Part shown: positions 1-64,000 of the stretch, one piece after another
Position numbering within the stretch: position 1 is the first letter of the stretch
How the letters are laid out: every line of letters begins with the position of its first letter
The notes under the pieces: model-generated
Database searches by the model: none
The model's input: the letters and a program-made list of their open reading frames with translations, nothing else
What the model was told of the DNA's origin: nothing
From: Thiosocius teredinicola
GTDB taxonomy: Bacteria > Pseudomonadota > Gammaproteobacteria > Chromatiales > Chromatiaceae
Assembly (NCBI RefSeq): GCF_002009425.1
Contig: NZ_CP019936.1
Location: 496,001-560,000 of the forward strand
Reading direction: 5' to 3'
Length of the DNA: 64,000 nucleotides
Translations under genes and position numbers: made by a program

Positions 1-129
1 TTGACTCATCGGCGGTCTCCGGAGAATGTACATTTCCGGCGGGGCAGGAATCACGGCATCTGTCTCGTCGTTATCACTTCAAAGGTAGGTCGGGAACACG
101 ATTTTGCAATGTGGCCGAGGTAAGCAGAC

Positions 130-822
130 GTGAGGTTGGACCGTTTCATCAGTCAGTCCGCGGGGATATCGCGCAGCCAGGCGCGGTTGCTGATCCGGCG
201 CGGGGAAATCAGCGTTGGCGGCGAGGTCGCCAAGGATGCCGCGCGCCCGGTCGGTGAAGCCGAAACAGTTACCCGCGGCGATCTGTGCCTCGAACTACCG
301 CGTCCCGTCTACCTGATGTTGAACAAGCCTTGCGGATTGCTCAGCGCCACCGAGGATCGCGAGCAGGCAACCGTGTTGTCGCTGCTGCCACCGGAACTCG
401 CCGCGCGCGTTCACTTGGTCGGTCGCCTAGACAAGGACACCAGCGGCCTGTTGCTGCTGACGGATGACGGCGCCTGGTCGCACCGCATTGCGTCACCGAA
501 ACACGCGATCGACAAAACCTACGTGGCCGAGCTGGCCGAGCCGTTGGTCGAGGATGCCGAGCAGCGCTTGGCGGCGGGCTTGCTGCTGCGTAACGAGGCC
601 CAGCCAACCAAACCGGCCATTCTTGAACGCTTGTGTGCCACGCAGGTGAAGATCTCGATTTCCGAAGGTCGGTATCACCAGGTCCGTCGCATGTTTGCCG
701 CACTCGGCAACCGGGTTTTGAGCCTGCATCGTGAGCGCATTGGCCGCCTTCATCTCGATGCCGGATTGCAGACCGGGCAATGGCGTGAACTCACTCGCGA
801 AGAACGCGATTGTTTGGCTTAG
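130..822 (+). CDS. rsuA: 16S rRNA pseudouridine synthase RsuA
   Basis: Isomerises a uridine of 16S rRNA (U516 in E. coli) to pseudouridine. The 230-residue length is usual for RsuA. The first ~60 residues form an S4-like RNA-binding domain (MRLDRFISQ, ISRSQARLLI). The catalytic motif GRLDKDTSGLLLLTDDG near residue 97 carries the nucleophilic Asp, and EGRYHQVRRMFAA near 180 is the second family signature. The start is GTG, preceded by GAGG nine bases upstream. It is transcribed alone, with a PilZ gene following after 80 bp. RluB/RluE/RluF are close relatives, but the short length and lack of a basic tail favour RsuA. Confidence 0.9.
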   Translation: MRLDRFISQSAGISRSQARLLIRRGEISVGGEVAKDAARPVGEAETVTRGDLCLELPRPVYLMLNKPCGLLSATEDREQATVLSLLPPELAARVHLVGRLDKDTSGLLLLTDDGAWSHRIASPKHAIDKTYVAELAEPLVEDAEQRLAAGLLLRNEAQPTKPAILERLCATQVKISISEGRYHQVRRMFAALGNRVLSLHRERIGRLHLDAGLQTGQWRELTREERDCLA

Positions 823-903
823 ATGTGAATGAATGGACTAAACTGCTAGCGAGCCGCTAAACGGTCAAATAAGCAACCAACAACGACCGGGTATGGACGC
901 TGC

Positions 904-1356
904 ATGGGAAAGCATCGCGTGAAGACTCCGTTTGCTGAAAGGCAGTACATTCGTCATCCGTCGAGGATGCCGATTCGATTCGATATCCAGGGTGACATGC
1001 CGCGGCGCGAGGAATACCTGCGCAACGTCAGCGAAGGCGGTCTGTGTTTCGCCTCGCAGATCGAACTGGATGCCGGCGTATTGATCCGGGTAACGATCCC
1101 GGTGCTCGGGCAGCAATTCGAGGTGGAAGGCAGCGTCGCCTGGTGTCGTCCGGCTCCGGCGGGCAGCGGCTTCGAGATTGGCGTGCGCTTCACCACCTCA
1201 CAGGATCGCTTCAGCGTGCGCATGGTGGAGCAGTTGTGCTACATCGAAGACTATCGCCAGCAGGTTCAGCAGGATGAGGGGCGTTACCTCACCAGCGAAG
1301 AGGCCGCGCGGGAATGGATCGAGCGCTTCGCCGACAAGTTTCCCGGCCTGCACTGA
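904..1356 (+). CDS. PilZ domain protein (c-di-GMP receptor)
   Basis: Small cytoplasmic protein of 150 residues, essentially one PilZ domain. The c-di-GMP binding signature is intact: RxxxR at residues 17-21 (RHPSR) and the N-x-S-x-x-G element at 41-46 (NVSEGG). A ~50-residue C-terminal tail after the barrel is predicted helical by eye. It should bind c-di-GMP and pass the signal to an unidentified partner. A diguanylate cyclase with a product-inhibition site lies at 5634-7172, but nothing links the two directly. The output process (pili, polysaccharide, motility) cannot be read from sequence. Confidence 0.85.
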   Translation: MGKHRVKTPFAERQYIRHPSRMPIRFDIQGDMPRREEYLRNVSEGGLCFASQIELDAGVLIRVTIPVLGQQFEVEGSVAWCRPAPAGSGFEIGVRFTTSQDRFSVRMVEQLCYIEDYRQQVQQDEGRYLTSEEAAREWIERFADKFPGLH

Positions 1357-1387
1357 CGCTGCGTTCGCAGCGCCCGTTTCTGATGAT

Positions 1388-2134
1388 TCAGTGGTATTTC
1401 TCGGTGCTGATGTGTCCCGGCTGTTTGCGCCGGTGACGTCTGAGTCCGCGTGATTCGAGGATCTCGACCGCGTCGCTGATCATGCCCGAATGGCCACACA
1501 ACATCACGTGGCTGCGTTCTGCCTGCAATTGCAACCCCAGGCGTTGTTCCAGCGCGCCGTTGGCGAGGGTTTCCGGGATTCGGCAGTTGAATGCCCCTTC
1601 CACTGATTCGGCGGTTACGAACGGCACGAAATGGAACTTGTCCGGGTGCTCGCGAGTAAAGCGTTCAATCAGGTCGAGATAGCCGAGGTTCTTGGTCTGG
1701 CGTACACCGTAGGCCAGCACGACTTTGTCGAAACGCTCCCAGGGTTCGGCCGTTTGCAGCATCGACAGGAAGGGCCCCACGCCCGTGCCGGTAGCGAGCA
1801 ACCAGAGGTCTTTGCTTTCGTCGGGAACCTCTGAAAGCGTCAACAGGCCGTTCGCCGCGTCGGTCAGCCAGATCGTGTCCCCGGTATCCAACGCCGCCAA
1901 GCGGTTGCTCAAAGGCCCTTCGGGAATGGTGTTGAAAAATATCTCGAGCAGCGGCTCTTGCGGCGGGTTGACCAACGAATAGGGCCGCCCGACACGCTCG
2001 TCGCCGATATCCAGGCCGATGCGCACGAACTGGCCGGCGGTGAATGTCGGTGCCTCGGCGTCGATAGCGAGCGAATAGTGGGTGTCGTTCCACCGGGTTT
2101 TACGGGCAATCCGCCCCTCGATCCATCGGGTCAT
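1388..2134 (-). CDS. fpr: Ferredoxin/flavodoxin-NADP+ reductase
   Basis: FAD-dependent reductase that moves electrons between NADPH and ferredoxin or flavodoxin in the cytoplasm. At 248 residues it has the length of bacterial Fpr. The FAD-binding motif is RPYSLVN near residue 50, and the NADP(H)-binding motif is GTGVGPFLSML near 115. The C-terminal part has MLCGHSGMI, the conserved CG of the reductase superfamily. It starts with MTRWIEG and stands alone on the minus strand, convergent with the PilZ gene. Fpr proteins are often oxidative-stress linked or feed Fe-S and heme enzymes, but no regulator site was seen here. Confidence 0.88.
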   Translation of the reverse strand: MTRWIEGRIARKTRWNDTHYSLAIDAEAPTFTAGQFVRIGLDIGDERVGRPYSLVNPPQEPLLEIFFNTIPEGPLSNRLAALDTGDTIWLTDAANGLLTLSEVPDESKDLWLLATGTGVGPFLSMLQTAEPWERFDKVVLAYGVRQTKNLGYLDLIERFTREHPDKFHFVPFVTAESVEGAFNCRIPETLANGALEQRLGLQLQAERSHVMLCGHSGMISDAVEILESRGLRRHRRKQPGHISTEKYH

Positions 2135-2275
2135 GTAATTCCGCCTCGTTGGTTCTAAAATGCGCGCTCCCTACTGCAAGCTAGTGGCCTGCGGCGCGAA
2201 AGCAACCCGGGCCCTCGCCGGGTATTGGGGAATCGCCAGACTGGCGGGCGGCAGGAAACGGATGAGGTGTGAGCG

Positions 2276-2740
2276 GTGAGCGAAAAGACGAGAGGGTTGT
2301 TTGTGCTGGTCGCTGCGGTCGCCCTCAGCGCGGCGGCTTACTTCGGCGCCCGCTACTGGCAGACCTCGCAATCCGATTACACGCGCGTCGAAGCGCAGCA
2401 TCTGTGCAACCTGCGAGCGGGCCCGTGTCGCGAGCCGGTGCCGGGCGGCGGCGTCGTTTTCGCGATCGCGCCGGAGAGCATTCCATTGATGAAGCCGCTG
2501 CGCCTGATCGTCAGTGCGCAGGGTCTTGAGCCCACCGCGGTTGTGGTGGAGATTCGCGGGCTGAACATGGAGATGGGATTGAACCGTACCGTCCTGAACA
2601 AATCGGCGGATGGCATGTGGGAGGGCGAAACCATCCTTCCGGTGTGCAGTCAAAAGCGGATGGAATGGGAGGCAGCGGTACTTTTGGAAGCTAATCAGCG
2701 ACTTGAAGTGCCTTTTGCGTTCCACACCGTGCGCCCCTAA
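2276..2740 (+). CDS. Single-pass membrane protein of unknown function
   Basis: A 154-residue protein starting at GTG. One hydrophobic segment (about residues 6-24, LFVLVAAVALSAAAYFGA) anchors a periplasmic domain of ~125 residues. Four cysteines are visible (CNLRAGPC and a later CSQK plus none in the anchor: C43, C50, C125), so a disulfide is possible. The family is not recognised. The immediate downstream gene is a periplasmic cytochrome c, but a promoter-like sequence lies between them, so co-transcription is not assured. It could be an assembly or accessory factor for an exported protein; that is guesswork. Confidence 0.6.
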   Translation: MSEKTRGLFVLVAAVALSAAAYFGARYWQTSQSDYTRVEAQHLCNLRAGPCREPVPGGGVVFAIAPESIPLMKPLRLIVSAQGLEPTAVVVEIRGLNMEMGLNRTVLNKSADGMWEGETILPVCSQKRMEWEAAVLLEANQRLEVPFAFHTVRP

Positions 2741-2764
2741 AGCCCTAATGGGAGCGTGGTTAGT

Positions 2765-2793
2765 TTGCCTAATTAAGTGCATTCTGATATAAA
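2765..2793 (+). promoter_or_regulatory. Sigma70-type promoter ahead of the cytochrome c genes
   Basis: TTGCCT (-35) and TATAAA (-10) are separated by exactly 17 bases, and a TGA precedes the -10, giving an extended -10 element. It lies ~87 bp before the start of the monoheme cytochrome. This is pattern matching only; no start site is known. Confidence 0.5.
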
Positions 2794-2879
2794 CGCGTGC
2801 CGAATTAAGCAGGCTCGGCTCACCCGAATTACGGGCTTTCACGACAAAAAAAGACTGGACAGGCCAGGAGATGAAAGAG

Positions 2880-3191
2880 ATGAAGAAGTGCGTTATCGCC
2901 GCCGTAGCCTTGATGTTGGCGGGATCGATCGGCACCGCTGTCGCTGCAGGCGACGTCGCTGCCGGTAAAGCAAAATTCGCCGTGTGCGCAGGTTGTCATG
3001 GTCCGACCGGCGCTGGCAACGAGGCACTGAAGTACCCGAAACTTGCGGGCCGGGATGCCGCGTTTGTCAAAGAGCAGTTGCTTGCCTTCAAATCGGGCAA
3101 ACGCGACAACGCGACCATGAAAGCGATGACCGCCGGTCTGAACGACGCGGACATCGACAACCTCGCCGCCTACGTCGCGACGTTGAAATAA
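2880..3191 (+). CDS. Periplasmic monoheme cytochrome c (class I)
   Basis: Small electron carrier exported to the periplasm. A signal peptide of ~23 residues (MKKCVIAAVALMLAG, ending VAA) precedes a single class I cytochrome domain with heme motif CAGCH and a likely Met axial ligand in NATMKAMTAG. The mature protein is ~80 residues, similar to one half of cytochrome c4 or a c553. An upstream ATG at 2871 directly abuts the AGGAG, so the ATG at 2880, nine bases from it, is the better start. The diheme cytochrome 90 bp downstream is clearly homologous, suggesting a duplication. Maturation would use the Ccm system encoded at 54.4-61.6 kb. Confidence 0.87.
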   Translation: MKKCVIAAVALMLAGSIGTAVAAGDVAAGKAKFAVCAGCHGPTGAGNEALKYPKLAGRDAAFVKEQLLAFKSGKRDNATMKAMTAGLNDADIDNLAAYVATLK

Positions 3192-3281
3192 GGTTGCACC
3201 AAGGGTTTCGGGACAGGACTGCAATGTGGGTCCGGTCCCGAGGCTGAAACATATATACACAACCCTAGTCGGATGACAGAT

Positions 3282-3887
3282 ATGAAAAAGTTGTTGTTGA
3301 TGGTCTCTCTCGCCAGCGTCGCTGCGCTGGGTACTGCGCACGCTGCCGGTGATGCCGAAGCGGGCAAAACGAAATCAGCCACGTGTATGGCGTGTCACGG
3401 AACCGACGGCAACAGTGCTGCTCCGAACTTTCCGAAGATTGCCGGTCAGCATCCCGACTACATCGTCAAACAACTTAAAGAGTTCAAGAGTGGTGAGCGT
3501 AAAGACGCGACCATGAACGGCATGGCCGCCGCGCTGAGCGATCAGGACATGGAAGACCTCGCTGCCTTCTACTCCAAACAGAAAGCGACCGAAGGCCAGG
3601 CTGCCGAAGACAAGGTGGCTGCGGGTGAGACCGTCTACCGTGCCGGCAACAGCGCCAGTGGCGTTTCGGCCTGTGCCGCGTGCCACGGCCCGACCGGCGC
3701 CGGCAATCCGATGGCGAAGTTCCCCAGCCTCAGCGGTCAGCATGCCGACTACACCATGAAGCAGCTCAAGGACTTCCGCGCCGGTGCGCGTGCCAACGAT
3801 GCAGGCTCCATGATGCGCAACATCGCGGCCAAGATGACCGACGCGGAGATCGAAGCAGTCGCCCAGTACGTTCAGGGACTGCATTGA
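3282..3887 (+). CDS. Diheme cytochrome c4
   Basis: Two tandem class I cytochrome domains behind a signal peptide (MKKLLLMVSLASVAALGTAHA). Heme motifs are CMACH in the first half and CAACH in the second. Each half ends with the typical Met-ligand region (DATMNGMAAAL and GSMMRNIAAKM). About 201 residues is the normal precursor size for cytochrome c4, which carries electrons to terminal oxidases in the periplasm. An ATG three codons earlier (3273) is possible; 3282 gives a cleaner signal peptide. It is followed by a strong terminator, then dsbA, an arrangement common in gammaproteobacteria (c4 next to dsbA). Confidence 0.9.
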   Translation: MKKLLLMVSLASVAALGTAHAAGDAEAGKTKSATCMACHGTDGNSAAPNFPKIAGQHPDYIVKQLKEFKSGERKDATMNGMAAALSDQDMEDLAAFYSKQKATEGQAAEDKVAAGETVYRAGNSASGVSACAACHGPTGAGNPMAKFPSLSGQHADYTMKQLKDFRAGARANDAGSMMRNIAAKMTDAEIEAVAQYVQGLH

Positions 3888-3909
3888 TCGACAGCGACGC
3901 TTGACGTCG

Positions 3910-3937
3910 AAAAAGGCGGCTTCGGCCGCCTTTTTTT
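3910..3937 (+). terminator. Rho-independent terminator after cytochrome c4
   Basis: A GGCGGC/GCCGCC stem closed by a TTCG tetraloop, flanked by A5 upstream and seven T downstream. It begins 23 bases after the cytochrome c4 stop codon. The A-flank means it could also work on the minus strand. Confidence 0.9.
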
Positions 3938-4147
3938 GTGCCCCTGTGCCGGCAAAATCAGTTGTACGTCGCTGTTGTCGTGAGACGCGTCCGTGATCCT
4001 TGCGTCGCGCTTGGCTCAAGTTTGCTTTTGCGGTTGCGACGGGTCGTCTTTACGGGCAAAAATGCCCCATCGAACAAAAAGTTGTCGCTGAACTCAGGGC
4101 GCTCGCACCGGTCTGATAGGCGGTGAATGAAAACCGGAGTCGAAACT

Positions 4148-4789
4148 GTGAAAAAACTGCTAGCGGCCTTGTTGAGCGGCCTTGTGATACTCGCGACGGC
4201 ACCGTCGATCGCCAAGTCGTTCGAAGAGGGTCTGCAATACGTACCGATCCAACCTCAACCTGCCGTTGGTACTGGCAACGAAGTCGAGGTGGTTGAGTTC
4301 TTCTGGTACGGCTGTCCGCACTGCCGCGACTTCGAGCCTACCGTCTCGCAGTGGGCGCAATCGTTGCCCGAAAACGTCAAATTCTCACAGGTGCCGGTGA
4401 TGTTCGGTGGTGCGGCCGACCTGCATGCCCAGATGTACTATTCGCTGGAGAGCATGGGTGAACTGCAGCGGCTGCACGAGAAACTGTTCCACGCGATGCA
4501 TGTGCAGAAGCTCAAGCTGCGCTCGCTGGCGGAAATCGAGGCGTTTCTGCAAGAAAACGGCGTGGACATCGAACAGTTCTCGCGCACCATGAATTCGTTT
4601 GCGGTGGCGGCCAAGGTCAATCGTGCACGCGCCTTGATGCGTCGCTACGGCATACGCGGTGTTCCTGCGCTGGTCGTCGATGGGCGCTATCGTAGTGGAA
4701 AGGGATTCGCCAGCTACCAGGAAATGACTGAAGTTGCGGATCACATGGTCGATAAGGTTCTTGCACAACGCCAGGAGCAGGCAAAATAA
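4148..4789 (+). CDS. dsbA: Thiol:disulfide interchange protein DsbA
   Basis: Periplasmic oxidase that introduces disulfides into exported proteins and is reoxidised by DsbB. The active site is CPHC (FFWYGCPHC), the classical DsbA dipeptide, and the cis-Pro loop is GIRGVPALVVDG. A signal peptide (MKKLLAALLSGLVILATAPSIA) starts at the GTG at 4148, which has GGAG eight bases upstream. An ATG at 4127 is in frame but adds seven residues before the basic region. The mature size of ~190 residues is normal. An EEP-family gene follows closely. Confidence 0.92.
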   Translation: MKKLLAALLSGLVILATAPSIAKSFEEGLQYVPIQPQPAVGTGNEVEVVEFFWYGCPHCRDFEPTVSQWAQSLPENVKFSQVPVMFGGAADLHAQMYYSLESMGELQRLHEKLFHAMHVQKLKLRSLAEIEAFLQENGVDIEQFSRTMNSFAVAAKVNRARALMRRYGIRGVPALVVDGRYRSGKGFASYQEMTEVADHMVDKVLAQRQEQAK

Positions 4790-4812
4790 CGATGTTGGGT
4801 CTGGGAGCCGCC

Positions 4813-5616
4813 ATGAATGCGCCGTATCAGGACGAAGCCGTTGAGCCCACGGCGGCCGACGGGCGCAGTCTTCGCCTGCTGAGTTACAACATCCAGGCCG
4901 GCATCGATACCCGCCATTATCGCGAATACGTCACCAAGGGTTGGAAGCATCTGCTGCCCAACCGCGAACGCCTGCGCAACCTGAACCTGATCGCCGAGAT
5001 GCTGCGTGGTTACGACCTGGTCGGCCTGCAGGAAGTCGATTCGGGTAGCCTGCGCAGCGGTTTCGTCGACATGACTGAGTACCTGGCTCACCGCAGCGGT
5101 TATCAGCACTGGTATCGCCAGGTCAATCGCAACATGGGCCTGCTAGCCCAACACAGCAATGGCTTTCTCAGCCGCATCCGCCCGACGCGTGTAAGCAATC
5201 ACCGTCTGCCGCCGGGCAATGGCCGTGGCGCGATGCTGCTCGAATTCGGCGAAGGCCCGGATGCATTGGTCGTATGCAGTATGCACCTGGCACTGAGCCG
5301 GCGCGTGCGCGCACGCCAACTCGATTTCATCAATGAACTGGTCGGTGAGCATCGCCACATCGTCGTGATGGGCGATCTGAATGCCGGCTGTGAAAGCACC
5401 GAGGTGCGTTCGTTCATCGACAAGGCAGGGCTTACCGAACCCGCCTGCGACCAGGCCACGTTCCCCAGCTGGCGACCGGTGCGTCGTATCGATCACATCC
5501 TGGTATCGCAGACCCTCGAGGTGCGTAACACGCGCGTCGTTGACTATGCGCTGTCCGATCACCTGCCGATCTGCGTCGAACTGCTGTTGCCGGAGGGGCT
5601 CCGTCTGGCTGCGTGA
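4813..5616 (+). CDS. Endonuclease/exonuclease/phosphatase (EEP) family protein
   Basis: Soluble metal-dependent phosphohydrolase of the DNase I/EEP fold, 267 residues. Family landmarks are in order: LLSYNIQAG (Asn), GLQEVDSGS (metal-binding Glu), VVCSMHLALS (catalytic His region), VMGDLNAG (Asp and Asn) and the C-terminal SDHLPICVEL (catalytic Asp-His). No signal peptide is seen. The substrate (nucleic acid, phospholipid or inositol phosphate) cannot be told. The ATG at 4813 has GGGAG five bases upstream; an ATG at 4792 is less well placed. It lies between dsbA and a diguanylate cyclase, with its stop overlapping a possible GTG of the cyclase. Confidence 0.85.
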   Translation: MNAPYQDEAVEPTAADGRSLRLLSYNIQAGIDTRHYREYVTKGWKHLLPNRERLRNLNLIAEMLRGYDLVGLQEVDSGSLRSGFVDMTEYLAHRSGYQHWYRQVNRNMGLLAQHSNGFLSRIRPTRVSNHRLPPGNGRGAMLLEFGEGPDALVVCSMHLALSRRVRARQLDFINELVGEHRHIVVMGDLNAGCESTEVRSFIDKAGLTEPACDQATFPSWRPVRRIDHILVSQTLEVRNTRVVDYALSDHLPICVELLLPEGLRLAA

Positions 5617-5633
5617 GCACCGGCGGTTACGTC

Positions 5634-7172
5634 ATGGCCGACGACTGGCGCGAACGTTACCTCCAACTAGCCGATCGTCACGAACGTGAAGCCGCCCAGT
5701 TCGAAGAGGCGGGCAAAGATTTCACGCGACTGATCACCCGTCTGTGCGTTGCGGTATCCGGTCTGGATGCCGGGCTCGACCCCCATCTCGAACGCCTGCG
5801 CAATGTCGCCCGCACCGGCAAGACCGATGCCCTGTTGCGTCAGGCCGGCGATCTCGCTGACGACCTGATGCGCGCTTCGGAAGACCGTGTGCAGCCTAAC
5901 TTGCTGCAGCAACTTCTGCAGCGGGCCAAGCTGGCGCAGCGTGAACAAGACGAAGTGATGAAGCTGTGGGCCAAGGCGCAGACCAATCCGGCGAAGGTCG
6001 ATAACAAGACGCTCGACCGCTTGACCGAACTGCTCAGCAAGGCGCTCGATGCATCCGCTGCGCCCGCTGCTGCCGAGACAAAAAGCGGCGGCCTGCTGTC
6101 CCGTTTGGTCGGCAAGTCGCCTTCCGATATCGGAACTCCGCCGAATCAGGCCTTGCTCGAGCTGTTGCAGAGCATCGAGTGGCCGAATCACCTGGCCGAA
6201 GAGGTCGAAGAATTCCGCAGCGCCCTGTCCGGCGAGGCCAAGCGCGATGCCTGGGTCGACGTGGTGCGCAAGATCAGCGACCTGGTGTTGCGCGCCATGG
6301 AGCAGGCGCACGTCAACGCGCAAACCGCAGAAACCTTCCTCAACGAACTGAGTGAGCGCCTGCTGGCCTTCGATCAGCATATGCTCGACGAAGGCGGTCG
6401 GCGTGAAGAATCGCGCGAGAGTGGAAAGCGGCTCGGCGAACAGATGAACAGCGAGGTCGTTTCACTGTCGGCCAGTGTGCGCGACAGCGTCGATCTTGCT
6501 CAGCTGCAGGCCAGTGTGCTCGGCAGTCTCGACCGGATGCATGCCCACGTGCGTGCCCACCTCGATGACGAGAATGCACGTCGCGAGAAGGCCGAAACCG
6601 AGGCCGGCGAGTTGCGCCAGCAGTTGAATCAGCTCGAACGCGATACCTTCGATCTGCGCCGCGAGGTGGCGCAGACTTACCAGGAGGCGATGTGCGATGC
6701 GCTCACCGGGCTGCCCAACCGGCGTGCTTATGACGAGCGCATTGCGCAAGAGTTCGCCCGCTGGAAACGCTTTGGTGAGCCGCTGGCGTTGCTGGTATGG
6801 GACGTCGATGATTTCAAGAAACTCAACGACACCTTCGGCCACAAGGCCGGTGACCGCGCATTGGCGATGGTCGCCAAGACCTTGACCACGCGGCTGCGTG
6901 AAACCGACTTTCTCGCCCGCTACGGGGGTGAGGAGTTCGTGTTGGTGTTCATTGGCGCATCACCGAAGGATGCGCTGAAAGTCGCCGATGTGATGCGTCA
7001 GGCGATCGAGAATATCGGTCTGCATTCGCATGGGAAACCGGTCAAGCTCACCGTGTCGGGTGGCATGTCGGCATTCGCCGAAGGCGACGATCCGGAGAAG
7101 GTCTTCGAACGCGCCGACAAGGCGTTGTACGACGCCAAGCATCAGGGCAAGAATCGCGTCGTTGCCAACTGA
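5634..7172 (+). CDS. Diguanylate cyclase (GGDEF) with long helical N-terminal region
   Basis: Makes c-di-GMP from two GTP. The catalytic GGDEF domain is the last ~165 residues. The A-site is GGEEF at 431-435, and an RxxD inhibitory I-site (RETD, 422-425) sits exactly five residues before it, so product feedback is expected. The first ~340 residues are hydrophilic and rich in Leu/Glu/Arg, compatible with helical bundle and coiled coil; no membrane segment or known sensor domain was recognised. The start at ATG 5634 is chosen over GTG 5613 because MADDWRERYLQL resembles the usual N-terminus of such proteins. The PilZ protein at 904-1356 is a possible effector. Confidence 0.88.
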   Translation: MADDWRERYLQLADRHEREAAQFEEAGKDFTRLITRLCVAVSGLDAGLDPHLERLRNVARTGKTDALLRQAGDLADDLMRASEDRVQPNLLQQLLQRAKLAQREQDEVMKLWAKAQTNPAKVDNKTLDRLTELLSKALDASAAPAAAETKSGGLLSRLVGKSPSDIGTPPNQALLELLQSIEWPNHLAEEVEEFRSALSGEAKRDAWVDVVRKISDLVLRAMEQAHVNAQTAETFLNELSERLLAFDQHMLDEGGRREESRESGKRLGEQMNSEVVSLSASVRDSVDLAQLQASVLGSLDRMHAHVRAHLDDENARREKAETEAGELRQQLNQLERDTFDLRREVAQTYQEAMCDALTGLPNRRAYDERIAQEFARWKRFGEPLALLVWDVDDFKKLNDTFGHKAGDRALAMVAKTLTTRLRETDFLARYGGEEFVLVFIGASPKDALKVADVMRQAIENIGLHSHGKPVKLTVSGGMSAFAEGDDPEKVFERADKALYDAKHQGKNRVVAN

Positions 7173-7190
7173 GCACGCGGCGTTGCGCGG

Positions 7191-7757
7191 TCAATCGATG
7201 TCGAGATACGCCGCCCAGGCATAGCGCCACGGCATCTTGCTTTCCTGTTCGAGCGTTTGCAGGAACACATCACTGGGCGTGGCTTCGCCGGGAAACACGT
7301 TGCGCAGTTCTATCAGGTAGCGACCGCTCAGGGCATGTTCGCGCCAATCGATCGTATGCACGCTGTTTACCGTGCCGCAGTGCCCGCATCGCACCTGCTG
7401 ACCGTTGCGCAGCCATTGCTGCAAGTGTTCGCGCCAGTCGTCGAATCGTTTGCGACAATGCGGACAGCGCGGCTTGACCGTATTCGGCCCCGTTACCAAT
7501 TTCGGTTGCGCAAACGGACCATGTAGCGCGACGTGGCAGAAACGGCGACTGCCGCCTTCCGGTGGCTCCATGACCAGGTGCGGCGAACAGCCGGCAAACA
7601 CCACGTGCCGGCTGAAGTTGTCGCCCGCGCGGTAGAGATCGTCGCCCAGAGTGTCACCAATGATCTTCAGCTCGCGCAACACCTGCGACACTGCGTGGCC
7701 AGACGCATCGGCGAACGGATCCTGCGGGGCGAGAAAGAGACTGGTCAGATCGGCCAT
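7191..7757 (-). CDS. Unrecognised protein with a C-terminal zinc-ribbon-like motif
   Basis: A 188-residue soluble protein. Two CxxC knuckles, CPHC and CGHC, are ~25 residues apart in the second half and probably bind zinc. Around them are Trp/Arg-rich stretches (FDDWREHLQQWL, TIDWREHALS). The N-terminal half has no motif I know. An open frame extends upstream to 7937, but its translation there is low-complexity and Arg/Pro-rich, so MADLTSLFLAP at 7757 (or M at 7766) is preferred. It is divergent from yidD. Function unknown. Confidence 0.6.
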   Translation of the reverse strand: MADLTSLFLAPQDPFADASGHAVSQVLRELKIIGDTLGDDLYRAGDNFSRHVVFAGCSPHLVMEPPEGGSRRFCHVALHGPFAQPKLVTGPNTVKPRCPHCRKRFDDWREHLQQWLRNGQQVRCGHCGTVNSVHTIDWREHALSGRYLIELRNVFPGEATPSDVFLQTLEQESKMPWRYAWAAYLDID

Positions 7758-7951
7758 GGCGCGCATGGTGCCGTAGGGGCGTGAGACTGGCAAGGCGGGG
7801 CGCCGCGTGTTGACACACCCGCAGTGCGGGCGGGATGGTAGGCCGACAGGCACGGCGAAGTGATGGACCGGGTACGCTGCGCGACAAGCAGCTTGGTCGG
7901 TTCGGCGAGACTGAATGCACGGCATAACCAGCCGCACATGTTGAGGAAACG

Positions 7952-8191
7952 ATGTTCAAGACCATCCTGATCAAACTGGTCAGAGGGTATCAGCTGTTGA
8001 TCAGCCCGGTACTCGGCAACAACTGCCGTTATATGCCGAGCTGCTCCGCCTACACCATCGAGGCGATGGAAAAATGGGGTCCGCTGCGCGGGCTGTGGAT
8101 GGGGATTCGGCGTGTCGGTCGTTGCCATCCCTTCCATGAAGGCGGTTACGACCCTGTGCCGGATCCTCCCGAACATGAACACAAACACTGA
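7952..8191 (+). CDS. yidD: Membrane protein insertion efficiency factor YidD
   Basis: Small inner-membrane-associated protein that helps YidC-dependent insertion. At 79 residues with [15 protein letters not shown] and the [14 protein letters not shown] signature it is an unmistakable YidD. In most gammaproteobacteria yidD sits between rnpA and yidC. Here it is away from that cluster, with an unknown zinc-ribbon gene on one side and a HIT-superfamily gene overlapping its last 17 bases on the other. The C-terminus is His/Glu-rich (PEHEHKH). Confidence 0.92.
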
Positions 8192-9233
8192 GCAGGGAAG
8201 CACGCCGCCATTCGCATCGCTGAATGCGCTGCAGTCGGCGTTCGAGCAACGGTTGCAGGCGATGCTCGACATCGATCAGTTGGGCGTGTTCATTCTGGTG
8301 CTGGCCAACGCGAGTTTCGAGTCTGCAATGTTCGAGCGCATGCACCGCGCGCTCGCCACAGCATTCGCCGTATGGAAGCAACGCCTGGATAAGGGCGACC
8401 CCTTGGTGACAGAGGCTGCGCCGGACGATCAACGGGTGTTCGAGCAGCTATGCCGCTACGGCTTCGACAACCTCACGCCGACGCGTTGGCGAAACGTGGG
8501 ACCGTGGTTGTTGCAGTTCAATCCGATGCGGGCATTCCGGCCACCGCGGATGAGCGGCAGTACGGTCGACAGCCTGCGCCGGCCATTCGAACGCGACGCG
8601 TTTCATTTCAACAAACCGTTTTTGCGTAAAGAGATCTTCTGGGAGGGCGAGCTGTCGGACGTGCCGTGGCGCCTGTTGTTCAACAAGTTTCCGTTTGCGC
8701 CGCTGCACGGTCTGTTGGTGCCGCAGCCGTCCGCGGAACATCCGCAGTTTCTGACCCGCGCGATTCACGACAAGGTATGGCAGGCCACCGCCGGTCTCGG
8801 GAGCGGTCTGCCGGGCGTGAGGGTCGCCTACAACGCCTACGGTGCGTTTGCGTCGGTCAACCATCTGCATTTTCAGTTCTACGTCACGGCCGAGCACACG
8901 GTTTATCCAATCGAGGGCAGCCAATGGCTGCATAACGGCGGTGACGAGGCATACCCGCTCAGGGTCAGTCGTTTCGACGATGCGTCACTCGCCTGGCATT
9001 CGATCCAGGAGCTTCACGATCGGGGGAGTACCTATAACCTGATCTATCGCCCGGGCGATATGTACCTGATAGTGCGCGCGTTGCAGGGTAGCTATCGCCA
9101 AAGTGAGTGGACCAGCGGATTCGCGTGGTCGGAGACTGCGGGTGCGGTGACGGTGTTTGACGAAGCCGATTTCGAACGCCTGACAGCCGGCGACATCGAC
9201 GCCGAGCTGCGGGCGCTGGCGATCACACCTTGA
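8175..9233 (+). CDS. HIT-superfamily nucleotidyltransferase/phosphorylase, VTC2/GDPGP1-like
   Basis: A 352-residue protein with the HxHxQ active-site motif HLHFQ in [11 protein letters not shown], about two-thirds along. The context resembles plant VTC2 and animal GDPGP1 (GDP-hexose phosphorylases) more than GalT (HPHCQ). An upstream [15 protein letters not shown] strand fits the HIT fold. The second half of a GalT-like duplicated fold is present as a C-terminal region with [11 protein letters not shown]. The family reaction is attack by the second His on a nucleotide diphosphate sugar. The true substrate is unknown. The start at 8175 overlaps the yidD 3' end by 17 bases; the frame is open further upstream but runs inside yidD. 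Confidence 0.65.
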
Positions 9234-9426
9234 TGTTGATGTTCTGACCCACTGGGTTGGATGGGTCGGGCCCAGCCTGCGCTGCTGCTGAAATCAACTG
9301 GCTTGCCTGCGACGCCTGGATATCGAGCGTCTTCCGCATGACCGAGATCGCCACGGCATCACCCGTCTGGGTGGCACCGTTGTTGATTTGCTGCAGCAGG
9401 CTGCTAGGAATGCTGGAGATGTTCAT
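9223..9426 (-). CDS. YjfB-like putative motility protein
   Basis: A 67-residue protein beginning MNISSIPSSLLQQ, with the KTLDIQASQASQLI segment typical of the small YjfB family. The family is annotated as putative motility protein from its association with flagellar regulons; no biochemical role is established. The 3' end overlaps the HIT-superfamily gene tail to tail by 11 bases. It is in the same direction as htpX upstream, separated by 106 bp holding a perfect 13-bp hairpin that ends 13 bases before the start codon and leaves little room for a ribosome site. Confidence 0.65.
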   Translation of the reverse strand: MNISSIPSSLLQQINNGATQTGDAVAISVMRKTLDIQASQASQLISAAAQAGPDPSNPVGQNINIKV

Positions 9427-9439
9427 ACCCTGGATAACG

Positions 9440-9477
9440 ACGCGTTCTCAGGGTTCTTGAACAACCTGAGAACGCGT
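9440..9477 (-). promoter_or_regulatory. Perfect 13-bp stem-loop in the yjfB-like leader
   Basis: ACGCGTTCTCAGG and its exact reverse complement lie at 9440-9452 and 9465-9477, separated by 12 bases. On the minus strand it sits between htpX and the yjfB-like gene. No T-tract follows in that direction, so it is not a textbook terminator; it could be a 3' stabiliser for htpX mRNA or a translational control element. Confidence 0.6.
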
Positions 9478-9532
9478 TTCCCCGGAGGGCAGTGCCGCCG
9501 ACGCACCGGCCGCGGCCGCATTCTGGGCCTGC

Positions 9533-10408
9533 TCAGCCGTTGGCTTGCTGCAGCGCCTGAATACGGGCCTCGAGCGGCGGGTGGCTGGCGAACAGCTCCT
9601 TGAGGCCGGCGCCGGTGATACCGAAAGCGGCCATCTCGTCCGGCAGCGGCTGGGCGCCGCTGGCCTGTTGCAGGCGGCGCAATGCCGAGATCATCTTGTG
9701 TCGTCCGGCAAGATTGGCACCGCCGGCATCGGCACGGTACTCGCGCCAGCGCGAGAACCACATGACGATCATCGACGCGAGAATGCCCAGCACGAACTGC
9801 GCGATCAGCGAGGTGATCCAGAACGCCGGGCCATGACCGCGTTCGACCTTGAACACCACCCGGTCGACGACGTGACCGATCACCCGCGAGAAGAACACCA
9901 CGAAGGTGTTGACCACGCCCTGGATCAGCGTGAGCGTGACCATGTCGCCGTTCGCCACGTGGCTGATCTCGTGGGCCAATACCGCCTCGACCTCATCGCG
10001 GTTCATGCTCTGCAACAGACCGGTACTGACCGCCACCAGCGAGTCGTTCTTGTTCCAGCCGGTGGCAAAGGCGTTCGGCGATCCCTGGAAGATGCCGACC
10101 TCCGGCATCTTGATGCCGGCGGCGTCCGCCTGTTGTTTTACGGTTTGCAGAAGCCACTGTTCATCGCGGTTCTGTGGCTCTTCGATCATGTGCACGCCCA
10201 TGGTCTTCTTGGCCATGAACTTGGACAGAAACAGCGAGATGAACGAGCCGGAGAATCCGATGATGGCCGAATAGATCAGCAGCGCATTCATGTCCAGGTC
10301 AACACGGTTTTCTGCCAGCAGGTCGTCGATCCCCAGTACGCGAAACGTAATGCTGATCAGCGCAATGATGGCGACGTTGGTGCCGAGAAAAAGCAGAAGA
10401 CGCATCAT
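9533..10408 (-). CDS. htpX: Membrane metalloprotease HtpX
   Basis: Inner-membrane zinc protease of family M48B that degrades misfolded membrane proteins. The HEISH motif (VLAHEISHVANGD) gives the two zinc His and catalytic Glu; the third ligand lies in SRWREYRADAGGA. Two N-terminal membrane segments (residues 2-20, 34-53) and two after the HExxH are visible. The length, 291 residues, matches E. coli HtpX. ATGATG at 10408 is preceded by GGAG nine bases upstream; a TTG five codons earlier coincides with that ribosome site and is rejected. Confidence 0.93.
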   Translation of the reverse strand: MMRLLLFLGTNVAIIALISITFRVLGIDDLLAENRVDLDMNALLIYSAIIGFSGSFISLFLSKFMAKKTMGVHMIEEPQNRDEQWLLQTVKQQADAAGIKMPEVGIFQGSPNAFATGWNKNDSLVAVSTGLLQSMNRDEVEAVLAHEISHVANGDMVTLTLIQGVVNTFVVFFSRVIGHVVDRVVFKVERGHGPAFWITSLIAQFVLGILASMIVMWFSRWREYRADAGGANLAGRHKMISALRRLQQASGAQPLPDEMAAFGITGAGLKELFASHPPLEARIQALQQANG

Positions 10409-10465
10409 CGGGGCGTTCTCCAAACAAAAAGATTGTCGGAGATATGGGGCCCGGTGGGGCCGAAG

Positions 10466-10951
10466 TCAAGACTCGGCGGTCTGCTCGCTGGGTTTGACCA
10501 GTACCGGGATGTGGGCGATGTACAGTGCGACCCCGGCGATACATACGCCGCCGATCAGTGCCGCCCATGAAAACGGGCCGTAGATGAAGGCGGTGAAGCC
10601 GTAGGAAGCGGCCAGGGCGAGAAATGCAATGCGCTTGGCACGGCGCGGCATGGCGTGATGCTCTTCCCAGGCGCGGATCGTTTCGCCGAACCTGGCATGC
10701 TGGCGAAGCCATTGGTGCCAGCGCTCGGACGAGCGCGAGAACGCCCAGGCGGCGATCAGCAGGAACACGGTCGTCGGCATCAACGGCAGCAGGGCGCCGA
10801 TGATCCCGAGCACAACACACACCCAGCCCAATGCCAGGCAAAAGTGTCTGCCCAATTTTCCGTTCTTGCTGTCTGGCACTCTGTTCGCCTCAATGTGTGC
10901 GGCCGCAAAAGCCCCGCCATGGTCCGTTGCCTCTATGTCGGGCGCCGCCAT
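10466..10951 (-). CDS. YbaN-family (DUF454) inner membrane protein
   Basis: Family hallmark LALGWVCVVLGIIGALLPLMPTTVF (quoted in part: LLPLMPTTVFLL) followed by an AWAFSRSSERWHQWL segment, then two further hydrophobic stretches. The function of the family is unknown. From the first ATG the protein is 161 residues, ~25-35 longer than usual; a GTG at 10882 preceded by GAGG would give 138 residues and a more typical N-terminus, so the start is uncertain. It is followed by htpX on the same strand after 57 bp. Confidence 0.75.
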   Translation of the reverse strand: MAAPDIEATDHGGAFAAAHIEANRVPDSKNGKLGRHFCLALGWVCVVLGIIGALLPLMPTTVFLLIAAWAFSRSSERWHQWLRQHARFGETIRAWEEHHAMPRRAKRIAFLALAASYGFTAFIYGPFSWAALIGGVCIAGVALYIAHIPVLVKPSEQTAES

Positions 10952-11063
10952 ACTTAACTTTAGCGCGATCCGGCGTCGGAAATTGGCGCGTCAAACGTCG
11001 GAACATCCCTGAAATTTAGAGGTCTTTATTCAGACGAAGTCGAAACGCCTGAGTTGCAAGTTC

Positions 11064-11077
11064 TTGATTAAGATTAA
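11064..11077. promoter_or_regulatory. FNR/ANR-type box
   Basis: TTGATTAAGATTAA differs from the FNR consensus TTGAT-N4-ATCAA at one base. It lies between the divergent ybaN-like gene (start 10951) and EF-hand gene (start 11219). Which gene it serves is unclear, and no -10/-35 was confidently assigned nearby. Confidence 0.35.
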
Positions 11078-11218
11078 AGAACCGGTTCACAACAGCGTTT
11101 CTGGGGCGCGCTGGGGTCGACGCAGACTCGGCGATCGGCCTACAGTACCCGTCGTTTCTCAGCCTGCGGCATTTTGGCTGATCTGCGCACTGATTCTGCA
11201 TGAAACCAGGATGAACAC

Positions 11219-11449
11219 ATGAAAAAGACCCTTTTGACCCTTGCTGCAGCCTCTGCATTCGTTTTGTCTGGTGTGGCGGGTGCTGCCCCGACGTTCAAGA
11301 AAGCCGACGCCAACGGCGACGGCAGCGTCGACGCCGCTGAATTCGCCGCCACCAAGATCGAGCGCAAGTTCGAGAAAATCGACAAGAACGGCGACGGCTC
11401 GTTGAACAAAGACGAGTACATGGCCGCTACCGAAGAAGACTGCGAATAA
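11219..11449 (+). CDS. Exported EF-hand calcium-binding protein
   Basis: A 76-residue precursor: signal peptide of ~22 residues (MKKTLLTLAAASAFVLSGVAGA) and two EF-hand loops, DANGDGSVDAAE and DKNGDGSLNKDE, both with Asp/Asn at positions 1, 3, 5 and Glu at 12. It probably binds two calcium ions in the periplasm. The only cysteine is near the C-terminus (EEDCE). It is a compact calmodulin-like pair, function unknown. It is monocistronic, followed by a hairpin, and has an FNR-like site 142 bp upstream. Confidence 0.8.
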   Translation: MKKTLLTLAAASAFVLSGVAGAAPTFKKADANGDGSVDAAEFAATKIERKFEKIDKNGDGSLNKDEYMAATEEDCE

Positions 11450-11488
11450 GCGCCATCGGCGCCTTGGTTTCGCCACGGCGCCACATTG

Positions 11489-11523
11489 AACGCCCCCGCT
11501 GAACAACTGTTCACGGGGGCGTT
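11489..11523 (+). terminator. Hairpin downstream of the EF-hand gene
   Basis: AACGCCCCCG at 11489-11498 pairs exactly with CGGGGGCGTT at 11514-11523; the interior GAACA/TGTTC adds a second short helix. The T-tract is poor, so terminator function is likely but not certain. Confidence 0.6.
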
Positions 11524-11642
11524 CGCGTTTCTCGCCCGACGTCGGCACGTGCCGTATTTCCGCCCCGCGTCACTTTATGGTTTGATCGACTGACAGCGAC
11601 TTGCATTGATGTGTTGCGCAAGTCGCAGCAGCATTTGAGGCC

Positions 11643-13001
11643 ATGGTGGTGAGTGACCCGTTGAACGCGGCAGGCGTGAGCGACCTGCAGGAAACCCGGC
11701 TCGACCGAATCTACAACCTGGTTACCGGCGATGAAGATGCCCGGGTCTGCAAAGACATTCCGAGCGAATCGTGCGACGACCAGCCGAGAAACTTTTTTGC
11801 CTACCTCAGTGCGAATACCCTCAACAAGGTTGCCGACGAGCTGAGCAGCGCCAAGCTGGTGCTGCCGTGGATGCTCGGCAGCCTTGGTGTGCCGGCGGCC
11901 TTCACCGGCTTCCTGGTGCCGATCCGCGAGTCTGGCGTGCTCGTGCCGCAGATGGCGGTGGCCGCCTATGTGCGCCGTATGCCCCTGCGCAAGCCCGTAT
12001 GGCTGGTGGGCGCGCTGCTTTCGGCCCTGGCGCTGTTCGGCATAGCCGCGGCGGCGCTGACCCTCGACGGGGCTGCGGCGGGGTGGGCCGTGATCGGCAT
12101 GCTGGTGTTATTCAGCTTGGCCCGCGGTCTGTGCTCGGTGTCGGCCAAAGATGTGCTCGGCAAGACCGTATCCAAGAGCCGGCGCGGCCGCTTGATGGGT
12201 TGGAGTGCCGGTATCGGCGGCGTCTTCACCCTGGTGCTCGGATTGGTGCTCAGCGGGGTGCCGCTCGATCGCTTCGGTCCGAGCGTGTTTGCCATGATGT
12301 TCGCCGGCGGGGGCCTGCTGTGGTTGATCGCGCTGCTGTCGTTCAACGTGATCCGTGAACAGCCCGGTGCCACGGAAGGTGGCGGCAATGCCTTCAGTGT
12401 TGCGCTGGAAAACCTGCGCATGCTGCGCGACGACAAGCCCTTTCGCCAATTCGTATTCGGTCGCATGTCGTTGCTCGCGGTGGCGTTGGCGCCGCCGTTT
12501 TTTGTGTTGTTGGCGCATCAGAAAGCCGACGGCGACTTGGCCGGGCTGGGCATGATGGTGATTGCCAGCGGCCTGGCGTCAGCCCTCAGTTCGCCGTTCT
12601 GGGGCGCCTTGGGCGATCGATCGAGCCGGACCGTCATGGCGCTTGCCGCCGCCGGCGCCGGTGTTCTGGCCTTGTTCGTGAGCATCGCGGCTTTTACTGG
12701 GTTGAGCTGGCTGCAACACGGTTGGGTGCACGCGGTGATCTTCATGTTGCTGACCATCATGCACAGTGGTGTGCGTCTCGGCCGCAAGGTCTACCTGGTC
12801 GACATGGCCACCGAGAAGACGCGCGCCGCGTATGTCGCGGTATCCAACAGCGTGATCGGCGTTGCGATGTTGCTCGGCGGGCTGGTCGGGTTGATCGGTG
12901 ACTGGTTGGGTGTCGTGCCCGTGATCGCGCTCCTTGGCGCGTGGTCGCTGCTGGCGGCTGTGGAGTCGTTGCGCCTGTCTGAAGTCAGCGAGGGCCGATA
13001 A
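11643..13001 (+). CDS. MFS transporter
   Basis: A 452-residue polytopic membrane protein with about twelve hydrophobic segments, preceded by a ~55-residue hydrophilic N-terminus (acidic, three Cys near residues 36-45). The cytoplasmic loop GKTVSKSRRGRLMGW after segment 4 and GALGDRSSRTVMAL in the second half correspond to MFS loop motifs. There is no substrate-specific signature I recognise; BCD/PucC-type carriers share the overall look. The downstream polyamine transporter is in the same direction after 123 bp but starts with its own leader. GTG 11649 is an alternative start. Confidence 0.75.
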   Translation: MVVSDPLNAAGVSDLQETRLDRIYNLVTGDEDARVCKDIPSESCDDQPRNFFAYLSANTLNKVADELSSAKLVLPWMLGSLGVPAAFTGFLVPIRESGVLVPQMAVAAYVRRMPLRKPVWLVGALLSALALFGIAAAALTLDGAAAGWAVIGMLVLFSLARGLCSVSAKDVLGKTVSKSRRGRLMGWSAGIGGVFTLVLGLVLSGVPLDRFGPSVFAMMFAGGGLLWLIALLSFNVIREQPGATEGGGNAFSVALENLRMLRDDKPFRQFVFGRMSLLAVALAPPFFVLLAHQKADGDLAGLGMMVIASGLASALSSPFWGALGDRSSRTVMALAAAGAGVLALFVSIAAFTGLSWLQHGWVHAVIFMLLTIMHSGVRLGRKVYLVDMATEKTRAAYVAVSNSVIGVAMLLGGLVGLIGDWLGVVPVIALLGAWSLLAAVESLRLSEVSEGR

Positions 13002-13124
13002 CCGGTGGCCGCCGGCAGTGCCGACCGACGGCTTTGCGCCGACCGCAAAAAAATCAGGTGACGACTGCCTACAATTAGGTGCACGCTATCCTCCCCTTTA
13101 TGATCGGCCGCGGAGGCTGAAACG

Positions 13125-14219
13125 GTGAAACGGTATCTGTTGTTGGGTTCGTTGGTTTTGGCGATTTTCGCAGGCGATGCAGCGGCTGAAGAAGCGAAGC
13201 TGAACATCTATAACTGGAGCGACTACATCACCAATGAGGTGCTGGAGGAGTTTCAGAAAGAGACCGGCATCAAGGTCGTCTACGACGTCTACGATTCGAA
13301 CGAGGTTCTCGAAGCCAAGCTGCTCGCCGGGCACAGCGGTTACGATTTGGTGTTTCCGACCGCGCGTCCCTTCGCGGAGCGCCATATTGCGGCGGGCATC
13401 TACCGCAAGCTCGACAAGTCGGCGCTGAGCAACTACGACAATCTCGACCCGGTTATTCTGGGCAACCTGGCCGACATCGATCCAGGCAACGAGTACGCCG
13501 TGCCCTACATGTGGGGCACGACGAGCATCGGCTACAACGTCGACAAGGTTGCCGAGCGCCTCGGTACGGACGCCAAGCTGGACTCCTGGTCACTGATCTT
13601 CGATCCGGCCAATGCCGAGAAGTTGGCCGATTGCGGTATCAGCCTGCTCGACGACTCCACCGAGGTGATCAGCGCGGCGCTGATGTACCTGGGCAAAGAT
13701 CCCAACAGCACCGACAAGGCCGACCTCGACGCGGCCACCGAGATGCTCAAGAAGATTCGGCCGTATATCCGCTATATCCATTCCTCGCAGTACATCAACG
13801 ACCTCGCCAATGGCGACCTGTGCGTTGCCCATGGCTATTCGGGTGATGTGTTGCAGGCGCGTGATCGTGCCGATGAGGCGAAAAACGGCGTGAAGGTCGC
13901 ACTGACGATACCGCGCGAAGGCGCGATCCTGGCGGTCGACGTTATGGTGATCCCGGCAGATGCCAAGCATCCGCAGAACGCGGAGAAGTTCATCAACTTC
14001 GTGCTGCGTCCGGATGTGGTTGCCAAGATCACCAACTATGTCTCGTTTGCCAATGCCGTGCCCGCTTCTTTGTCGTTGTTGGAAGAGGAAGTGCGCAACG
14101 ATCCGGGTATCTTCCCGCCGAAGGAAGTCCAGGAAAAACTGCGTTCGCCGGCGCAGCTCGGGCCGGCCGTGCAGCGCGCACGCTCGCGCGCCTGGACGCG
14201 TGTCAAGACGGGTCGCTGA
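13125..14219 (+). CDS. potF: Polyamine ABC transporter, periplasmic binding protein (PotF-type)
   Basis: Binds putrescine or spermidine in the periplasm and delivers it to the PotHI channel. A signal peptide (MKRYLLLGSLVLAIFAGDAAA) is followed by the family opening LNIYNWSDYI and the YDVYDSNEVLEAKL stretch. Later PYMWGTTSIGYN and the LCVAHGYSGDV segment match the PotF/PotD fold. The 364-residue length is normal. The start is GTG at 13125. It is first in a four-gene operon in the potFGHI order. Choice of polyamine cannot be deduced without structure-based alignment. Confidence 0.9.
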   Translation: MKRYLLLGSLVLAIFAGDAAAEEAKLNIYNWSDYITNEVLEEFQKETGIKVVYDVYDSNEVLEAKLLAGHSGYDLVFPTARPFAERHIAAGIYRKLDKSALSNYDNLDPVILGNLADIDPGNEYAVPYMWGTTSIGYNVDKVAERLGTDAKLDSWSLIFDPANAEKLADCGISLLDDSTEVISAALMYLGKDPNSTDKADLDAATEMLKKIRPYIRYIHSSQYINDLANGDLCVAHGYSGDVLQARDRADEAKNGVKVALTIPREGAILAVDVMVIPADAKHPQNAEKFINFVLRPDVVAKITNYVSFANAVPASLSLLEEEVRNDPGIFPPKEVQEKLRSPAQLGPAVQRARSRAWTRVKTGR

Positions 14220-14225
14220 CGACCG

Positions 14226-15359
14226 ATGGCGGGATCGCAACCGACCCTGGCGGCGTGGCAGGATCCTTCTGCTGCGCCGCTGGTCGAGATCCAGAATGTC
14301 ACCAAGACCTTCGACAGCGTTTACGCTGTCGATGACCTCTCGCTGACCATCTACCCTGGCGAATTTTTCTCCCTGCTCGGTGCCTCCGGCTGCGGCAAGA
14401 CGACACTGCTGCGCATGCTGGCTGGATTCGAGCGGCCCGATAAAGGCCGCCTGTTGATCGCCGGGCAGGATGTGACTGAGATGCCGCCGTATCACCGGCC
14501 GGTCAACATGATGTTTCAGTCGTATGCCTTGTTCCCGCACCTGTCGGTCGCGCAGAACGTGGCGTTCGGCCTGCGCCAGGAGGGCGTGGCACGTAATGAG
14601 GTGAAGCAGCGCGTTGAGGCCATGCTCGAGTTGGTGCGCCTCGAGAGCTTTGCCAAACGCAAACCGCACCAGCTATCCGGCGGTCAGCGCCAGCGAGTGG
14701 CCCTGGCGCGGTCTTTGATCAAACAGCCGAAGCTGCTGTTGCTCGACGAGCCGCTCGGCGCGCTCGACCGCAAGCTGCGCGAACACACGCAGTTCGAACT
14801 GGTCAACCTGCAGGAACGTCTCGGCATCACCTTCGTTATGGTTACGCACGATCAGGAAGAGGCGATGACCATGTCGACCCGCATGGCGGTGATGAACGAA
14901 GGGCGTATCCGTCAGCTGGGTACTCCCAGCGAGCTGTACGAGTTTCCCGCCAACCGCTTCGTTGCCGGTTTCATCGGTGCAGTCAATCAATTCGAAGGGC
15001 GGGTAGTCGAACAACACGACGCCACGCTGGCTGTGCATGCCGAATCGGTTCAGGGTGAGCTGCATGTCACGACGCAGCACGCGGTGGCACCGGGCACGCC
15101 GCTGGGCGTTGCGGTGCGCCCGGAAAAGGTGCGCATCAGCATCGACAGACCCGAAGGTGCCGATAATCACCTCAAGGGATCCGTCGAAGAGATTGCCTAT
15201 CTCGGCGATGTCTCGATCTACCATGTGCGCGTGCCGGGCGGCGCGCTGATCGAGGCGCAGGTCACGAACCGGGCACGCCACGTTTCGGCATCGCTCACCT
15301 GGGGTGACGAGGCGTGGGTTGCCTGGAGCGCAGACGATGCAATTGCCCTCCTTGAGTAA
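14226..15359 (+). CDS. potG: Polyamine ABC transporter, ATPase (PotG-type)
   Basis: Energises polyamine uptake. Walker A is GASGCGKTT near residue 59, the signature is LSGGQRQRVALARSL, Walker B LLLLDEPLGALD and the switch His lies in VMVTHDQEEA. The C-terminal ~110 residues form a TOBE regulatory domain (GVAVRPEKVRIS). The length, 377 residues, is usual. It starts 6 bp after the binding protein gene and overlaps the first permease gene by 23 bases, so translation is coupled. Confidence 0.92.
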   Translation: MAGSQPTLAAWQDPSAAPLVEIQNVTKTFDSVYAVDDLSLTIYPGEFFSLLGASGCGKTTLLRMLAGFERPDKGRLLIAGQDVTEMPPYHRPVNMMFQSYALFPHLSVAQNVAFGLRQEGVARNEVKQRVEAMLELVRLESFAKRKPHQLSGGQRQRVALARSLIKQPKLLLLDEPLGALDRKLREHTQFELVNLQERLGITFVMVTHDQEEAMTMSTRMAVMNEGRIRQLGTPSELYEFPANRFVAGFIGAVNQFEGRVVEQHDATLAVHAESVQGELHVTTQHAVAPGTPLGVAVRPEKVRISIDRPEGADNHLKGSVEEIAYLGDVSIYHVRVPGGALIEAQVTNRARHVSASLTWGDEAWVAWSADDAIALLE

Positions 15360-16275
15360 CGCCGCCAAGCGCATCGCACCTTCTATTGCGAAGCGTTTGA
15401 GCCCCGGCAAGGCAACCGTCGGTTGGGTGCCACTGTTCTGGCTGGCACTGTTCTTCGGCTTGCCGTTTCTGATCGTCGCGCGCATCAGTCTGTCCGAAGC
15501 CGTCGTTGGCGTGCCGCCGTATTCCGATCTGCTTGAATGGGGCAGCGACGCCATCGTCCAGCTGCGTCTGAGTTTTGCCAGTTATCTGTTGTTGTGGGAA
15601 GACAATACCTACGTCGATGCGCTGCTCAACTCGGTGCGCATTGCCGGCTCGGCAACACTGTTGTGTCTACTGCTCGGCTATCCCTTGGCGCTCGGTATCA
15701 CGCGCGCACCGGCGAGTTGGCGGGTGCCGCTGCTGATGTTGGTGATCCTGCCGTTCTGGACCAGTTTTCTGATCCGCGTGTATGCCTGGATCGGTATCCT
15801 CAAGGACAACGGGCTGCTCAACAACCTGTTGATGTCGCTCGGCATCATCGATCAGCCGCTGCACCTGTTGTACACCGAGTTCGCGGTCTATCTCGGCATT
15901 GTCTATGCCTACCTGCCGTTCATGGTGCTCCCGCTGTACGCCAGCCTGTCCCGCCTGGACGACAGCCTGCTGGAGGCCGCGTCCGACCTGGGCTGCAGGC
16001 CGACCTGTGCCTTTTGGCGGGTCACGGTGCCGTTGACGATGCCGGGCATCATCGCCGGCTCGCTTTTGGTGTTCGTGCCGGCAGTGGGTGAATTCGTTAT
16101 CCCCGATCTGCTCGGTGGATCGGACAGCCTGATGATCGGCAAGGTCCTGTGGACTGAATATTTCAACAATCGCGATTGGCCGGTAGCGGCCGCGATCGCG
16201 GTCGGTCTGCTTGCGCTGTTGGTCGTGCCGGTGATGTTGTTTGAGCGCTACCGCGAGAAGGAGCAGGACGCATGA
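15337..16275 (+). CDS. potH: Polyamine ABC transporter, permease (PotH-type)
   Basis: Inner-membrane subunit of the polyamine importer, about six membrane segments in 312 residues. The EAA loop that docks on the ATPase is visible as LLEAASDLGCRPTCAFWRVTVP near the last third (quoted in part: EAASDLGC). The N-terminus LFWLALFFGLPFLIVARISL is the first segment. The ATG at 15337 lies within the 3' end of the ATPase gene; an upstream in-frame start at 15304 would add 11 unlikely residues. The 3' end overlaps the second permease gene by 4 bases. Confidence 0.9.
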   Translation: MQLPSLSNAAKRIAPSIAKRLSPGKATVGWVPLFWLALFFGLPFLIVARISLSEAVVGVPPYSDLLEWGSDAIVQLRLSFASYLLLWEDNTYVDALLNSVRIAGSATLLCLLLGYPLALGITRAPASWRVPLLMLVILPFWTSFLIRVYAWIGILKDNGLLNNLLMSLGIIDQPLHLLYTEFAVYLGIVYAYLPFMVLPLYASLSRLDDSLLEAASDLGCRPTCAFWRVTVPLTMPGIIAGSLLVFVPAVGEFVIPDLLGGSDSLMIGKVLWTEYFNNRDWPVAAAIAVGLLALLVVPVMLFERYREKEQDA

Positions 16276-17081
16276 CAGCGCGCCGACCGGTGCTCGTGTT
16301 CTCGCTGATGGCGTTTGCTTACGCCTTTTTGTATGCGCCGATCGTGTCGCTGGTGATCTATTCGTTCAACGAATCACGTCTGGTGACCGTGTGGGCCGGG
16401 TTCTCGACCAAGTGGTACGTCAGCCTGATGCACAACGAGGAACTCCTTGGTGCGGCCTGGGTGAGTCTGCGTATCGCCGTCATGAATGCCTCCTTGGCCG
16501 TGGTGCTTGGCACCCTGGCCGGCGTCGCCCTGGTGCGTTTCGGCCGCTTTCGCGGACGGTCCGCGTTGGCATTGATGGTCGGTGCGCCGCTGGTCATGCC
16601 CGATGTAATTCTCGGCCTGGCCTCCCTGCTGTTGTTTGTCGCGATGGAGCAGGCAATCGGTTGGCCGGCCGGGCGCGGTATGACGACGATCACGATTGCC
16701 CACGTGACCTTCTCCTTGGCCTATGTCGCAGTCATCGTGCAGTCGCGCCTCACCCGGCTCGACCCCTCGCTGGAAGAGGCGGCCATGGATCTCGGTGCGC
16801 GTCCGTGGAAGGTGTTCTTTGTCGTCACCCTGCCGCTGATCGCGCCGGCACTCGCGGCAGGCTGGTTGTTGGCGTTCACACTGTCGCTGGATGACTTGGT
16901 GGTCGCGAGCTTCACCTCCGGGCCGGGTGCATCGACCCTGCCGATGAAGGTTTACTCCAGCGTGCGCCTGGGCGTCAGCCCGGAGATCAACGCCTTGGCG
17001 ACCGTGCTCGTGGTGATTGTTACGACCGGCATCGTGATCGCAGGTTGGTCGATGCAGCGCAAGGCGAAACGCGAGGCGTGA
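16272..17081 (+). CDS. potI: Polyamine ABC transporter, permease (PotI-type)
   Basis: Second inner-membrane channel subunit, 269 residues with about six hydrophobic segments. The EAA loop is LEEAAMDLGARPWKVF, and the family-typical LSLDDLVVASFTSGPG follows. ATGA overlap with the preceding permease gene indicates coupled translation. This is the last gene of the operon; no obvious terminator was seen before the convergent hydrolase gene, only 36 bp away. Confidence 0.9.
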   Translation: MTARRPVLVFSLMAFAYAFLYAPIVSLVIYSFNESRLVTVWAGFSTKWYVSLMHNEELLGAAWVSLRIAVMNASLAVVLGTLAGVALVRFGRFRGRSALALMVGAPLVMPDVILGLASLLLFVAMEQAIGWPAGRGMTTITIAHVTFSLAYVAVIVQSRLTRLDPSLEEAAMDLGARPWKVFFVVTLPLIAPALAAGWLLAFTLSLDDLVVASFTSGPGASTLPMKVYSSVRLGVSPEINALATVLVVIVTTGIVIAGWSMQRKAKREA

Positions 17082-17117
17082 AGCATGGTGTTGCGGTGGA
17101 TGTTCCGCCGCGTGGCT

Positions 17118-18185
17118 TCAGGTATCTCCGGACGGGTTGTCGTTGCGATTGCTGACTTCGCGGTATTCGGTGCCCGGAGGGGCAACATCCATTCCCAGCA
17201 TGCGTTGCCACAGCCATTGAATGCCCGGTTCGAACGGGATGCGGCGGGCGATGCGTTTGGGCGTGATGGCGACGACCGGTTCGCTGTGGTGTTCGGCGAA
17301 CAGGAAATTGAAGGCGTAGTAGGGGTGTTGTCCCATACGCAGGTCGGAGATGCTCAGATATCTCCCATCGTCGGCGAGCACATAAAAGCCCTTGGAGAAG
17401 TCGCGGATCGCATTGGCGTAATCGAATTCGCGCGTCCGTGCCTCCAGGTTTCTGCCACGGTCGTATTGCGTGAACTTCAGCGGACGATCCGCGGCAACCA
17501 GCGGGTCGAGCAGCGAGTAAAAACCTTCTTCGTAGTGATCATCGCGCATCAGTACCACGCGCCACAGCACCGTATTGAACGGCGTCGGCGTGACCATGAT
17601 CTGTTCGCCGCCCAAGCCCTGCGCCTGCGGTGAGTTTTCGACGACCTCTGTGACGTAGGTCTGCGCCGCGACCGACCATAATGCATAGCCCGTGGACAAC
17701 ACGAGTCCGGCGGTGTTGGCGAAGGTTCGGCCGGACCGTTTGAACGCAGTGATCAAGACGCCGATCAACAGGGGCAGGGTGTACAGCGGGTCGATGATGA
17801 ACAGACTGCCCTGGCCGACCGGCGTTGCGCTGAACGGCAACCACACACGCGTGCCGTAGATCGTCATCGCGTCGAGCATCGAGTGGGTCACGAGGGCGAG
17901 CGCGACCAGCAACCACCAGCGCCCGTAGCGTTCGAATGAGCGGGTCAGCAGTGCGATCACCGCCGCTATCAGGGGCGACACCAGCAACTGCCAGAAGAAG
18001 GCATGGGTTTCGGCGCGGTGCAGCAGCATGTCGTCCACCGCATTGCCCTTGTCGATGAACACATCGAGGTCGGGCAGGGTGGCGACCATGCCGCCCACCA
18101 GTGCCGCTTTCCACGGTGCTGTCGTTCTGCCCATGACGGCGACGCCGACGGCGGCGCCCAGCGCAGCCTGTGTGACCGAATCCAA
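17118..18185 (-). CDS. Membrane-bound metal-dependent hydrolase (YdjM/DUF457-like)
   Basis: A polytopic protein of 355 residues. The N-terminal half has four or more hydrophobic segments and conserved polar residues typical of DUF457: LPDLDVFID, HRAETHAFFW and THSMLDAMT, giving Asp and His clusters for metal binding. The C-terminal ~170 residues are soluble, without a motif I recognise. I chose the TTG at 18185 because GGAGGAGA lies five bases upstream; the open frame to 18305 lacks this. Substrate unknown. Confidence 0.72.
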   Translation of the reverse strand: MDSVTQAALGAAVGVAVMGRTTAPWKAALVGGMVATLPDLDVFIDKGNAVDDMLLHRAETHAFFWQLLVSPLIAAVIALLTRSFERYGRWWLLVALALVTHSMLDAMTIYGTRVWLPFSATPVGQGSLFIIDPLYTLPLLIGVLITAFKRSGRTFANTAGLVLSTGYALWSVAAQTYVTEVVENSPQAQGLGGEQIMVTPTPFNTVLWRVVLMRDDHYEEGFYSLLDPLVAADRPLKFTQYDRGRNLEARTREFDYANAIRDFSKGFYVLADDGRYLSISDLRMGQHPYYAFNFLFAEHHSEPVVAITPKRIARRIPFEPGIQWLWQRMLGMDVAPPGTEYREVSNRNDNPSGDT

Positions 18186-18349
18186 ATCCGTCTCCTCCAA
18201 ATACCCGTGCAAGCATAAACCGCTCGGCCGCTTCGGCCTTGGCAAAATACCCGGCAAATCGCGATGATGTGACCGCGCCGGTGGCCGATTGCCGGCTGAA
18301 TGCAAGAAACGGGTGGTTAGACGCTGTCGCGCCTTATAAATTCACTGCG

Positions 18350-19273
18350 ATGGACGGATTGATCGAACTCACCGATGCCGGCTGCGACGTGCAGTCTGCG
18401 GAGACCTTTCGGCGCATCGAGCGCGCAATAGCCTTTTTGCGCGACAACCGGCACGCGCAGCCGGCCTTGCCCGAATTGGCTGCGTATCTCGGATTGAGCG
18501 CCTCGCAGACCCAGCGCCTGTTCAGCCGGTGGGCCGGCATCAGCCCCAAACGCTTCTTACAGTTTCTGACCGTCGAATACGCAAAATCGCGTATGCGTGA
18601 GACCGGCGACCTGTTGGGTCTGGCCCTGGACAGCGGCCTGTCCGGACCTGGCCGCCTGCACGACCTGTTCGTCAACATGGAGGCGATGTCGCCGGGTGAA
18701 TTCAAGCAGGCTGCCGCCGGTGCCGACATCCGCTACGGTTTCGGCGATTCGCCGTTCGGCCAGGCCTTGGTGGCGTTCACCGCACGCGGCATCTGTCATC
18801 TGTCGTTCGTTGCCGAGGGCGATGAGTCGGCAGCGCTGCAGGCGTTGACGTCGACCTGGTCCCAGGCCAACTGGATTGAAGACACGTCGGCGAGCGGGCA
18901 ACTGCTGAAACGCATCTTTGCGGCCGGGCAACCACCGAACGGCAATTTATCGCTGTGGGTCAGCGGTACCAACTTCCAGATCCAGGTGTGGCGCGCGATG
19001 TTGCAGATTCCCTCGGCGGGCCTGCTCAGTTACCGGCAGCTTGCAGACCTGCTGGGCATGCCGAAAGCGGCGCGTGCTGTCGGCAGTGCCGTGGCGCGCA
19101 ACCCGGTAGCCTTTTTGATCCCCTGTCACCGCGTACTGCGAGAGAGCGGCGAGTTCGGCATCTACCACTGGGGCCGCGAGCGCAAGATGGCGATGTGCGG
19201 TTGGGAGTCTGCCGTCGAGGAACTAGCGATCAACGACCGCGGGCGTCCAGGCGGCGCAGGAACTCGCGCATGA
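18350..19273 (+). CDS. Ada-like AraC-type regulator fused to O6-methylguanine-DNA methyltransferase
   Basis: Repairs alkylated DNA by suicidal methyl transfer and may activate transcription. The N-terminal ~100 residues are an AraC-type helix-turn-helix (AAYLGLSASQTQRLFSRWAGISPKRF). The C-terminal domain has the acceptor motif PCHRVLRESG in FLIPCHRV and the YRQLADLLGMPKAARAVGSAVARN DNA-binding region (in part: KAARAVGSA). The N-terminal four-cysteine methylphosphotriester domain of E. coli Ada is absent. ATG 18350 gives 307 residues; a TTG at 18239 is possible. Its 3' end overlaps the RimK-like gene tail to tail by 44 bases. Confidence 0.85.
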   Translation: MDGLIELTDAGCDVQSAETFRRIERAIAFLRDNRHAQPALPELAAYLGLSASQTQRLFSRWAGISPKRFLQFLTVEYAKSRMRETGDLLGLALDSGLSGPGRLHDLFVNMEAMSPGEFKQAAAGADIRYGFGDSPFGQALVAFTARGICHLSFVAEGDESAALQALTSTWSQANWIEDTSASGQLLKRIFAAGQPPNGNLSLWVSGTNFQIQVWRAMLQIPSAGLLSYRQLADLLGMPKAARAVGSAVARNPVAFLIPCHRVLRESGEFGIYHWGRERKMAMCGWESAVEELAINDRGRPGGAGTRA

Positions 19274-20690
19274 TGCGCCGATAGAGTTCGATGCCGAGCA
19301 CCTTGTCCTCGACACCGGCGTCGATGTTGGGGTTGTCGTTGACCTCGATCACCATCACCTTGCGCCCGATCTGTTTCAGGTCGACGCCATACAGTCCATT
19401 GCCGATCGCAGCGGCCGCTTTGAGTGCCGTCTGCACGACGGCGTTCGGCAATTCGTCGAGCGGCAATGTGTCGAACCCACCTTCGCGCACCTTGCCTTTC
19501 GAATGGTCGGCGATTTGCCAGTGGCCGCGCGCCATATAGTAGCGACAGCCGTAGAGCACCTCGCCGTTGAGCAGGCCGATACGCCAGTCGAAATCGGTCG
19601 GGGTGTAGGCCTGCGCCAGGATCAGTTCCGAATCGCGAAACAGCTGCGCGGCCTTTTCCTCGAATGCGGTGCGGTCCGCCACCTTGAATACCCCGGTGGA
19701 GAAGGCGCCATCGGGGATCTTCAGCACCATGGGGTAGCCGAGCTGTTCTTCGGCACGATCGAGTTCGTCACGGCTGACCACAACGCTCGGCGGGATCGCC
19801 ACCTTTTGCCGTGCCAGCAGTTCGGCCAGATAGATCTTGTTGGTGCAACGCAGGATTGAATCGGGGTCGTCGATCACCACCAGCCCTTCCGATGCCGCAC
19901 GGTGAGCAAAGCGGTAGGTGTGATGGTTGACGTTGGTGGTCTCTCGGATCAGCAGCGCATCGAACTCGGCAATGCGGCCATAGTCGCGTGAGGTGATCAG
20001 TTCGGCGTCGATGCCCAGCGTTCGCGCGGCACGGATGAACTGCGCCAGCGCGCGCCGGTTGGACGGTGCCAGGGTTTCGTCCGGGTCGTACAAGATCGCC
20101 AGGTCGTAGCGCATGTTGCGCTTGCCGCGCACCGAGCGCCACGGGCGGCGCAGGTAGCCGGCCATCGCCTCGAAAAACAGGTCTTCCTGGTTGGCCTTCA
20201 AGGCCTTGAGCCCGACGCTGCGGATGCCTTTGATATGCCACACCTTGCCGCGCTTGAATTCGACCTTGATCAGTGGGCAGCGGAAGGTCTCGAACAGTGC
20301 CTTCGCCAGTTGGCGGAAACCTTTTACCTCGCATTCGCCGAAACAGATCAGCAACTCGAACCGCGTGACCTCGGTGGGTTGATCGCGGAACAGCTTGGCG
20401 ACGCGCTTGTCGAGATCGGCCAGTTCGCTGCCGTACAGAGCCTTGCGACTGAGATCCTGCAGTGTGCGGACGGCAGGGATCACCTTGTGCCCGCGCGCCT
20501 CAGCAAGCAGCGAGGCGTAGTACCCCGGGCTGTGGTATTCGGTGTCGCGGCACAGATTGAGAACGCGCAGATTTCGCTTGTTCGACCATGTCGGGTCGAC
20601 CAGGTAGTCGCGCACGGCCACGACCGGGTAGTCGGGAAAATCGTTTTTCCACTGACTCATTGCATCGACAAGAATGACATGGTCGCTCAT
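19230..20690 (-). CDS. RimK-like ATP-grasp ligase with RLAN N-terminal domain
   Basis: Predicted amide-bond ligase that activates a carboxylate with ATP. The 486 residues divide into an N-terminal RLAN-type domain (to ~170, with LVDAMSQW and LNLCRDTEYHSPGYYASLL), a preATP-grasp part, and an ATP-grasp domain from ~275 (TNKIYLAELLA, PMVLKIPDGAFSTGVF, and the metal-binding VIEVNDNPNID). The RimK relative adds glutamates to ribosomal protein S6, but this long form is a distinct family with no proven substrate. Its start overlaps the stop of the GNAT-C39 gene by 4 bases, so the two are translationally coupled and probably act on the same substrate. Confidence 0.82.
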   Translation of the reverse strand: MSDHVILVDAMSQWKNDFPDYPVVAVRDYLVDPTWSNKRNLRVLNLCRDTEYHSPGYYASLLAEARGHKVIPAVRTLQDLSRKALYGSELADLDKRVAKLFRDQPTEVTRFELLICFGECEVKGFRQLAKALFETFRCPLIKVEFKRGKVWHIKGIRSVGLKALKANQEDLFFEAMAGYLRRPWRSVRGKRNMRYDLAILYDPDETLAPSNRRALAQFIRAARTLGIDAELITSRDYGRIAEFDALLIRETTNVNHHTYRFAHRAASEGLVVIDDPDSILRCTNKIYLAELLARQKVAIPPSVVVSRDELDRAEEQLGYPMVLKIPDGAFSTGVFKVADRTAFEEKAAQLFRDSELILAQAYTPTDFDWRIGLLNGEVLYGCRYYMARGHWQIADHSKGKVREGGFDTLPLDELPNAVVQTALKAAAAIGNGLYGVDLKQIGRKVMVIEVNDNPNIDAGVEDKVLGIELYRRIMREFLRRLDARGR

Positions 20691-21790
20691 CGGGCATCCT
20701 CCGCCTTTATCAGTACCACTGCCTGCAGACCTTTCTTACCGTAGCGCGCCATCTGTGCGAATTGGCTGCGACCGATCGGCATGTTGATCGAATCAATCGA
20801 CGTCTCGCCGTCGTCGTAGTCGACGAACGGATCGTTGACATAGATGAAGTGTTCATCGAAACCGCTGACCACCACCCAGTGCGGCGATTTCTCGTTGTAG
20901 ATCTGCCACGAACTGATCAGCACGATCGGCACGGCGCCGTCGTCGAATGCCGCTTCGAGGGCGTCGGCACCCAGCACATCGAAATGCACCGGTATGCGAA
21001 ACTCGGCGATCTCGCGTTCCATGTCTTGCTGCACCAGTGTTATCACTTCCTTTTTTTCCGGGCTGCGGACGCTGTCGATCATCTGGATACCACGATCGTT
21101 AACCCATATCTCGACGCCGAAGCCGCGCTTGTGCGCGGCCAACGCCAAGCCGTAGGGGCCGCAGCCGCCCAACCCGGAGGTCATGAACACGGTGGTCGCT
21201 TCGCGCCACAGCTTGATCTCTTGGATGCGACTGGTCTGGGTCTCAGGGCGCAGCGTCTGCATGGCCATGAGCAGGCAGGCCGGGCCGCAGGTGAAGTCGA
21301 GCGTCTGTTCGTACCACGGCACGCGGTCAAGGCGCGGCTTGAGTCGCGCGTCGAGTGCCTTCTCGTAGCGCCACGCGTCCATGTGATCGGCGTAGTAGTC
21401 GGCAAAGCTGCCGAAACGGCGATAGCCGAGCGATTCGAACAGAGCGATCGATGCCGCGTTGTCCTTACGGATCTCCAGCCGCATCCAGGCGCGCTCTTCG
21501 CGCCACGCCTCGGCCTCGGCGCGCTCGACCATCTTGCTGGCGATGCCTTTGCCGCGCGCCTCGGGCGCGACGGCGATCGAATACAGCCGCGCGGTCGCCG
21601 TTCCACGGCTGAACAGCACGACCAGGCTGGCGACAATGGCGCTCTCGTGGTCGGCCACCAGCAAGGCGGCATGACCCTTGTTCAACAGGTGACGGAACTG
21701 GCGGCGGCTGATGCGATCGTCGTCGAAGCAGCGATTTTCGAGCGCGACCATCGCGTCGAGATCTTCAAGTGTTGCGGGGCGGATCGACAC
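20687..21790 (-). CDS. GNAT acetyltransferase fused to a C39-like cysteine peptidase
   Basis: Two domains in 367 residues. Residues ~1-150 are a GNAT N-acetyltransferase (acetyl-CoA loop APEARGKGIASKM; C-terminal NAASIALFESLGY). Residues ~155-367 are a papain-fold C39-like peptidase: oxyanion Gln and nucleophile Cys in EQTLDFTCGPACLLMA (Q162, C168), His in SPHWVVVSGF (H304) and Asp in YVNDPF (D320). No signal peptide and no ABC exporter, so it is not a bacteriocin processing protease. I chose the GTG at 21790 (MSIRPATLEDLDAM) as it opens the GNAT fold directly; a TTG at 21817 would add nine residues. It is coupled to the RimK-like ligase. Confidence 0.82.
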   Translation of the reverse strand: MSIRPATLEDLDAMVALENRCFDDDRISRRQFRHLLNKGHAALLVADHESAIVASLVVLFSRGTATARLYSIAVAPEARGKGIASKMVERAEAEAWREERAWMRLEIRKDNAASIALFESLGYRRFGSFADYYADHMDAWRYEKALDARLKPRLDRVPWYEQTLDFTCGPACLLMAMQTLRPETQTSRIQEIKLWREATTVFMTSGLGGCGPYGLALAAHKRGFGVEIWVNDRGIQMIDSVRSPEKKEVITLVQQDMEREIAEFRIPVHFDVLGADALEAAFDDGAVPIVLISSWQIYNEKSPHWVVVSGFDEHFIYVNDPFVDYDDGETSIDSINMPIGRSQFAQMARYGKKGLQAVVLIKAEDAR

Positions 21791-21953
21791 CGTTGGCAGC
21801 AGCTCCAGGCAGGGCAAAAAGTGAGCGCGTATTTACGGACAGAAATGGCAGGCACGCAAGTGAAATAATAGGACCATACAGGTATTCATTGAGCAAGCCG
21901 GGGTTTGGCCCTAAAGTCCGCGCTGCCCGCTGCGTGCAAGGAGCTCACCGCCT

Positions 21954-22736
21954 ATGTCGCAAAACCCCTCTCCGCGCTTGGCCCATGCGGTTTTGCTCGG
22001 TCATCGCATCAACGTTCGCCCACTGCTGCAGACGCCGCATCTGTCCGGAGCGCCGGTTGCCGTCGAAGTCAGCGGCGGCGGCCTGGCCGTCGTCTTGCGC
22101 TTCGGTGTAGTCGTGTTCTTCGACGTGTCGCCGATCGGGCAGACGCAATTCATCGACGCCTTGCGACCGTATGTGTCCGAGCCGATAGACCAGGGCGAGT
22201 TCGAGACCTTGGAGTTCACTGTCGAAAGCGGCAGCGAGTTGTTGCATGAAGGCGTGTTGTTGCTCGACAACGATGAACTGCCGACTTTGCAGGTGGTCGC
22301 CGATGTGCTGGCCAAGAGCGTTGTGCTCGACCACCACGAGCACCTGGTGGCGGCGACGTTCGATCGGGTTGAACCCCTGGCCGAACAATTGAGCAGCGGC
22401 AGCCATCGCATCCGTCAGTCACGCAGCCTGGTGGCGCATATCGGCGAGATGCTGCGGGTACAACACCGCATGGTCGGGCGTGCTGAGATCGGCGAGAAAC
22501 CCGACATCATCTGGGAGCATCCCGACCGTGAGCGTCTGTTCGTCCGCCTCGAGCAGGAGTTCGAGATCCGCGAGCGGCGCAGTGCGCTCGACCGCAAGCT
22601 CAATCTGATCAGCACCACCGCAGAAACCCTGCTCGATCTGGTGCAGGCGCAACGCACCCTGCGCGTCGAGTGGTATATCGTTATTTTGATCGTGGTAGAA
22701 ATCGGCCTGACACTTTACGAACTCTTTCTACACTAA
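21954..22736 (+). CDS. RMD1/YagE family protein (DUF155)
   Basis: A 260-residue protein with a soluble body and a single C-terminal membrane segment ([18 protein letters not shown]). This layout and motifs such as [21 protein letters not shown] and [20 protein letters not shown] (in part: [10 protein letters not shown]) are those of the DUF155/RMD1 family, whose yeast members affect meiotic division and mitochondrial translation; the bacterial role is unknown. Only 30 bp separate it from the CDGSH-Rieske-ThDP gene, so they may be co-transcribed. Confidence 0.8.
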
Positions 22737-22766
22737 GCGAAGATGCTTTGATCACGGAGGACAGTC

Positions 22767-25007
22767 ATGTCCAAACCGTATATCGCGGATACCAAGCCCA
22801 AAGCCGTTGAACTGAAGGCCGGCGAAACCGTCTGGTGGTGTTCATGCGGTCGTTCAAAGAACCAGCCGTTTTGCGATGGTTCGCACCAGGGGACCGATTT
22901 CACCCCGGTCAAGTTCACCGCCGACAAGGACGACAGCTACTACTTCTGCCAATGCAAGCAGACCGGCAGTCCGCCGCTGTGCGACGGTTCGCACAAGAAG
23001 ATCAGCGACGCCGAGCTGGAAGAGCAGGACGGCTTGAAGACCGTTTGGTACAAGGTGGCCGAGCGCGATGACCTGCGCGAAGGCGGCGTACTTGCCGTGC
23101 AGGCGGGCAGCCAGAGCATCGCGTTGACGCTGTTCAACGGCGAGCTGGGTGCGTTGGACAACGCCTGCCCACACCAGGGCGGCCCGCTGGGCGAGGGCAG
23201 CATCGAGTGCGAAGACGAAGGCGGAGACTGCTGGCTGCGCTGCCCTTGGCACGGGTGGGACTTTCATCCCCTGACCGGCAAATCGCCCGGCTCACATGAT
23301 GACGGCGTGCCGACCTTCCCGGTCGAGCAGCGCGACGACGGCATCTATGTTGCGGTCAAGGAGTCGGACGTACACCAGCGCACGGTGACCGATCTGATGG
23401 TGGAGACCATGGTGAACTGGGGTGTGACCCACGTGTTCGGCATGGTCGGCCACTCCAATCTCGGCCTGGCCGATGCGTTACGCCGCCAGGAAGGCAAAGG
23501 CCGGCTGCAATACATCGGCATACGCCACGAGGGTGCCGCGTCTTTTGCCGCGTCGGGCTACGCCAAACTCAGCGGCGTGCCCGCAGCGTGCATGAGCATC
23601 GCCGGCCCGGGTGCGACCAATATGCTGACCGGCCTGTGGGATGCCAAGGTCGACCGCGCACCTGTGTTGGCATTGACTGGGCAGGTCGATGCGCAGGTGC
23701 TCGGCCCCGGCGCATTCCAAGAGATCGATCTGGCCTCGGCCTATGCGCCGGCCGCCCGCTTCAGCCAGACCGTGATGTGTGACTCGCGACATGCCGAGTT
23801 GATGAACCTGGCGTGCAAGCACGCCATCGTGCAGCGTGACGTCGCCCACCTGATCTTTCCCGACGATGTGCAGACCCAGGCAGTGGACGAGGATGCCCCG
23901 GCGGGCAGCTCGCAAGGCCGGCTGGGCGATCGTGGCATGCTGCCGGCGACCGAAGGTCTGGCGCTCGCGCTCGACAAACTCAAGCAGGCAAAGCGGCCGG
24001 CGATCATTGTCGGCTACGGTGCCGTGGGACGGATGGAACCGATCCTGACGTTGGCGGAGAAGCTGCATGCGCCGGTGCTGACGACATTCAAGGCGAAAGG
24101 GCAGATAGCCGACGATCATCCGCTGGCTGCCGGTGTGCTCGGCCGCAGCGGTACGCCGGTGGCAAGCTGGTGCATGAACGAAAGCGACCTGTTGATCGTG
24201 TTCGGTGCGAGTTTTTCCAATCACACCGGCATTGCGGCCAACAAGCCGATCATTCAGGTCGACTTCGATCCGATGACGCTCGGCAAGTTTCATCCGGTCG
24301 AAATTCCCTTGTTGGGGGAAATCGGGTTGACTGCCGAATGGTTGTGGCGCGCCTTGCCGGAGGATACCGGCTCAGCGGACCAGCGCGACGACCTTGCCGA
24401 ACGCTGGCGTATCTGGCGCGACGAGAAGGCCGCGCGCCGCGAGCGTGAAAGCGATAAGGGGCTGAGTGCGGCATTGTTGTTCGAAGTGTTGTCGAAGGTG
24501 ACGCCGAGCGATGCCGTGTTGGCCGTGGATGTCGGCAACAACACCTATTCCTTCGGTCGCTATTTCGAGGCCCGGGGGCAACGCGTATTGATGTCCGGTT
24601 ACCTCGGGTCAATCGGGTTCGCCTTTCCGGCGGCGATGGGCGCCTGGGCGGCGACGCAGGCGCAGAGTACCTACCGCGGTCGCAAGGTGATCTCGATCAG
24701 CGGCGATGGCGGTTTCGGGCAGTACATGGCGGAGTTCACGACGGCCGTGAAATACGGCATGAACATCACCCATGTCCTGCTAAACAACGACGAGCTCGGA
24801 AAGATCAGCAAAGAGCAACGCGCCGGCCACTGGCCCGTCTGGCAGACAGGTCTGCGCAACCCGGATTTCGCCGCCTATGCGAAGAGCTGCGGTGGCCTCG
24901 GTATCCGCGTGAGCAGCAAAGATGAGTTGGAGGAGGCGCTGAAACGTGCCATCGCCTACGACGGGCCGGCACTGGTCGATGTGATCTCGGATCCGGAGCT
25001 CATCTGA
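22767..25007 (+). CDS. CDGSH-CDGSH-Rieske-ThDP enzyme fusion protein
   Basis: One 746-residue protein with four parts. Two CDGSH [2Fe-2S] sites have ligands C25, C27, C36, H40 and C61, C63, C72, H76. A Rieske [2Fe-2S] domain follows (CPHQGG from C134 and CPWHGW from C159, with H136 and H162). From ~205 to the end lies a complete acetolactate synthase/pyruvate oxidase-type ThDP enzyme: catalytic Glu E255 in [11 protein letters not shown], and the ThDP-magnesium motif from GDG (646-648) to NN (673-674). The ThDP part could decarboxylate a 2-oxo acid and pass electrons to the clusters instead of a flavin. No signal peptide. AGGA lies upstream of ATG 22767. The product and acceptor are unknown. 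Confidence 0.88.
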
Positions 25008-25240
25008 TGCGCTACGAGGAGTCGGTTGGACAAAGTGATGGCGAACTGCCGGTCTATTCGCAATCCGACGGTTTGCATTTCATGCTCAATTTCACCGTCG
25101 CATTGGCCTTGCTGATCGGCCTGGGCCTGTTGTACCTGGGCATGCGAGGGCGGGTGTTGTGGCTCAAGGTGTGGAGTGCCGGGCTGGTCGTGTTCAGCGT
25201 GGCTTATCTCGTCGCGGCGAGTACCGGCCATATCCGCTAG
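25007..25240 (+). CDS. Small two-segment membrane protein coupled to the fusion enzyme
   Basis: A 77-residue protein with a short hydrophilic N-terminus and two hydrophobic segments (FTVALALLIGLGLLYLGM and VWSAGLVVFSVAYLVAA). Its ATG overlaps the stop of the preceding gene by one base (TGATG), implying coupled translation. No family is recognised. It could anchor the ThDP/Fe-S enzyme at the membrane or near the respiratory chain, an inference from position only. Confidence 0.65.
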   Translation: MRYEESVGQSDGELPVYSQSDGLHFMLNFTVALALLIGLGLLYLGMRGRVLWLKVWSAGLVVFSVAYLVAASTGHIR

Positions 25241-25288
25241 CCGCGCTGCCGGCAGTCGATGATGACTGCCGGCCAAGAATACCTGCAG

Positions 25289-27127
25289 TCAATGCCTGTG
25301 CTTGGCAATCCAGCGATGAATGGTGCTGCGGTGGATACCCAACTGGCGTGCCGCTGCGCTCACACAGCCGTCGCATTCGACCAATGCCTGTTCAATCGCA
25401 TCGCGCGTCTTGGTCTGCAAGGTGTTGTCCGCTTGCCGCTCTACCGCCTGTTGTTTGTGCCGGTTGCGAATCTCGGTCGGCAGGCGTTCGACGGCAATGA
25501 TGTCTCCCGGGCTGGAAAGCGCAATCAAGGTGCGTAGCACGCTCGTCAGCTGGCGCAGGTTGCCGGGCCAGTCGTAATCGCTCAGTGCCTGAACTGCTTC
25601 GTCATCGAGCGCGATTTCGCCCTTGCCGAGATCCCGCATCAACGATTCGATCAGGCGTGGGCGCCCGTTACGTTCACGCAGCGGTGGCAGGTTCAGCGTG
25701 AAATCCTGGATGCGGTAGAACAGGTCGGCGCGAAACTCGCCGGCCTCGACCATGGTCTGCAGATCACGGTTGGTGGCGCACACCAGTGCGAAATCGACGC
25801 TGACCGGTTGGCCGCCGCCAAGCGGGACGACATTCTTCTCTTGCAGCACGCGCAACAGCCGGGCCTGCAGGGCCAACGGCATGTCGCCGATCTCATCGAG
25901 AAACAGGATGCCGCCATCGGCTTCACGGATACGCCCCGGCATACCTTTGCGCCGTGCGTCGGTAAAGGCCCCGCCCTGGTAGCCGAACAGTTCCGATTCG
26001 ATCAGAGATTCAGGCAAGGCGGCGCAGTTCACCGCAACGAACGCGCCATGGCTGCGCGCGCTGACGGCGTGCAGTTGGCGTGCAAATACTTCCTTGCCGG
26101 TACCTGTTTCACCGTTGACCAAGACCGCAATGCCGGCGTCCAGCACGCGCTTGGCATCGGTGAGCTTGGCAGCGCAATCATCGTCGAAATAACAGGGCTC
26201 GCCGGTTGGTGCCTGCAGTGGCCTGATAGCCACCGGTGATTTGCGCTCTTGCTGCACAACGCCGTGCATCTGTTGGCCGTCGCGGCCGCGAATCACCTTC
26301 GGTTGATTGCTGGCCGGAAGTTGCAGCCATTGCTCGGCACTGGTGTCGAGAAGGTCCTGCCAATCCGCTCCGAGCAACTGCAGCGCGGCCCGGTTTGCGC
26401 CGACGATACGATCCTCGTCGAGCAGCAACACGCCCTCGCGATGGGTGTTCAGCAATTCGGGCGAAGGATGGAAACGCAACACGCCGTTGTTCTGCGCCTG
26501 TGTAAGGCTCAAGCGATGTTCGATGATCTGAATCGCAAGGCGCACCATGCCGAGCGCCTGTGCATGCAGGTTCTCCGAATCACCCGATACATCGAGTACG
26601 CCGAGCATCTCGCCACGCGGCGACAGAATGGGCGCGGCAGCGCAGCTCAAGATGCCGTTGGCTTCGAGGTAGTGTTGCCTGCCACGTACCGAGACGGCTT
26701 GTTGTTCTGCGAGCGCCGTGCCGATCGCGTTGGTGCCGCGTCCGTCTTCCGACCAGTACACGCCGGGCTGCAGCGCTACCTGTTGAGCGGTGCGCAAGAA
26801 GTTCAACGCGCCAACGGCATCCAGGATGAGACCATCGCGGTCGGCAAGCACAACAAGGCTGTCACCGTCCGAAACCAGTTCAGCCAGTGCATCCATCTCG
26901 GGTCGTACGATCCGACGAAGCTGACCACGCATCTCGCGGCGTTCATTCAGCAGCGACAAATCGACATGTTCTGCCGGCGGTGCGTCGGCGTTGTCCAGGC
27001 GACGCGCACAGCGCTGCCATGAACGCTCGATGACGTCCGGCACCAATCCATTAGGACTGCGTCCCTTGTCGAAAAACAGGCGGCGTGCGGCATCCGTGTC
27101 GGCCGGTATGGGACCGAAAGTCGGCAT
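25289..27127 (-). CDS. Sigma54-dependent activator, AcoR-like
   Basis: A 612-residue enhancer-binding protein. An N-terminal GAF sensor region (to ~205; WSEDGRGTNAIGTALAE is typical of AcoR-type activators) and a PAS-like part (225-300) precede the AAA+ domain: Walker A GETGTGKE (339-346), Walker B GGILFLDE (405-412) and R-finger region. A Fis-type helix-turn-helix ends the protein (AARQLGIHRSTIHRWI). The sigma54-contact loop reads GAFTDA (386-391) instead of GAFTGA. It is divergent from an aldehyde dehydrogenase, with tandem palindromes between, so it probably controls alcohol/aldehyde or acetoin catabolism. Confidence 0.88.
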   Translation of the reverse strand: MPTFGPIPADTDAARRLFFDKGRSPNGLVPDVIERSWQRCARRLDNADAPPAEHVDLSLLNERREMRGQLRRIVRPEMDALAELVSDGDSLVVLADRDGLILDAVGALNFLRTAQQVALQPGVYWSEDGRGTNAIGTALAEQQAVSVRGRQHYLEANGILSCAAAPILSPRGEMLGVLDVSGDSENLHAQALGMVRLAIQIIEHRLSLTQAQNNGVLRFHPSPELLNTHREGVLLLDEDRIVGANRAALQLLGADWQDLLDTSAEQWLQLPASNQPKVIRGRDGQQMHGVVQQERKSPVAIRPLQAPTGEPCYFDDDCAAKLTDAKRVLDAGIAVLVNGETGTGKEVFARQLHAVSARSHGAFVAVNCAALPESLIESELFGYQGGAFTDARRKGMPGRIREADGGILFLDEIGDMPLALQARLLRVLQEKNVVPLGGGQPVSVDFALVCATNRDLQTMVEAGEFRADLFYRIQDFTLNLPPLRERNGRPRLIESLMRDLGKGEIALDDEAVQALSDYDWPGNLRQLTSVLRTLIALSSPGDIIAVERLPTEIRNRHKQQAVERQADNTLQTKTRDAIEQALVECDGCVSAAARQLGIHRSTIHRWIAKHRH

Positions 27128-27151
27128 CGGTTATTCCTCCTGTCACTGTCG

Positions 27152-27170
27152 CCGTCGCTTTGCGCGACGG
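27152..27170. promoter_or_regulatory. Activator-site palindrome 1
   Basis: CCGTCGC-TTTGC-GCGACGG, a perfect 7-bp inverted repeat, begins 25 bp upstream of the activator start codon. It is the same length as the neighbouring palindrome and shares the GTCGC/GCGAC core, so both look like binding sites for the AcoR-like protein. Confidence 0.55.
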
Positions 27171-27175
27171 TCATG

Positions 27176-27194
27176 GTGTCGCATGTTGCGACAC
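27176..27194. promoter_or_regulatory. Activator-site palindrome 2
   Basis: GTGTCGCA-TGT-TGCGACAC, a perfect 8-bp inverted repeat of 19 bp in total. It is centred 24 bp from palindrome 1 and ~148 bp upstream of the -24/-12 promoter, a normal position for a sigma54 enhancer site. Confidence 0.65.
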
Positions 27195-27325
27195 TCGTAT
27201 TGTGCTTATCGATACGGCCAAGCGGATACCCGAGACTACTGCTGTCGACCACGTAGCGCAACACCACACTAAGCGGTTGTTTTGTTGACGATTGCGCTTT
27301 TTGTGTACTGCAGCATATGCCGTCG

Positions 27326-27340
27326 TGGCACGGTTTCTGC
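27326..27340 (+). promoter_or_regulatory. Sigma54 (-24/-12) promoter of the aldehyde dehydrogenase
   Basis: TGGCACG-GTTT-CTGC matches the TGGCACG-N4-TTGC consensus at all but one base, with GG and GC spaced correctly. It lies 56 bp upstream of the dehydrogenase start codon, downstream of the two palindromes. Confidence 0.75.
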
Positions 27341-27395
27341 GATTGCGGCAGGCGGTAGCCGATGGGCTGCCGGCTATCCGTAGGAGGAAAAAACT

Positions 27396-28922
27396 ATGTC
27401 AACCAACGTCGTCGAAGTCAGCACCTTGGGTGCCGAACTGCCGTTTAAGAAACGCTATCAGAATTTCATTAATGGGCAGTGGGTAGAACCGGAGAGTGGT
27501 GAATACTTCGAGAACATCTCGCCGGTCACCGGCCGCCCGATCTGCGAGGTACCGCGTTCCAACGCCGATGATGTCGAACGTGCACTCGATGCCGCGCATG
27601 CGGCCAAAGACGCGTGGGGCAAAAAGTCCCCGGCAGAACGCGCAGTGATCCTGAACCGCATTGCCGATCGCATCGAAGAAAACCTCGAACTGATTGCCAC
27701 CGCCGAAACCTGGGACAACGGTAAACCGATCCGCGAGACGCTCGCCGCGGATATCCCCCTGGCAATCGATCACTTCCGTTACTTCGCTGCCTGCGTGCGC
27801 GCTGAAGAAGGCGGTATCTCCGAGATCGACCACGAGACCTATGCGTATCACTTCAAGGAGCCGTTGGGCGTGGTCGGTCAGATCATCCCGTGGAACTTCC
27901 CGATCCTGATGGCGACCTGGAAGCTGGCGCCGGCGTTGGCCGCCGGCAACTGCGTGGTATTGAAACCGGCGGAACAAACCCCGGCGTCGATCCTGGTTGT
28001 GATGGAGCTCATCGCCGACCTGTTGCCGCCCGGCGTGGTCAACGTGGTGAACGGCTTCGGTGTCGAGGCCGGCAAGCCGCTTGCCTCGTCGCCGCGTATC
28101 GCCAAGGTTGCGTTCACCGGTGAAACCACCACCGGCCGCTTGATCATGCAGTACGCATCGCAGAACCTGATCCCGGTAACGCTGGAGCTGGGCGGCAAGT
28201 CGCCGAACATCTTCTTCCCGGACGTGTGCGAGAAAGACGACAGCTTCTTCGACAAAGCCATCGAGGGCTTCGTGTTGTTTGCATTGAACCAGGGCGAAGT
28301 GTGCACCTGCCCGTCGCGCGCGTTGATCCACGAGTCGATCTATGACCAGTTCATGGAGCGTGCATTGCAGCGCGTTGCAGCTATCAAGCAGGGCAACCCG
28401 CTGGATAAGAGCACGATGATCGGTGCACAGGCATCGCAGGAGCAGATGGACAAGATCCTGTCTTATATCGATCTCGGTCGTCAGGAAGGTGCAGAGTGCC
28501 TGGCAGGTGGCGAGCGCAACCAGCTCGAAGGCCAACTGGAAGACGGTTATTACATCAAGCCGACCGTATTCAAAGGCAACAACAAGATGCGGATCTTCCA
28601 GGAAGAGATCTTCGGCCCCGTGGTATCGGTGACCACCTTCAAGGACTACGATGAAGCGCTCGAGATCGCCAACGACACCCTATACGGTCTTGGCGCAGGC
28701 GTCTGGACGCGCGATTCGAATACCGCGTTCCGCGCAGGTCGTGCGATCCAGGCAGGACGCGTATGGACCAATTGCTACCACGCCTACCCGGCACACGCAG
28801 CATTCGGTGGTTACAAGCAATCGGGCATCGGTCGTGAAAATCACAAGATGATGCTCGACCACTACCAGCAAACCAAAAACCTGTTGGTGAGCTACAGCGA
28901 ATCACCGCTGGGTTTCTTCTGA
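27396..28922 (+). CDS. NAD-dependent aldehyde dehydrogenase (ExaC/AcoD type)
   Basis: Oxidises an aldehyde, probably acetaldehyde, to the acid. The 508 residues contain N166 (PWNFP), K190 (VLKPAEQTP), the general base E264 in LELGGKSPN, and the nucleophile C303 in NQGEVCTCP. The CTC variant and the length match the ExaC/AcoD group used in ethanol and acetoin degradation. TAGGAGGAAA precedes the ATG. It is transcribed from a sigma54 promoter under the divergent activator, and is followed by its usual DUF779 partner after a hairpin. Confidence 0.9.
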
Positions 28923-28950
28923 GTCGATTGAAGCATAGTCGATAGTGGCT

Positions 28951-28978
28951 GCCCCTCTTCGTTGCGGCGAAGAGGGGC
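28951..28978 (+). terminator. Hairpin between aldehyde dehydrogenase and DUF779 genes
   Basis: GCCCCTCTTCG and its exact complement (11 bp) with a six-base loop, followed by TATTTGTT. A strong terminator or partial attenuator that would reduce expression of the DUF779 gene. Confidence 0.7.
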
Positions 28979-29005
28979 TATTTGTTCTGATCGATGGAGG
29001 TTGTC

Positions 29006-29413
29006 ATGGATACGCGACGCGTAACCGCGACTGATGCGGCCCTGGCGTTGATCGAGAAGTTGAAGAAGCGCCACGGTGATTTGATGTTTCACCAGTCAGG
29101 CGGTTGTTGCGACGGCAGTGCGCCGATGTGTTACCAGCGTGGCGAACTGCAGGTGGGCGACCAGGACGTGCTGCTCGGTGAGATCGGCGATACGCCTTTC
29201 TACATGAGTGCATCACAGTTCGACTACTGGAAGCACACCCAGTTGATCATCGATGTGGTCGACGGACGTGGCGGGATGTTTTCGCTCGAAGGGCCAGAAG
29301 GCAAACGCTTTCTCACGCGATCCCGCTTGTTCACCGACGAAGAATGGCAACAAATCAAGGGCGACGATGGACCTTCGTTCACTGCCGTTGCGAGTCGCCC
29401 TTTGCCGACCTAA
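29006..29413 (+). CDS. DUF779 protein, partner of the aldehyde dehydrogenase
   Basis: A 135-residue protein with the family motif HQSGGCCDGSAPMC (three Cys) near residue 31. DUF779 genes characteristically follow ExaC-type aldehyde dehydrogenases; the role is unproven, with metal binding or redox protection of the dehydrogenase as guesses. The start at 29006 has GGAGG five bases upstream; an ATG at 28994 overlaps that ribosome site. Confidence 0.82.
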   Translation: MDTRRVTATDAALALIEKLKKRHGDLMFHQSGGCCDGSAPMCYQRGELQVGDQDVLLGEIGDTPFYMSASQFDYWKHTQLIIDVVDGRGGMFSLEGPEGKRFLTRSRLFTDEEWQQIKGDDGPSFTAVASRPLPT

Positions 29414-29476
29414 GTTCAACCCTGTGTTGCCCATGGCCGACAAGAGCGCACCAGTGTCGGCAAGTGACAAAGCGGC

Positions 29477-30226
29477 TCAGCGGCTGTCTGTTGCGCCGAG
29501 TTGCACCGCCACCCGTCTGATGTCGTCCGTCTCGACGAGGTCGAAGCCCGAGGTCAGCAGGCGTCGGATCAACGGCAGTTCATTGGCCGTGTACGCCACC
29601 CACTTCCAGTTGCCTTGCCAGAGTGGCGTGCCTTCTTCGAGCCGCAGGTGGTTTACAAAAATGTAATCGGGTCTGAGGTCCAGACAACGTTGTTGTTCGG
29701 CGTCGGACCATTCCGTGAGAATGAATCCGATCGGTAATGATGTCTCGCTGCGAACGTAGCGGAGCGTCGAATAGTCGAACGAGATGATGATGCACTGGCC
29801 GATCGCCGCCTTGAGTGCATCGACAACCAGGCGGACAGTTTCTTGTTCGCCAAACGCCTCGATTGCCTCGAGCTTGATCTCGACGAACGCGTGGGCCGAT
29901 GGCCATTGCGCTACCAGCTGGGCGAAGGTCGATAGCGGGGCAATCCGTAGTTGTGAGAATGCATCCGCGAAGCGCTTCGGATAACCCGCCGAAAGTCGAG
30001 AGATTACATCGAAGGTGGTGTCGACGACCTGGTAGTCGACGCCGGTAAGCCGCAGGGTCGATGAGTCGTGACACAGCACGGGAACCCGGTCGGCCGTTAT
30101 TTGTACGTCGGTTTCGACCCATTGCGCGCCGGCCTCCAACGCAGCTTCGAAGCCGGTTAGCGAGTTTTCGGGTATCTGCAGTGGTTGGCCGCGGTGGGCG
30201 ACGAGTCGTGGATCGAATGTCGGCAT
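29477..30226 (-). CDS. Glycerophosphodiester phosphodiesterase (GDPD)
   Basis: Hydrolyses glycerophosphodiesters to glycerol 3-phosphate and an alcohol. Family residues are in place: VAHRG with PENSLTGF at the N-terminus, the metal-binding E-x-D in WVETDVQIT, catalytic HD in VLCHDSS, and the FVEIKLE strand. At 249 residues without a signal peptide it is the cytoplasmic UgpQ-like type. It stands next to a DUF808 membrane protein on the same strand. Confidence 0.87.
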   Translation of the reverse strand: MPTFDPRLVAHRGQPLQIPENSLTGFEAALEAGAQWVETDVQITADRVPVLCHDSSTLRLTGVDYQVVDTTFDVISRLSAGYPKRFADAFSQLRIAPLSTFAQLVAQWPSAHAFVEIKLEAIEAFGEQETVRLVVDALKAAIGQCIIISFDYSTLRYVRSETSLPIGFILTEWSDAEQQRCLDLRPDYIFVNHLRLEEGTPLWQGNWKWVAYTANELPLIRRLLTSGFDLVETDDIRRVAVQLGATDSR

Positions 30227-30261
30227 GTGCGGTAGTCCCCCGCGGTCGATGCTGCTGGATT

Positions 30262-31152
30262 CTACACTTCGTCGCTCGCCAATTGCCTGGCAGATTTGAT
30301 TGCGTGGATCACGCCGAACAGCACGGCGCCCACGATCAGGCCGACCAACAGCTCAGCCGCAAGCGACGGCAGCATCTCAAGCGCGTGGTGCACCCAATCG
30401 ATGTTGTGCACGAACATGCCGCCGCCGACGAGCAGCATCGCGATCGTGCCGATCACGCCAAGCAGACGAATCACCTTGGGCAGGGCCACCACCAGGTTCT
30501 TGCCGCTGAAGTGCATGAACTTGGAGGCAAAGCCGGTTGTCTCTTTGGCGCGGTCGATCAGGTACACGCCGGTATCGTCCATGCGTACCAACAGCGCCAC
30601 GACACCGTACACGCCGACGGTTGCCAGCAAGGCAATGAAGCTGACGACGAGGATGCGAATCATCAGGGTCTGTTCAATCACGGTTTCGAGCGCGATGACG
30701 ATGATCTCGATCGACAGGATGAAGTCGGTGCGGATCGCACCTTTGATCTTTGACGCCTCGCGCTCAACGATCTCTTTCGGTTCGGCCGTCTGTTCTGCAG
30801 CCACTACTTGCTTCTCGTGCGGGAAGAACCATTCCCAGACCTTCTCGGCGCCTTCGTAGCTCAGGTAGGCCCCGCCGAGCAGCAGGATCGGCACGATCAG
30901 CCAGGGAACGTAGGCGCTCAGCAGAAAGGCGATCGGCAGGATGATTGCTTTATTGACCAGCGATCCCTTGGTGATCGCCCAGATTACCGGCAGCTCTCGA
31001 CTGGCGTGAAAACCGGTCGCCTTCTCGGCGTTGACCGCCAGATCGTCTCCCAGCAGGCCGGCGGTTTTCTTGGCTGCGACTTTGCTGAGTACGGCTGCGT
31101 CGTCGAGCAGGGTCGCGACGTCGTCGAAGATTGCGAAAATTCCGCTGGCCAT
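30262..31152 (-). CDS. DUF808 (YedI-like) inner membrane protein
   Basis: A 296-residue polytopic protein starting MASGIFAIFDDVATLLDDAA, the family's diagnostic N-terminus, followed by KKTAGLLGDDLAVNAE. About six hydrophobic segments follow. Function unknown. The open frame extends 41 codons upstream, but the conserved start is at 31152. Confidence 0.85.
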   Translation of the reverse strand: MASGIFAIFDDVATLLDDAAVLSKVAAKKTAGLLGDDLAVNAEKATGFHASRELPVIWAITKGSLVNKAIILPIAFLLSAYVPWLIVPILLLGGAYLSYEGAEKVWEWFFPHEKQVVAAEQTAEPKEIVEREASKIKGAIRTDFILSIEIIVIALETVIEQTLMIRILVVSFIALLATVGVYGVVALLVRMDDTGVYLIDRAKETTGFASKFMHFSGKNLVVALPKVIRLLGVIGTIAMLLVGGGMFVHNIDWVHHALEMLPSLAAELLVGLIVGAVLFGVIHAIKSARQLASDEV

Positions 31153-31300
31153 GGCGTGTACATCCAGTGTGCAGTCGTGATCGAAAACGGAAAAGCCCGA
31201 ATGGCTAAGCCGTCCGCAGTCTAATCGCGGGTAGAGACGAAGACAAATTCGCCGCCGGCGTGTGCAAGTGGGCAAGAACGGTCGATTTGCAGCGGCGCTT

Positions 31301-31813
31301 TCAGTTCGTCGCCACGGGATTCACGTAGTGAACCTGCAGCACGAACATGGTCACCGCGCCGCCCGGCGTGTGCACCGTGACCTCGTCGTCGATTCTGCGC
31401 TTGAGCAGCGCGCGCGCCATCGGCGAATCGATGCTGATCCAGTTACGCTTGGGGTCGAACTCGTCGGCGCCAACGATGCGGTAGACGATCTCGTCGCCTT
31501 CCTCGTTTTCCAGCGTGACCCAGGCGCCGAAGAATATCTGGTCGGTGCCTTCGGGGTGTGCATCAACCACCTTGAGGTCGGGAATGCGTTTTTGCAGGTA
31601 GCGGATGCGCCGATCGAGTTCGCGCAATTGTTTCTTACGGTAGATGTACTCGGCGTTCTCCGAGCGGTCGCCCTCGGCTGCGGCGGCAGACAAGTGCTTG
31701 ACCACCTTGCGGCGCTTCTTCCACAACGCATCCTGTTCTTCGTGCAGGGCGGTCCAGCCGTCGCGCGTGATGTAGGGCGATTTGGCAGGCGCCGGTGGTC
31801 TGTGGCGGCTCAT
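31301..31813 (-). CDS. greB: Transcript cleavage factor GreB
   Basis: Rescues backtracked RNA polymerase by stimulating transcript cleavage. The 170 residues consist of an N-terminal coiled coil whose tip bears the acidic pair in EGDRSENAEYIYRKK (D and E that hold the catalytic metal) and a C-terminal FKBP-like domain (FFGAWVTLENEEG, WISIDSPMARALL). The YRKKQLRELDRRIRYL segment is GreB-like rather than GreA-like. The start overlaps a 57-residue membrane gene by 4 bases. Confidence 0.9.
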   Translation of the reverse strand: MSRHRPPAPAKSPYITRDGWTALHEEQDALWKKRRKVVKHLSAAAAEGDRSENAEYIYRKKQLRELDRRIRYLQKRIPDLKVVDAHPEGTDQIFFGAWVTLENEEGDEIVYRIVGADEFDPKRNWISIDSPMARALLKRRIDDEVTVHTPGGAVTMFVLQVHYVNPVATN

Positions 31814-31983
31814 GTGCCGAAGGCTCCGTGCGTCACCAGCCAGAGATAGAACAGGAACACAACCACGCCGACGCCGCCCATGATCCAGGGTCCGCGCAGA
31901 CTTTTTTCGGCTGTCGCCGGCCGACGCCGAATGTCGCGCGCCCACAGCAAAGCGCCGAGTACCAGCGCGAGACCGAGAAACAC
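31810..31983 (-). CDS. Small membrane protein (57 aa) coupled to greB
   Basis: A short frame from GTG at 31983 encodes 57 residues with two hydrophobic segments (FLGLALVLGALLW and MGGVGVVVFLFYLWLV) joined by a basic loop (RDIRRRPATAEKSLR). GGAG lies nine bases before the GTG, and the stop overlaps the greB ATG (ATGA). Hydrophobic pattern, ribosome site and coupling support a real gene. No family is recognised. Confidence 0.6.
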   Translation of the reverse strand: MFLGLALVLGALLWARDIRRRPATAEKSLRGPWIMGGVGVVVFLFYLWLVTHGAFGT

Positions 31984-32058
31984 CCGGCTAGTCTCCGCAC
32001 CGGAGACCGGCCCGGCGGACTACGTGTGCGAAGCGCATGGTGAACGCGCGGAGCGACA

Positions 32059-32433
32059 TCAAAACTGGCCGGTCTTGATCATCACCAGGGTGCAGGCCTC
32101 GAACCATTCGATACCGGCGTCGTCCAGCTTCGACTGGATAAGGCTGCTCTCGGTGCCCGGGTTGAAGATCACGCGCCCGGGCTTGAGTTGCACGATCTCG
32201 TCGGCTTGTGGTTCGAGCAGCTTGGGCCCGACATACAGCGTCAGGGTATGGACTTCGCTGTCGATCGCATCGAGGCTGTGGGTGACCGGCAAAGACTCGA
32301 TCTCGTCGAATCGCGGGTGCACCGGAGTAATGCGATATCCGTGCTGTTGCAACAGGCGGATACATTGGTTGGCATAGCGCGCAGGCTTGGGGCTGGCGCC
32401 CAGCACCGCGACGTGATGGTCGGTGTTACTCAT
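32059..32433 (-). CDS. CoA-binding protein (YccU-like)
   Basis: A 124-residue single Rossmann domain of the CoA_binding family: VAVLGASPKPARYANQ at the N-terminus, ITPVHPRFDEIE, and KPGRVIFNPGTESS. Such stand-alone domains bind CoA or its thioesters; the physiological role is unknown. It is upstream of the small membrane gene and greB on the same strand with a 75-bp gap. Confidence 0.87.
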   Translation of the reverse strand: MSNTDHHVAVLGASPKPARYANQCIRLLQQHGYRITPVHPRFDEIESLPVTHSLDAIDSEVHTLTLYVGPKLLEPQADEIVQLKPGRVIFNPGTESSLIQSKLDDAGIEWFEACTLVMIKTGQF

Positions 32434-32550
32434 GTCGATATCCGTTAAATGATCTTTGCCGAGATATTAACCTTGAGCCAATGTGGCTGTCGTTGGCCGC
32501 TTATCACCGTAAAATGCGGGGAAACCAAACTAAGCGTCGGAGAGTTCTGT

Positions 32551-33018
32551 ATGTTGGGTTCAGCGGTGTTGCTGCATGTGATCTCGGTGGTGATCTGGGT
32601 TGGCGGGATGTTCTTCGCCTATGTGGTGCTGCGTCCGGTGGCGGCCAGTCAGTTGGAGCCTCCGGTACGGCTCACGCTGTGGGTCGGCGTATTCCGCAAC
32701 TTTTTTCCGTGGGTGTGGGTGTGTATTGCCGTCATCCTGGCGACCGGGCTGTGGATGATCTTCGGCTTCTTCGGCGGTATGGGCGCCGTCGCGCTGTACG
32801 TTCACGCGATGTTCGGCCTCGGCATCCTGATGATGCTGATCTTCTTCCATGTCTTCTTTGCACCGTTCGGGCGACTGAAGAAAGCAGTAGCTGCGCAGGA
32901 CTGGCCCGCGGGCGGCAAGGCCCTGGCGCAGATCCGTATGCTGGTCGGCATCAACACCATTATCGGCCTGGTCACGATCGCCATTGCGGCCGCCGGCCGT
33001 TACCTGGTACCGGCATAA
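32551..33018 (+). CDS. CopD-like membrane protein
   Basis: A 155-residue integral membrane protein with four hydrophobic segments, opening LLHVISVVIWVGGMFFAYVVL and having conserved His residues (H9, H90s in FHVFFAPFG) as in CopD-domain proteins. These are annotated for copper resistance, but short single-domain members may be heme- or copper-associated without proven function. The start at 32551 is the first that begins the hydrophobic segment; upstream codons are hydrophilic. Confidence 0.7.
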   Translation: MLGSAVLLHVISVVIWVGGMFFAYVVLRPVAASQLEPPVRLTLWVGVFRNFFPWVWVCIAVILATGLWMIFGFFGGMGAVALYVHAMFGLGILMMLIFFHVFFAPFGRLKKAVAAQDWPAGGKALAQIRMLVGINTIIGLVTIAIAAAGRYLVPA

Positions 33019-33033
33019 GGCAAAGCCGGTACA

Positions 33034-33068
33034 ACCGGGGCGCATATTTTGTCGCTTTGCGCCCCGGT
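33034..33068 (+). terminator. Hairpin after the CopD-like gene
   Basis: ACCGGGGCGCA pairs perfectly with TGCGCCCCGGT across a 13-base loop, starting 15 bp after the stop codon. No T-tract follows, so it may be an imperfect terminator or a 3' stabiliser. Confidence 0.55.
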
Positions 33069-33223
33069 GTCTCAGGGTCGCCAGGTAAAGTCCAGAATTT
33101 AAAGTATATTCCGGCCGTTCGGCCGGACATAAATCCACATTAATTCTGTCGTCGGCGGGATTTCATCAGACCGTTCGCCTTTGCCGCCTATCTTTAAAAA
33201 GGTAGTACCAGAGGTAAACGAAA

Positions 33224-34273
33224 ATGACCGATATCCAGAGCCTGTTGGGCGACGAGGCCGAGTATCTGCTTGCCCACCGTTGTGAAACCATTCCGCAAGA
33301 CACCATCCACGTGCCGGGCGGGGACTATGTCGACCGGGTCGTCTCGCAGTCCGACCGCAAACCGGGTGTGCTGCGAGGTCTGCAGACGCTGATCGACCAT
33401 GGTCGTCTCGGCGGCACTGGCTATCTCTCGATCCTTCCCGTCGACCAGGGTGTAGAGCACTCGGGCGGTGCATCGTTCGCGCCGAACCCGATGTTCTTCG
33501 ATCCGGAAAACATCATTCAGCTCGCCATGGCCGGCGGCTGCAACGCGGTGGCATCGACGCTCGGCGTGCTCGGTTCGGTCGGTCGGCGCTATGCGCACAA
33601 GATCCCGTTCCTGGTGAAGATCAACCACAACGAGTTGCTGACCCATCCCAACATCTTCGACCAGACCCTGTTCGCCAGCGTTGAGCAGGCATTCGACATG
33701 GGCGCGGTCGCGGTCGGTGCGACCATCTACTTCGGCGCGCCCGAGTCGCGGCGTCAGATCATGGAGATCAGCGAGGCGTTTCATCGGGCGCACGAGCTGG
33801 GCATGGTGACGGTGTTGTGGGCCTATCTGCGCAACAACGCGTTCAAGAAGGATGGCGTCGATTACCATGAGTCGGCCGACCTGACCGGCCAGGCAAATCA
33901 CCTGGCGGTGACGATCGAGGCCGACATCGTCAAGCAGAAACAGGCGACCTGCAACGGCGGCTACAAGGCGGTCGGATTCGGCAAGACGCACCCGAAGGTC
34001 TACGAGGATCTGACCAGCGATCACCCGATCGACCTGGTGCGCTACCAGGTGGCGAACTGCTACATGGGGCGCATCGGCATGATCAACTCGGGCGGGCCGT
34101 CGGGCCAGGATGATCTGCACCAGGCGGTGCGCACCGCGGTAATCAACAAGCGCGCCGGCGGCATGGGATTGATCTCCGGGCGCAAGGCGTTCCAAAAGCC
34201 GATGGACGAGGGCGTGAAGTTGCTCAATGCCATCCAGGATGTCTACCTGTCGGATCAGGTCACTATCGCCTGA
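33224..34273 (+). CDS. fbaB: Class I fructose-bisphosphate aldolase (FbaB/DhnA type)
   Basis: Cleaves fructose 1,6-bisphosphate by a Schiff-base mechanism. The 349 residues include [24 protein letters not shown] (Lys), [19 protein letters not shown] and the [10 protein letters not shown] Lys region expected of the archaeal-type/bacterial FbaB family. The C-terminal [17 protein letters not shown] contains the phosphate-binding loop. It is monocistronic, preceded by a 205-bp spacer with a CCGGCCG/CGGCCGG palindrome at 33111-33126, and AGAGGT serves as ribosome site. Confidence 0.88.
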
Positions 34274-34327
34274 CAGTACAACGCGTGCCGGACACCGAAC
34301 CCCGAGGTTTGGTACGCTGGCGCGCGT

Positions 34328-34942
34328 ATGGTGGACCATTTTCACAGCAAGCACAGCCTGGTCGCGTGTCACGAATGCGATGAGCTGCAACGCCTGCCGG
34401 CCGAGCGGGAGCGCGGACGTGTGCGCTGTCTGCGCTGCGGCTGCGTGCTGCACCATGCCGGCAGGGACGCGATCGCTGCGCCGCTGGCTTTGGGCTTGGC
34501 GGCGCTGGTGCTGTTCGTTCTGAGCAACGCCTTTCCGCTGCTCGACTTCGGTCTGCACGGCCGCCACGACAGCACCTATCTGCTGGCCGGTATCCGCGAA
34601 CTGTTCAACCAGGACATGCCGTTGCTGGCCAGCGTCGTGTTGTTCACCACGATCATCGCGCCGTTGCTGCACATCTCGCTGTTGATCTACCTGTATCTGC
34701 CGTTGGCCTTGGGCAGGCGGCCGCCGGCGTTCGCCAAGGCCTTGCGCCTGGTACAGACCATCCTGCCGTGGAGCATGCTCGAGATCTTTCTGCTCGGGGT
34801 GCTGGTCGCCGGCGTGAAACTGGCCGAACAGGCGACGATCGTCGCCGGCCCTGCGGCATGGTCGCTGGGCCTGTTGGTGTTCGTGTTGAGCGCGGCCGCT
34901 ACCCAGGTGCATCCGCAACGGCTGTGGGAGCGGGTTGCATGA
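34328..34942 (+). CDS. pqiA: PqiA-family membrane protein, first half-size gene
   Basis: A 204-residue inner-membrane protein. A cytoplasmic zinc-ribbon-like start (CHECDELQRLP with CLRCGCVLHH, two CxxC) precedes four hydrophobic segments. E. coli PqiA is one ~417-residue protein made of two such halves; here they are separate, adjacent genes. Together with PqiB and PqiC it belongs to a lipid-transport pathway across the envelope. It overlaps the next gene by 4 bases. Confidence 0.85.
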   Translation: MVDHFHSKHSLVACHECDELQRLPAERERGRVRCLRCGCVLHHAGRDAIAAPLALGLAALVLFVLSNAFPLLDFGLHGRHDSTYLLAGIRELFNQDMPLLASVVLFTTIIAPLLHISLLIYLYLPLALGRRPPAFAKALRLVQTILPWSMLEIFLLGVLVAGVKLAEQATIVAGPAAWSLGLLVFVLSAAATQVHPQRLWERVA

Positions 34943-35586
34943 GTGCCGCCAGTCACAGCCTCGCGGGTAACCATCTCGCCTGCCATACCTGCGGCCTGGT
35001 CAGTCGCCATCCCGAGGTGTTGACAGCGCGGCTGAGCTGCCCGCGTTGCGGTGTCGAACTGCACCATCGCATCCCGCGCAGCGTGTCGCGGTCGTGGGCC
35101 TTCCTGGTCGCGGCGATGATGTTGTACATCCCGGCCAACCTGTTGCCGATCATGCATGTCACTTCGTTGGGCAAAACCCGTTCCGACACGATTCTCAGTG
35201 GTGCCGAGTATCTGCTGGTGCACGGCATGTGGCCGCTGGCGCTGATTGTTTTTGTCGCCAGCGTTCTCGTTCCGGTGGTCAAGATCCTGATACTGGCCTA
35301 CCTGTTGATCTCGGTGCAGCGGCGATCGCCCGGACGCGCGATGGAGCGTCTGCGTCTCTACCGTTTCACCGAATTCGTCGGCCGCTGGTCGATGGTCGAT
35401 GTGTTCGTGGTCACCGTGTTGGTTGCGCTGGTGCACCTGGGCAACGTCGCCGAGATCGAGGCCGGCCTGGGCGCCGTGTTCTTTGCCGGCGTCGTCGTAC
35501 TGACCATGTTTGCTGCGCAGACCTTCGATCCTCGCCTGATTTGGGATAACGTCAGAGCCCATGCCGCAAGACACACCACCGAGTGA
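34939..35586 (+). CDS. pqiA: PqiA-family membrane protein, second half-size gene
   Basis: 215 residues, homologous to the preceding gene product: N-terminal CHTCGLVSRHP and CPRCGVELHHR knuckles, then four membrane segments (AFLVAAMMLYIPANLLPIM first) and the VGRWSMVDVFVVTVLVALV segment characteristic of PqiA. ATGA overlap with the first half and a 26-base overlap with pqiB indicate a tightly coupled operon. Confidence 0.87.
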   Translation: MSAASHSLAGNHLACHTCGLVSRHPEVLTARLSCPRCGVELHHRIPRSVSRSWAFLVAAMMLYIPANLLPIMHVTSLGKTRSDTILSGAEYLLVHGMWPLALIVFVASVLVPVVKILILAYLLISVQRRSPGRAMERLRLYRFTEFVGRWSMVDVFVVTVLVALVHLGNVAEIEAGLGAVFFAGVVVLTMFAAQTFDPRLIWDNVRAHAARHTTE

Positions 35587-37171
35587 CGAACTGCCCGAAG
35601 CGGTCGTCGACGAGCGACGCACCGTATCCCTGGTATGGCTGATCCCGTTGATCGCCGTCATGGCGGCGGTCTGGCTGGGTTACCGCGCCTACCAGCAGCA
35701 GGGCCCCTTGGTTACGATCGGGTTTCAGACCGCCGAAGGACTCGAGGCCGGTAAAACGCGGGTCAGGTTCAAGGATGTCGATGTGGGCGTGGTCGAGTCG
35801 ATCGAACTCAACCCGGATCTGAGTGGTGTGATCGTCAACGCACGCCTGGTCAATCATGTCTCCGATTATCTGAACGACAAGACCCGTTTCTGGGTCGTAC
35901 GGCCGCGTCTGTCCGGCGGGCAGATCTCGGGCTTGAGCACCTTGCTCGGCGGCACCTTCATCGGTGTCGATCTGACGCCGGACGGCGAATCACGTCGCGA
36001 GTTTCAAGGCCTCGAATCACCGCCGATCGTCACCGCGACCGATCCCGGCAAGACCTTCGTATTGCGCACCGAAAACCTCGGCTCGTTGAGCATCGGGTCG
36101 CCCTTGTTGTATCGCGGCATCGAGGTGGGGCGAGTCGTCGGCTTCGAGATGCGCGAACCACGCGGGGTCGACGTGCATATCTTCGTCGACACCCCGCACG
36201 ATAAAAAGGTGTTTCCGGATACGCGTTTCTGGAACATCTCGGGTATGGCGGTATCGCTCGATGCCAATGGCCTGCAGGTCAAAACCGATTCGCTGGCATC
36301 GATGCTGTTGGGCGGCGTGGCCTTCGGTAATCCACCCGAGGTCGCCACCGAGGCTCCAGCAGCGGAAGACACCGAGTTTATCCTCTACCCGACGCGCGAC
36401 ATCGCCCTCGAAAGGCGCTTCGAACATCGCCAGAAATGGCGCGTGGCGTTCGAAGGATCGATTCGTGGGCTGTTGCCCGGCGCGCCCGTCGAGTTCAGGG
36501 GGATTCGCGTGGGCGAGGTCGTTCGTGCGCACCTGGAGCTCGATCCGGCCAACCAGGATACGCACATCCCGGTCGATATCTTCATCGAGCCCGAGCGGCT
36601 CGGCGTTGACGGAATGGACGCCGAACAGTTGAGTGCGGAAGCAACCAGGGGCATCTGGGATGAACTGGTCGCCAACGGGCTGCGTGCACAATTGAAATCG
36701 GGCAACCTGCTAACCGGCGCCCTGTACGTCGATCTCGACTTCTATCCCGACAGCCCGAAGCAGGAGATTGCCTGGACCGAAGGCAAGCCGCCGAAGCTGC
36801 CGACCGTACCGACCGCGTTCGACGAACTGCGTGGCCTGATGACCAAGCTGGCGAAGCTGCCGTTGGACTCGATGGGCGAGGAATTCAGCGGTAGTCTTGC
36901 CGCGATGCGCGCCACACTCGAATCCACCAATCGTCTGCTTGTCCGCCTCGATCGTGAGACCGCGAGCGAGCTCAACAAGACGTTGGCCGAATCACAGAAG
37001 GCGCTGGCCGGGCTCAATCAGGTGCTGCGGCCGGATTCGGCATTGCAGGCGCAGGCGCAGCGCGCTTTGCAGGAGTTGAGCGCGGCGGCTCGCTCGTTCC
37101 GTATCATGGCCGACTATCTCGAGCGCCATCCCGAGGCGTTGATTCGCGGCAAAGGAGCAGTGCAACAGTGA
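35561..37171 (+). CDS. pqiB: PqiB, MCE-domain lipid transport protein
   Basis: 536 residues with one N-terminal membrane anchor (SLVWLIPLIAVMAAVWLGY) and three periplasmic MCE (MlaD-like) domains beginning near LVTIGFQTAEGLEAG, FVLRTENLGSLSIGS and RVAFEGSIRGLLPGA. A long helical C-terminus follows (~430-520), as in E. coli PqiB, which stacks into a hexameric tube bridging to the outer membrane. The start lies within the pqiA second half, the end overlaps pqiC. Confidence 0.92.
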   Translation: MPQDTPPSDELPEAVVDERRTVSLVWLIPLIAVMAAVWLGYRAYQQQGPLVTIGFQTAEGLEAGKTRVRFKDVDVGVVESIELNPDLSGVIVNARLVNHVSDYLNDKTRFWVVRPRLSGGQISGLSTLLGGTFIGVDLTPDGESRREFQGLESPPIVTATDPGKTFVLRTENLGSLSIGSPLLYRGIEVGRVVGFEMREPRGVDVHIFVDTPHDKKVFPDTRFWNISGMAVSLDANGLQVKTDSLASMLLGGVAFGNPPEVATEAPAAEDTEFILYPTRDIALERRFEHRQKWRVAFEGSIRGLLPGAPVEFRGIRVGEVVRAHLELDPANQDTHIPVDIFIEPERLGVDGMDAEQLSAEATRGIWDELVANGLRAQLKSGNLLTGALYVDLDFYPDSPKQEIAWTEGKPPKLPTVPTAFDELRGLMTKLAKLPLDSMGEEFSGSLAAMRATLESTNRLLVRLDRETASELNKTLAESQKALAGLNQVLRPDSALQAQAQRALQELSAAARSFRIMADYLERHPEALIRGKGAVQQ

Positions 37172-37779
37172 TGGTTCGATTTGCCTTTCCCTGGGTGCTG
37201 GCTGGTCTGCTGTCGCTCGCAGCCTGCACCACGACCACGCCGCCATCGAGCTTCTACACGCTGGACCCGGACTATGCGATCAAACCCGACAGCCGCCGCG
37301 ATCTGACATTGGCCCTGGGGCCGATCTCGATGCCGCAGTACCTCGACCGGCCACAGATCGTTACCCGCGAAGGCGGCAACCGCCTCAAGGTCGACGAGTT
37401 CAATCGCTGGGGCGGGTCGCTCGAGGAAGAGATCGCCGGTGTGCTGGCGCATCGCCTCAACGGCCGCCTCGGCACACATCGCATCTATGACTACCCGAGT
37501 CGGGTCGGCAGCAATACCGACTACCGGATCGCGCTCGATATCCGTCGCCTGGATGGGCCTTTGGGCGGCGAGCTGCGGCTCGATGTCGCCTGGTCGATCG
37601 TCGACGACCGCAGCGGTGCCATCGTGGGTACCGATCAATCGACCTACACCGCGCTCAGCACGGGGGCCGCGTACAGCGACTACGCGGCAACGATCAGCAC
37701 GTTGCTCGGCGAACTCGGCGATGACCTGGCGAATGCTGTGTTGCAGCTGGTTGCCGAGCAAAGCTCGAACCGACGATAG
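37168..37779 (+). CDS. pqiC: PqiC, outer-membrane lipoprotein of the Pqi system
   Basis: A 203-residue lipoprotein of the ABC-auxiliary (DUF330) family. The lipobox LSLAAC is followed by TTTTPPSSFYTLDP; SSFYTL, LGPISMPQYLDRPQIV and EFNRWGGSLEEEI are family hallmarks. It probably forms the outer-membrane cap on the PqiB tube. GTG 37168 or ATG 37171 can start it; both overlap the pqiB stop. AAAGGAG lies upstream. Confidence 0.9.
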   Translation: MMVRFAFPWVLAGLLSLAACTTTTPPSSFYTLDPDYAIKPDSRRDLTLALGPISMPQYLDRPQIVTREGGNRLKVDEFNRWGGSLEEEIAGVLAHRLNGRLGTHRIYDYPSRVGSNTDYRIALDIRRLDGPLGGELRLDVAWSIVDDRSGAIVGTDQSTYTALSTGAAYSDYAATISTLLGELGDDLANAVLQLVAEQSSNRR

Positions 37780-37790
37780 CCAAAGAAAAA

Positions 37791-37814
37791 GCCCGCCGTT
37801 CGAACACGGCGGGC
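37791..37814 (-). terminator. Hairpin after pqiC
   Basis: GCCCGCCG / CGGCGGGC stem with an eight-base loop, 11 bp after pqiC. The A-tract (AAAGAAAAA) is on the left, so the U-tail forms on the minus-strand transcript, where no upstream gene is evident. It may end pqi transcripts inefficiently or stop antisense transcription. Confidence 0.5.
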
Positions 37815-38191
37815 CAACTCGATAGTCAGGAGGAGTGAGATCCCACGCAACACGTCACTGAGTCGACATGAGGCGTTGGATCTAGTCTGGTTGATGCGCC
37901 GAATGCTCGCCTTGATCTTCCTCAATTCATAAACATTTTCTGATTTCTTAATACGGAGATACGCCGCACCACCGTTTTCGGGTATCTTCAATTAGGGATT
38001 GCGTCGGTGCCGAGGATTGCCGCAGCAACTCACTCGGTTACTTCGTGTTTTGTAAGTGGCTGACAAACATAATGAAATTTCCGTATTTTCCGGTTTTTAC
38101 GAACTTTGACAATAAACTGGAATCTAGGTATTGGAAAACAAAAGGCGACTTTCGTACATTCCGCCGCATCAGCATTCAGCGGTGAATTCCC
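37815..38191. other. Gene-free AT-rich spacer
   Basis: About 380 bp without a convincing reading frame, noticeably AT-richer than its flanks, especially 38040-38160. Apart from the promoter-like sequence at 38106-38134 I see nothing in it. Confidence 0.5.
38106..38134 (+). promoter_or_regulatory. Sigma70-like promoter of the acidic membrane protein gene
   Basis: A perfect TTGACA is followed after 17 bases by TATTGG, 58 bp before the start codon at 38192. The -35 is strong, the -10 weak. Confidence 0.45.
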
Positions 38192-39370
38192 ATGGTAAGC
38201 GATCTCATGAAGGATGAAGATCTGCCGGACAAACCAGTAGACCTCTTTCCCAAGGGGTGGACGGTCGGGCGTTCTGCTGCATCGCTCGTGCGGGATGGCG
38301 AAAACGTGCTGCTCGAAGGCAAGGGTAAATCCGCCGACGAGTCGCCCGCGGGCGCAAAATCGTCGCCGAAAAAAGCCGAACCATCACAAGCAGATGCCGC
38401 GGCGGCACCTGTTGCCGAGAACACTGAAAGCAACAAAAAAGCGGCTGCCAAGACGACACCGGCAGTAGATCGCGACCTTGCCGATCTTGCCGACCCAGAT
38501 ACCGAAACCTTGTTCGACGATGCCGATGACGACTTGTGGGCGTCCAGCGTGTTTGTCGGCAGCGAGCCCGATGTGGACGACGACGCCGAGTCGTCAGACC
38601 CCTGCAACGACACCGGCACCTTCTTTCTGCATCCCAGTGCCGCCAAGGAACATGAACGGCTGTCGAAATTGGCGCGCGACGACGACGCGACCGAGGTCCG
38701 GATGCCGGCCGTCGACCGCTCCGCCGCAGATGATCGCGATCAAACGCGGCCGCTGCCGCAATTGGGCGGGCGCGAGCGCGATCCCCTGATCAACTGGTCG
38801 ATGGCCGACCTGGCCGATGAACGATCCCCCCGGCTGCCGGTCGACTACGACGAAGCCGTGCTACCCGACCGCGAGGTCGAGTCGATCAGTGTTGACAATG
38901 ACGAGACCGCGCCCATGGCGGCCCTGATGGATCACCAGGTGGTGGAGGTCGGTGCTGCGCTGACCGCTTTGCGCAACGATAGCTTCCGCCGACCGGCGCG
39001 CACCCATGGGCACGATGACGCCGACCAAGCCATGGGCTCCTTGGGCCGCTGGGGCAGGCGCATCGCCTTGTTCGGTCTGTGGGCACTGGTGGCGCTGTTG
39101 CTGATGGTGCTGTTTTCCGCAGTTACCGTTGTCGAACAACAACGCAGCGTCAAAGCCGGCGTGGTCGACACGGTGGTTGCGATGGGCGATCAGATCGGTG
39201 ATTGGGCCAGCGGGATCCGTGGGTGGATCACGGGCGAGGAGGCTAAGTCTGTCGAAGAGCTGACGACTGATGGCCGGCCTGCCGATGCGAAGGCCGACAG
39301 CGACGGGATGACGGTGTTGGAAAAGTCACCGGAAGAACAACCGGTGCGTGTCGATCTGCCGGCAAACTAA
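38192..39370 (+). CDS. Acidic single-pass membrane protein of unknown function
   Basis: 392 residues. The first ~285 are hydrophilic, low-complexity and strongly acidic (runs such as DDADDDLW, DVDDDAE), with Ala/Lys/Pro-rich stretches near residues 50-90. One hydrophobic segment at about 290-312 (ALFGLWALVALLLMVLFSAV) and a ~75-residue tail follow. The composition suggests a disordered cytoplasmic domain on a membrane anchor. No family recognised. It is convergent with a lipoprotein gene 30 bp away. Confidence 0.6.
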   Translation: MVSDLMKDEDLPDKPVDLFPKGWTVGRSAASLVRDGENVLLEGKGKSADESPAGAKSSPKKAEPSQADAAAAPVAENTESNKKAAAKTTPAVDRDLADLADPDTETLFDDADDDLWASSVFVGSEPDVDDDAESSDPCNDTGTFFLHPSAAKEHERLSKLARDDDATEVRMPAVDRSAADDRDQTRPLPQLGGRERDPLINWSMADLADERSPRLPVDYDEAVLPDREVESISVDNDETAPMAALMDHQVVEVGAALTALRNDSFRRPARTHGHDDADQAMGSLGRWGRRIALFGLWALVALLLMVLFSAVTVVEQQRSVKAGVVDTVVAMGDQIGDWASGIRGWITGEEAKSVEELTTDGRPADAKADSDGMTVLEKSPEEQPVRVDLPAN

Positions 39371-39400
39371 GCGCCGGCAGATCGAACAGTTTGGTCAGAT

Positions 39401-40339
39401 CTACTTGCTGGCGGCGTCCGCCACGTGCGAAGAGCCCGACTTGAGAGCAGACAGGTCCCAACCGCACTGACGCTCGACGACCGCAAAGATGGCGTCGTCG
39501 GTCTTGTGCAGCATGGTCAGCTTCGGATCGTTGTCACCGCGCTTGGGACGCTGATCCCAGATGTGCTTGGGCGACAGACGGCAGCTCTTCTTGTACTTCG
39601 CCGGATAGTGCGCCTCAGCGAATTTCTGCTGTCCCCATACACTGCTACGGCGCGGTGCTTCCCCGCGTTGCGCGACCGTGATGGCCAGGTACTTGCCGGT
39701 ATAGCGTACGTCCGGATTGCGGCGTGCGTGACGACTGCGATTGAAGTCGATCGGGCCTTCTTTCATCGCTCCGCCGACCAGCTCGTAGGTGTCCTGGTCG
39801 AACAGAACCGGTTCACCGGTAGGCAGGGTTACTTTGAACACGCCCTTGCTGTGGTCGGAGGTCAACGAAGGCAGCTGTTTGCGTGGGAAGAAATGCACCT
39901 CGCGGAACATATTGTCGTGGCTGAAACGACCCGAAATCTTGACGTCGTCGTTGACCGCCAGATAGATGTTTTCGCGCGCACGGTCGGCGAACAGGAAGGC
40001 GTATTCGCGCCGTGGACCTTTCTTCTTCATTCCGACCGGGTTGACCTTGGGTGAGCCGCTGTTGTTGAACGAGAAGCCGACCACGTTGCGCTTGCGGTTC
40101 GGTTCGTAGAAGTAATAACGCAGGCCCTTGTGAGCAGTGGCCTTGATACTGCGGTCGTAGCGATACTTTTCCCGAATGCCGTCGCGCTCCGGCGAAGCCG
40201 TTTCCGAGAGTGCTGCCAAGCCGTCGAATCGAGGATAGCTGTAGGTTTGCTTCGGTGTTTCTTTTGGGGTCGGTTTTTCCTGCACCGGCGCACACGCCGC
40301 AATTGCCAGGGCACAACCAACAACGATCAGTTTACGCAC
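39401..40339 (-). CDS. Predicted lipoprotein of unknown function
   Basis: 312 residues. A lipobox (LAIAAC) follows the N-terminus MRKLIVVGCALA, so the mature protein is probably lipid-anchored in the envelope. Proline-rich linker (PVQEKPTPKETPKQ), then a basic, aromatic-rich domain (GLRYYFYEPNRKRNVVGF, KYLAITVAQRGEAPRRSS) with two C-terminal Cys (CRLSP, RQCGWD). The GTG at 40339 is supported by GGGAGA seven bases upstream; the frame extends to 40426 without a leader-like sequence. Not recognised. Confidence 0.6.
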   Translation of the reverse strand: MRKLIVVGCALAIAACAPVQEKPTPKETPKQTYSYPRFDGLAALSETASPERDGIREKYRYDRSIKATAHKGLRYYFYEPNRKRNVVGFSFNNSGSPKVNPVGMKKKGPRREYAFLFADRARENIYLAVNDDVKISGRFSHDNMFREVHFFPRKQLPSLTSDHSKGVFKVTLPTGEPVLFDQDTYELVGGAMKEGPIDFNRSRHARRNPDVRYTGKYLAITVAQRGEAPRRSSVWGQQKFAEAHYPAKYKKSCRLSPKHIWDQRPKRGDNDPKLTMLHKTDDAIFAVVERQCGWDLSALKSGSSHVADAASK

Positions 40340-40583
40340 TGCAAAGTCTCCCTTGTCATTAATCGGTCGCAAGTCCAGGCGAGCGTCAAGCTCGGTGAAA
40401 CGCCTCTGACGTTTAGTGATCGGCACCCTGTCCTGCGTTCATTATGTGACGGCCCGAATCCGGTCGACTGAACCCTGAGCAGGCAGCAGCGACCCCGGCT
40501 ATCGCCGATAACGTGAACCCGGCACGGTTTCCGGAGGCCTCACTCTACGGTGGCTTCCCCCCGGGGGAACGTGGTTCGTGATC

Positions 40584-41414
40584 TTAGTGTGGGTCGCCCA
40601 GGCGATTCAACCATTGCCGCGGAGATACGCCGGTAAGCGCGCTAAATGCACGCGAAAAGGCGCTGGCGCTGGCGTAGCCGGTGGCGTCGGCGGCCCGCTG
40701 AATCGAATTGCCGCGGCGCAGCATAGATTGTGCGACGCCGACGCGGTAATCGCCCAGGTAGGCGAGTGGGGTCGCCCCGACCTTCTCGCGAAAGCGGGCG
40801 GCGAAGCGTGCGCGCGACATGCCTGCAACCTTGGCCAGAGTGGCCAGCGTCCAGGGTTCGGCCGGCGCGTCGTGCATGGCGTTGATCGCTTTGAGCAGCT
40901 GTGGGTCGGCGAGGCCGGCCAGCAGGCCGATGTCGAGTCGGCCCTTGTCCATCAGGTCTCGCAGCAACTGAATGATCACGACCTCGGCCAGTCGGTCGAG
41001 TATCGCTTGGCGTCCGCAGTGCACCTCGCCGGCTTCGCGAAACAGCAGGTGCAGGGTTGCATCGAGGTCTGCCAGGTCGATCAGCGGCAACAGGATCAGG
41101 TCGGGGAGGGCGGTGACGAGCGGGTTGCGTAGGCCGCCGTCGAACTCGAATGAGGCGCACACGGTTTCGGTGCCGGATGCCGCGGGTACCAGTCGATGAG
41201 TGGTCGGGCTCATGTAGAAAGCGAGCGTCGGCTCGGCGATCTCTACCGGTGCACGGCCGGCAGTCTCCAGTCGCAGGCGTCCGTCGCGCACGATGTGCAG
41301 ATAACCGAATCCATCTTCGGCCTCGAACAGCGTTGAGCGGCACACGGGGCCCGTCTGGAAGACGTGGGCACGCAACGAAAACCATTTGAGCAGAGAAACG
41401 AGTCGATCTTGCAT
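40584..41414 (-). CDS. AraC-family regulator with cupin-like sensor
   Basis: 276 residues: an N-terminal ~170-residue cupin-like domain (FGYLHIVRDGRLRLE, FYMSPTTHRLVPA) of the type that opens MQDRLVSLLKWFSLRAHVF, and a C-terminal AraC helix-turn-helix pair (TLATLAKVAGMSRARFAARFREKVGATPLAYL and AADATGYASASAFSRAF, in part). It is divergent from the AhpD-like gene with 117 bp between starts, so it is the likely regulator of that gene. Confidence 0.85.
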   Translation of the reverse strand: MQDRLVSLLKWFSLRAHVFQTGPVCRSTLFEAEDGFGYLHIVRDGRLRLETAGRAPVEIAEPTLAFYMSPTTHRLVPAASGTETVCASFEFDGGLRNPLVTALPDLILLPLIDLADLDATLHLLFREAGEVHCGRQAILDRLAEVVIIQLLRDLMDKGRLDIGLLAGLADPQLLKAINAMHDAPAEPWTLATLAKVAGMSRARFAARFREKVGATPLAYLGDYRVGVAQSMLRRGNSIQRAADATGYASASAFSRAFSALTGVSPRQWLNRLGDPH

Positions 41415-41531
41415 GCGAGACTATCGGTATAAAAATAGCGACGATTAGGCACAAATCGTATCACATTCCAGGCCATGCTTCCGTCACCCCGATCGTGGGG
41501 CGAACGTCAAACATTCAGGAGATCGAGAATC

Positions 41532-42077
41532 ATGACCAGAATTTCACCCGTGTCGCTGAACGACATCGACAAGGCAACCGCCGACGTCCTGTCCGGCGTA
41601 CGCAAAAAACTCGGTGTGCTGCCGAACATTTTCACCACCTTTGCGCATGCGCCGGCGGCGCTGCGCGGCTATCTGGCGTTGAACGAGTCGCTCGCCGGCG
41701 GCGCGTTGACGGCTCGCCAACGCGAATCCATAGCGATTGCAGTCGCGCAAGAAAACGCCTGTGAGTATTGCCTCAGCGCGCATGCGGCGATCGGCAAGGG
41801 TCAAGGGCTCAACGATGCCGATATCGCCCAGGCGCGCATCGGCGGTGCGCAAGATCCCACCGAGAACCTGATCACCGCGTTCGCGTTGAAACTGGTCCGG
41901 TCGAAAGGTGAGTTGGATGCCGAGGAGTTTGCCGTGGCCAAGGCCGCCGGCCTGAGCGACCGGCAGATCGTCGAGATCATCGCCCATGTCGCGCTCAACG
42001 TGATGACCAACTACCTCAACAAGGTGGCCGGTACGGCCGTCGACTTTCCCTTGTTGTCACTCGATAACGCAGCCTGA
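41532..42077 (+). CDS. AhpD-like carboxymuconolactone decarboxylase family protein
   Basis: 181 residues, helical CMD fold with the AhpD-type thiol motif C77-EYC80 and H84 (ENACEYCLSAH), as in peroxidase-related alkylhydroperoxidase proteins. It may reduce hydroperoxides or act as a disulfide relay. GGAG upstream supports the start at 41532. The first gene of a run with a cytochrome P460 directly behind (25 bp). Confidence 0.85.
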   Translation: MTRISPVSLNDIDKATADVLSGVRKKLGVLPNIFTTFAHAPAALRGYLALNESLAGGALTARQRESIAIAVAQENACEYCLSAHAAIGKGQGLNDADIAQARIGGAQDPTENLITAFALKLVRSKGELDAEEFAVAKAAGLSDRQIVEIIAHVALNVMTNYLNKVAGTAVDFPLLSLDNAA

Positions 42078-42102
42078 CCGCTCGCGCGTAGAGGAGAAGA
42101 AT

Positions 42103-42717
42103 ATGCAAACCAACAAACTGATATGCCGCCTCGGCGCCATTGGCAGCCTGGCCATTGTGTCGTTCACTTCGACGATTGTGTCGGCGGACTACCCCAACGT
42201 CGAATCGGGACCTGTATTTGACGAGCGAGGTCGATTGCTACAGCCGAGCAACTTTCGCGAAGGGGTGTTTATCGGTGCGCCTTTGACGCCGCATGCGTTG
42301 AATGACGGAAAGGCGGGCTTCCCCGAGTTCCACAACGTGTACGTTGACCGCGCCGCCTATCGACACTTTCAGCGCACTGGCGAATGGCCGGAGGGAACGG
42401 TGCTGGTCAAAGAGCTGCAATTGGTGAAGAAGGGCACTTTCGACGATGGCTCGCGGTTGGAGGCATCCGGGCGCGGTTATTTTCCGGATGAACCCAACGG
42501 GCTCGACGTGTCGGTCAAGGACAGCAGGCGTTTTGCCGCGACCGACGGCTGGGGCTTTTTCAACTTCGGCCACCATGCGCCGCCCTATGCGTCGGCCGCC
42601 GAGGTCGCGCCGGCAGAGGCATGTGCGGCTTGCCATCAGGCCAACGCGCACGACGATATGGTGTTCTCGGACTTCTATCGTCAGCTGACTCCGCTGCCGA
42701 CGCCGGCAATGCCTTGA
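42103..42717 (+). CDS. Cytochrome P460 family protein (1)
   Basis: 204-residue precursor with a signal peptide (to ~28, IVSA) and a single C-terminal heme motif CAACH (174-178), the P460 layout. The FAATDGWGFFNFG stretch matches the family core. P460 enzymes oxidise hydroxylamine with NO, or bind NO as in cytochrome c'-beta; the heme-Lys cross-link residue that separates the two cannot be assigned here without alignment. GAGGAGA precedes the ATG. In the same run as the AhpD-like gene. Confidence 0.8.
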   Translation: MQTNKLICRLGAIGSLAIVSFTSTIVSADYPNVESGPVFDERGRLLQPSNFREGVFIGAPLTPHALNDGKAGFPEFHNVYVDRAAYRHFQRTGEWPEGTVLVKELQLVKKGTFDDGSRLEASGRGYFPDEPNGLDVSVKDSRRFAATDGWGFFNFGHHAPPYASAAEVAPAEACAACHQANAHDDMVFSDFYRQLTPLPTPAMP

Positions 42718-42948
42718 GTTGTCCACGCGCACCGGAACCGTCAGCAGACCGTTTCGGTGCGACTGTGCAGCGGTTCAATTTCAACGCCGGTGGCTCAAAT
42801 GCAGCACGACCAGCACCGCTCGTTGTATCTGAGGGCTGGCGATGGGGCTGAACCGCAAGGACTTATCAGCATTTCCGCGAATAGCGCGAAGCTTGGCATG
42901 TGCTCTGCAATATCCGTTGTGCCAATTCAACACGGAGAGGAGCGAACA

Positions 42949-43398
42949 ATGACAATCTTCGAAGCACTTCGGGCCGACCACGATGTACAGCGTGCCCTGA
43001 TCAACGACCTGGTCAACACGGAAGGCGACAGCGCAACCCGCCGTCGGCTGTTCGATGAGATCAAGGCCGAACTGCAGGCGCATGCGGCGGCGGAAGAACG
43101 CCATTTTTATGTACCGCTGATGGCGTCGGATATGACGATCGAAAAGGCCCGGCACAGTGTGGCCGAGCATCACGAACTCGACGAGTTTATTGAACAGCTG
43201 GAAGAAACCGAGTTTTCATCGCCGGGCTGGCTGGTTACCGCGAAGAAGCTCGAACACCGTTTGTTGCACCACCTCGAGGAAGAGGAGCGCGAGGTATTTC
43301 AACTCGCCGGCAAGGTGTTGTCGGAAAACGACAAGGAACTGCTGGCCAAGCGCTTTAACAACGAATTGAAAGAGCAGAAGCTCGCCATTGGTTCATAA
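42949..43398 (+). CDS. Hemerythrin HHE domain protein
   Basis: 149 residues, a four-helix bundle with di-iron ligands in ALRADHDVQRAL, AEERHFYVPLM, EHHELDEFI and HHLEEEEREVF. Such cytoplasmic HHE proteins bind O2 or NO or serve in iron and nitrosative-stress defence. The ATG at 42949 follows GGAGAGG; the frame runs further upstream through a region without coding character. Confidence 0.85.
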   Translation: MTIFEALRADHDVQRALINDLVNTEGDSATRRRLFDEIKAELQAHAAAEERHFYVPLMASDMTIEKARHSVAEHHELDEFIEQLEETEFSSPGWLVTAKKLEHRLLHHLEEEEREVFQLAGKVLSENDKELLAKRFNNELKEQKLAIGS

Positions 43399-43408
43399 CT
43401 CTGCTTGG

Positions 43409-44332
43409 TTATTCGATCAGCGTGAAGCAATCCAGATCGCGGGCCACACTCATAGGCCCGCGATAGGCCTCGGCAATGAGCGCCTTGTTTTGTTCCAGCG
43501 TGCGCAGGCTGCGCGCCATCAGGTGCGACAGCACCAGCTTTTTAACCCCGCTGTCGGCTGCCAGTCGGCCGATACGGCGTGGCGTCGCATGCAGGCTGCG
43601 TGCGGCATGGCCGGCCTCCTGCGGGATGGCGTGAGCCATCACCAGCAAATTGACGTCTTTCGAAAGTGCGGCAAAGGCGGGGTTGTCGTCGCTCTGGTCG
43701 CCGGAAAACGCGATACGTTTGCCGCGTGCCTCCACCGTCAATCCCAAAGCCGGAACGATGCCATGCCGCACGCCGACGGCACTCACCTTGATGTCGTCCG
43801 TCTGTAAAACGATTAGCGGTTGCGTGATCGTCGCGTCGACGTCGGTCGGTATGGCCTCGAACAAATCATCACTGCCATCCAGGTAGCCTGCCAGGTAGCG
43901 GAACGCGCCGCGATCCTGGCCGAACAACGCCTGCAAAAACTCAGAGGTCGCCGGCCAGCCGCTCTTACCGGTCGGGCCAATGATCGGGAGTGGGCGAGTG
44001 CGTGAGGAAAAATAGCCGCTTTTCAGCAAGGCGGGCAGGTCGGCGGCATGGTCGGTGTGCAGATGCGTGAGCACGATGGCGTCGAGGTCTGCGATGTCCG
44101 CACCCGACTGCCCGAACCGCAGAAAAACGCCACCGCCGACATCAACCATCACCTTCGCCTTGCCGTCCAACCAGACCAGGTAGCCACTGGAGGCGCGGTC
44201 GTCGTCAGCGATCGGTCCACCCGAGCCAAGCACCTGCACCGCCAAAGTGCCTGCGCAGGTGGACGGTGCGTCCGCGCCCATGGCGTTGGTGGCGAGCAGC
44301 AATGCGCTCAGTGCTGCGAACAGTGTCTTCAT
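43409..44332 (-). CDS. Exported metallo-beta-lactamase-fold hydrolase
   Basis: 307 residues with a signal peptide (MKTLFAALSALLLATNAMGA). The metal-binding motif HLHTDHAADL and later ligands in VRHGIVPALG, FSGDQSDDN and LSHLMARSL are those of MBL-fold enzymes of the RNase Z/arylsulfatase-like branch, here periplasmic. Substrate unknown. It faces the hemerythrin gene tail to tail (10 bp) within a redox cluster. Confidence 0.83.
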   Translation of the reverse strand: MKTLFAALSALLLATNAMGADAPSTCAGTLAVQVLGSGGPIADDDRASSGYLVWLDGKAKVMVDVGGGVFLRFGQSGADIADLDAIVLTHLHTDHAADLPALLKSGYFSSRTRPLPIIGPTGKSGWPATSEFLQALFGQDRGAFRYLAGYLDGSDDLFEAIPTDVDATITQPLIVLQTDDIKVSAVGVRHGIVPALGLTVEARGKRIAFSGDQSDDNPAFAALSKDVNLLVMAHAIPQEAGHAARSLHATPRRIGRLAADSGVKKLVLSHLMARSLRTLEQNKALIAEAYRGPMSVARDLDCFTLIE

Positions 44333-44558
44333 TCCGTGGTTTCTCCCGAATTGCCGTCGCGACTCGATGCCTTTGCCCGACCCGAAGCAAGAAGACCGGC
44401 GCCGACATCGTTTTGTTTCAAAAATGTCATCAGAGCGTTTGTCGTGATCTCAGGGCAAAAAAATTGGAATAAAGCCGGCATTGCGGTGTTCTTGTCGTTA
44501 GTGACCCGGCGCCATAGGGGCGGGTGTCTGTGAATTCAAGCAACACAAGGAAACAACT

Positions 44559-45059
44559 ATGCCTTTGTCGATTCGATCGTTGATGCTTGGCGCCATGCTG
44601 TGGATGCCGATTGCTACCCTGGCTGCGGAACCCGCCGCCAATGGGCTGCTCATGCCGGAAGACTATAAAGACTGGCGGGTGATCTCCAGTTCGCACCGCA
44701 CCGATCACAAGAGTCTGCGGGTGATTCTCGGTAACGATATTGCGGTAAAAGCGGCAAGGGAAGGCAACACGAATCCTTGGCCCGATGGCGCGATCCTGGG
44801 CAAGGTGGTGTGGAAAGAAAAAGTCGATCCGCACTGGGCTGCGGCGATCGTACCGGGTGACTTCTCACACGCCGAGTTCATGTACAAGGATTCGAAAAAA
44901 TGGGCGGCCAATGACGGATGGGGTTATGCGCGCTGGGTCGGCACGGAGCTAAAGCCCTACGGCAATGATGCCACCGCAGCACAGGCCGAGTGCATTGCTT
45001 GTCATACCCCGGTTAAAGACCGCGACTGGGTGTTCACTACGCCGGCCGTCTTTCCCTAG
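44559..45059 (+). CDS. Cytochrome P460 family protein (2)
   Basis: 166-residue precursor: signal peptide to ~22 (TLAA), family segment DYKDWRVISSSHRTD, WAANDGWGYARW core and heme motif CIACH (145-149) near the C-terminus. This is the canonical P460 size. It is only distantly similar to the first P460 at 42.1 kb. It lies immediately upstream of an ECF sigma factor/anti-sigma pair, which probably controls it; a GGAATAA element at 44466 could be an ECF -35, but no matching -10 at proper spacing was found. Confidence 0.85.
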   Translation: MPLSIRSLMLGAMLWMPIATLAAEPAANGLLMPEDYKDWRVISSSHRTDHKSLRVILGNDIAVKAAREGNTNPWPDGAILGKVVWKEKVDPHWAAAIVPGDFSHAEFMYKDSKKWAANDGWGYARWVGTELKPYGNDATAAQAECIACHTPVKDRDWVFTTPAVFP

Positions 45060-45117
45060 CCTAAGTGGCCGCGGCATCGCCCACGTTGTGAGCGATCGAT
45101 GATGAATGGAGGCACTG

Positions 45118-45144
45118 ATGCCCTACGGTTGTCGTGAACGATAG
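45118..45144 (+). CDS. Eight-codon leader mini-ORF ahead of the ECF sigma gene
   Basis: ATG with GGAGG five bases upstream (a better ribosome site than any for the sigma gene itself) encodes MPYGCRER and stops eight bases inside the sigma gene. It overlaps the sigma GTG in another frame, so translation of the sigma factor may depend on it. Confidence 0.35.
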   Translation: MPYGCRER

Positions 45145-45646
45145 ATTTCGCAAGGACATGACGGCGCAGATTCCCAGTCTGCGCCGTTATGCGCGCGCGC
45201 TGACCGGTACGCAGGACGAGGCGGACGATCTCGTTCAAGATTGCCTTGCGCGCGCCTGGAGCCGGATGCATATGTGGCAGCCGGGCAGCGACCTGCGCAA
45301 ATGGTTGTTCGCGATCATGCACAACCTCTATGTCAACAACGTGCGTCGCTCGGCGCGAACGCCGCAGGCGGTACCGTTGGATGACGTGGCGGCTTCGCTG
45401 CCGCAACGCGATCAGGCTGCTGATTCGTTGCATCTGCGTGACCTGGAGTCCGCGTTTGCAAAGCTTTCGCCCGACCAAAAACAGGTGCTTCTCTTGGTCT
45501 CGCTGGAGGGGCTTTCTTATTCCGAGGTTGCGCTGATGCTCGACGTGCCGCTCGGCACCGTCATGTCTCGTCTGCACCGCGCCCGACAGAAATTGCGTGA
45601 GCTGTTGGGTTTCGACAGCATAGTGTCGCTGAGGGCCGTGAAATGA
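45134..45646 (+). CDS. ECF-type RNA polymerase sigma factor
   Basis: 170 residues with region 2 (RRYARALTGTQDEADDLVQDCLARAW, in part: DEADDLVQD) and region 4 (LSPDQKQVLLLVSLEGLSYSEVA, VPLGTVMSRLHRAR). It directs transcription of a stress regulon, probably including the adjacent P460. GTG 45134 is the only start before region 2 without losing the frame. It overlaps the anti-sigma gene by 4 bases. Confidence 0.9.
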   Translation: MNDRFRKDMTAQIPSLRRYARALTGTQDEADDLVQDCLARAWSRMHMWQPGSDLRKWLFAIMHNLYVNNVRRSARTPQAVPLDDVAASLPQRDQAADSLHLRDLESAFAKLSPDQKQVLLLVSLEGLSYSEVALMLDVPLGTVMSRLHRARQKLRELLGFDSIVSLRAVK

Positions 45647-46419
45647 ACGAGACGACGAGACCAATCACAGATGACGACCTGCACGGCTATGCCGACGGGC
45701 AACTGTCGCCGCAACGTCGCGCCGTGGTCGAAGCCTATCTGCAGGAGAACACCGAAGCGGCGCAGTTGGTGCGTTCCTATGTGCAGATCAATCAAGGTTT
45801 GCATGCGCTATTTGACGAACCGGCAAGCGAGCCGGCGGTGGAAGATTTCCACCCTGCGGTGCGGCGACTGTCGAATGCGTGGCGAATGGCGGCGGCAGGG
45901 GTTGTGATGGCTGTTGGTTTCGCCGCCGGCTGGCTGGGCCATGTTATTGCCGATGATGCGACATCGCCGGTGATGGTCGATCTGGTCAGTCCGGCGGCAT
46001 TCGCGCATGTGGTGTTCACAACCGACAAGACACACCCGGTCGAGATCGACTCCGAGCAGGCAGAACACCTTGAAACCTGGTTGTCGAACCGTCTGGATAC
46101 GCCGTTGCAGGCGCCGGACCTTGGCTCGCAAGGTTTCCGTTTGCTCGGTGGTCGGCTGCTGCCGTCGACCGGGCGCATGGCCGCACAGTTCATGTACGAG
46201 AACGAACAGGGTCTGCGCGTGACCCTGTACCAACGCAAGGGCGAATGGGGGCGCAACGACAATGCATTCGGTTATGCCTTTTATGACGGTGTCGGTGTGC
46301 TGTTCTGGACCGAGGGTCAGATGGGGTATGCCTTGTCGGGCGCGCTCGACCGGTCGCGCATATTGAAGCTCGCTGATGCGATGCGGGGGCTGAAGGCGCC
46401 GCCGGCCAGGCATTTCTAG
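45643..46419 (+). CDS. Membrane anti-sigma factor
   Basis: 258 residues. An N-terminal ~80-residue cytoplasmic domain (DDLHGYADGQLSPQRRAVVEAYL, typical of anti-sigma proteins, here without the HxxxCxxC zinc motif), one membrane segment at ~84-105 (MAAAGVVMAVGFAAGWLGHVI) and a periplasmic sensor domain. ATGA overlap with the sigma gene fits stoichiometric co-expression. The signal sensed is unknown. Confidence 0.85.
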   Translation: MNETTRPITDDDLHGYADGQLSPQRRAVVEAYLQENTEAAQLVRSYVQINQGLHALFDEPASEPAVEDFHPAVRRLSNAWRMAAAGVVMAVGFAAGWLGHVIADDATSPVMVDLVSPAAFAHVVFTTDKTHPVEIDSEQAEHLETWLSNRLDTPLQAPDLGSQGFRLLGGRLLPSTGRMAAQFMYENEQGLRVTLYQRKGEWGRNDNAFGYAFYDGVGVLFWTEGQMGYALSGALDRSRILKLADAMRGLKAPPARHF

Positions 46420-46827
46420 GTTTCGGATTGCGTTCGACGCAGCTCCACTCCAATCGAAAGAAGGACGCGAGCGCCACTGGGTGGACGCGGGAGATGGTGT
46501 GCACGAAAGAGATCTGGAAGCTTTGACCCCCGCTCTTGGGATCGCCCAAGCATGCTTGAAAGAAATAGACAGAAACGAAGAGAAAAGCGAAAGATCGATT
46601 GATTACATGTATTTACTTCGTTTCTGGTGTGTTCTCTAGTTTATTTCCATTCTGGTCCTTGCGCGTGCCCATCAGTCGCAATGAATCAATTGGTCATCGC
46701 GCCAAATGTAAGCATTGTGGCGCGACTTGCCGGGCTGGATGTGTTCGATTCCTTGCAACGTGTTGGCGGGTAAGGAAGGTTTTGACATACTGAAACCTTG
46801 AATCAGCACGGTCATGCGAATTCAAGA
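46420..46827. other. Gene-free spacer at the left edge of an AT-richer segment
   Basis: About 400 bp without a convincing gene. The base composition falls visibly from here on. A short CTTGGG-ATCG-CCCAAG hairpin at 46535-46550 has no T-tract. A small plus-strand frame at 46599-46793 was considered and rejected. Confidence 0.5.
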
Positions 46828-47805
46828 ATGGACGAACTAAAAATAAAGCCGGATATTGCGCAAGGCTTAATCTGTCCCGTATGCAAGTCGCCTGGAATGC
46901 AACTGAGCGACTCAGCGTTTCATTGCAGCAATCATGATCATTCAAACTGCTTCCCAGTTATCGATGGTTGCCCAGTGCTGATCAACGAAGGGAACAGTGT
47001 CTTTGCCATCGAAGATTTTCAATCTCGACATGTCACAACCATGGATCTGCGCAAGCCGTCAGAGAAGCCAAACACCCTGGCTGACAAGGTGAAGCGTTGG
47101 TTGGCAAAACTCACTCCCTCCATCTCGCGGTCAGTCAGCGATTACTTTCCCAAGGATGCCCTGGAGGAAGTCCAGGCCAGCTTAGGTCATGCACCAAAGG
47201 CGTTGATCCTGGGTGCGGGTGATCGACAGATCAAAGCTACGGCGAGCGGTGACATCGTTTATAGCGATGTCGCTGTTGGTGAGTTGACGCAACTGGTCTG
47301 CGATGCTCACGACATCCCGTTCCCTGAGAACTATTTTGATGTCGTGATTGCGGCTGCGGTGCTCGAACATGTTGCGGACCCTTATCGCTGCGTTAACGAG
47401 ATACATCGCGTATTGAAACCCCAAGGATTCGTTTACGCGATCACACCTTTCATGCAGCAAGTGCACATGGGGCGCTACGACTTCACCCGATTCACCCATC
47501 TTGGGCATCGCCGCCTATTCCGAAGGTTCACCGAAGAGCGCAGCGGCGTAGCCAATGGCCAGGGAATGGTTCTGGCATGGAGCATTGAGCGTTTCATAGC
47601 GGGGTTTTCCGACAATCCTCGCACGCATGCCAAGCTGCGCAGCTTGGCTCGTTTTGTCGCGTTTCCGTTTTCTCGCTTCGATCGCGTGCTCGCCAAGAAG
47701 GCGTGTGCGTATGACTCGGCTTCTGCGTTTTACTTTTTTGGGCGCAAAAGCGACCAAGTATTGTCCGATAGGGATCTCATCAAAGGCTATCGTGGGCTGT
47801 TGTAG
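46828..47805 (+). CDS. SAM-dependent methyltransferase (type 11) with N-terminal zinc-ribbon-like segment
   Basis: 325 residues from ATG 46828. The N-terminus has CPVCKSPGM with a following CSNHDHSNC and the DGCPVLI hinge, a Trm112/YcaR-like segment often fused to methyltransferases. Residues ~115-260 are a class I methyltransferase: ALILGAGDRQ (motif I), LTQLVCDAHDIPFPENYFDVVI, and LEHVADPYRCVNEIHRVLKPQG. A small-molecule or glycan substrate is likely. Codon use is AT-richer than in neighbouring genes, consistent with transfer. Confidence 0.75.
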   Translation: MDELKIKPDIAQGLICPVCKSPGMQLSDSAFHCSNHDHSNCFPVIDGCPVLINEGNSVFAIEDFQSRHVTTMDLRKPSEKPNTLADKVKRWLAKLTPSISRSVSDYFPKDALEEVQASLGHAPKALILGAGDRQIKATASGDIVYSDVAVGELTQLVCDAHDIPFPENYFDVVIAAAVLEHVADPYRCVNEIHRVLKPQGFVYAITPFMQQVHMGRYDFTRFTHLGHRRLFRRFTEERSGVANGQGMVLAWSIERFIAGFSDNPRTHAKLRSLARFVAFPFSRFDRVLAKKACAYDSASAFYFFGRKSDQVLSDRDLIKGYRGLL

Positions 47806-47873
47806 GTCGATGGCTGGGGTCGGCGTTGTGTTCGCATGCGGCTGATCCAGCAGTTTTGCCATTGGGCTATCGA

Positions 47874-49100
47874 TCAACCTACCCGCATCACGTAGACCGC
47901 ATTGCTTTTGACCTTGGGAGTGGTGATGTAAATCACGCTCTTCCATGGCGCGTAGTAAAACACCTTTTTGCCGGGATAGCGGTCATAGGGCGGTGGCTTG
48001 CCGTCAGGCGTGTAGCGTCCCTCGGTCTTGTCGTTTGGATCGAAAGTGAACCATCGGCCTTGAATCTTGGGTTGCTGCATGCGCCTGAGCACCTTGTCCC
48101 ATTCCGGGATATAGACACAAGCAGGCATCTCGTTTTTCCAGTCAAAGGCAACGCCCTTGAACTTGCCATTTTTAATGGATTCCTTTTTCAGGTCGTAAAT
48201 TGCCCATCGTGCACTACCGTTCGCATAGCCGAGATAAAGAATGTTGTCTTTATAGCGGGTGCCGCAGGTGGAACCGCCGAGGCTCCACGGTACGCCCTTT
48301 TGGAGTCGCACCTTATGGGTCTTCGGGTCATAGCGAATATGATCGTGGCGACTGTATTTCTTGTAGCGAAGATGGCCGACCACGGTGTCGTGGAACTCGT
48401 TGTAAAACAGATTTCCGTAGATGTCCGGATACCTGTTTTTGCCCTTTACGTGCCAGACCTTCCCCGTTGTTTCTTTGCTGACGGTGTTGAACGACCAGAG
48501 ATGGCCGCGCGATTGGTTGATGGTTTTGCGTTTCGTGTCGAACCACACGCCGTTGTACTGGTGGCGCGAGGTGGGCATGCCGTCCGGCAGTATGTCCGCC
48601 GGCTTTTTGAGTGCGGGGCGATAATTGGTGAAGTTCTTGGATTTTCTGTATTCGTTGGACCATTCGAATCCTGGTCGGTCAGGATCGGAGGGAAGCTGTT
48701 CGATGACCCAGGTATCGTCACCGCCCATATGTTCGATATCGAGCGACCAGATGGCATTCAGGCTCGTATTGCCGTGTCCTCCTCCCCAGGGTATGTAAAA
48801 TTTGCCATCGTCCCCGAGATCGCCGCTGACCCACGCGCTGAAGGTCTCTCGTATTGAGCCGTTGCCGTGGTTGAGCGTTTTGAAACGCTTGCCCATGGCC
48901 GACTCAAGTTTTCGCTGCAACGGCACGAGTGAGGTATCGGCAACTTCGTACCATGTGTTCAGCTGAAGCTTGTGGAGGCTTTCTTGTAGCACTCTGCCGT
49001 CTGAATCTTTCTCTGGAACCCAGACGAAATCACTTTCGGCCCACGTTGGGAATGAACTCAGTATGAGCACAATGACGATGCTCAGTTGTGCACGAATCAT
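47874..49100 (-). CDS. Secreted protein, possibly kelch-like beta-propeller
   Basis: 408 residues behind a signal peptide (MIRAQLSIVIVLILSSFPTWA). The mature part is rich in Trp/Tyr/Gly, with recurrent strand-turn units (FYIPWGGGHGN, NGVWFDTKRK, NILYLGYANGSARWAIYDL, KVFYYAPWKSVIYITTP) reminiscent of a galactose-oxidase-like propeller. No catalytic motif was identified. The frame is open to 49193 but the signal peptide fixes the start. It is AT-richer than neighbours, convergent with the methyltransferase gene. Confidence 0.6.
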   Translation of the reverse strand: MIRAQLSIVIVLILSSFPTWAESDFVWVPEKDSDGRVLQESLHKLQLNTWYEVADTSLVPLQRKLESAMGKRFKTLNHGNGSIRETFSAWVSGDLGDDGKFYIPWGGGHGNTSLNAIWSLDIEHMGGDDTWVIEQLPSDPDRPGFEWSNEYRKSKNFTNYRPALKKPADILPDGMPTSRHQYNGVWFDTKRKTINQSRGHLWSFNTVSKETTGKVWHVKGKNRYPDIYGNLFYNEFHDTVVGHLRYKKYSRHDHIRYDPKTHKVRLQKGVPWSLGGSTCGTRYKDNILYLGYANGSARWAIYDLKKESIKNGKFKGVAFDWKNEMPACVYIPEWDKVLRRMQQPKIQGRWFTFDPNDKTEGRYTPDGKPPPYDRYPGKKVFYYAPWKSVIYITTPKVKSNAVYVMRVG

Positions 49101-49418
49101 CCTGTATCGGCTCGCTCGTTGAGACTTCAGTGTTAGGCTAACTCCCTGCTTGTCATGCGGCAAGGCTGCAGCCAACGAACCCCGCTTGCTCAAGCGAGCC
49201 TGTTAACAACGACACAAAATGTCGTGAGTGTTCACGTTTTTGATTTCGACGTTGGCCGGCAGCGTGCGTGTCGTGGGATAAAAAGCGTTCGTTGTAGAGA
49301 AGTGGCGTTAAGGGGCGTAGCTGGAGGAAATGATCTCTAGAGCGTTCGACCGCCTTGTGATCCATCGGCTACGGATTCAGCGGTACCGCCCCTCTTTGAG
49401 AATTCGACATACTGAGGG
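49101..49418. other. Gene-free spacer
   Basis: About 320 bp between two minus-strand genes. A GGAGGAA-ATG on the plus strand at 49330 opens a frame that runs antisense into the zinc-ribbon gene and is not credible. Nothing else seen. Confidence 0.45.
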
Positions 49419-49571
49419 TTACTCGATCTTTCTGAAGTATTTCCGTTTGCACTTGTGGCAACGAAACTTTGGATTTCTCAGCAGTAACCTTTCCAAGAAC
49501 GTCCTATGGACACGATCAGCGGTTTGGTGTCCGCAGAAAGGGCATTTGAGACTGTAGTCGCGAAAGAACAT
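49419..49571 (-). CDS. 50-residue zinc-ribbon protein
   Basis: ATG at 49571 to TAA at 49419. Two CxxC knuckles, CPFC (residues 10-13) and CHKC (38-41), are separated by a basic helix (RVHRTFLERLLLRNPKF), the layout of small stand-alone zinc ribbons common in gammaproteobacteria. The C-terminus is very basic (KRKYFRKIE). Possibly nucleic-acid binding; function unknown. Confidence 0.55.
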   Translation of the reverse strand: MFFRDYSLKCPFCGHQTADRVHRTFLERLLLRNPKFRCHKCKRKYFRKIE

Positions 49572-50147
49572 CGAAATGATCTAACCGTTTGATCTGTTAC
49601 ATAGACCGTTGTCGTAGATAGCGGGTGTTCTCTCCGCCAAGTCTTCGAACCGATCCGCACCAGTCCAGTAGATGCCGCCTCTCGGATCGCGTCAACCGGA
49701 GACTTTGTAGACCAACTCGGTCCGCGAGTTGCGGGCCGGCATTTTGGCCAACAACCGCCGATAGTCGATTTGCGCAGGGTGTATGCATGGGCAAGAGTCA
49801 GCAGTAACGAAACGGTCCGGCGCAAGATCTGCGAGAGTATCGGTACTCGTCCGATGGCTTTGGCATACGGAAACCATGGCCGATGCCTGAATGCGATCGC
49901 ATGAGGACGCAAGATACGCGGCGCGTTGGCCGGGGCTCGTTTCCTGGTGCGCCGAATGCGTGGGTGCGATCTGTTTGAGATCAGCCCCGGATTCGCTCCG
50001 GGGTTTCTCGTGTCTTGACCGTTTTGGGAAAATGATCCGAGCGCCAAACGATAACGAGGCGTGATCAATCGCCGATGTGATTGGTGCGCCCGTTCGAACG
50101 TCGTTCGAATTCCCATCTGAATAACAGGGCGACCAATTCTGAAGAAA
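49572..50147. other. Gene-free region beside tRNA-Arg
   Basis: 576 bp. Long frames exist on the minus strand but their translations are Arg/Pro/Ser-rich, lack motifs and mutually overlap, so I read the region as non-coding or decayed. No intact integrase or transposase is visible. Confidence 0.45.
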
Positions 50148-50224
50148 TGGCGCGCCCGACAGGATTTGAACCTGTGACCCCCGCCTTCGGAGGGCGGTAC
50201 TCTATCCAGCTGAGCTACGGGCGC
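50148..50224 (-). tRNA. tRNA-Arg (anticodon CCG)
   Basis: 77 nt with encoded CCA. Acceptor GCGCCCG pairs with CGGGCGC, discriminator G; D-arm GCTCAGCTGGATAGAGT; anticodon loop CTCCGAA (CCG) on a CCGCC/GGCGG stem; T-loop GGTTCAAATCC. All arms fold. Reads the CGG codon. Confidence 0.97.
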
Positions 50225-50245
50225 TTTGTGAACTGATTGTCTCTC
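50206..50245. repeat. Direct repeat, copy 1 (tRNA 5' part and upstream flank)
   Basis: 40 bp covering the first 19 nt of tRNA-Arg and 21 bp upstream. It matches 50400-50439 with one mismatch (G/C at the 30th base). Confidence 0.85.
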
Positions 50246-50575
50246 GAAATTGATCGAGCTTCCGGCCGTTCTGCGAACGGCAGGGCGGTACCCACGCCGC
50301 TGCGCGGCTTCCCCGGCCCAAGCCTACCGGCTCGGGCGTTCGTTACTGGCAACGCCATGTTAAATGGCCTTGCCTCGCCTTGCGGCGACCGCGCCTCACC
50401 CAGCTGAGCTACGGGCGCTTTGTGAACTCATTGTCTCGACCTTTCGACCGGCGCTGAATTGCAGCCGTTGCCGAAGGCGAACATCAGCGGCCGACATTCT
50501 CGCCGATTGCGTGGGCTATCTCAATCGAAAGCGTGATTCTTGCGATTCGGTGCCGCTCGCGCGGCGGGTGTGCGT
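50225..50575. other. Gene-free GC-rich spacer with several short hairpins
   Basis: Between tRNA-Arg and the nickel permease gene. It holds small perfect inverted repeats, such as CCGTTC-TGC-GAACGG and GCCAT-GTTAA-ATGGC, plus the second copy of the 40-bp repeat. This has the look of an interspersed non-coding element inserted in a duplicated tRNA gene; no reading frame is credible. Confidence 0.45.
50400..50439. repeat. Direct repeat, copy 2 (truncated tRNA-Arg 5' end)
   Basis: Second copy of the 40-bp repeat. On the minus strand it reads as a tRNA-Arg 5' end (GCGCCCGTAGCTCAGCTGG) that then continues into unrelated sequence, so it is a tRNA fragment, not a functional tRNA. Confidence 0.8.
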
Positions 50576-51295
50576 TCAGACCGGAAGGGGCGGATTCGAT
50601 AAAGCGCCGATGGTCTGGTGCAGCAGCAAGATGCCCAGGCCGATGGTAAACAGCCCCATCATCGCGGTAAGGCTGTTGTGGGCCCAGGTCAGTCGGCGTG
50701 CCGACCACTGCAGGGGCAGGCTGATGACGACAGCCATTGCGCTCATCCCGAGCAGCGAACCAATACCGAACGTGACCAAGTACATCAGGCCTTCCAGTGG
50801 GGATTCGACCGAACCAAGCGCGAACACGATCAGCGCCGCCGACCCCGCCATGCCGTGCACCATACCGACGACAAGCGAGCGTAACGGCGTGCGTGCGGCG
50901 TGCCTGTGGTTGTGCGGGTCGTTGTCATGTGCTCCGCCGGGGGCGTGACTGTGGGCGTGAAAGTGCGTCTGTTCGCCGTGGCGGTGACGGTGAAAATGCA
51001 CGCGCTGTTGCAGCATACGGCGCAAGACATCCGCACCCAGCAGAACCAGCATGCCGCCGACGGCAGTTTCGAGCCACAGTGCCAGCGTCTGGTCCATCGC
51101 GCTGCCAACGGCGAGGGCGGTTCCGCCGAAAATAAAAATCATCAGGCTGTGACCGAGCCCCCATGCGCCGCCGTGCTTGGCGGCATCGCGCAGGCTCTTG
51201 CTTTGGGTTGTCAGGCTGGCGACGGCGGCGAGATGGTCGGCCTCGGTCGCATGCTGTAGGCCGATGAGCAGTCCCAGAATCAAGACACTGAGCAC
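50576..51295 (-). CDS. Nickel/cobalt permease (NiCoT/UreH-like)
   Basis: 239 residues, six or so membrane segments. The N-terminal segment carries the NiCoT signature HX4DH (GLQHATEADHLAAV), and a cytoplasmic His-rich loop (HFHRHRHGEQTHFHAHSH) probably binds metal. GLGHSLMIF and GMVHGMAGSAAL are further family motifs. It starts at GTG 51295. Its neighbour hypF in the same direction suggests nickel supply for a NiFe hydrogenase encoded elsewhere. Confidence 0.85.
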   Translation of the reverse strand: MLSVLILGLLIGLQHATEADHLAAVASLTTQSKSLRDAAKHGGAWGLGHSLMIFIFGGTALAVGSAMDQTLALWLETAVGGMLVLLGADVLRRMLQQRVHFHRHRHGEQTHFHAHSHAPGGAHDNDPHNHRHAARTPLRSLVVGMVHGMAGSAALIVFALGSVESPLEGLMYLVTFGIGSLLGMSAMAVVISLPLQWSARRLTWAHNSLTAMMGLFTIGLGILLLHQTIGALSNPPLPV

Positions 51296-51389
51296 GTCGG
51301 TCTCCGGGCGAATATGTGGTGATATTGCAGCAGACTTGAGACGGACAATCCCTGTCGCCGGTCAATCGAGCCGCAGTTGTCGCCGGGGT

Positions 51390-53732
51390 TCATCGCCGCA
51401 GCAGTCGGGCGGCTGCGATGGCGGCCTGCCCAAGTGAGATGCCGCCATCATTGCTCGGCACCTGCGAATGCGACATCAGCTTCAGTTCGTAGTGCGACAG
51501 GTAGTCGTGCAGCCGGGTGAACAGCGTGCGATTCTGAAAAACCCCGCCGGAGAGCGCCACGGTGTCCAGGTCCATCCGGTCGCACAGCGCGATGGCGAAC
51601 ATGCCGATACCCTTGGCCAGTCCGTTGTGGAATCGCGCACTGATGCGTTCGACGTCGACCCCGGCGCGCAGATCCGACAACAGGTCTTCCCAGAATGCCG
51701 TGAGTTCGAGTTTTTCTTCGGTGTGCGGGAATCGATAGGCGCCTTGTTCATCGGGCGCGCGACGTGCGGCGTTCTCCAGTGCGATTGCTGCCTGGCCTTC
51801 GTGGCTGATCAACTCGCGACACAGCCCGAGCGCGCCCGCGACCGCATCGAACAGGCGGCCCACGCCGCTGCTCAAGGGTGAATTCAGGCCGCGCTCTACC
51901 ATTTGCTCGAACACCGCCAGCGGCTTGCCGTCGCTGAGCCACTCGACGATCTCTACGTTGGGCCACAGGCTACAGACGCGCTGCCAGCCCACCTGGGTCG
52001 CGAGATGCGCCCAGGTATTGCGCCACGGCTCGAGCAGTGCCTTGGTGCCGCCGGGCAGTGGCACCGGTTGTTGGAATCCGGCCCGGCTGAAATCCAGGTA
52101 ATCGGCCTTCAGGAACTCGCCACCCCACAAGGTGCCGTCGGTTCCCATGCCGAGCCCGTCGAGGGCGATGCCCAGCACCGGACCGCCATCGAGCGGCCAG
52201 GCGTTGTCTGCCAGCACCGACGCGATGTGCGCATGATGATGTTGTACCTCGATCAGTTCGAGATTCTCACGTTCGGCAAGCGCCTGCCCGTAACGCGTCG
52301 AGCGGTAGTCCGGATGCAGGTCTACGGCAATCGCCTGCGGGGAATGCTGGAACAGCGACCGATACAGCGCCAGGCTGCGTTCCCAGGCGTCGCTGGTGCG
52401 AGCATCCTCAAGATCGCCAAGGTGCTGAGACAGCGTGGCATTACCGTCCTGCAGCAGACAGAAGGTGTTCTTGAGCTCACCGCCGAGCGCCAGCAGGGGC
52501 GGCGCCGCTTCGAATCCCTGTGGCATGGCGATCGGCGCTGGGGCGTAACCGCGCGCGCGGCGCAGAAAGCGCGGCCTGTCGAGGTCGACACGCACTACCG
52601 AATCATCGACCCGATTGACGATCTCGCGATCGTGCACCAGCCAGCAATCGGCGATCTCGCGCAGGCGATCGGATGCATCGGTGTTGTCGGTGCACTGGGG
52701 TTCGTCTGACAGGTTGCCGCTGGTCATAACCAACGGCATGCCCGGTTTGAACGCCTGCCAGTCGGCCAATAGCAGCTGGTGCAGCGGACTGTAGGGCAGC
52801 ATGAAACCGAGTTGTGTCTGGTCGGGGGCCAACGCGTGCGGCAGTTCAGGTGCATCTGCGCGGCGTTCGGCGAGCACTATTGGTGCGGCCGTGCTCGATA
52901 GCAGGGCTTTTTCGGTATCGTCCAACGCGACGAAACGCGCTGCCTGTTCGACCGAGGCGACCATCAGCGCGAACGGTTTGGCATCGCGGCGCTTGCGTTT
53001 GCGTAACTCGTCGACTGCCTCCGCCTGGCTCGCGTCGCACGCCAGATGAAATCCACCGATACCCTTGACTGCGACGATCTGGCCGGCGGCGAGACGCGCG
53101 GCAGCCGCGGCTATTGCGTCCTGAAAGGTGGTGCTGTCGGCGATCAGGCGGTGTTTGGCATCTTCCAACCACACCTGCGGACCGCATTCCGGGCAGGCAT
53201 TTGGTTGTGCATGAAAGCGGCGATCGGCCGGGTCGTCGTACTCGGCCTGGCAGGCAGGGCACTGCGTGAATACCGACATGCTGGTGTTGGCGCGGTCGTA
53301 GGGGATGCCCTTGACGATTGATAGGCGCGGCCCGCAATGCGTGCAATTGGTGAATGCATAACGGTAGCGGCGATCGTCGGGGGCGAACAGCTCTTGGCGA
53401 CAGGCCTCGCAGGTCGCCGCGTCCGCCACGATGCCGGTACGTGCCGCTGTTGCCTCGCTCGCCTGGATGCTAAAGCCGTCTTCTTCCGGCGCCGTATCGT
53501 CGATTGCGATGCGTTCGATCGAATCGATCCGCGCCAGCGGCGGACGTTCGCTGTGCAGCGCGTCGCAGAAGGCGTCTAGCGAGCCGTTCGGTCCCCAGGC
53601 GTTGACCAACACCCCTTCGCCGTCGTTGATGACGTTGCCGCGCAGGCCAAGCGCGTTCGCCACCCGCCAAACGGTTGGTCGAAACCCGACACCTTGTACC
53701 AAACCCCGCACGCGTATCCGCTCGCCACGCAT
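51390..53732 (-). CDS. hypF: Hydrogenase maturation carbamoyltransferase HypF
   Basis: Makes the CN ligands of the NiFe hydrogenase active site with HypE, from carbamoyl phosphate. All domains are present in 780 residues: acylphosphatase (RVRGLVQGVGFRPTVWR), two zinc fingers (CEACRQEL/CTHCGPR and CPACQAEY/CPECGPQ), YrdC-like (ARLAAGQIVAVKGIGGFHLACDA, in part GIGGFHLA), and the Kae1-like domain (EVQHHHAHIASVLAD, metal-binding His). No other hyp or hydrogenase structural gene is in the window. The nickel permease gene follows on the same strand after 94 bp. Confidence 0.95.
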   Translation of the reverse strand: MRGERIRVRGLVQGVGFRPTVWRVANALGLRGNVINDGEGVLVNAWGPNGSLDAFCDALHSERPPLARIDSIERIAIDDTAPEEDGFSIQASEATAARTGIVADAATCEACRQELFAPDDRRYRYAFTNCTHCGPRLSIVKGIPYDRANTSMSVFTQCPACQAEYDDPADRRFHAQPNACPECGPQVWLEDAKHRLIADSTTFQDAIAAAAARLAAGQIVAVKGIGGFHLACDASQAEAVDELRKRKRRDAKPFALMVASVEQAARFVALDDTEKALLSSTAAPIVLAERRADAPELPHALAPDQTQLGFMLPYSPLHQLLLADWQAFKPGMPLVMTSGNLSDEPQCTDNTDASDRLREIADCWLVHDREIVNRVDDSVVRVDLDRPRFLRRARGYAPAPIAMPQGFEAAPPLLALGGELKNTFCLLQDGNATLSQHLGDLEDARTSDAWERSLALYRSLFQHSPQAIAVDLHPDYRSTRYGQALAERENLELIEVQHHHAHIASVLADNAWPLDGGPVLGIALDGLGMGTDGTLWGGEFLKADYLDFSRAGFQQPVPLPGGTKALLEPWRNTWAHLATQVGWQRVCSLWPNVEIVEWLSDGKPLAVFEQMVERGLNSPLSSGVGRLFDAVAGALGLCRELISHEGQAAIALENAARRAPDEQGAYRFPHTEEKLELTAFWEDLLSDLRAGVDVERISARFHNGLAKGIGMFAIALCDRMDLDTVALSGGVFQNRTLFTRLHDYLSHYELKLMSHSQVPSNDGGISLGQAAIAAARLLRR

Positions 53733-53976
53733 ATCAATGGCGAGCCGAGTCTGGGGAAGGGGCGCGGAGCTGGGCGACGGGGCCGGGAGTCACGGGCCAT
53801 GTCATCGAATTTTGTCGCTCGGGGCACAGCTTATGCATCGATTTCACCGGTGAAGAGTAACTCACCTCAAGCTCATCGTTAATCGGACGACTATCCATCT
53901 AGTGTGGCCGTCAATGAACCGAATAGGCAAATTAAATAGCCACATCAAAAAAACGGGCTATGCTTGAGTTGAAGTT
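53733..53976. other. Spacer between hypF and the DsrC-like gene
   Basis: Non-coding by eye; it must hold divergent promoters. TATGCT near 53960 could be a -10 for the DsrC-like gene, without a good -35. The last part (from ~53880) is AT-rich. Confidence 0.4.
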
Positions 53977-54017
53977 TGGTGCGGCGCAGCATTTCCGGCG
54001 CTGGTCGCACCATTTTT
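53977..54017 (+). terminator. Terminator-like hairpin in the DsrC-like leader
   Basis: TGGTGCG pairs with CGCACCA, and an inner GCGC/GCGC pairing extends the stem; five T follow directly. It lies 36 bp before the start codon, so it is either an attenuator or ends a short upstream RNA. Confidence 0.55.
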
Positions 54018-54053
54018 CGTTAAACCATCAAGCCGGAAACCAGGAGAAGAGAG

Positions 54054-54398
54054 ATGTCAGTAGCAGTAACGACCCAGGGGCTCGGGGCCGGGGTCGCGTC
54101 ACTTCCGCTCGACGAATACGGTTTTTTGATCGAGCGTAAGTCGTGGAACCGCGCCATCGCGCAGCAATTGGCCGACCGTAACGGTCTGGGCCAGTTGGGC
54201 ACCACACAGTGGATGATCATTGATTACATTCGCGACAAGTATTTCCGCCTCGGCGCCTTGCCGCCGATGCGCAACATGTGCCGCAAGTTGGGTGTCAACC
54301 GTGACGCGGTGAAGAAGGCCTTCGGTAACTGCCGCCAGTTGTGGCAGATCGCCGGTCTGCCGAACCCGGGCGAAGAAGCGCTGACCTACATGGAGTAA
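54054..54398 (+). CDS. DsrC/TusE-family protein lacking both redox cysteines (RspA-like)
   Basis: 114 residues of the DsrC fold (DEYGFLIERKSWNRAIAQQLA, TTQWMIIDYIRDKYF, PPMRNMCRKLGVN, KKAFGNCRQLW). In DsrC the C-terminal arm ends with two Cys, CysB-x10-CysA, around IAGLPKPTGC. Here the equivalent positions are W97 and E108 (WQIAGLPNPGEE), so neither the DsrC trisulfide nor TusE persulfide chemistry is possible. Remaining cysteines are C76 and C93. It fits the cysteine-less, presumably regulatory branch of the family. CAGGAGAAGAG precedes the ATG. Confidence 0.85.
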   Translation: MSVAVTTQGLGAGVASLPLDEYGFLIERKSWNRAIAQQLADRNGLGQLGTTQWMIIDYIRDKYFRLGALPPMRNMCRKLGVNRDAVKKAFGNCRQLWQIAGLPNPGEEALTYME

Positions 54399-54448
54399 GG
54401 ACAGAGCGCCATTTCTTCGAACCCGAAAACTGATCGAGCATGCAACCG

Positions 54449-55732
54449 TTACTGAACGACCTGATCGATCAGCAGTTCAACGACGTCGGGCGGATTTGCG
54501 CTGTCGACGGCCACGTCGGCTGCCGCCAAATCGCCCGGCTGCGTCCCTGCCTGCCCGCTTTTCGAGATACGCGCGGAGATCTTCACGCGCTCGAATGACG
54601 ACAGCTTCATGGCCGGCATCATCGCCATGGCGTCGGTCAGCGTCACCTCCAGCGGCAACTCAGCAACCTGATGACGTGCCACCGCCAGTGGCATCGGCGG
54701 ACCTTTTTCCGCGCGCGCCAGAATGAACACGGTGTCGCCCGGTGCGGCCTTCTCGAGTAAGGCCGGTGCCAATGCGACCGCAACCTTCACCTTGGCGCCA
54801 CCCACGTCTTCCGTTTGCGCGGCTTGTGGAGCGGCGGCCGGCGCCTGCGCCATGATCGGCGGTAGCGCGGCCGGCGAGGCGGGGACTTCGCCGCCCGCCT
54901 CGGCGATGATCTGCCGGAGTTCGGCCTGCATCGACGGCTCATCGGCAAGCAGCGGGTAGGCGCGTTGCCAATAGTCGAGCGCCTTCGCGTTGTCGCCCTC
55001 GGAAGCCGCTGCGTTGCCCAGCAGCCAGAGTGCCGTGATGCTCTGCGGGTCGAGTTGCAGGGCCTTTTCCAGCAGCTCCTTGGCGCGCGGCGTTACCTGC
55101 CGGCCGTTCTGCATGGTCAGGGCATCGGCCAGCGACAACAGGCCGGCGCTCTCCTCAGGCAGTAGCTCCACGACACGTTCGAACGCCATCACCGCATCCG
55201 CGTAGTTCTGCAGGCGCATGTAGGTGCGACCGAGCAGGAACCAGCCTTGCGGATCGTCCGGCTGGGCCTCCATGCGCTCGCGCAGCTTGGTGACCAACTC
55301 GTCGATCGGCGGCATGTTCTGCTCGCCGCCATGACCTCCGGCGGTTTGCGCGACCGGCGCCTGGTCGATCAGTTGCGGTGAACCGATCTTGAAATACAGC
55401 GGCACGGCAACCAGCGGAATCAGCACCGCTGCGATGGCCAGCGCGGTCGTGCCTCCTGTAGCTTGCTGGTCGGCCGACGGATTGAGCTGCGTGTTCTCCA
55501 GGTCTTCGGCCAGCGCCAGTTCGAGGTCGTGCTTGGCTTGGGCGAACTCTTCGTCCGACAGTTCACCCGCGTCTTTCTGTTTGATCAGTTCGGCCAGGTG
55601 CTCGCGCGCGATCTCAACGTTGAAGCGCTCCGTGCTGTCGCTGCCAGCCTGGTGTTTGCGCAACAGTGTACGCGCAAGGACAGCCAAGGCCGCCAGGATC
55701 ATGGCGGCGGAGATAATCCAAAACAGGGTCAT
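54449..55732 (-). CDS. ccmI: Cytochrome c biogenesis protein CcmI
   Basis: 427 residues. Two N-terminal membrane segments (MTLFWIISAAMILAALAVLA and TALAIAAVLIPLVAVPLYF) flank a leucine-zipper-like loop (NVEIAREHLAELIKQKDAGELS, in part). The periplasmic part has TPR repeats (PQGWFLLGRTYMRLQNYADAV) that bind apocytochrome C-termini and hand them to CcmFH. Last gene of the ccm operon, overlapping ccmH by 4 bases. Confidence 0.9.
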   Translation of the reverse strand: MTLFWIISAAMILAALAVLARTLLRKHQAGSDSTERFNVEIAREHLAELIKQKDAGELSDEEFAQAKHDLELALAEDLENTQLNPSADQQATGGTTALAIAAVLIPLVAVPLYFKIGSPQLIDQAPVAQTAGGHGGEQNMPPIDELVTKLRERMEAQPDDPQGWFLLGRTYMRLQNYADAVMAFERVVELLPEESAGLLSLADALTMQNGRQVTPRAKELLEKALQLDPQSITALWLLGNAAASEGDNAKALDYWQRAYPLLADEPSMQAELRQIIAEAGGEVPASPAALPPIMAQAPAAAPQAAQTEDVGGAKVKVAVALAPALLEKAAPGDTVFILARAEKGPPMPLAVARHQVAELPLEVTLTDAMAMMPAMKLSSFERVKISARISKSGQAGTQPGDLAAADVAVDSANPPDVVELLIDQVVQ

Positions 55733-56199
55733 GGGGCTCTCTTGTCGTTATCGTCGTCAAGCAATGTCGCGGCGGTCTTGAGTGCGTCGGCGTTTACCGC
55801 GACGGCCTGCTGGGCACGGCGCTTCTGGATGGTGCGAATCAACAGCACCAGGCCGATCAGCAGGATCAGAAAGGGGCCGGCCCACAGCAGCAGGGTATTG
55901 CGGTTCAGTGGCGGTCGGTACAGCACGAACTCGCCGTAACGATCGACCATGAAATCCGCAATCTCTTTCTCGCTGTGGTCTTGTTTGACCATCTCGTAAG
56001 TCTTGCGGCGCAGGTCGACCGCCAACTCGGCGTTGGAGTCGGCGAGGTTTTGGTTCTGACAGACCAGGCAGCGCAGCTCCGCGATCAACTTGTTGTAGCG
56101 TGCCTCTTGCTCGGGGCTGTCGAAGTTATGCACCTCGACCCGCGCATGCGCGGCGAACGCCAGTGTCAGACCAAGCAGGCCGGCCAGCAAACGCTTCAC
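55729..56199 (-). CDS. ccmH: Cytochrome c biogenesis protein CcmH
   Basis: 156 residues: signal peptide, the redox motif LRCLVCQNQNL (C44, C47) that reduces the apocytochrome heme-binding cysteines, the family segment YGEFVLYRPPLN, and one C-terminal membrane segment. It is the short CcmH (CcmL-type), with the TPR part encoded separately as ccmI. Overlaps ccmG and ccmI by 4 bases each. Confidence 0.93.
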   Translation of the reverse strand: MKRLLAGLLGLTLAFAAHARVEVHNFDSPEQEARYNKLIAELRCLVCQNQNLADSNAELAVDLRRKTYEMVKQDHSEKEIADFMVDRYGEFVLYRPPLNRNTLLLWAGPFLILLIGLVLLIRTIQKRRAQQAVAVNADALKTAATLLDDDNDKRAP

Positions 56200-56744
56200 G
56201 ATCCGGCCTCCGACGGGTTGAACAGGGGTTTGAATTCGCTTTCCCAGATATCCGGCCGCATGGCACCGGCATGCTTCGCCCGGACCACACCATTGGCGTC
56301 AATCAGGAAGGTCTCGGGTGCGCCGTAGACGCCCCAATCGATGACCGCGTCACTGTGCGGGTCGAAACCGACCTTCAAGAAGGGATTGCCCAGGCGCGCC
56401 AGCATGGCCTTGGCCTCTTCGGCATCGTCGCGCCAGTTGATGCCGATGATCGGCACCTGCTCGTTCTTCGCCAGGTGCAGCAGGTAGTTGTGTTCTTTCC
56501 AGCATTCCGGGCACCAGGTACCCCAGACGTTGAGCAGCCACACCTTGCCGGCCATGTCGGCCGAGCGGACCTTCCCTTCCGGGGCATACAGGTCGGGCAG
56601 CTCGAACGTGGGCGCCGTGCGGCCGATGAACTGGGTGGGCACCTCGCGCGGGTTGTATTCACCCTCGTTCATCTGCTCCAACACGTACCAGAACAGGCCA
56701 CCGAGACCGAGAAAGATGACCAGCGGGATAACAGCTCGATTCAT
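56196..56744 (-). CDS. ccmG: Thioredoxin-like CcmG/DsbE
   Basis: 182 residues, membrane-anchored periplasmic thioredoxin that keeps the apocytochrome CxxCH thiols reduced. Active site WCPEC (C78, C81) in NVWGTWCPECW, cis-Pro in GVYGAPETFLID, and the acidic GINWRDD insertion typical of CcmG. The ATG at 56744 overlaps ccmF by 4 bases; upstream codons in frame belong to ccmF. Confidence 0.93.
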   Translation of the reverse strand: MNRAVIPLVIFLGLGGLFWYVLEQMNEGEYNPREVPTQFIGRTAPTFELPDLYAPEGKVRSADMAGKVWLLNVWGTWCPECWKEHNYLLHLAKNEQVPIIGINWRDDAEEAKAMLARLGNPFLKVGFDPHSDAVIDWGVYGAPETFLIDANGVVRAKHAGAMRPDIWESEFKPLFNPSEAGS

Positions 56745-58705
56745 GCGGTGGCCCCGGCCGCCGCACCGTCCGCTGCACGCGCTCGCTTGGCCAGCGCGCG
56801 GTAGCGTCGGTCGGTAGCCGCCAGCCCGCCGCCGATCGCCATGATCAGGCCGCCCAGCCACAGCCAGCGGACGAACGGCTTGTGGTAGATGCGCAGGCTC
56901 CAGGCACCCTTGCCGAGATCTTCACCCAGTGCGACGAACAGGTCGCGGGTAAGGCCGGGGTCGATGGCGGCCTCGGTCATCGGCATGGTCTGCACCAGGT
57001 AGATACGTTTTTCGGGGTGCATGCGGGCAACCAGTTCACCGTCTTTGCTTGCGGTGAGGTCGCCGCGATAGGCGGTGTAGTTCGGGCCCTTGGTGACCTC
57101 GACGCCGTGGAATTCGAATACGTGGCCGCCCATCTCGTAGCTTTCGCCGGGGGTCAGGCGGATATCTTTCTCGGTCGAGTACAGCGATGTCAGCGTGACA
57201 CCAACGATGAAAACGGCCAGGCCGATATGACCGAGCACCATGCCCCAGAAGCCGCGCGGGATGTGGCGCAGGTTCTTATGTGGACCCAGGCGATCGCGGA
57301 TGGCTACGATCGTCGATGCGGTCACCCAGATCGCCAAAACCATACCGGCCGCAGCGGCGATACTGAACGACGGCGTGAACACGAAGGGGTAGGCGATGCC
57401 GACCGCCAGCGCGACAACCAGCGGGATCCGCAGTTTCGGCCAGAGATGATTGAAGCTGTCGCGCTTCCAGCGCGCCAAGGCACCGACCCCGACAAGCGCC
57501 GCCAACGGTGCCGTCAGGGGAATGAATACGCTGTTGAAGTAGGGCGGTCCGACCGAGATCTTGCCGAGCTGCAGGGCGTCGACCAACAGCGGGTACAGCG
57601 TGCCGAGCAGAATGCTCGCCGCCGCGACCACCAGCAATACGTTGTTGACCAGTAGGCCGGTCTCGCGTGACAGCAGCTCGAAGCTGACCGAACTCTTGAT
57701 GTCGTTCGCCCGAATCGCGTACAGCAGCAGCGATGAACCGACGACCGCCACCAGGAACGCCAGGATGAACACGCCGCGTTCCGGGTCGGAGGCGAACGCG
57801 TGCACCGAGGTCAGTACGCCCGAGCGCACCAGGAAGGTACCGAGCAGGCTGAGCGAGAAGGCGAAGATCGCGAGCAGCACGGTCCAGGCCTTGAACGCGC
57901 CGCGTTTCTCGGTCACCGCCAGTGAGTGCATCAGCGCGGTGCCGACCAGCCACGGCATGAACGAGGCGTTCTCGACCGGATCCCAGAACCACCAGCCGCC
58001 CCAGCCCAGCTCGTAGTAGGCCCACCAGCTGCCCAGGGTGATGCCGAGCGTCAGGCACAGCCAGGCCAGATTCGTCCACGGACGTGACCAGCGTGCCCAA
58101 GCGGCATCCAGGCGGCCGCCGAGCATCGCGGCGATGGCGAATGCAAACGGAACGGCGAATCCGACATAGCCCATGTACAGCATCGGCGGATGGATGATCA
58201 GGCCGAAGTCCTGCAGCAGCGGGTTGAGGTCGCGACCGTCCGGCGGCGGCACGGCCAGTCGATCGAACGGGTTCGACGTCATCAGCATGAACAGCAGAAA
58301 ACCGACCGCGACCAGGCCGAGCACGCCCAACACGCGCGCGATCATCACCAGCGGAATACTGCGAGAGAATACGGTGACTGCGCCGGTCCACAGCGACAGG
58401 GTCAGCGCCCACAACAGCAACGAGCCCTCATGACCGCCCCACACGGCGGAAAACAGGTATTGCGTGGGCAATTGTGTATTCGAGTTCTGCGCGACATAGG
58501 CCACGCTGAAATCGTGGGTCAGAAAACTGTAGGTCAGCAGGCCGAAGGCGGCCGCCACGAACAACAGCTGCAGGCGCGCCGCGGGGATCGCGACCATCAT
58601 CCAGCTGGTGGTGCCGGTTTGGGCGCCGATCAGCGGGAAAACGGCTTGGATGACTGACAGTGCGAGCGCTATGAGCAGCGCGATCTGACCGAGTTCGGGG
58701 ATCAC
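56741..58705 (-). CDS. ccmF: Heme lyase subunit CcmF
   Basis: 654 residues, about 15 membrane segments. The tryptophan-rich WWD heme-handling motif is WGGWWFWDPVENASF, and conserved His are present (GGHEGS, GLIIHPPMLYMGY, WKLRI region). It attaches heme from holo-CcmE to apocytochrome together with CcmH and CcmI. The length is normal for gammaproteobacteria. The long C-terminal periplasmic part (SLYSTEKDIRLTPGE) is intact. Confidence 0.95.
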   Translation of the reverse strand: MIPELGQIALLIALALSVIQAVFPLIGAQTGTTSWMMVAIPAARLQLLFVAAAFGLLTYSFLTHDFSVAYVAQNSNTQLPTQYLFSAVWGGHEGSLLLWALTLSLWTGAVTVFSRSIPLVMIARVLGVLGLVAVGFLLFMLMTSNPFDRLAVPPPDGRDLNPLLQDFGLIIHPPMLYMGYVGFAVPFAFAIAAMLGGRLDAAWARWSRPWTNLAWLCLTLGITLGSWWAYYELGWGGWWFWDPVENASFMPWLVGTALMHSLAVTEKRGAFKAWTVLLAIFAFSLSLLGTFLVRSGVLTSVHAFASDPERGVFILAFLVAVVGSSLLLYAIRANDIKSSVSFELLSRETGLLVNNVLLVVAAASILLGTLYPLLVDALQLGKISVGPPYFNSVFIPLTAPLAALVGVGALARWKRDSFNHLWPKLRIPLVVALAVGIAYPFVFTPSFSIAAAAGMVLAIWVTASTIVAIRDRLGPHKNLRHIPRGFWGMVLGHIGLAVFIVGVTLTSLYSTEKDIRLTPGESYEMGGHVFEFHGVEVTKGPNYTAYRGDLTASKDGELVARMHPEKRIYLVQTMPMTEAAIDPGLTRDLFVALGEDLGKGAWSLRIYHKPFVRWLWLGGLIMAIGGGLAATDRRYRALAKRARAADGAAAGATA

Positions 58706-59160
58706 TGTACCTGGCCTCCGGGGTGGCGCTGATCCATCTTGCCGGCGGCCTCGACGGCGGCGGCGACTTCAGGCGGCATGTAGGTCTCGTCGTGCTTGGC
58801 GAGCACTTCCTCGGCGATGAAGACGTTGTCCGGTCCCATCTTGCCCTGTGCGATCACACCCTGACCTTCGGCGAACAGGTCCGGCAGGATGCCGCTGTAG
58901 GCGACGGCGACGCGTTTGGCGGTGTCGGTGACGACGAAGTTCACCGTCAGGTCGCCTTCCTCGCGTTGGACGCTGCCTGCTTCGACCAGACCGCCCAATC
59001 GAAACACGTGATCCGGCGGCACTTCGCCGGCGGCCACCTGGGTCGGTGAGAAGAAGTACGACATGTTGTCATTCAATGCCGACAGCACGAGCACAGTGGC
59101 AACACCCAGGGCGGCGAGCCCGGCGATGACGATAGCGAACCGCTTGTGTCTGGCTTTCAT
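58702..59160 (-). CDS. ccmE: Periplasmic heme chaperone CcmE
   Basis: 152 residues: N-terminal membrane anchor (FAIVIAGLAALGVATVLVLSAL), OB-fold domain (FRLGGLVEAGSVQRE, VAYSGILPDLFAEGQGVIAQG) and the heme-binding His in VLAKHDETYMPPE (H123), with the neighbouring Tyr127. It covalently binds heme delivered by CcmABCD. Overlaps ccmD and ccmF by 4 bases. Confidence 0.95.
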   Translation of the reverse strand: MKARHKRFAIVIAGLAALGVATVLVLSALNDNMSYFFSPTQVAAGEVPPDHVFRLGGLVEAGSVQREEGDLTVNFVVTDTAKRVAVAYSGILPDLFAEGQGVIAQGKMGPDNVFIAEEVLAKHDETYMPPEVAAAVEAAGKMDQRHPGGQVQ

Positions 59161-59324
59161 TGATTTACCTCTTTATCCAATCGTGCCATGCGGGCGATGC
59201 GCTTTCTGATCTGCCTCGAACGGCCGCGCAGCAGCAACGGTTCGGCGATCATCAACAGCGCGGTGACGCCGAACGAGCCCCACACGTACAGGGCGTGTTT
59301 GCCCATGTCCAGGTATTCCATCAT
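59157..59324 (-). CDS. ccmD: CcmD
   Basis: 55 residues, one membrane segment (ALYVWGSFGVTALLMIAEPLLL) and a basic tail (RGRSRQIRKRIARMARL), the CcmD pattern. It bridges CcmC and CcmE in heme release. The frame opens at 59351 inside ccmC; of the later starts, ATG 59324 (or 59321) directly after the ccmC stop is better. Confidence 0.85.
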   Translation of the reverse strand: MMEYLDMGKHALYVWGSFGVTALLMIAEPLLLRGRSRQIRKRIARMARLDKEVNQ

Positions 59325-59325
59325 C

Positions 59326-60075
59326 TCAGCGACCCTCGTTGACCAGTTCACGCACCCAGGTCGACGACCGTTCGCGCTCGAGAATAACGGTGCGCACGCG
59401 CGCCATGGCGACGGCGATGGAATAGGCCCAGAAGCCCAGTGTCATGATCAGCATTGCGGTCAGCATCGTGTCGTCCATCGTGCTTTCTTCATTCAGCTTG
59501 ATGGTCGAGCCCTGGTGCAGCGTGTTCCACCATTTCACCGAGAAATAGATGATCGGCACATTGACCACGCCGACCAGCAGCAGAATTCCGCTCGCCCGGT
59601 CGGCGCGCCGCGGATCGTCGATCGCCGAACGCAACGCCATGTAACCAAGATACAAAAACAGCAGGATAAGTTCCGACGTGATGCGCGCGTCCCACACCCA
59701 CCAGGTGCCCCACATGGGTTTGCCCCAGAACGAGCCGGTCCACAGCGAGAGAAACGCGAACATCGCGCCGGTCGGCGCGAGGGCCTGCGCCATCATCATC
59801 GACAGGCGGGTGTTGAACACCAGGCCCAGCGCGGCCCAGCCGGCCATGATCACGTAGATGAACATCGACATCCACGATGCCGGTACATGCACGAAGATGA
59901 TGCGGTAACCCTCGCCCTGCTTGTAGTCGGTCGGGGCGACGAAGAAGCTCATGTAGAGCCCGTAGCCGATCAGCGCGATGGCAATGATCGCGGCGACCCA
60001 GGAGATCTTGCCGGCGAGCGGGTAGAAGGTCGTCGGTGACGAAAATTTGAACCAGTTGATGAGTCGGGAAGACAT
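59326..60075 (-). CDS. ccmC: Heme-handling membrane protein CcmC
   Basis: 249 residues, six membrane segments, WWD motif WGTWWVWDARITSEL flanked by conserved His (VHVPASWMS; KWWNTLHQGS). It loads heme onto CcmE. A 223-bp spacer separates it from ccmB upstream, so it may have a promoter of its own. Confidence 0.95.
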   Translation of the reverse strand: MSSRLINWFKFSSPTTFYPLAGKISWVAAIIAIALIGYGLYMSFFVAPTDYKQGEGYRIIFVHVPASWMSMFIYVIMAGWAALGLVFNTRLSMMMAQALAPTGAMFAFLSLWTGSFWGKPMWGTWWVWDARITSELILLFLYLGYMALRSAIDDPRRADRASGILLLVGVVNVPIIYFSVKWWNTLHQGSTIKLNEESTMDDTMLTAMLIMTLGFWAYSIAVAMARVRTVILERERSSTWVRELVNEGR

Positions 60076-60298
60076 GATGCCTCGAAATCTTTATCTGCTC
60101 CCGGCTGACGGTCAGTGCGCTAGGTCACCGACCGGGTACTACCGGGGCCGTCTATTTTGCCCGAATTTCGTGCTCAGTCCTTGATCTGACAGGGATTGAG
60201 TGCCGAATCGGCCTGCTTGATGGCAGACGCGGCCCAGAGCCTACCGGACACACAAGACAGGCGCAAAACCCGATAGTTCGATCGCCATGCGCCCTGGC
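60076..60298. other. Gap inside the ccm operon between ccmB and ccmC
   Basis: 223 bp with no credible gene; a continuation of a shadow frame of ccmB ends here at 60174. Elsewhere in the operon genes overlap, so this gap stands out. Confidence 0.5.
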
Positions 60299-60967
60299 TT
60301 AGTCTTCGGCAACGCGCAATGCCGCGGTAACCGCCAATGGCGCCAGTACCAGGCTGGCGACCAGGATTGCGCCCAGCATCGACAGATGGGCCTGACCGCC
60401 CAGCCCCGACACGGTCGCCTCGACGGCACCCGCGCCGAAGATCAGCACCGGGATGTACAACGGCAGCACGAGCAGCGCGAGCAATACGCCGCCGGAGCGC
60501 AGGCCGAGCGTCAGCGCGGCGCCGATCGCGCCGATCAGGCTGAGCGTGGGCGTGCCCAGCAGCAGCGAAATGATAAGCGCTTGCAATGCTTCCCACGACA
60601 GGTCGTACTGCAGACCGAGCAGTGGTGCGATCAGCACCAGCGGTACGCCGCTGACCAGCCAGTGGGCCAGCACCTTGCCGACTACCAGCACGGAGACCGG
60701 TTGTGGCGACAGCAGCATCTGCTCGAGTGTGCCGTCGCGGTGGTCGGCCGAGAAAATCTGTTCGAGCGCCAGCATCGAGGCCAGCAAGGCGCCGACCCAG
60801 ACCACGCCCGGCGCGATGAGGCGCAGCGTCTCCAACTCCGGGCCGATGCCGAGCGGAAACAGGCTGACCACGATCACGAAAAAGATCAGCGTGGTGAAGA
60901 TGTCGGCGCGGCGGCGCAGCGCGATGGTCAGGTCGCGGCGGATGATCCAGAACAGGGTTTCAAGCAT
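60299..60967 (-). CDS. ccmB: Heme exporter subunit CcmB
   Basis: 222 residues, six membrane segments, opening LFWIIRRDLTIALRRRADI as usual for CcmB. The HRDGTLEQMLLSP loop and the PLVLIAPLLGLQYDL stretch are family features. Membrane partner of CcmA in the ABC complex that releases heme-loaded CcmE. It overlaps ccmA by 8 bases. Confidence 0.93.
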   Translation of the reverse strand: MLETLFWIIRRDLTIALRRRADIFTTLIFFVIVVSLFPLGIGPELETLRLIAPGVVWVGALLASMLALEQIFSADHRDGTLEQMLLSPQPVSVLVVGKVLAHWLVSGVPLVLIAPLLGLQYDLSWEALQALIISLLLGTPTLSLIGAIGAALTLGLRSGGVLLALLVLPLYIPVLIFGAGAVEATVSGLGGQAHLSMLGAILVASLVLAPLAVTAALRVAED

Positions 60968-61610
60968 CGCGCTGCCCCAGCACGATGGTGCGCGTCTGCT
61001 CGCCGATCATCGCGACCTCCTGGTGGGTGGTTACGATGGCGATGCCGCCCTGCTCGACGTGCTGACGCACCACGTCCTGCAGCATCTGCACGGCCGCGAC
61101 ATCGAGTGCGGTGAACGGTTCGTCGAGGATCCAGATTCGTGCCTGGTTGGCGAGCAGGCGGGCCAGTGCCACGCGGCGTTTCTGGCCCTGCGACAGGTGC
61201 TTGGTCGGCAGGTCTTCGTGCCCGCGCAGGCCGATGTCGGCGAGGATCTCCCATGCCTTGTTCTCTTCGAGCGCAAAGCCATCGAGCGTCGCTGCGATAC
61301 GCAGATTTTCGACCGCGCTCAGGTCGCCCTTGATGCCGTTGAGATGGCCAATGTAGAGGACATGTCGCGCGTATTCTTCACGCAGCTTGCGGATGTTCTT
61401 TCCCTGCCAGCGGATCTCACCGGCTTCGGGTAACAACAGGCCGGCGAGGGCACGCAGCAAGGTAGTTTTACCGCTGCCGTTGTGGCCCTTTAGATGCAGC
61501 AGTTCACCGCTGTGCACGTCGAAGGAGAGATCACGAAATAATGTCCTGTCGCCGCGAACACAGCATAAGGCATCGATGTGGAGCGCGGATTCGGCTTGTG
61601 CGTTTGTCAT
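60960..61610 (-). CDS. ccmA: Heme exporter ATPase CcmA
   Basis: 216-residue ABC ATPase: Walker A GHNGSGKTT, signature LSQGQKRRVALARLL, Walker B IWILDEPFTALD and the switch His in VTTHQEV. The short length and AGLLLPEAGEIRWQG are typical of CcmA. First gene of the ccm operon; the intergenic region to the divergent Crp/Fnr gene (228 bp) must carry the operon promoter. Confidence 0.94.
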   Translation of the reverse strand: MTNAQAESALHIDALCCVRGDRTLFRDLSFDVHSGELLHLKGHNGSGKTTLLRALAGLLLPEAGEIRWQGKNIRKLREEYARHVLYIGHLNGIKGDLSAVENLRIAATLDGFALEENKAWEILADIGLRGHEDLPTKHLSQGQKRRVALARLLANQARIWILDEPFTALDVAAVQMLQDVVRQHVEQGGIAIVTTHQEVAMIGEQTRTIVLGQRDA

Positions 61611-61838
61611 TTAAGGCGCTGGCGACGGAAACCGGGGCAGTCTACACGATCCGACGCGCGCATCGCAGAAGGCGGGGCGTTGCGAAGTCACAACGACAAA
61701 AGTATAAGGTCCATCTAGACTAAGTTGTGAAAGATAAACACATGTTTCCGCCGAGGCGGCGCTTGTGCAGGTGCGCTGGACCTAGGCTGAATAGCCGGCC
61801 CCACAATGGGCTCACAACACGTTAAGAGAGGGGAAACA

Positions 61839-62579
61839 GTGCTTAATAACAAGCTGACCGAGCTTCGGTCGGCAACGACCCGGTGCCCGGATTGTCCCGT
61901 TCGTAAAAAGGCCTTGTTCCAGGTCGTTTCCGACGCATACCTCGAAGACGCCGAGAAGCGACGCACCGCGCAATACAAGCTACAGGCGCGCGGACATCTG
62001 TATCACGAGAACCAGTCGGCGAGCATGGCGTTCACGCTGTTCGACGGTTGGTTGCTGCAGTACCGCAACGACTCGGACGGCAGTCGACAGGGCCTGCGCG
62101 TGGCATTGCCGGGCGACTTCGTCGGCTATGTGCCCGGTGAAGATGCCCAGTACAGCCACAGTGCCCTGGCGGTGACCGATGTGATTGCCTGCGGTTTCCG
62201 TCAGAGCGATCTGCACGAGATGATCGCGTCACACAGCGACATCGGCCATCAGATCACCAACATCCAGGCGCGCTATCTCTCGCATTGTGAAACGAACGTG
62301 TTGGGCCTCGGCCGGAAATCTGCCGAACAGCGGATCGCGCACACCTTTGCCGATCTTTATCACCGGCTCGACCTGCGCGGCGAGGTCGACCGCGAAACGC
62401 TCAGCATGCCGTTTCCGCTGACTCAGGAAATGCTCGGTGAGTTGAACGGTTTGACCCCGGTGCATACCAACCGCGTGCTGCGCAAACTGCGCCTCGAAGG
62501 CATCGTGCGCGCCGAGCGCCAAAGGGTAGAGATTCTCAATCTCGATAAGCTGATGGAATTGGGCGATTACCGCGCCTGA
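61839..62579 (+). CDS. Crp/Fnr-family transcription regulator with N-terminal CxxC
   Basis: 246 residues: cyclic-nucleotide-type sensor barrel (~25-140) and a C-terminal winged helix (LTQEMLGELNGLTPVHTNRVLRKL). Cysteines are C16 and C19 (TRCPDCP), C118 and C150. FNR uses three N-terminal Cys plus one central; here one N-terminal Cys is missing, so an FNR-like [4Fe-4S] cluster is possible but not assured. GTG 61839 with GAGAGGGG upstream is the start. It is divergent from ccmA, suggesting redox control of cytochrome maturation. Confidence 0.8.
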   Translation: MLNNKLTELRSATTRCPDCPVRKKALFQVVSDAYLEDAEKRRTAQYKLQARGHLYHENQSASMAFTLFDGWLLQYRNDSDGSRQGLRVALPGDFVGYVPGEDAQYSHSALAVTDVIACGFRQSDLHEMIASHSDIGHQITNIQARYLSHCETNVLGLGRKSAEQRIAHTFADLYHRLDLRGEVDRETLSMPFPLTQEMLGELNGLTPVHTNRVLRKLRLEGIVRAERQRVEILNLDKLMELGDYRA

Positions 62580-62692
62580 ACCGGGGTCAGACTCCTTCGG
62601 AGTACCGTCGTTCCCTGCAAGCCGTTATACTCTGCCCCGTTTTTTATCAGGGTATGGCCTGGCGGCCGCATAAAATCCGAGGAGCGATAATC

Positions 62693-63577
62693 GTGTCAGC
62701 ACAAAACGACACCGCCTTTTTGCGTATGTTCCTGATGGTCCTTGGGGCGCTGGTCGTCTTCACCATCATCATCCTGATCCTGGCTAACCAGATCACCGGG
62801 TCGGTCGAAGAAGAGCGTGGCCAGGATCCCCGTTTACGCGCGGTTATTCTCGAAAACATCAAGCCGGTCGGCTCGGTCAACGTCGCCTCTGCCAGCGCAG
62901 AGCCCGCAGCACCGAAAAGCGGCGCAGAGATCGTCGCATCGGCCTGTAATTCGTGCCACGGGGCCGGCGTGCTGGGCGCACCGAAGGTCGGCGACAAAGA
63001 CGCCTGGGTGCAGCGCATGAACGCCGAAGGCGGCGTTGATGGCCTTCTGGCCAGCGCCATCAAAGGCAAAAACTCGATGCCTCCAAGAGGCGGTTCGACT
63101 GCGAGCGACGAAGAATTGCGCAGTGCTATCGTCACCATGCTGACCGACAGCGGTGTCGAGGTGGATGCGGCGGCATCGGCACCGGCGGCTGAATCAGCGC
63201 CGGCAGCAGACAGCGCTTCGCCCGCCGCAGCGCCTGCTGCCGCAGCGGCAGTTGCCCCGGCGATGGCCGAGGCACCGGCTGTACCGCAAGAAGCGACTGC
63301 AGCTACCCTGGCTGCCGAGGCCTCGCCGAGCGACGTCTCGAAAGGCAAAACGGTTTACGCGACCGCCTGCTTTGCCTGCCACGACACCGGTGCAGCCGGT
63401 GCGCCTAAGAAAGGCGACAAGGCAGCGTGGGCACCGCGCATCGCGCAGGGCATGGAGACACTGTTCGCCAGTTCCATCAACGGCAAGGGCGCGATGCCGC
63501 CGAAGGGTGGTCAGGTGCAGCTGCCGGATGACGACATCAAGGCAGCAGTCAGCTACATGGTCAGCGAATCGCAGTAA
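62693..63577 (+). CDS. Membrane-anchored diheme cytochrome c5 family protein
   Basis: 294 residues. An uncleaved N-terminal anchor (FLMVLGALVVFTIIILILAN), then two cytochrome c5-like domains with heme motifs CNSCH (85-89) and CFACH (near 231), joined by a ~55-residue Ala/Pro-rich linker. Each has the MPPRGG/MPPKGG Met-ligand motif of c5. It probably transfers electrons between the bc1 complex or a dehydrogenase and a terminal oxidase. GTG 62693 with GAGGAGC upstream is the start; a strong terminator follows. Confidence 0.9.
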   Translation: MSAQNDTAFLRMFLMVLGALVVFTIIILILANQITGSVEEERGQDPRLRAVILENIKPVGSVNVASASAEPAAPKSGAEIVASACNSCHGAGVLGAPKVGDKDAWVQRMNAEGGVDGLLASAIKGKNSMPPRGGSTASDEELRSAIVTMLTDSGVEVDAAASAPAAESAPAADSASPAAAPAAAAAVAPAMAEAPAVPQEATAATLAAEASPSDVSKGKTVYATACFACHDTGAAGAPKKGDKAAWAPRIAQGMETLFASSINGKGAMPPKGGQVQLPDDDIKAAVSYMVSESQ

Positions 63578-63600
63578 GCGCTACGCTCGATCTAAACAAA

Positions 63601-63626
63601 AGCCCGGCCTGGTGCCGGGCTTTTTT
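63601..63626 (+). terminator. Rho-independent terminator after cytochrome c5
   Basis: AGCCCGGC/GCCGGGCT stem with a five-base loop, then six T. It lies 24 bp after the stop codon and, with A4 on the left, may also serve the convergent rep gene. Confidence 0.9.
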
Positions 63627-63644
63627 GTGGGTATCGTTCGGCGA

Positions 63645-64000
63645 TCAGTTGCCGAGCATGGCCTTGAGATTGGCCAGGTTCGCGTTGCCGCGCGCCTTCT
63701 TCTCCTCCACGCTCATGGTCGCCCCGCGGCCTTCCCAGCGCAGATCGTCGGCCGGCAGTTCGGCCAGGAAGCGGCTCGGCTCGCAGCGGGTGAGTTCGCC
63801 GGCGCGTCGTCGACGTTCGGCGCAGGTCATGACCAAGGTGGTCTGGGCGCGCGTAATGCCGACGTAGGCCAGACGACGCTCCTCGGCGATATTGTCTTCC
63901 TCGATGCTGCTGCGATGCGGCAACAGTTCCTCTTCCATGCCCACCAGGTAGACGTGCGGGAACTCCAATCCCTTGGCGCCGTGCAGGGTCATCAATACCA
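63645..64000 (-). CDS. rep: ATP-dependent DNA helicase Rep (3' part, cut by window edge)
   Basis: The last ~118 codons; the gene continues beyond the right edge. SF1 helicase motifs V and VI are present: [19 protein letters not shown] and [17 protein letters not shown]. The [31 protein letters not shown] and C-terminal NLKAML sequences match Rep more closely than UvrD or PcrA. Rep removes proteins ahead of the replication fork. Confidence 0.88.

Follow-up and report, generated by a model that had tools for sequence, protein, structure and literature searches.

The locus considered here raises the question of what a ThDP enzyme does with two CDGSH sites and a Rieske domain in the same polypeptide. 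It lies in the window, by which we mean the whole analysed stretch of 64,000 nucleotides. A preliminary description made from this DNA proposed a flavin-free, iron-sulfur-wired enzyme or one gated by redox, possibly docked to the membrane through a 77-residue protein encoded next to it. The protein, its relatives and their gene neighborhoods were analyzed computationally, and the outcome is a graded answer in which a Rieske-ThDP core, rather than the CDGSH pair, takes the central place.

Results

The enzyme is encoded by one open reading frame on the + strand (22767..25007, stop included; ORF call, translation and Pfam), which starts with ATG and gives a 746-residue protein. A GGAGG resembling a ribosome-binding site was read 6 bases 5' of the ATG (22756..22760, +). 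Pfam found zf-CDGSH (two stretches), Rieske, and TPP_enzyme N, M, and C above cut-off, in the order CDGSH-CDGSH-Rieske-ThDP enzyme, so that all the domains first described do stand in one polypeptide. CDGSH motif 1 (aa 25-40; 22839..22886, +) holds C25/C27/C36/H40, and motif 2 (aa 61-76; 22947..22994, +), which follows 20 residues past motif 1, holds C61/C63/C72/H76; both were located by translation and Pfam. The pair is thus of the type 6 tandem kind, with two motifs about 20 residues apart and every ligand present, and the solved structure closest to this part is 3tbn. The Rieske [2Fe-2S] domain covers about aa 94-200 (23046..23366, +; Pfam Rieske 94-172) and carries the CxH and CxxH ligands C134, H136, C159, and H162. 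Among its solved matches (22 rows) are electron-carrying ferredoxins that serve carbazole, naphthalene, biphenyl, and toluene oxygenases; bc1 proteins are absent from these 22 rows. The enzyme part consists, by Pfam, of TPP_enzyme_N (aa 206-323; 23382..23735, +), with H229, E255, and F317; TPP_enzyme_M (aa 400-524; 23964..24338, +), the FAD-binding domain of pyruvate oxidase and AHAS; and TPP_enzyme_C (aa 588-739; 24528..24983, +), with GDG 646-648, NN 673-674, and K679. The ligands of both CDGSH sites and of the Rieske site, and the ThDP residues E255, G646-D647-G648, and N673-N674, were all found at the positions given in the preliminary description.

An assembly error, which the same description had named as a danger to its claim, is excluded. 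The window is part of a single-contig genome of 4.79 Mb, and a search of 56 relatives recovered the same fusion in 9/9 genomes of the genus. In total, 12 of the 56 relatives, the nine of the genus included, hold the protein at E <= 1e-120; all 12 matches start at residue 1 or 2, and the CDGSH part is therefore covered. Two of the nine stop early (G002 at residue 552 and G005 at residue 723), presumably at contig ends. The tandem-CDGSH fusion was also present at 20 loci in named assemblies, which may overlap with the genus genomes. The CDGSH-Rieske-ThDP fusion is neither a chance arrangement nor a chimera.

At least 565 relatives came up when the GTDB contig collection was scanned, and the 80 most similar to the query were fetched; since the loci were chosen in this way, the sample favors full-length relatives and might miss a Rieske-free form. 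A Rieske motif and a ThDP enzyme were in one open frame in all of these best 80. Tandem CDGSH motifs stood in the same place as in the window protein in 20/80 loci; two further loci (L049 and L065) had CDGSH motifs about 145 residues apart, and the motif pattern was absent from the other 58. In a Pfam set of 62 aligned members (61 of the 80 loci plus the window, with L049 and L065 trimmed), Rieske and all three TPP domains were found in 62/62 and CDGSH in 20. The proteins of L049 (1920-4565) and L065 (7410-10079) read CDGSH-Fer4_19-CDGSH-Rieske-TPP by Pfam, each in a single polypeptide; these two carry more Fe-S than the window protein. Rieske-ThDP proteins were also found on five plasmids, four haloarchaeal and one from Mycobacteroides abscessus, at 53-61% identity, and are annotated there only as 'thiamine pyrophosphate-binding protein'. 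Among the 15 matches listed from 1567 plasmid records, the next after these five was at 37% and had no Rieske part, a drop which disfavors a common Rieske-free form.

Column counts and a quick tree were made from 85 rows, with the truncated L027 left out of both. The Rieske ligands C134/H136/C159/H162 were kept in 85/85 rows. In the tree, made without bootstrap, the tandem-CDGSH rows (20, window included) fell on one side of one branch (SH-aLRT 92), and the CDGSH-Fer4_19-CDGSH pair was on another (SH-aLRT 70). The family is patchy, being present in 9/397 sampled genomes of the phylum, and ranges over Proteobacteria, Acidobacteriota, and haloarchaeal plasmids. An N-terminal query against 274 genomes of the class gave 10 matches; the whole query was matched in the window's genome alone, the Rieske part alone in three, and the CDGSH part alone in six. 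Of the fusion first described, therefore, the Rieske part is general (all 80 loci and five plasmids), whereas the CDGSH pair is a clade-specific addition. Judged from these sequences, the N-terminal Rieske domain is an obligatory part of this ThDP enzyme family; the Rieske-ThDP core is the real discovery, and the CDGSH pair is its local extension.

The relation to known enzymes was assessed by profile and by fold. NCBIfam gave 58 profile matches, the best 25 of which were examined against curated cut-offs, and none of these 25 reached its cut-off. The top profile among them was pyruvate oxidase PRK08611 (394.6 bits vs a cut-off of 742); PRK09124 scored 315.5 vs 792, and the AHAS profile TIGR00118 scored 296 vs 538, below membership. 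The nearest solved sequence was E. coli PoxB (3eya, E 3.5e-72). An AlphaFold2 model (pLDDT 89.5, pTM 0.78) also matched PoxB 3eya best, with a TM-score of 0.92 by target length at 29% identity, followed by C. glutamicum PQO, AHAS, and Lactobacillus POX and then by 2-hydroxyacyl-CoA lyases and an ancestral acetolactate synthase (0.83-0.88). The loop 311-318, which holds F317, was the sole stretch modeled below pLDDT 50. The ThDP fold and the catalytic residues (E, GDG, N) of PoxB and the pyruvate oxidases are present. By sequence comparison, PoxB-type pyruvate oxidases are the nearest known enzymes, yet by the 25 NCBIfam profiles examined the protein is not a member of a known family.

In the 85 rows, E255 (the catalytic Glu), F317 (PoxB F112), and the GDG Asp647 are invariant, and G646 (81 rows), N673 (78), and N674 (80) are nearly so. 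The residues H229, N231, R460, S461, Y594, F596, Q652, Y653, K679, K682, and W692 are kept in 85/85 rows and occur in none of six references (PoxB, IlvI, Gcl, IlvB, Oxc, and a Metabacillus pyruvate oxidase), so that the active site of the family differs from all six reference enzymes compared. K679 occupies the position of PoxB F465 and is Lys in 85/85 rows; the aromatic residue is thus missing there, and F465, like its Lactobacillus counterpart F479, is one that we take to help relay electrons between ThDP and FAD. H229 stands at the Asp of the PoxB GDS, presumably the position of Asp28 in pyruvate decarboxylase. Given these two exchanges and the family-only invariant residues, the family is probably unlike pyruvate oxidase in its substrate or in the way the substrate is handled; a 2-oxo acid is a plausible substrate.

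By Pfam, the protein has the middle domain that accommodates FAD in pyruvate oxidase and AHAS, and PoxB binds FAD. The AHAS residues for FAD, as named in a section of PMC5727371, were read by motif, its numbering not fitting E. coli IlvI; one Arg and one Thr of these are retained in the family while others differ, and because the FAD-binding PoxB also changes several, these residues cannot decide FAD binding. The term 'flavin-free' used in the preliminary description is accordingly not supported as it was stated, the nearest enzymes by profile and fold being FAD enzymes.

Past PoxB position 527, PoxB has 45 residues, which we take to be its membrane-binding tail, and the family has five in 85/85 rows; a C-terminal membrane peptide of the PoxB/PQO kind is missing from every one of these rows. 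Membrane contact had instead been proposed through the 77-residue protein. Its ORF (25007..25240, +; ORF call) begins on the last base of the enzyme's stop codon, as first reported, and encodes two hydrophobic stretches. The protein was found in 7/9 genus genomes (64-75% identity in the six others) and had no match in the remaining two; being kept in this way, the ORF is a real gene. By coordinates, its gene directly adjoins that of the enzyme in 6/9 genus genomes, and in G005 it is on another contig. Across 81 neighborhoods, window included, it was beside the enzyme in five, all from close kin. With this narrow spread, docking through the 77-residue protein was rejected as a general mechanism, although it could hold for this genus, where the neighbor is genuine; the protein may be a genus-level anchor and is no feature of the family.

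Gene neighborhoods were counted over the ORFs within 7 kb of the enzyme gene. A glutamate-synthase-like gene was within 7 kb in 26/80 loci (same strand in 24), which, by a rough estimate, is far above the expectation for a few-copy gene in a genome of several Mb. A Rieske motif was found in 20 of the 26 products and tandem CDGSH in two (L012 and L013, both of the CDGSH clade); four had neither, three of them short pieces and the fourth, L060, full-length without an Fe-S motif. By Pfam, the L045 representative is Rieske+Glu_synthase and the L012 representative is zf-CDGSH+Glu_synthase, an architecture that PMC3174974 defines as a type 5 CISD. A DUF5996-like gene was in 25/80 loci, a count which merges clusters of 14 and 12 loci and is Pfam-confirmed, through a representative, for the 14-locus cluster alone. 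In 9/80 loci there was a gene for a Rieske-bearing, ferric-reductase-like membrane protein, and five of these loci also had the glutamate-synthase-like gene. In these five (L032, L051, L068, L069, and L084), the ThDP enzyme, the glutamate-synthase-like enzyme, and the ferric-reductase-like membrane protein form a Rieske trio. Neither a glutamate-synthase-like nor a DUF5996-like gene was present in 43/80 loci, partly as a result of short contigs; where 4 kb of sequence flanked the gene on each side (49 loci), one or the other was present in 22.

The glutamate-synthase-like enzyme is not an obligatory partner. Three Glu_synthase proteins are encoded in the window's genome, none with Rieske or CDGSH (the 1650-aa one being judged by length and the absence of a CDGSH match), and 11/20 CDGSH-clade genomes had no close match at E <= 1e-100; with the L060 protein lacking Fe-S, this candidate role was rejected. 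The matches in the other nine clade genomes include Rieske-bearing (L137 and L138) as well as CDGSH-bearing forms. In a tree of CDGSH parts (30 sequences, 84 columns, too short to settle origin), the glutamate-synthase-fused CDGSH adjoined the ThDP-fused CDGSH of L012/L013 with modest support (85/74), and the ThDP-fused copies were not one group (three changes).

Other neighbors were recorded as well. At L012:3990-11768, a run of DsrE-like, GST, cytochrome b561, lone tandem CDGSH, pirin, and methyltransferase genes leads up to the CDGSH-Rieske-ThDP and CDGSH-glutamate-synthase genes. Pirin, DsrE, and disulfide-reductase genes are found next to L012 and to certain of the haloarchaeal plasmid genes; neither the pirin nor the DsrE of L012 had a match among the other neighborhood ORFs, and a stress function was kept only as a lead. 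A cation/proton antiporter cluster is near the ThDP gene in 10/80 loci, e.g. L026:4207-5496 (one member Pfam-checked), and antiporter genes are also beside L086 and L088. In the window, a DUF155 (RMND1/Sif2 family) protein is encoded upstream on the same strand as the enzyme (21954-22736, +; Pfam) and was not among the recurrent neighbor clusters. Positions 18239-21817 hold a gene for an AraC-type HTH and O6-methylguanine methyltransferase protein and a RimK-like ATP-grasp/GNAT-C39-like pair; the methyltransferase recurs in 6/80 loci. A sigma-54 activator with a GAF domain (-), followed by aldehyde dehydrogenase and DUF779 genes (+), occupies 25289-29413.

Discussion

On balance, we consider it somewhat probable that the protein is a ThDP-dependent oxidoreductase of PoxB-type fold whose electrons leave through the fused [2Fe-2S] centers. 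A ThDP carbanion would form on a 2-oxo acid or related substrate, and the resulting two-carbon (or larger) enamine would be oxidized, its electrons exiting singly to the Rieske cluster, either directly or by way of a bound FAD. In the tandem-CDGSH clade, the electrons would pass from the Rieske cluster through the two CDGSH clusters to an outside partner; in other lineages, this role may fall to the glutamate-synthase-like enzyme encoded nearby, with its Rieske or CDGSH, or to a heme b/Rieske membrane protein. In PoxB, the membrane tail hands electrons to quinone; the Fe-S route would take its place. The iron-sulfur-wired part of the original proposal remains the best reading because Rieske and ThDP go together in every relative examined and further Fe-S modules sit on the same core. 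An electron wire also fits better than a passive scaffold, given an invariant carrier, added carriers, and nearby redox genes with the same modules; the Lys at the relay Phe of PoxB, the lack of an Fe-S-bearing glutamate-synthase-like protein in the window's genome, and the low model confidence in loop 311-318 of the active site weaken it. A bolder version, which we hold as doubtful, is that of an unnamed widespread family of flavin-free ThDP oxidoreductases that lost the PoxB-type FAD, reached PFOR-like chemistry independently, and added modules per partner. Single electrons would then pass from a ThDP radical to the built-in Rieske center, and tandem CDGSH or CDGSH-[4Fe-4S]-CDGSH would have been plugged on to suit the partners, the glutamate-synthase-like enzyme with the same module included.

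The main rival to an electron wire is redox gating of a non-redox ThDP carboligase or decarboxylase, in which the Rieske and CDGSH domains would sense oxidants or cluster state and switch the enzyme or its assembly. AHAS, glyoxylate carboligase, and acyl-CoA lyases do have the same fold, CDGSH proteins can transfer or lose clusters, and a few relatives are near the pirin, DsrE, and disulfide-reductase genes. A link of CDGSH proteins to iron and ROS metabolism is described in part of PMC5859297. What stays constant, however, is a Rieske domain of the ferredoxin-like sort, which normally acts as a carrier, and other carriers including Fer4_19 have been added to it. The redox neighbors, with their identical kinds of Fe-S module, point to an electron path in common; we regard gating as unlikely, though as the alternative to be taken most seriously.

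The protein might also be a conventional FAD-dependent pyruvate oxidase or quinone reductase, with FADH2 reoxidized by quinone or oxygen and the Fe-S domains serving to anchor, stabilize, or scaffold. PRK08611 as the best profile, PoxB as the best fold, and the F317 match to PoxB F112 in all rows speak for such an enzyme, but 394.6 bits is far under the cut-off, the PoxB-like tail is missing, and Rieske ligands invariant across several phyla and haloarchaea are hard to explain for a passive scaffold, which makes this quite improbable. That the Fe-S chain instead feeds electrons into the ThDP site, e.g. for reductive carboxylation or reductive ligation, seems very improbable: the neighboring glutamate-synthase-like and heme b/Rieske proteins could supply electrons as well as accept them, but the redox members of this ThDP fold known to us oxidize their substrate, and Rieske ferredoxins are not known to reach a potential low enough for carboxylation of acetyl-CoA.

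The export of electrons through the fused clusters, if true, would mean that ThDP enzymes have been wired to iron-sulfur clusters in a second way, with the pyruvate oxidase fold as the base and not pyruvate:ferredoxin oxidoreductase, and would place CDGSH and Rieske fusions in a concrete enzymatic setting where an electron-transfer role can be tested. This may be a little-studied enzyme family that passes electrons via iron-sulfur clusters. As one-electron carriers can couple to electrodes, biocatalysis would also profit from a ThDP enzyme that looks aerobic and has clusters fused to it. No paper on a Rieske-ThDP or CDGSH-Rieske-ThDP fusion was found in the open-access (CC-licensed PMC) literature, the scope of the search, which left subscription papers outside. 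The available portion of PMC5859297 lists Rieske, Glu_synthase, and Fer4_19 among the partners with which CDGSH occurs and contains neither 'thiamine' nor 'TPP'; in that of PMC3174974, neither Rieske nor thiamine appears.

Compared with known systems, the family shares its ThDP fold and ThDP residues with PoxB-type pyruvate:quinone oxidoreductases (E. coli PoxB and C. glutamicum PQO) and differs in its fused [2Fe-2S] domains, the missing C-terminal tail, scores below family cut-offs, the Lys at F465, and the His at the Asp of GDS. Pyruvate oxidases of the PRK08611 kind and Lactobacillus POX give the highest NCBIfam score and a shared fold, but that score is 394.6 bits vs 742, and the active site differs as it does from PoxB. 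In pyruvate:ferredoxin oxidoreductase, which belongs to another ThDP-enzyme family, is CoA-dependent, and has [4Fe-4S] clusters, the ThDP radical gives single electrons to Fe-S clusters; the likeness is an analogy of working only, with no homology found or claimed and no PFOR domains found by Pfam in the window protein. The Rieske ferredoxins of ring-hydroxylating oxygenases have the same CxH...CxxH ligands and fold family, and unlike them the domain here is fused to a ThDP enzyme, with no oxygenase partner seen. In the sections of PMC3174974 (Lin 2011) that define the CISD types, tandem CDGSH motifs about 20 residues apart stand alone in type 6 and are joined to a glutamate synthase domain in type 5. 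The window pair resembles both in its spacing of about 20 residues, with 3tbn as the best solved match; by Pfam, the protein has ThDP domains and no glutamate synthase domain, and the pair is joined to Rieske-ThDP.
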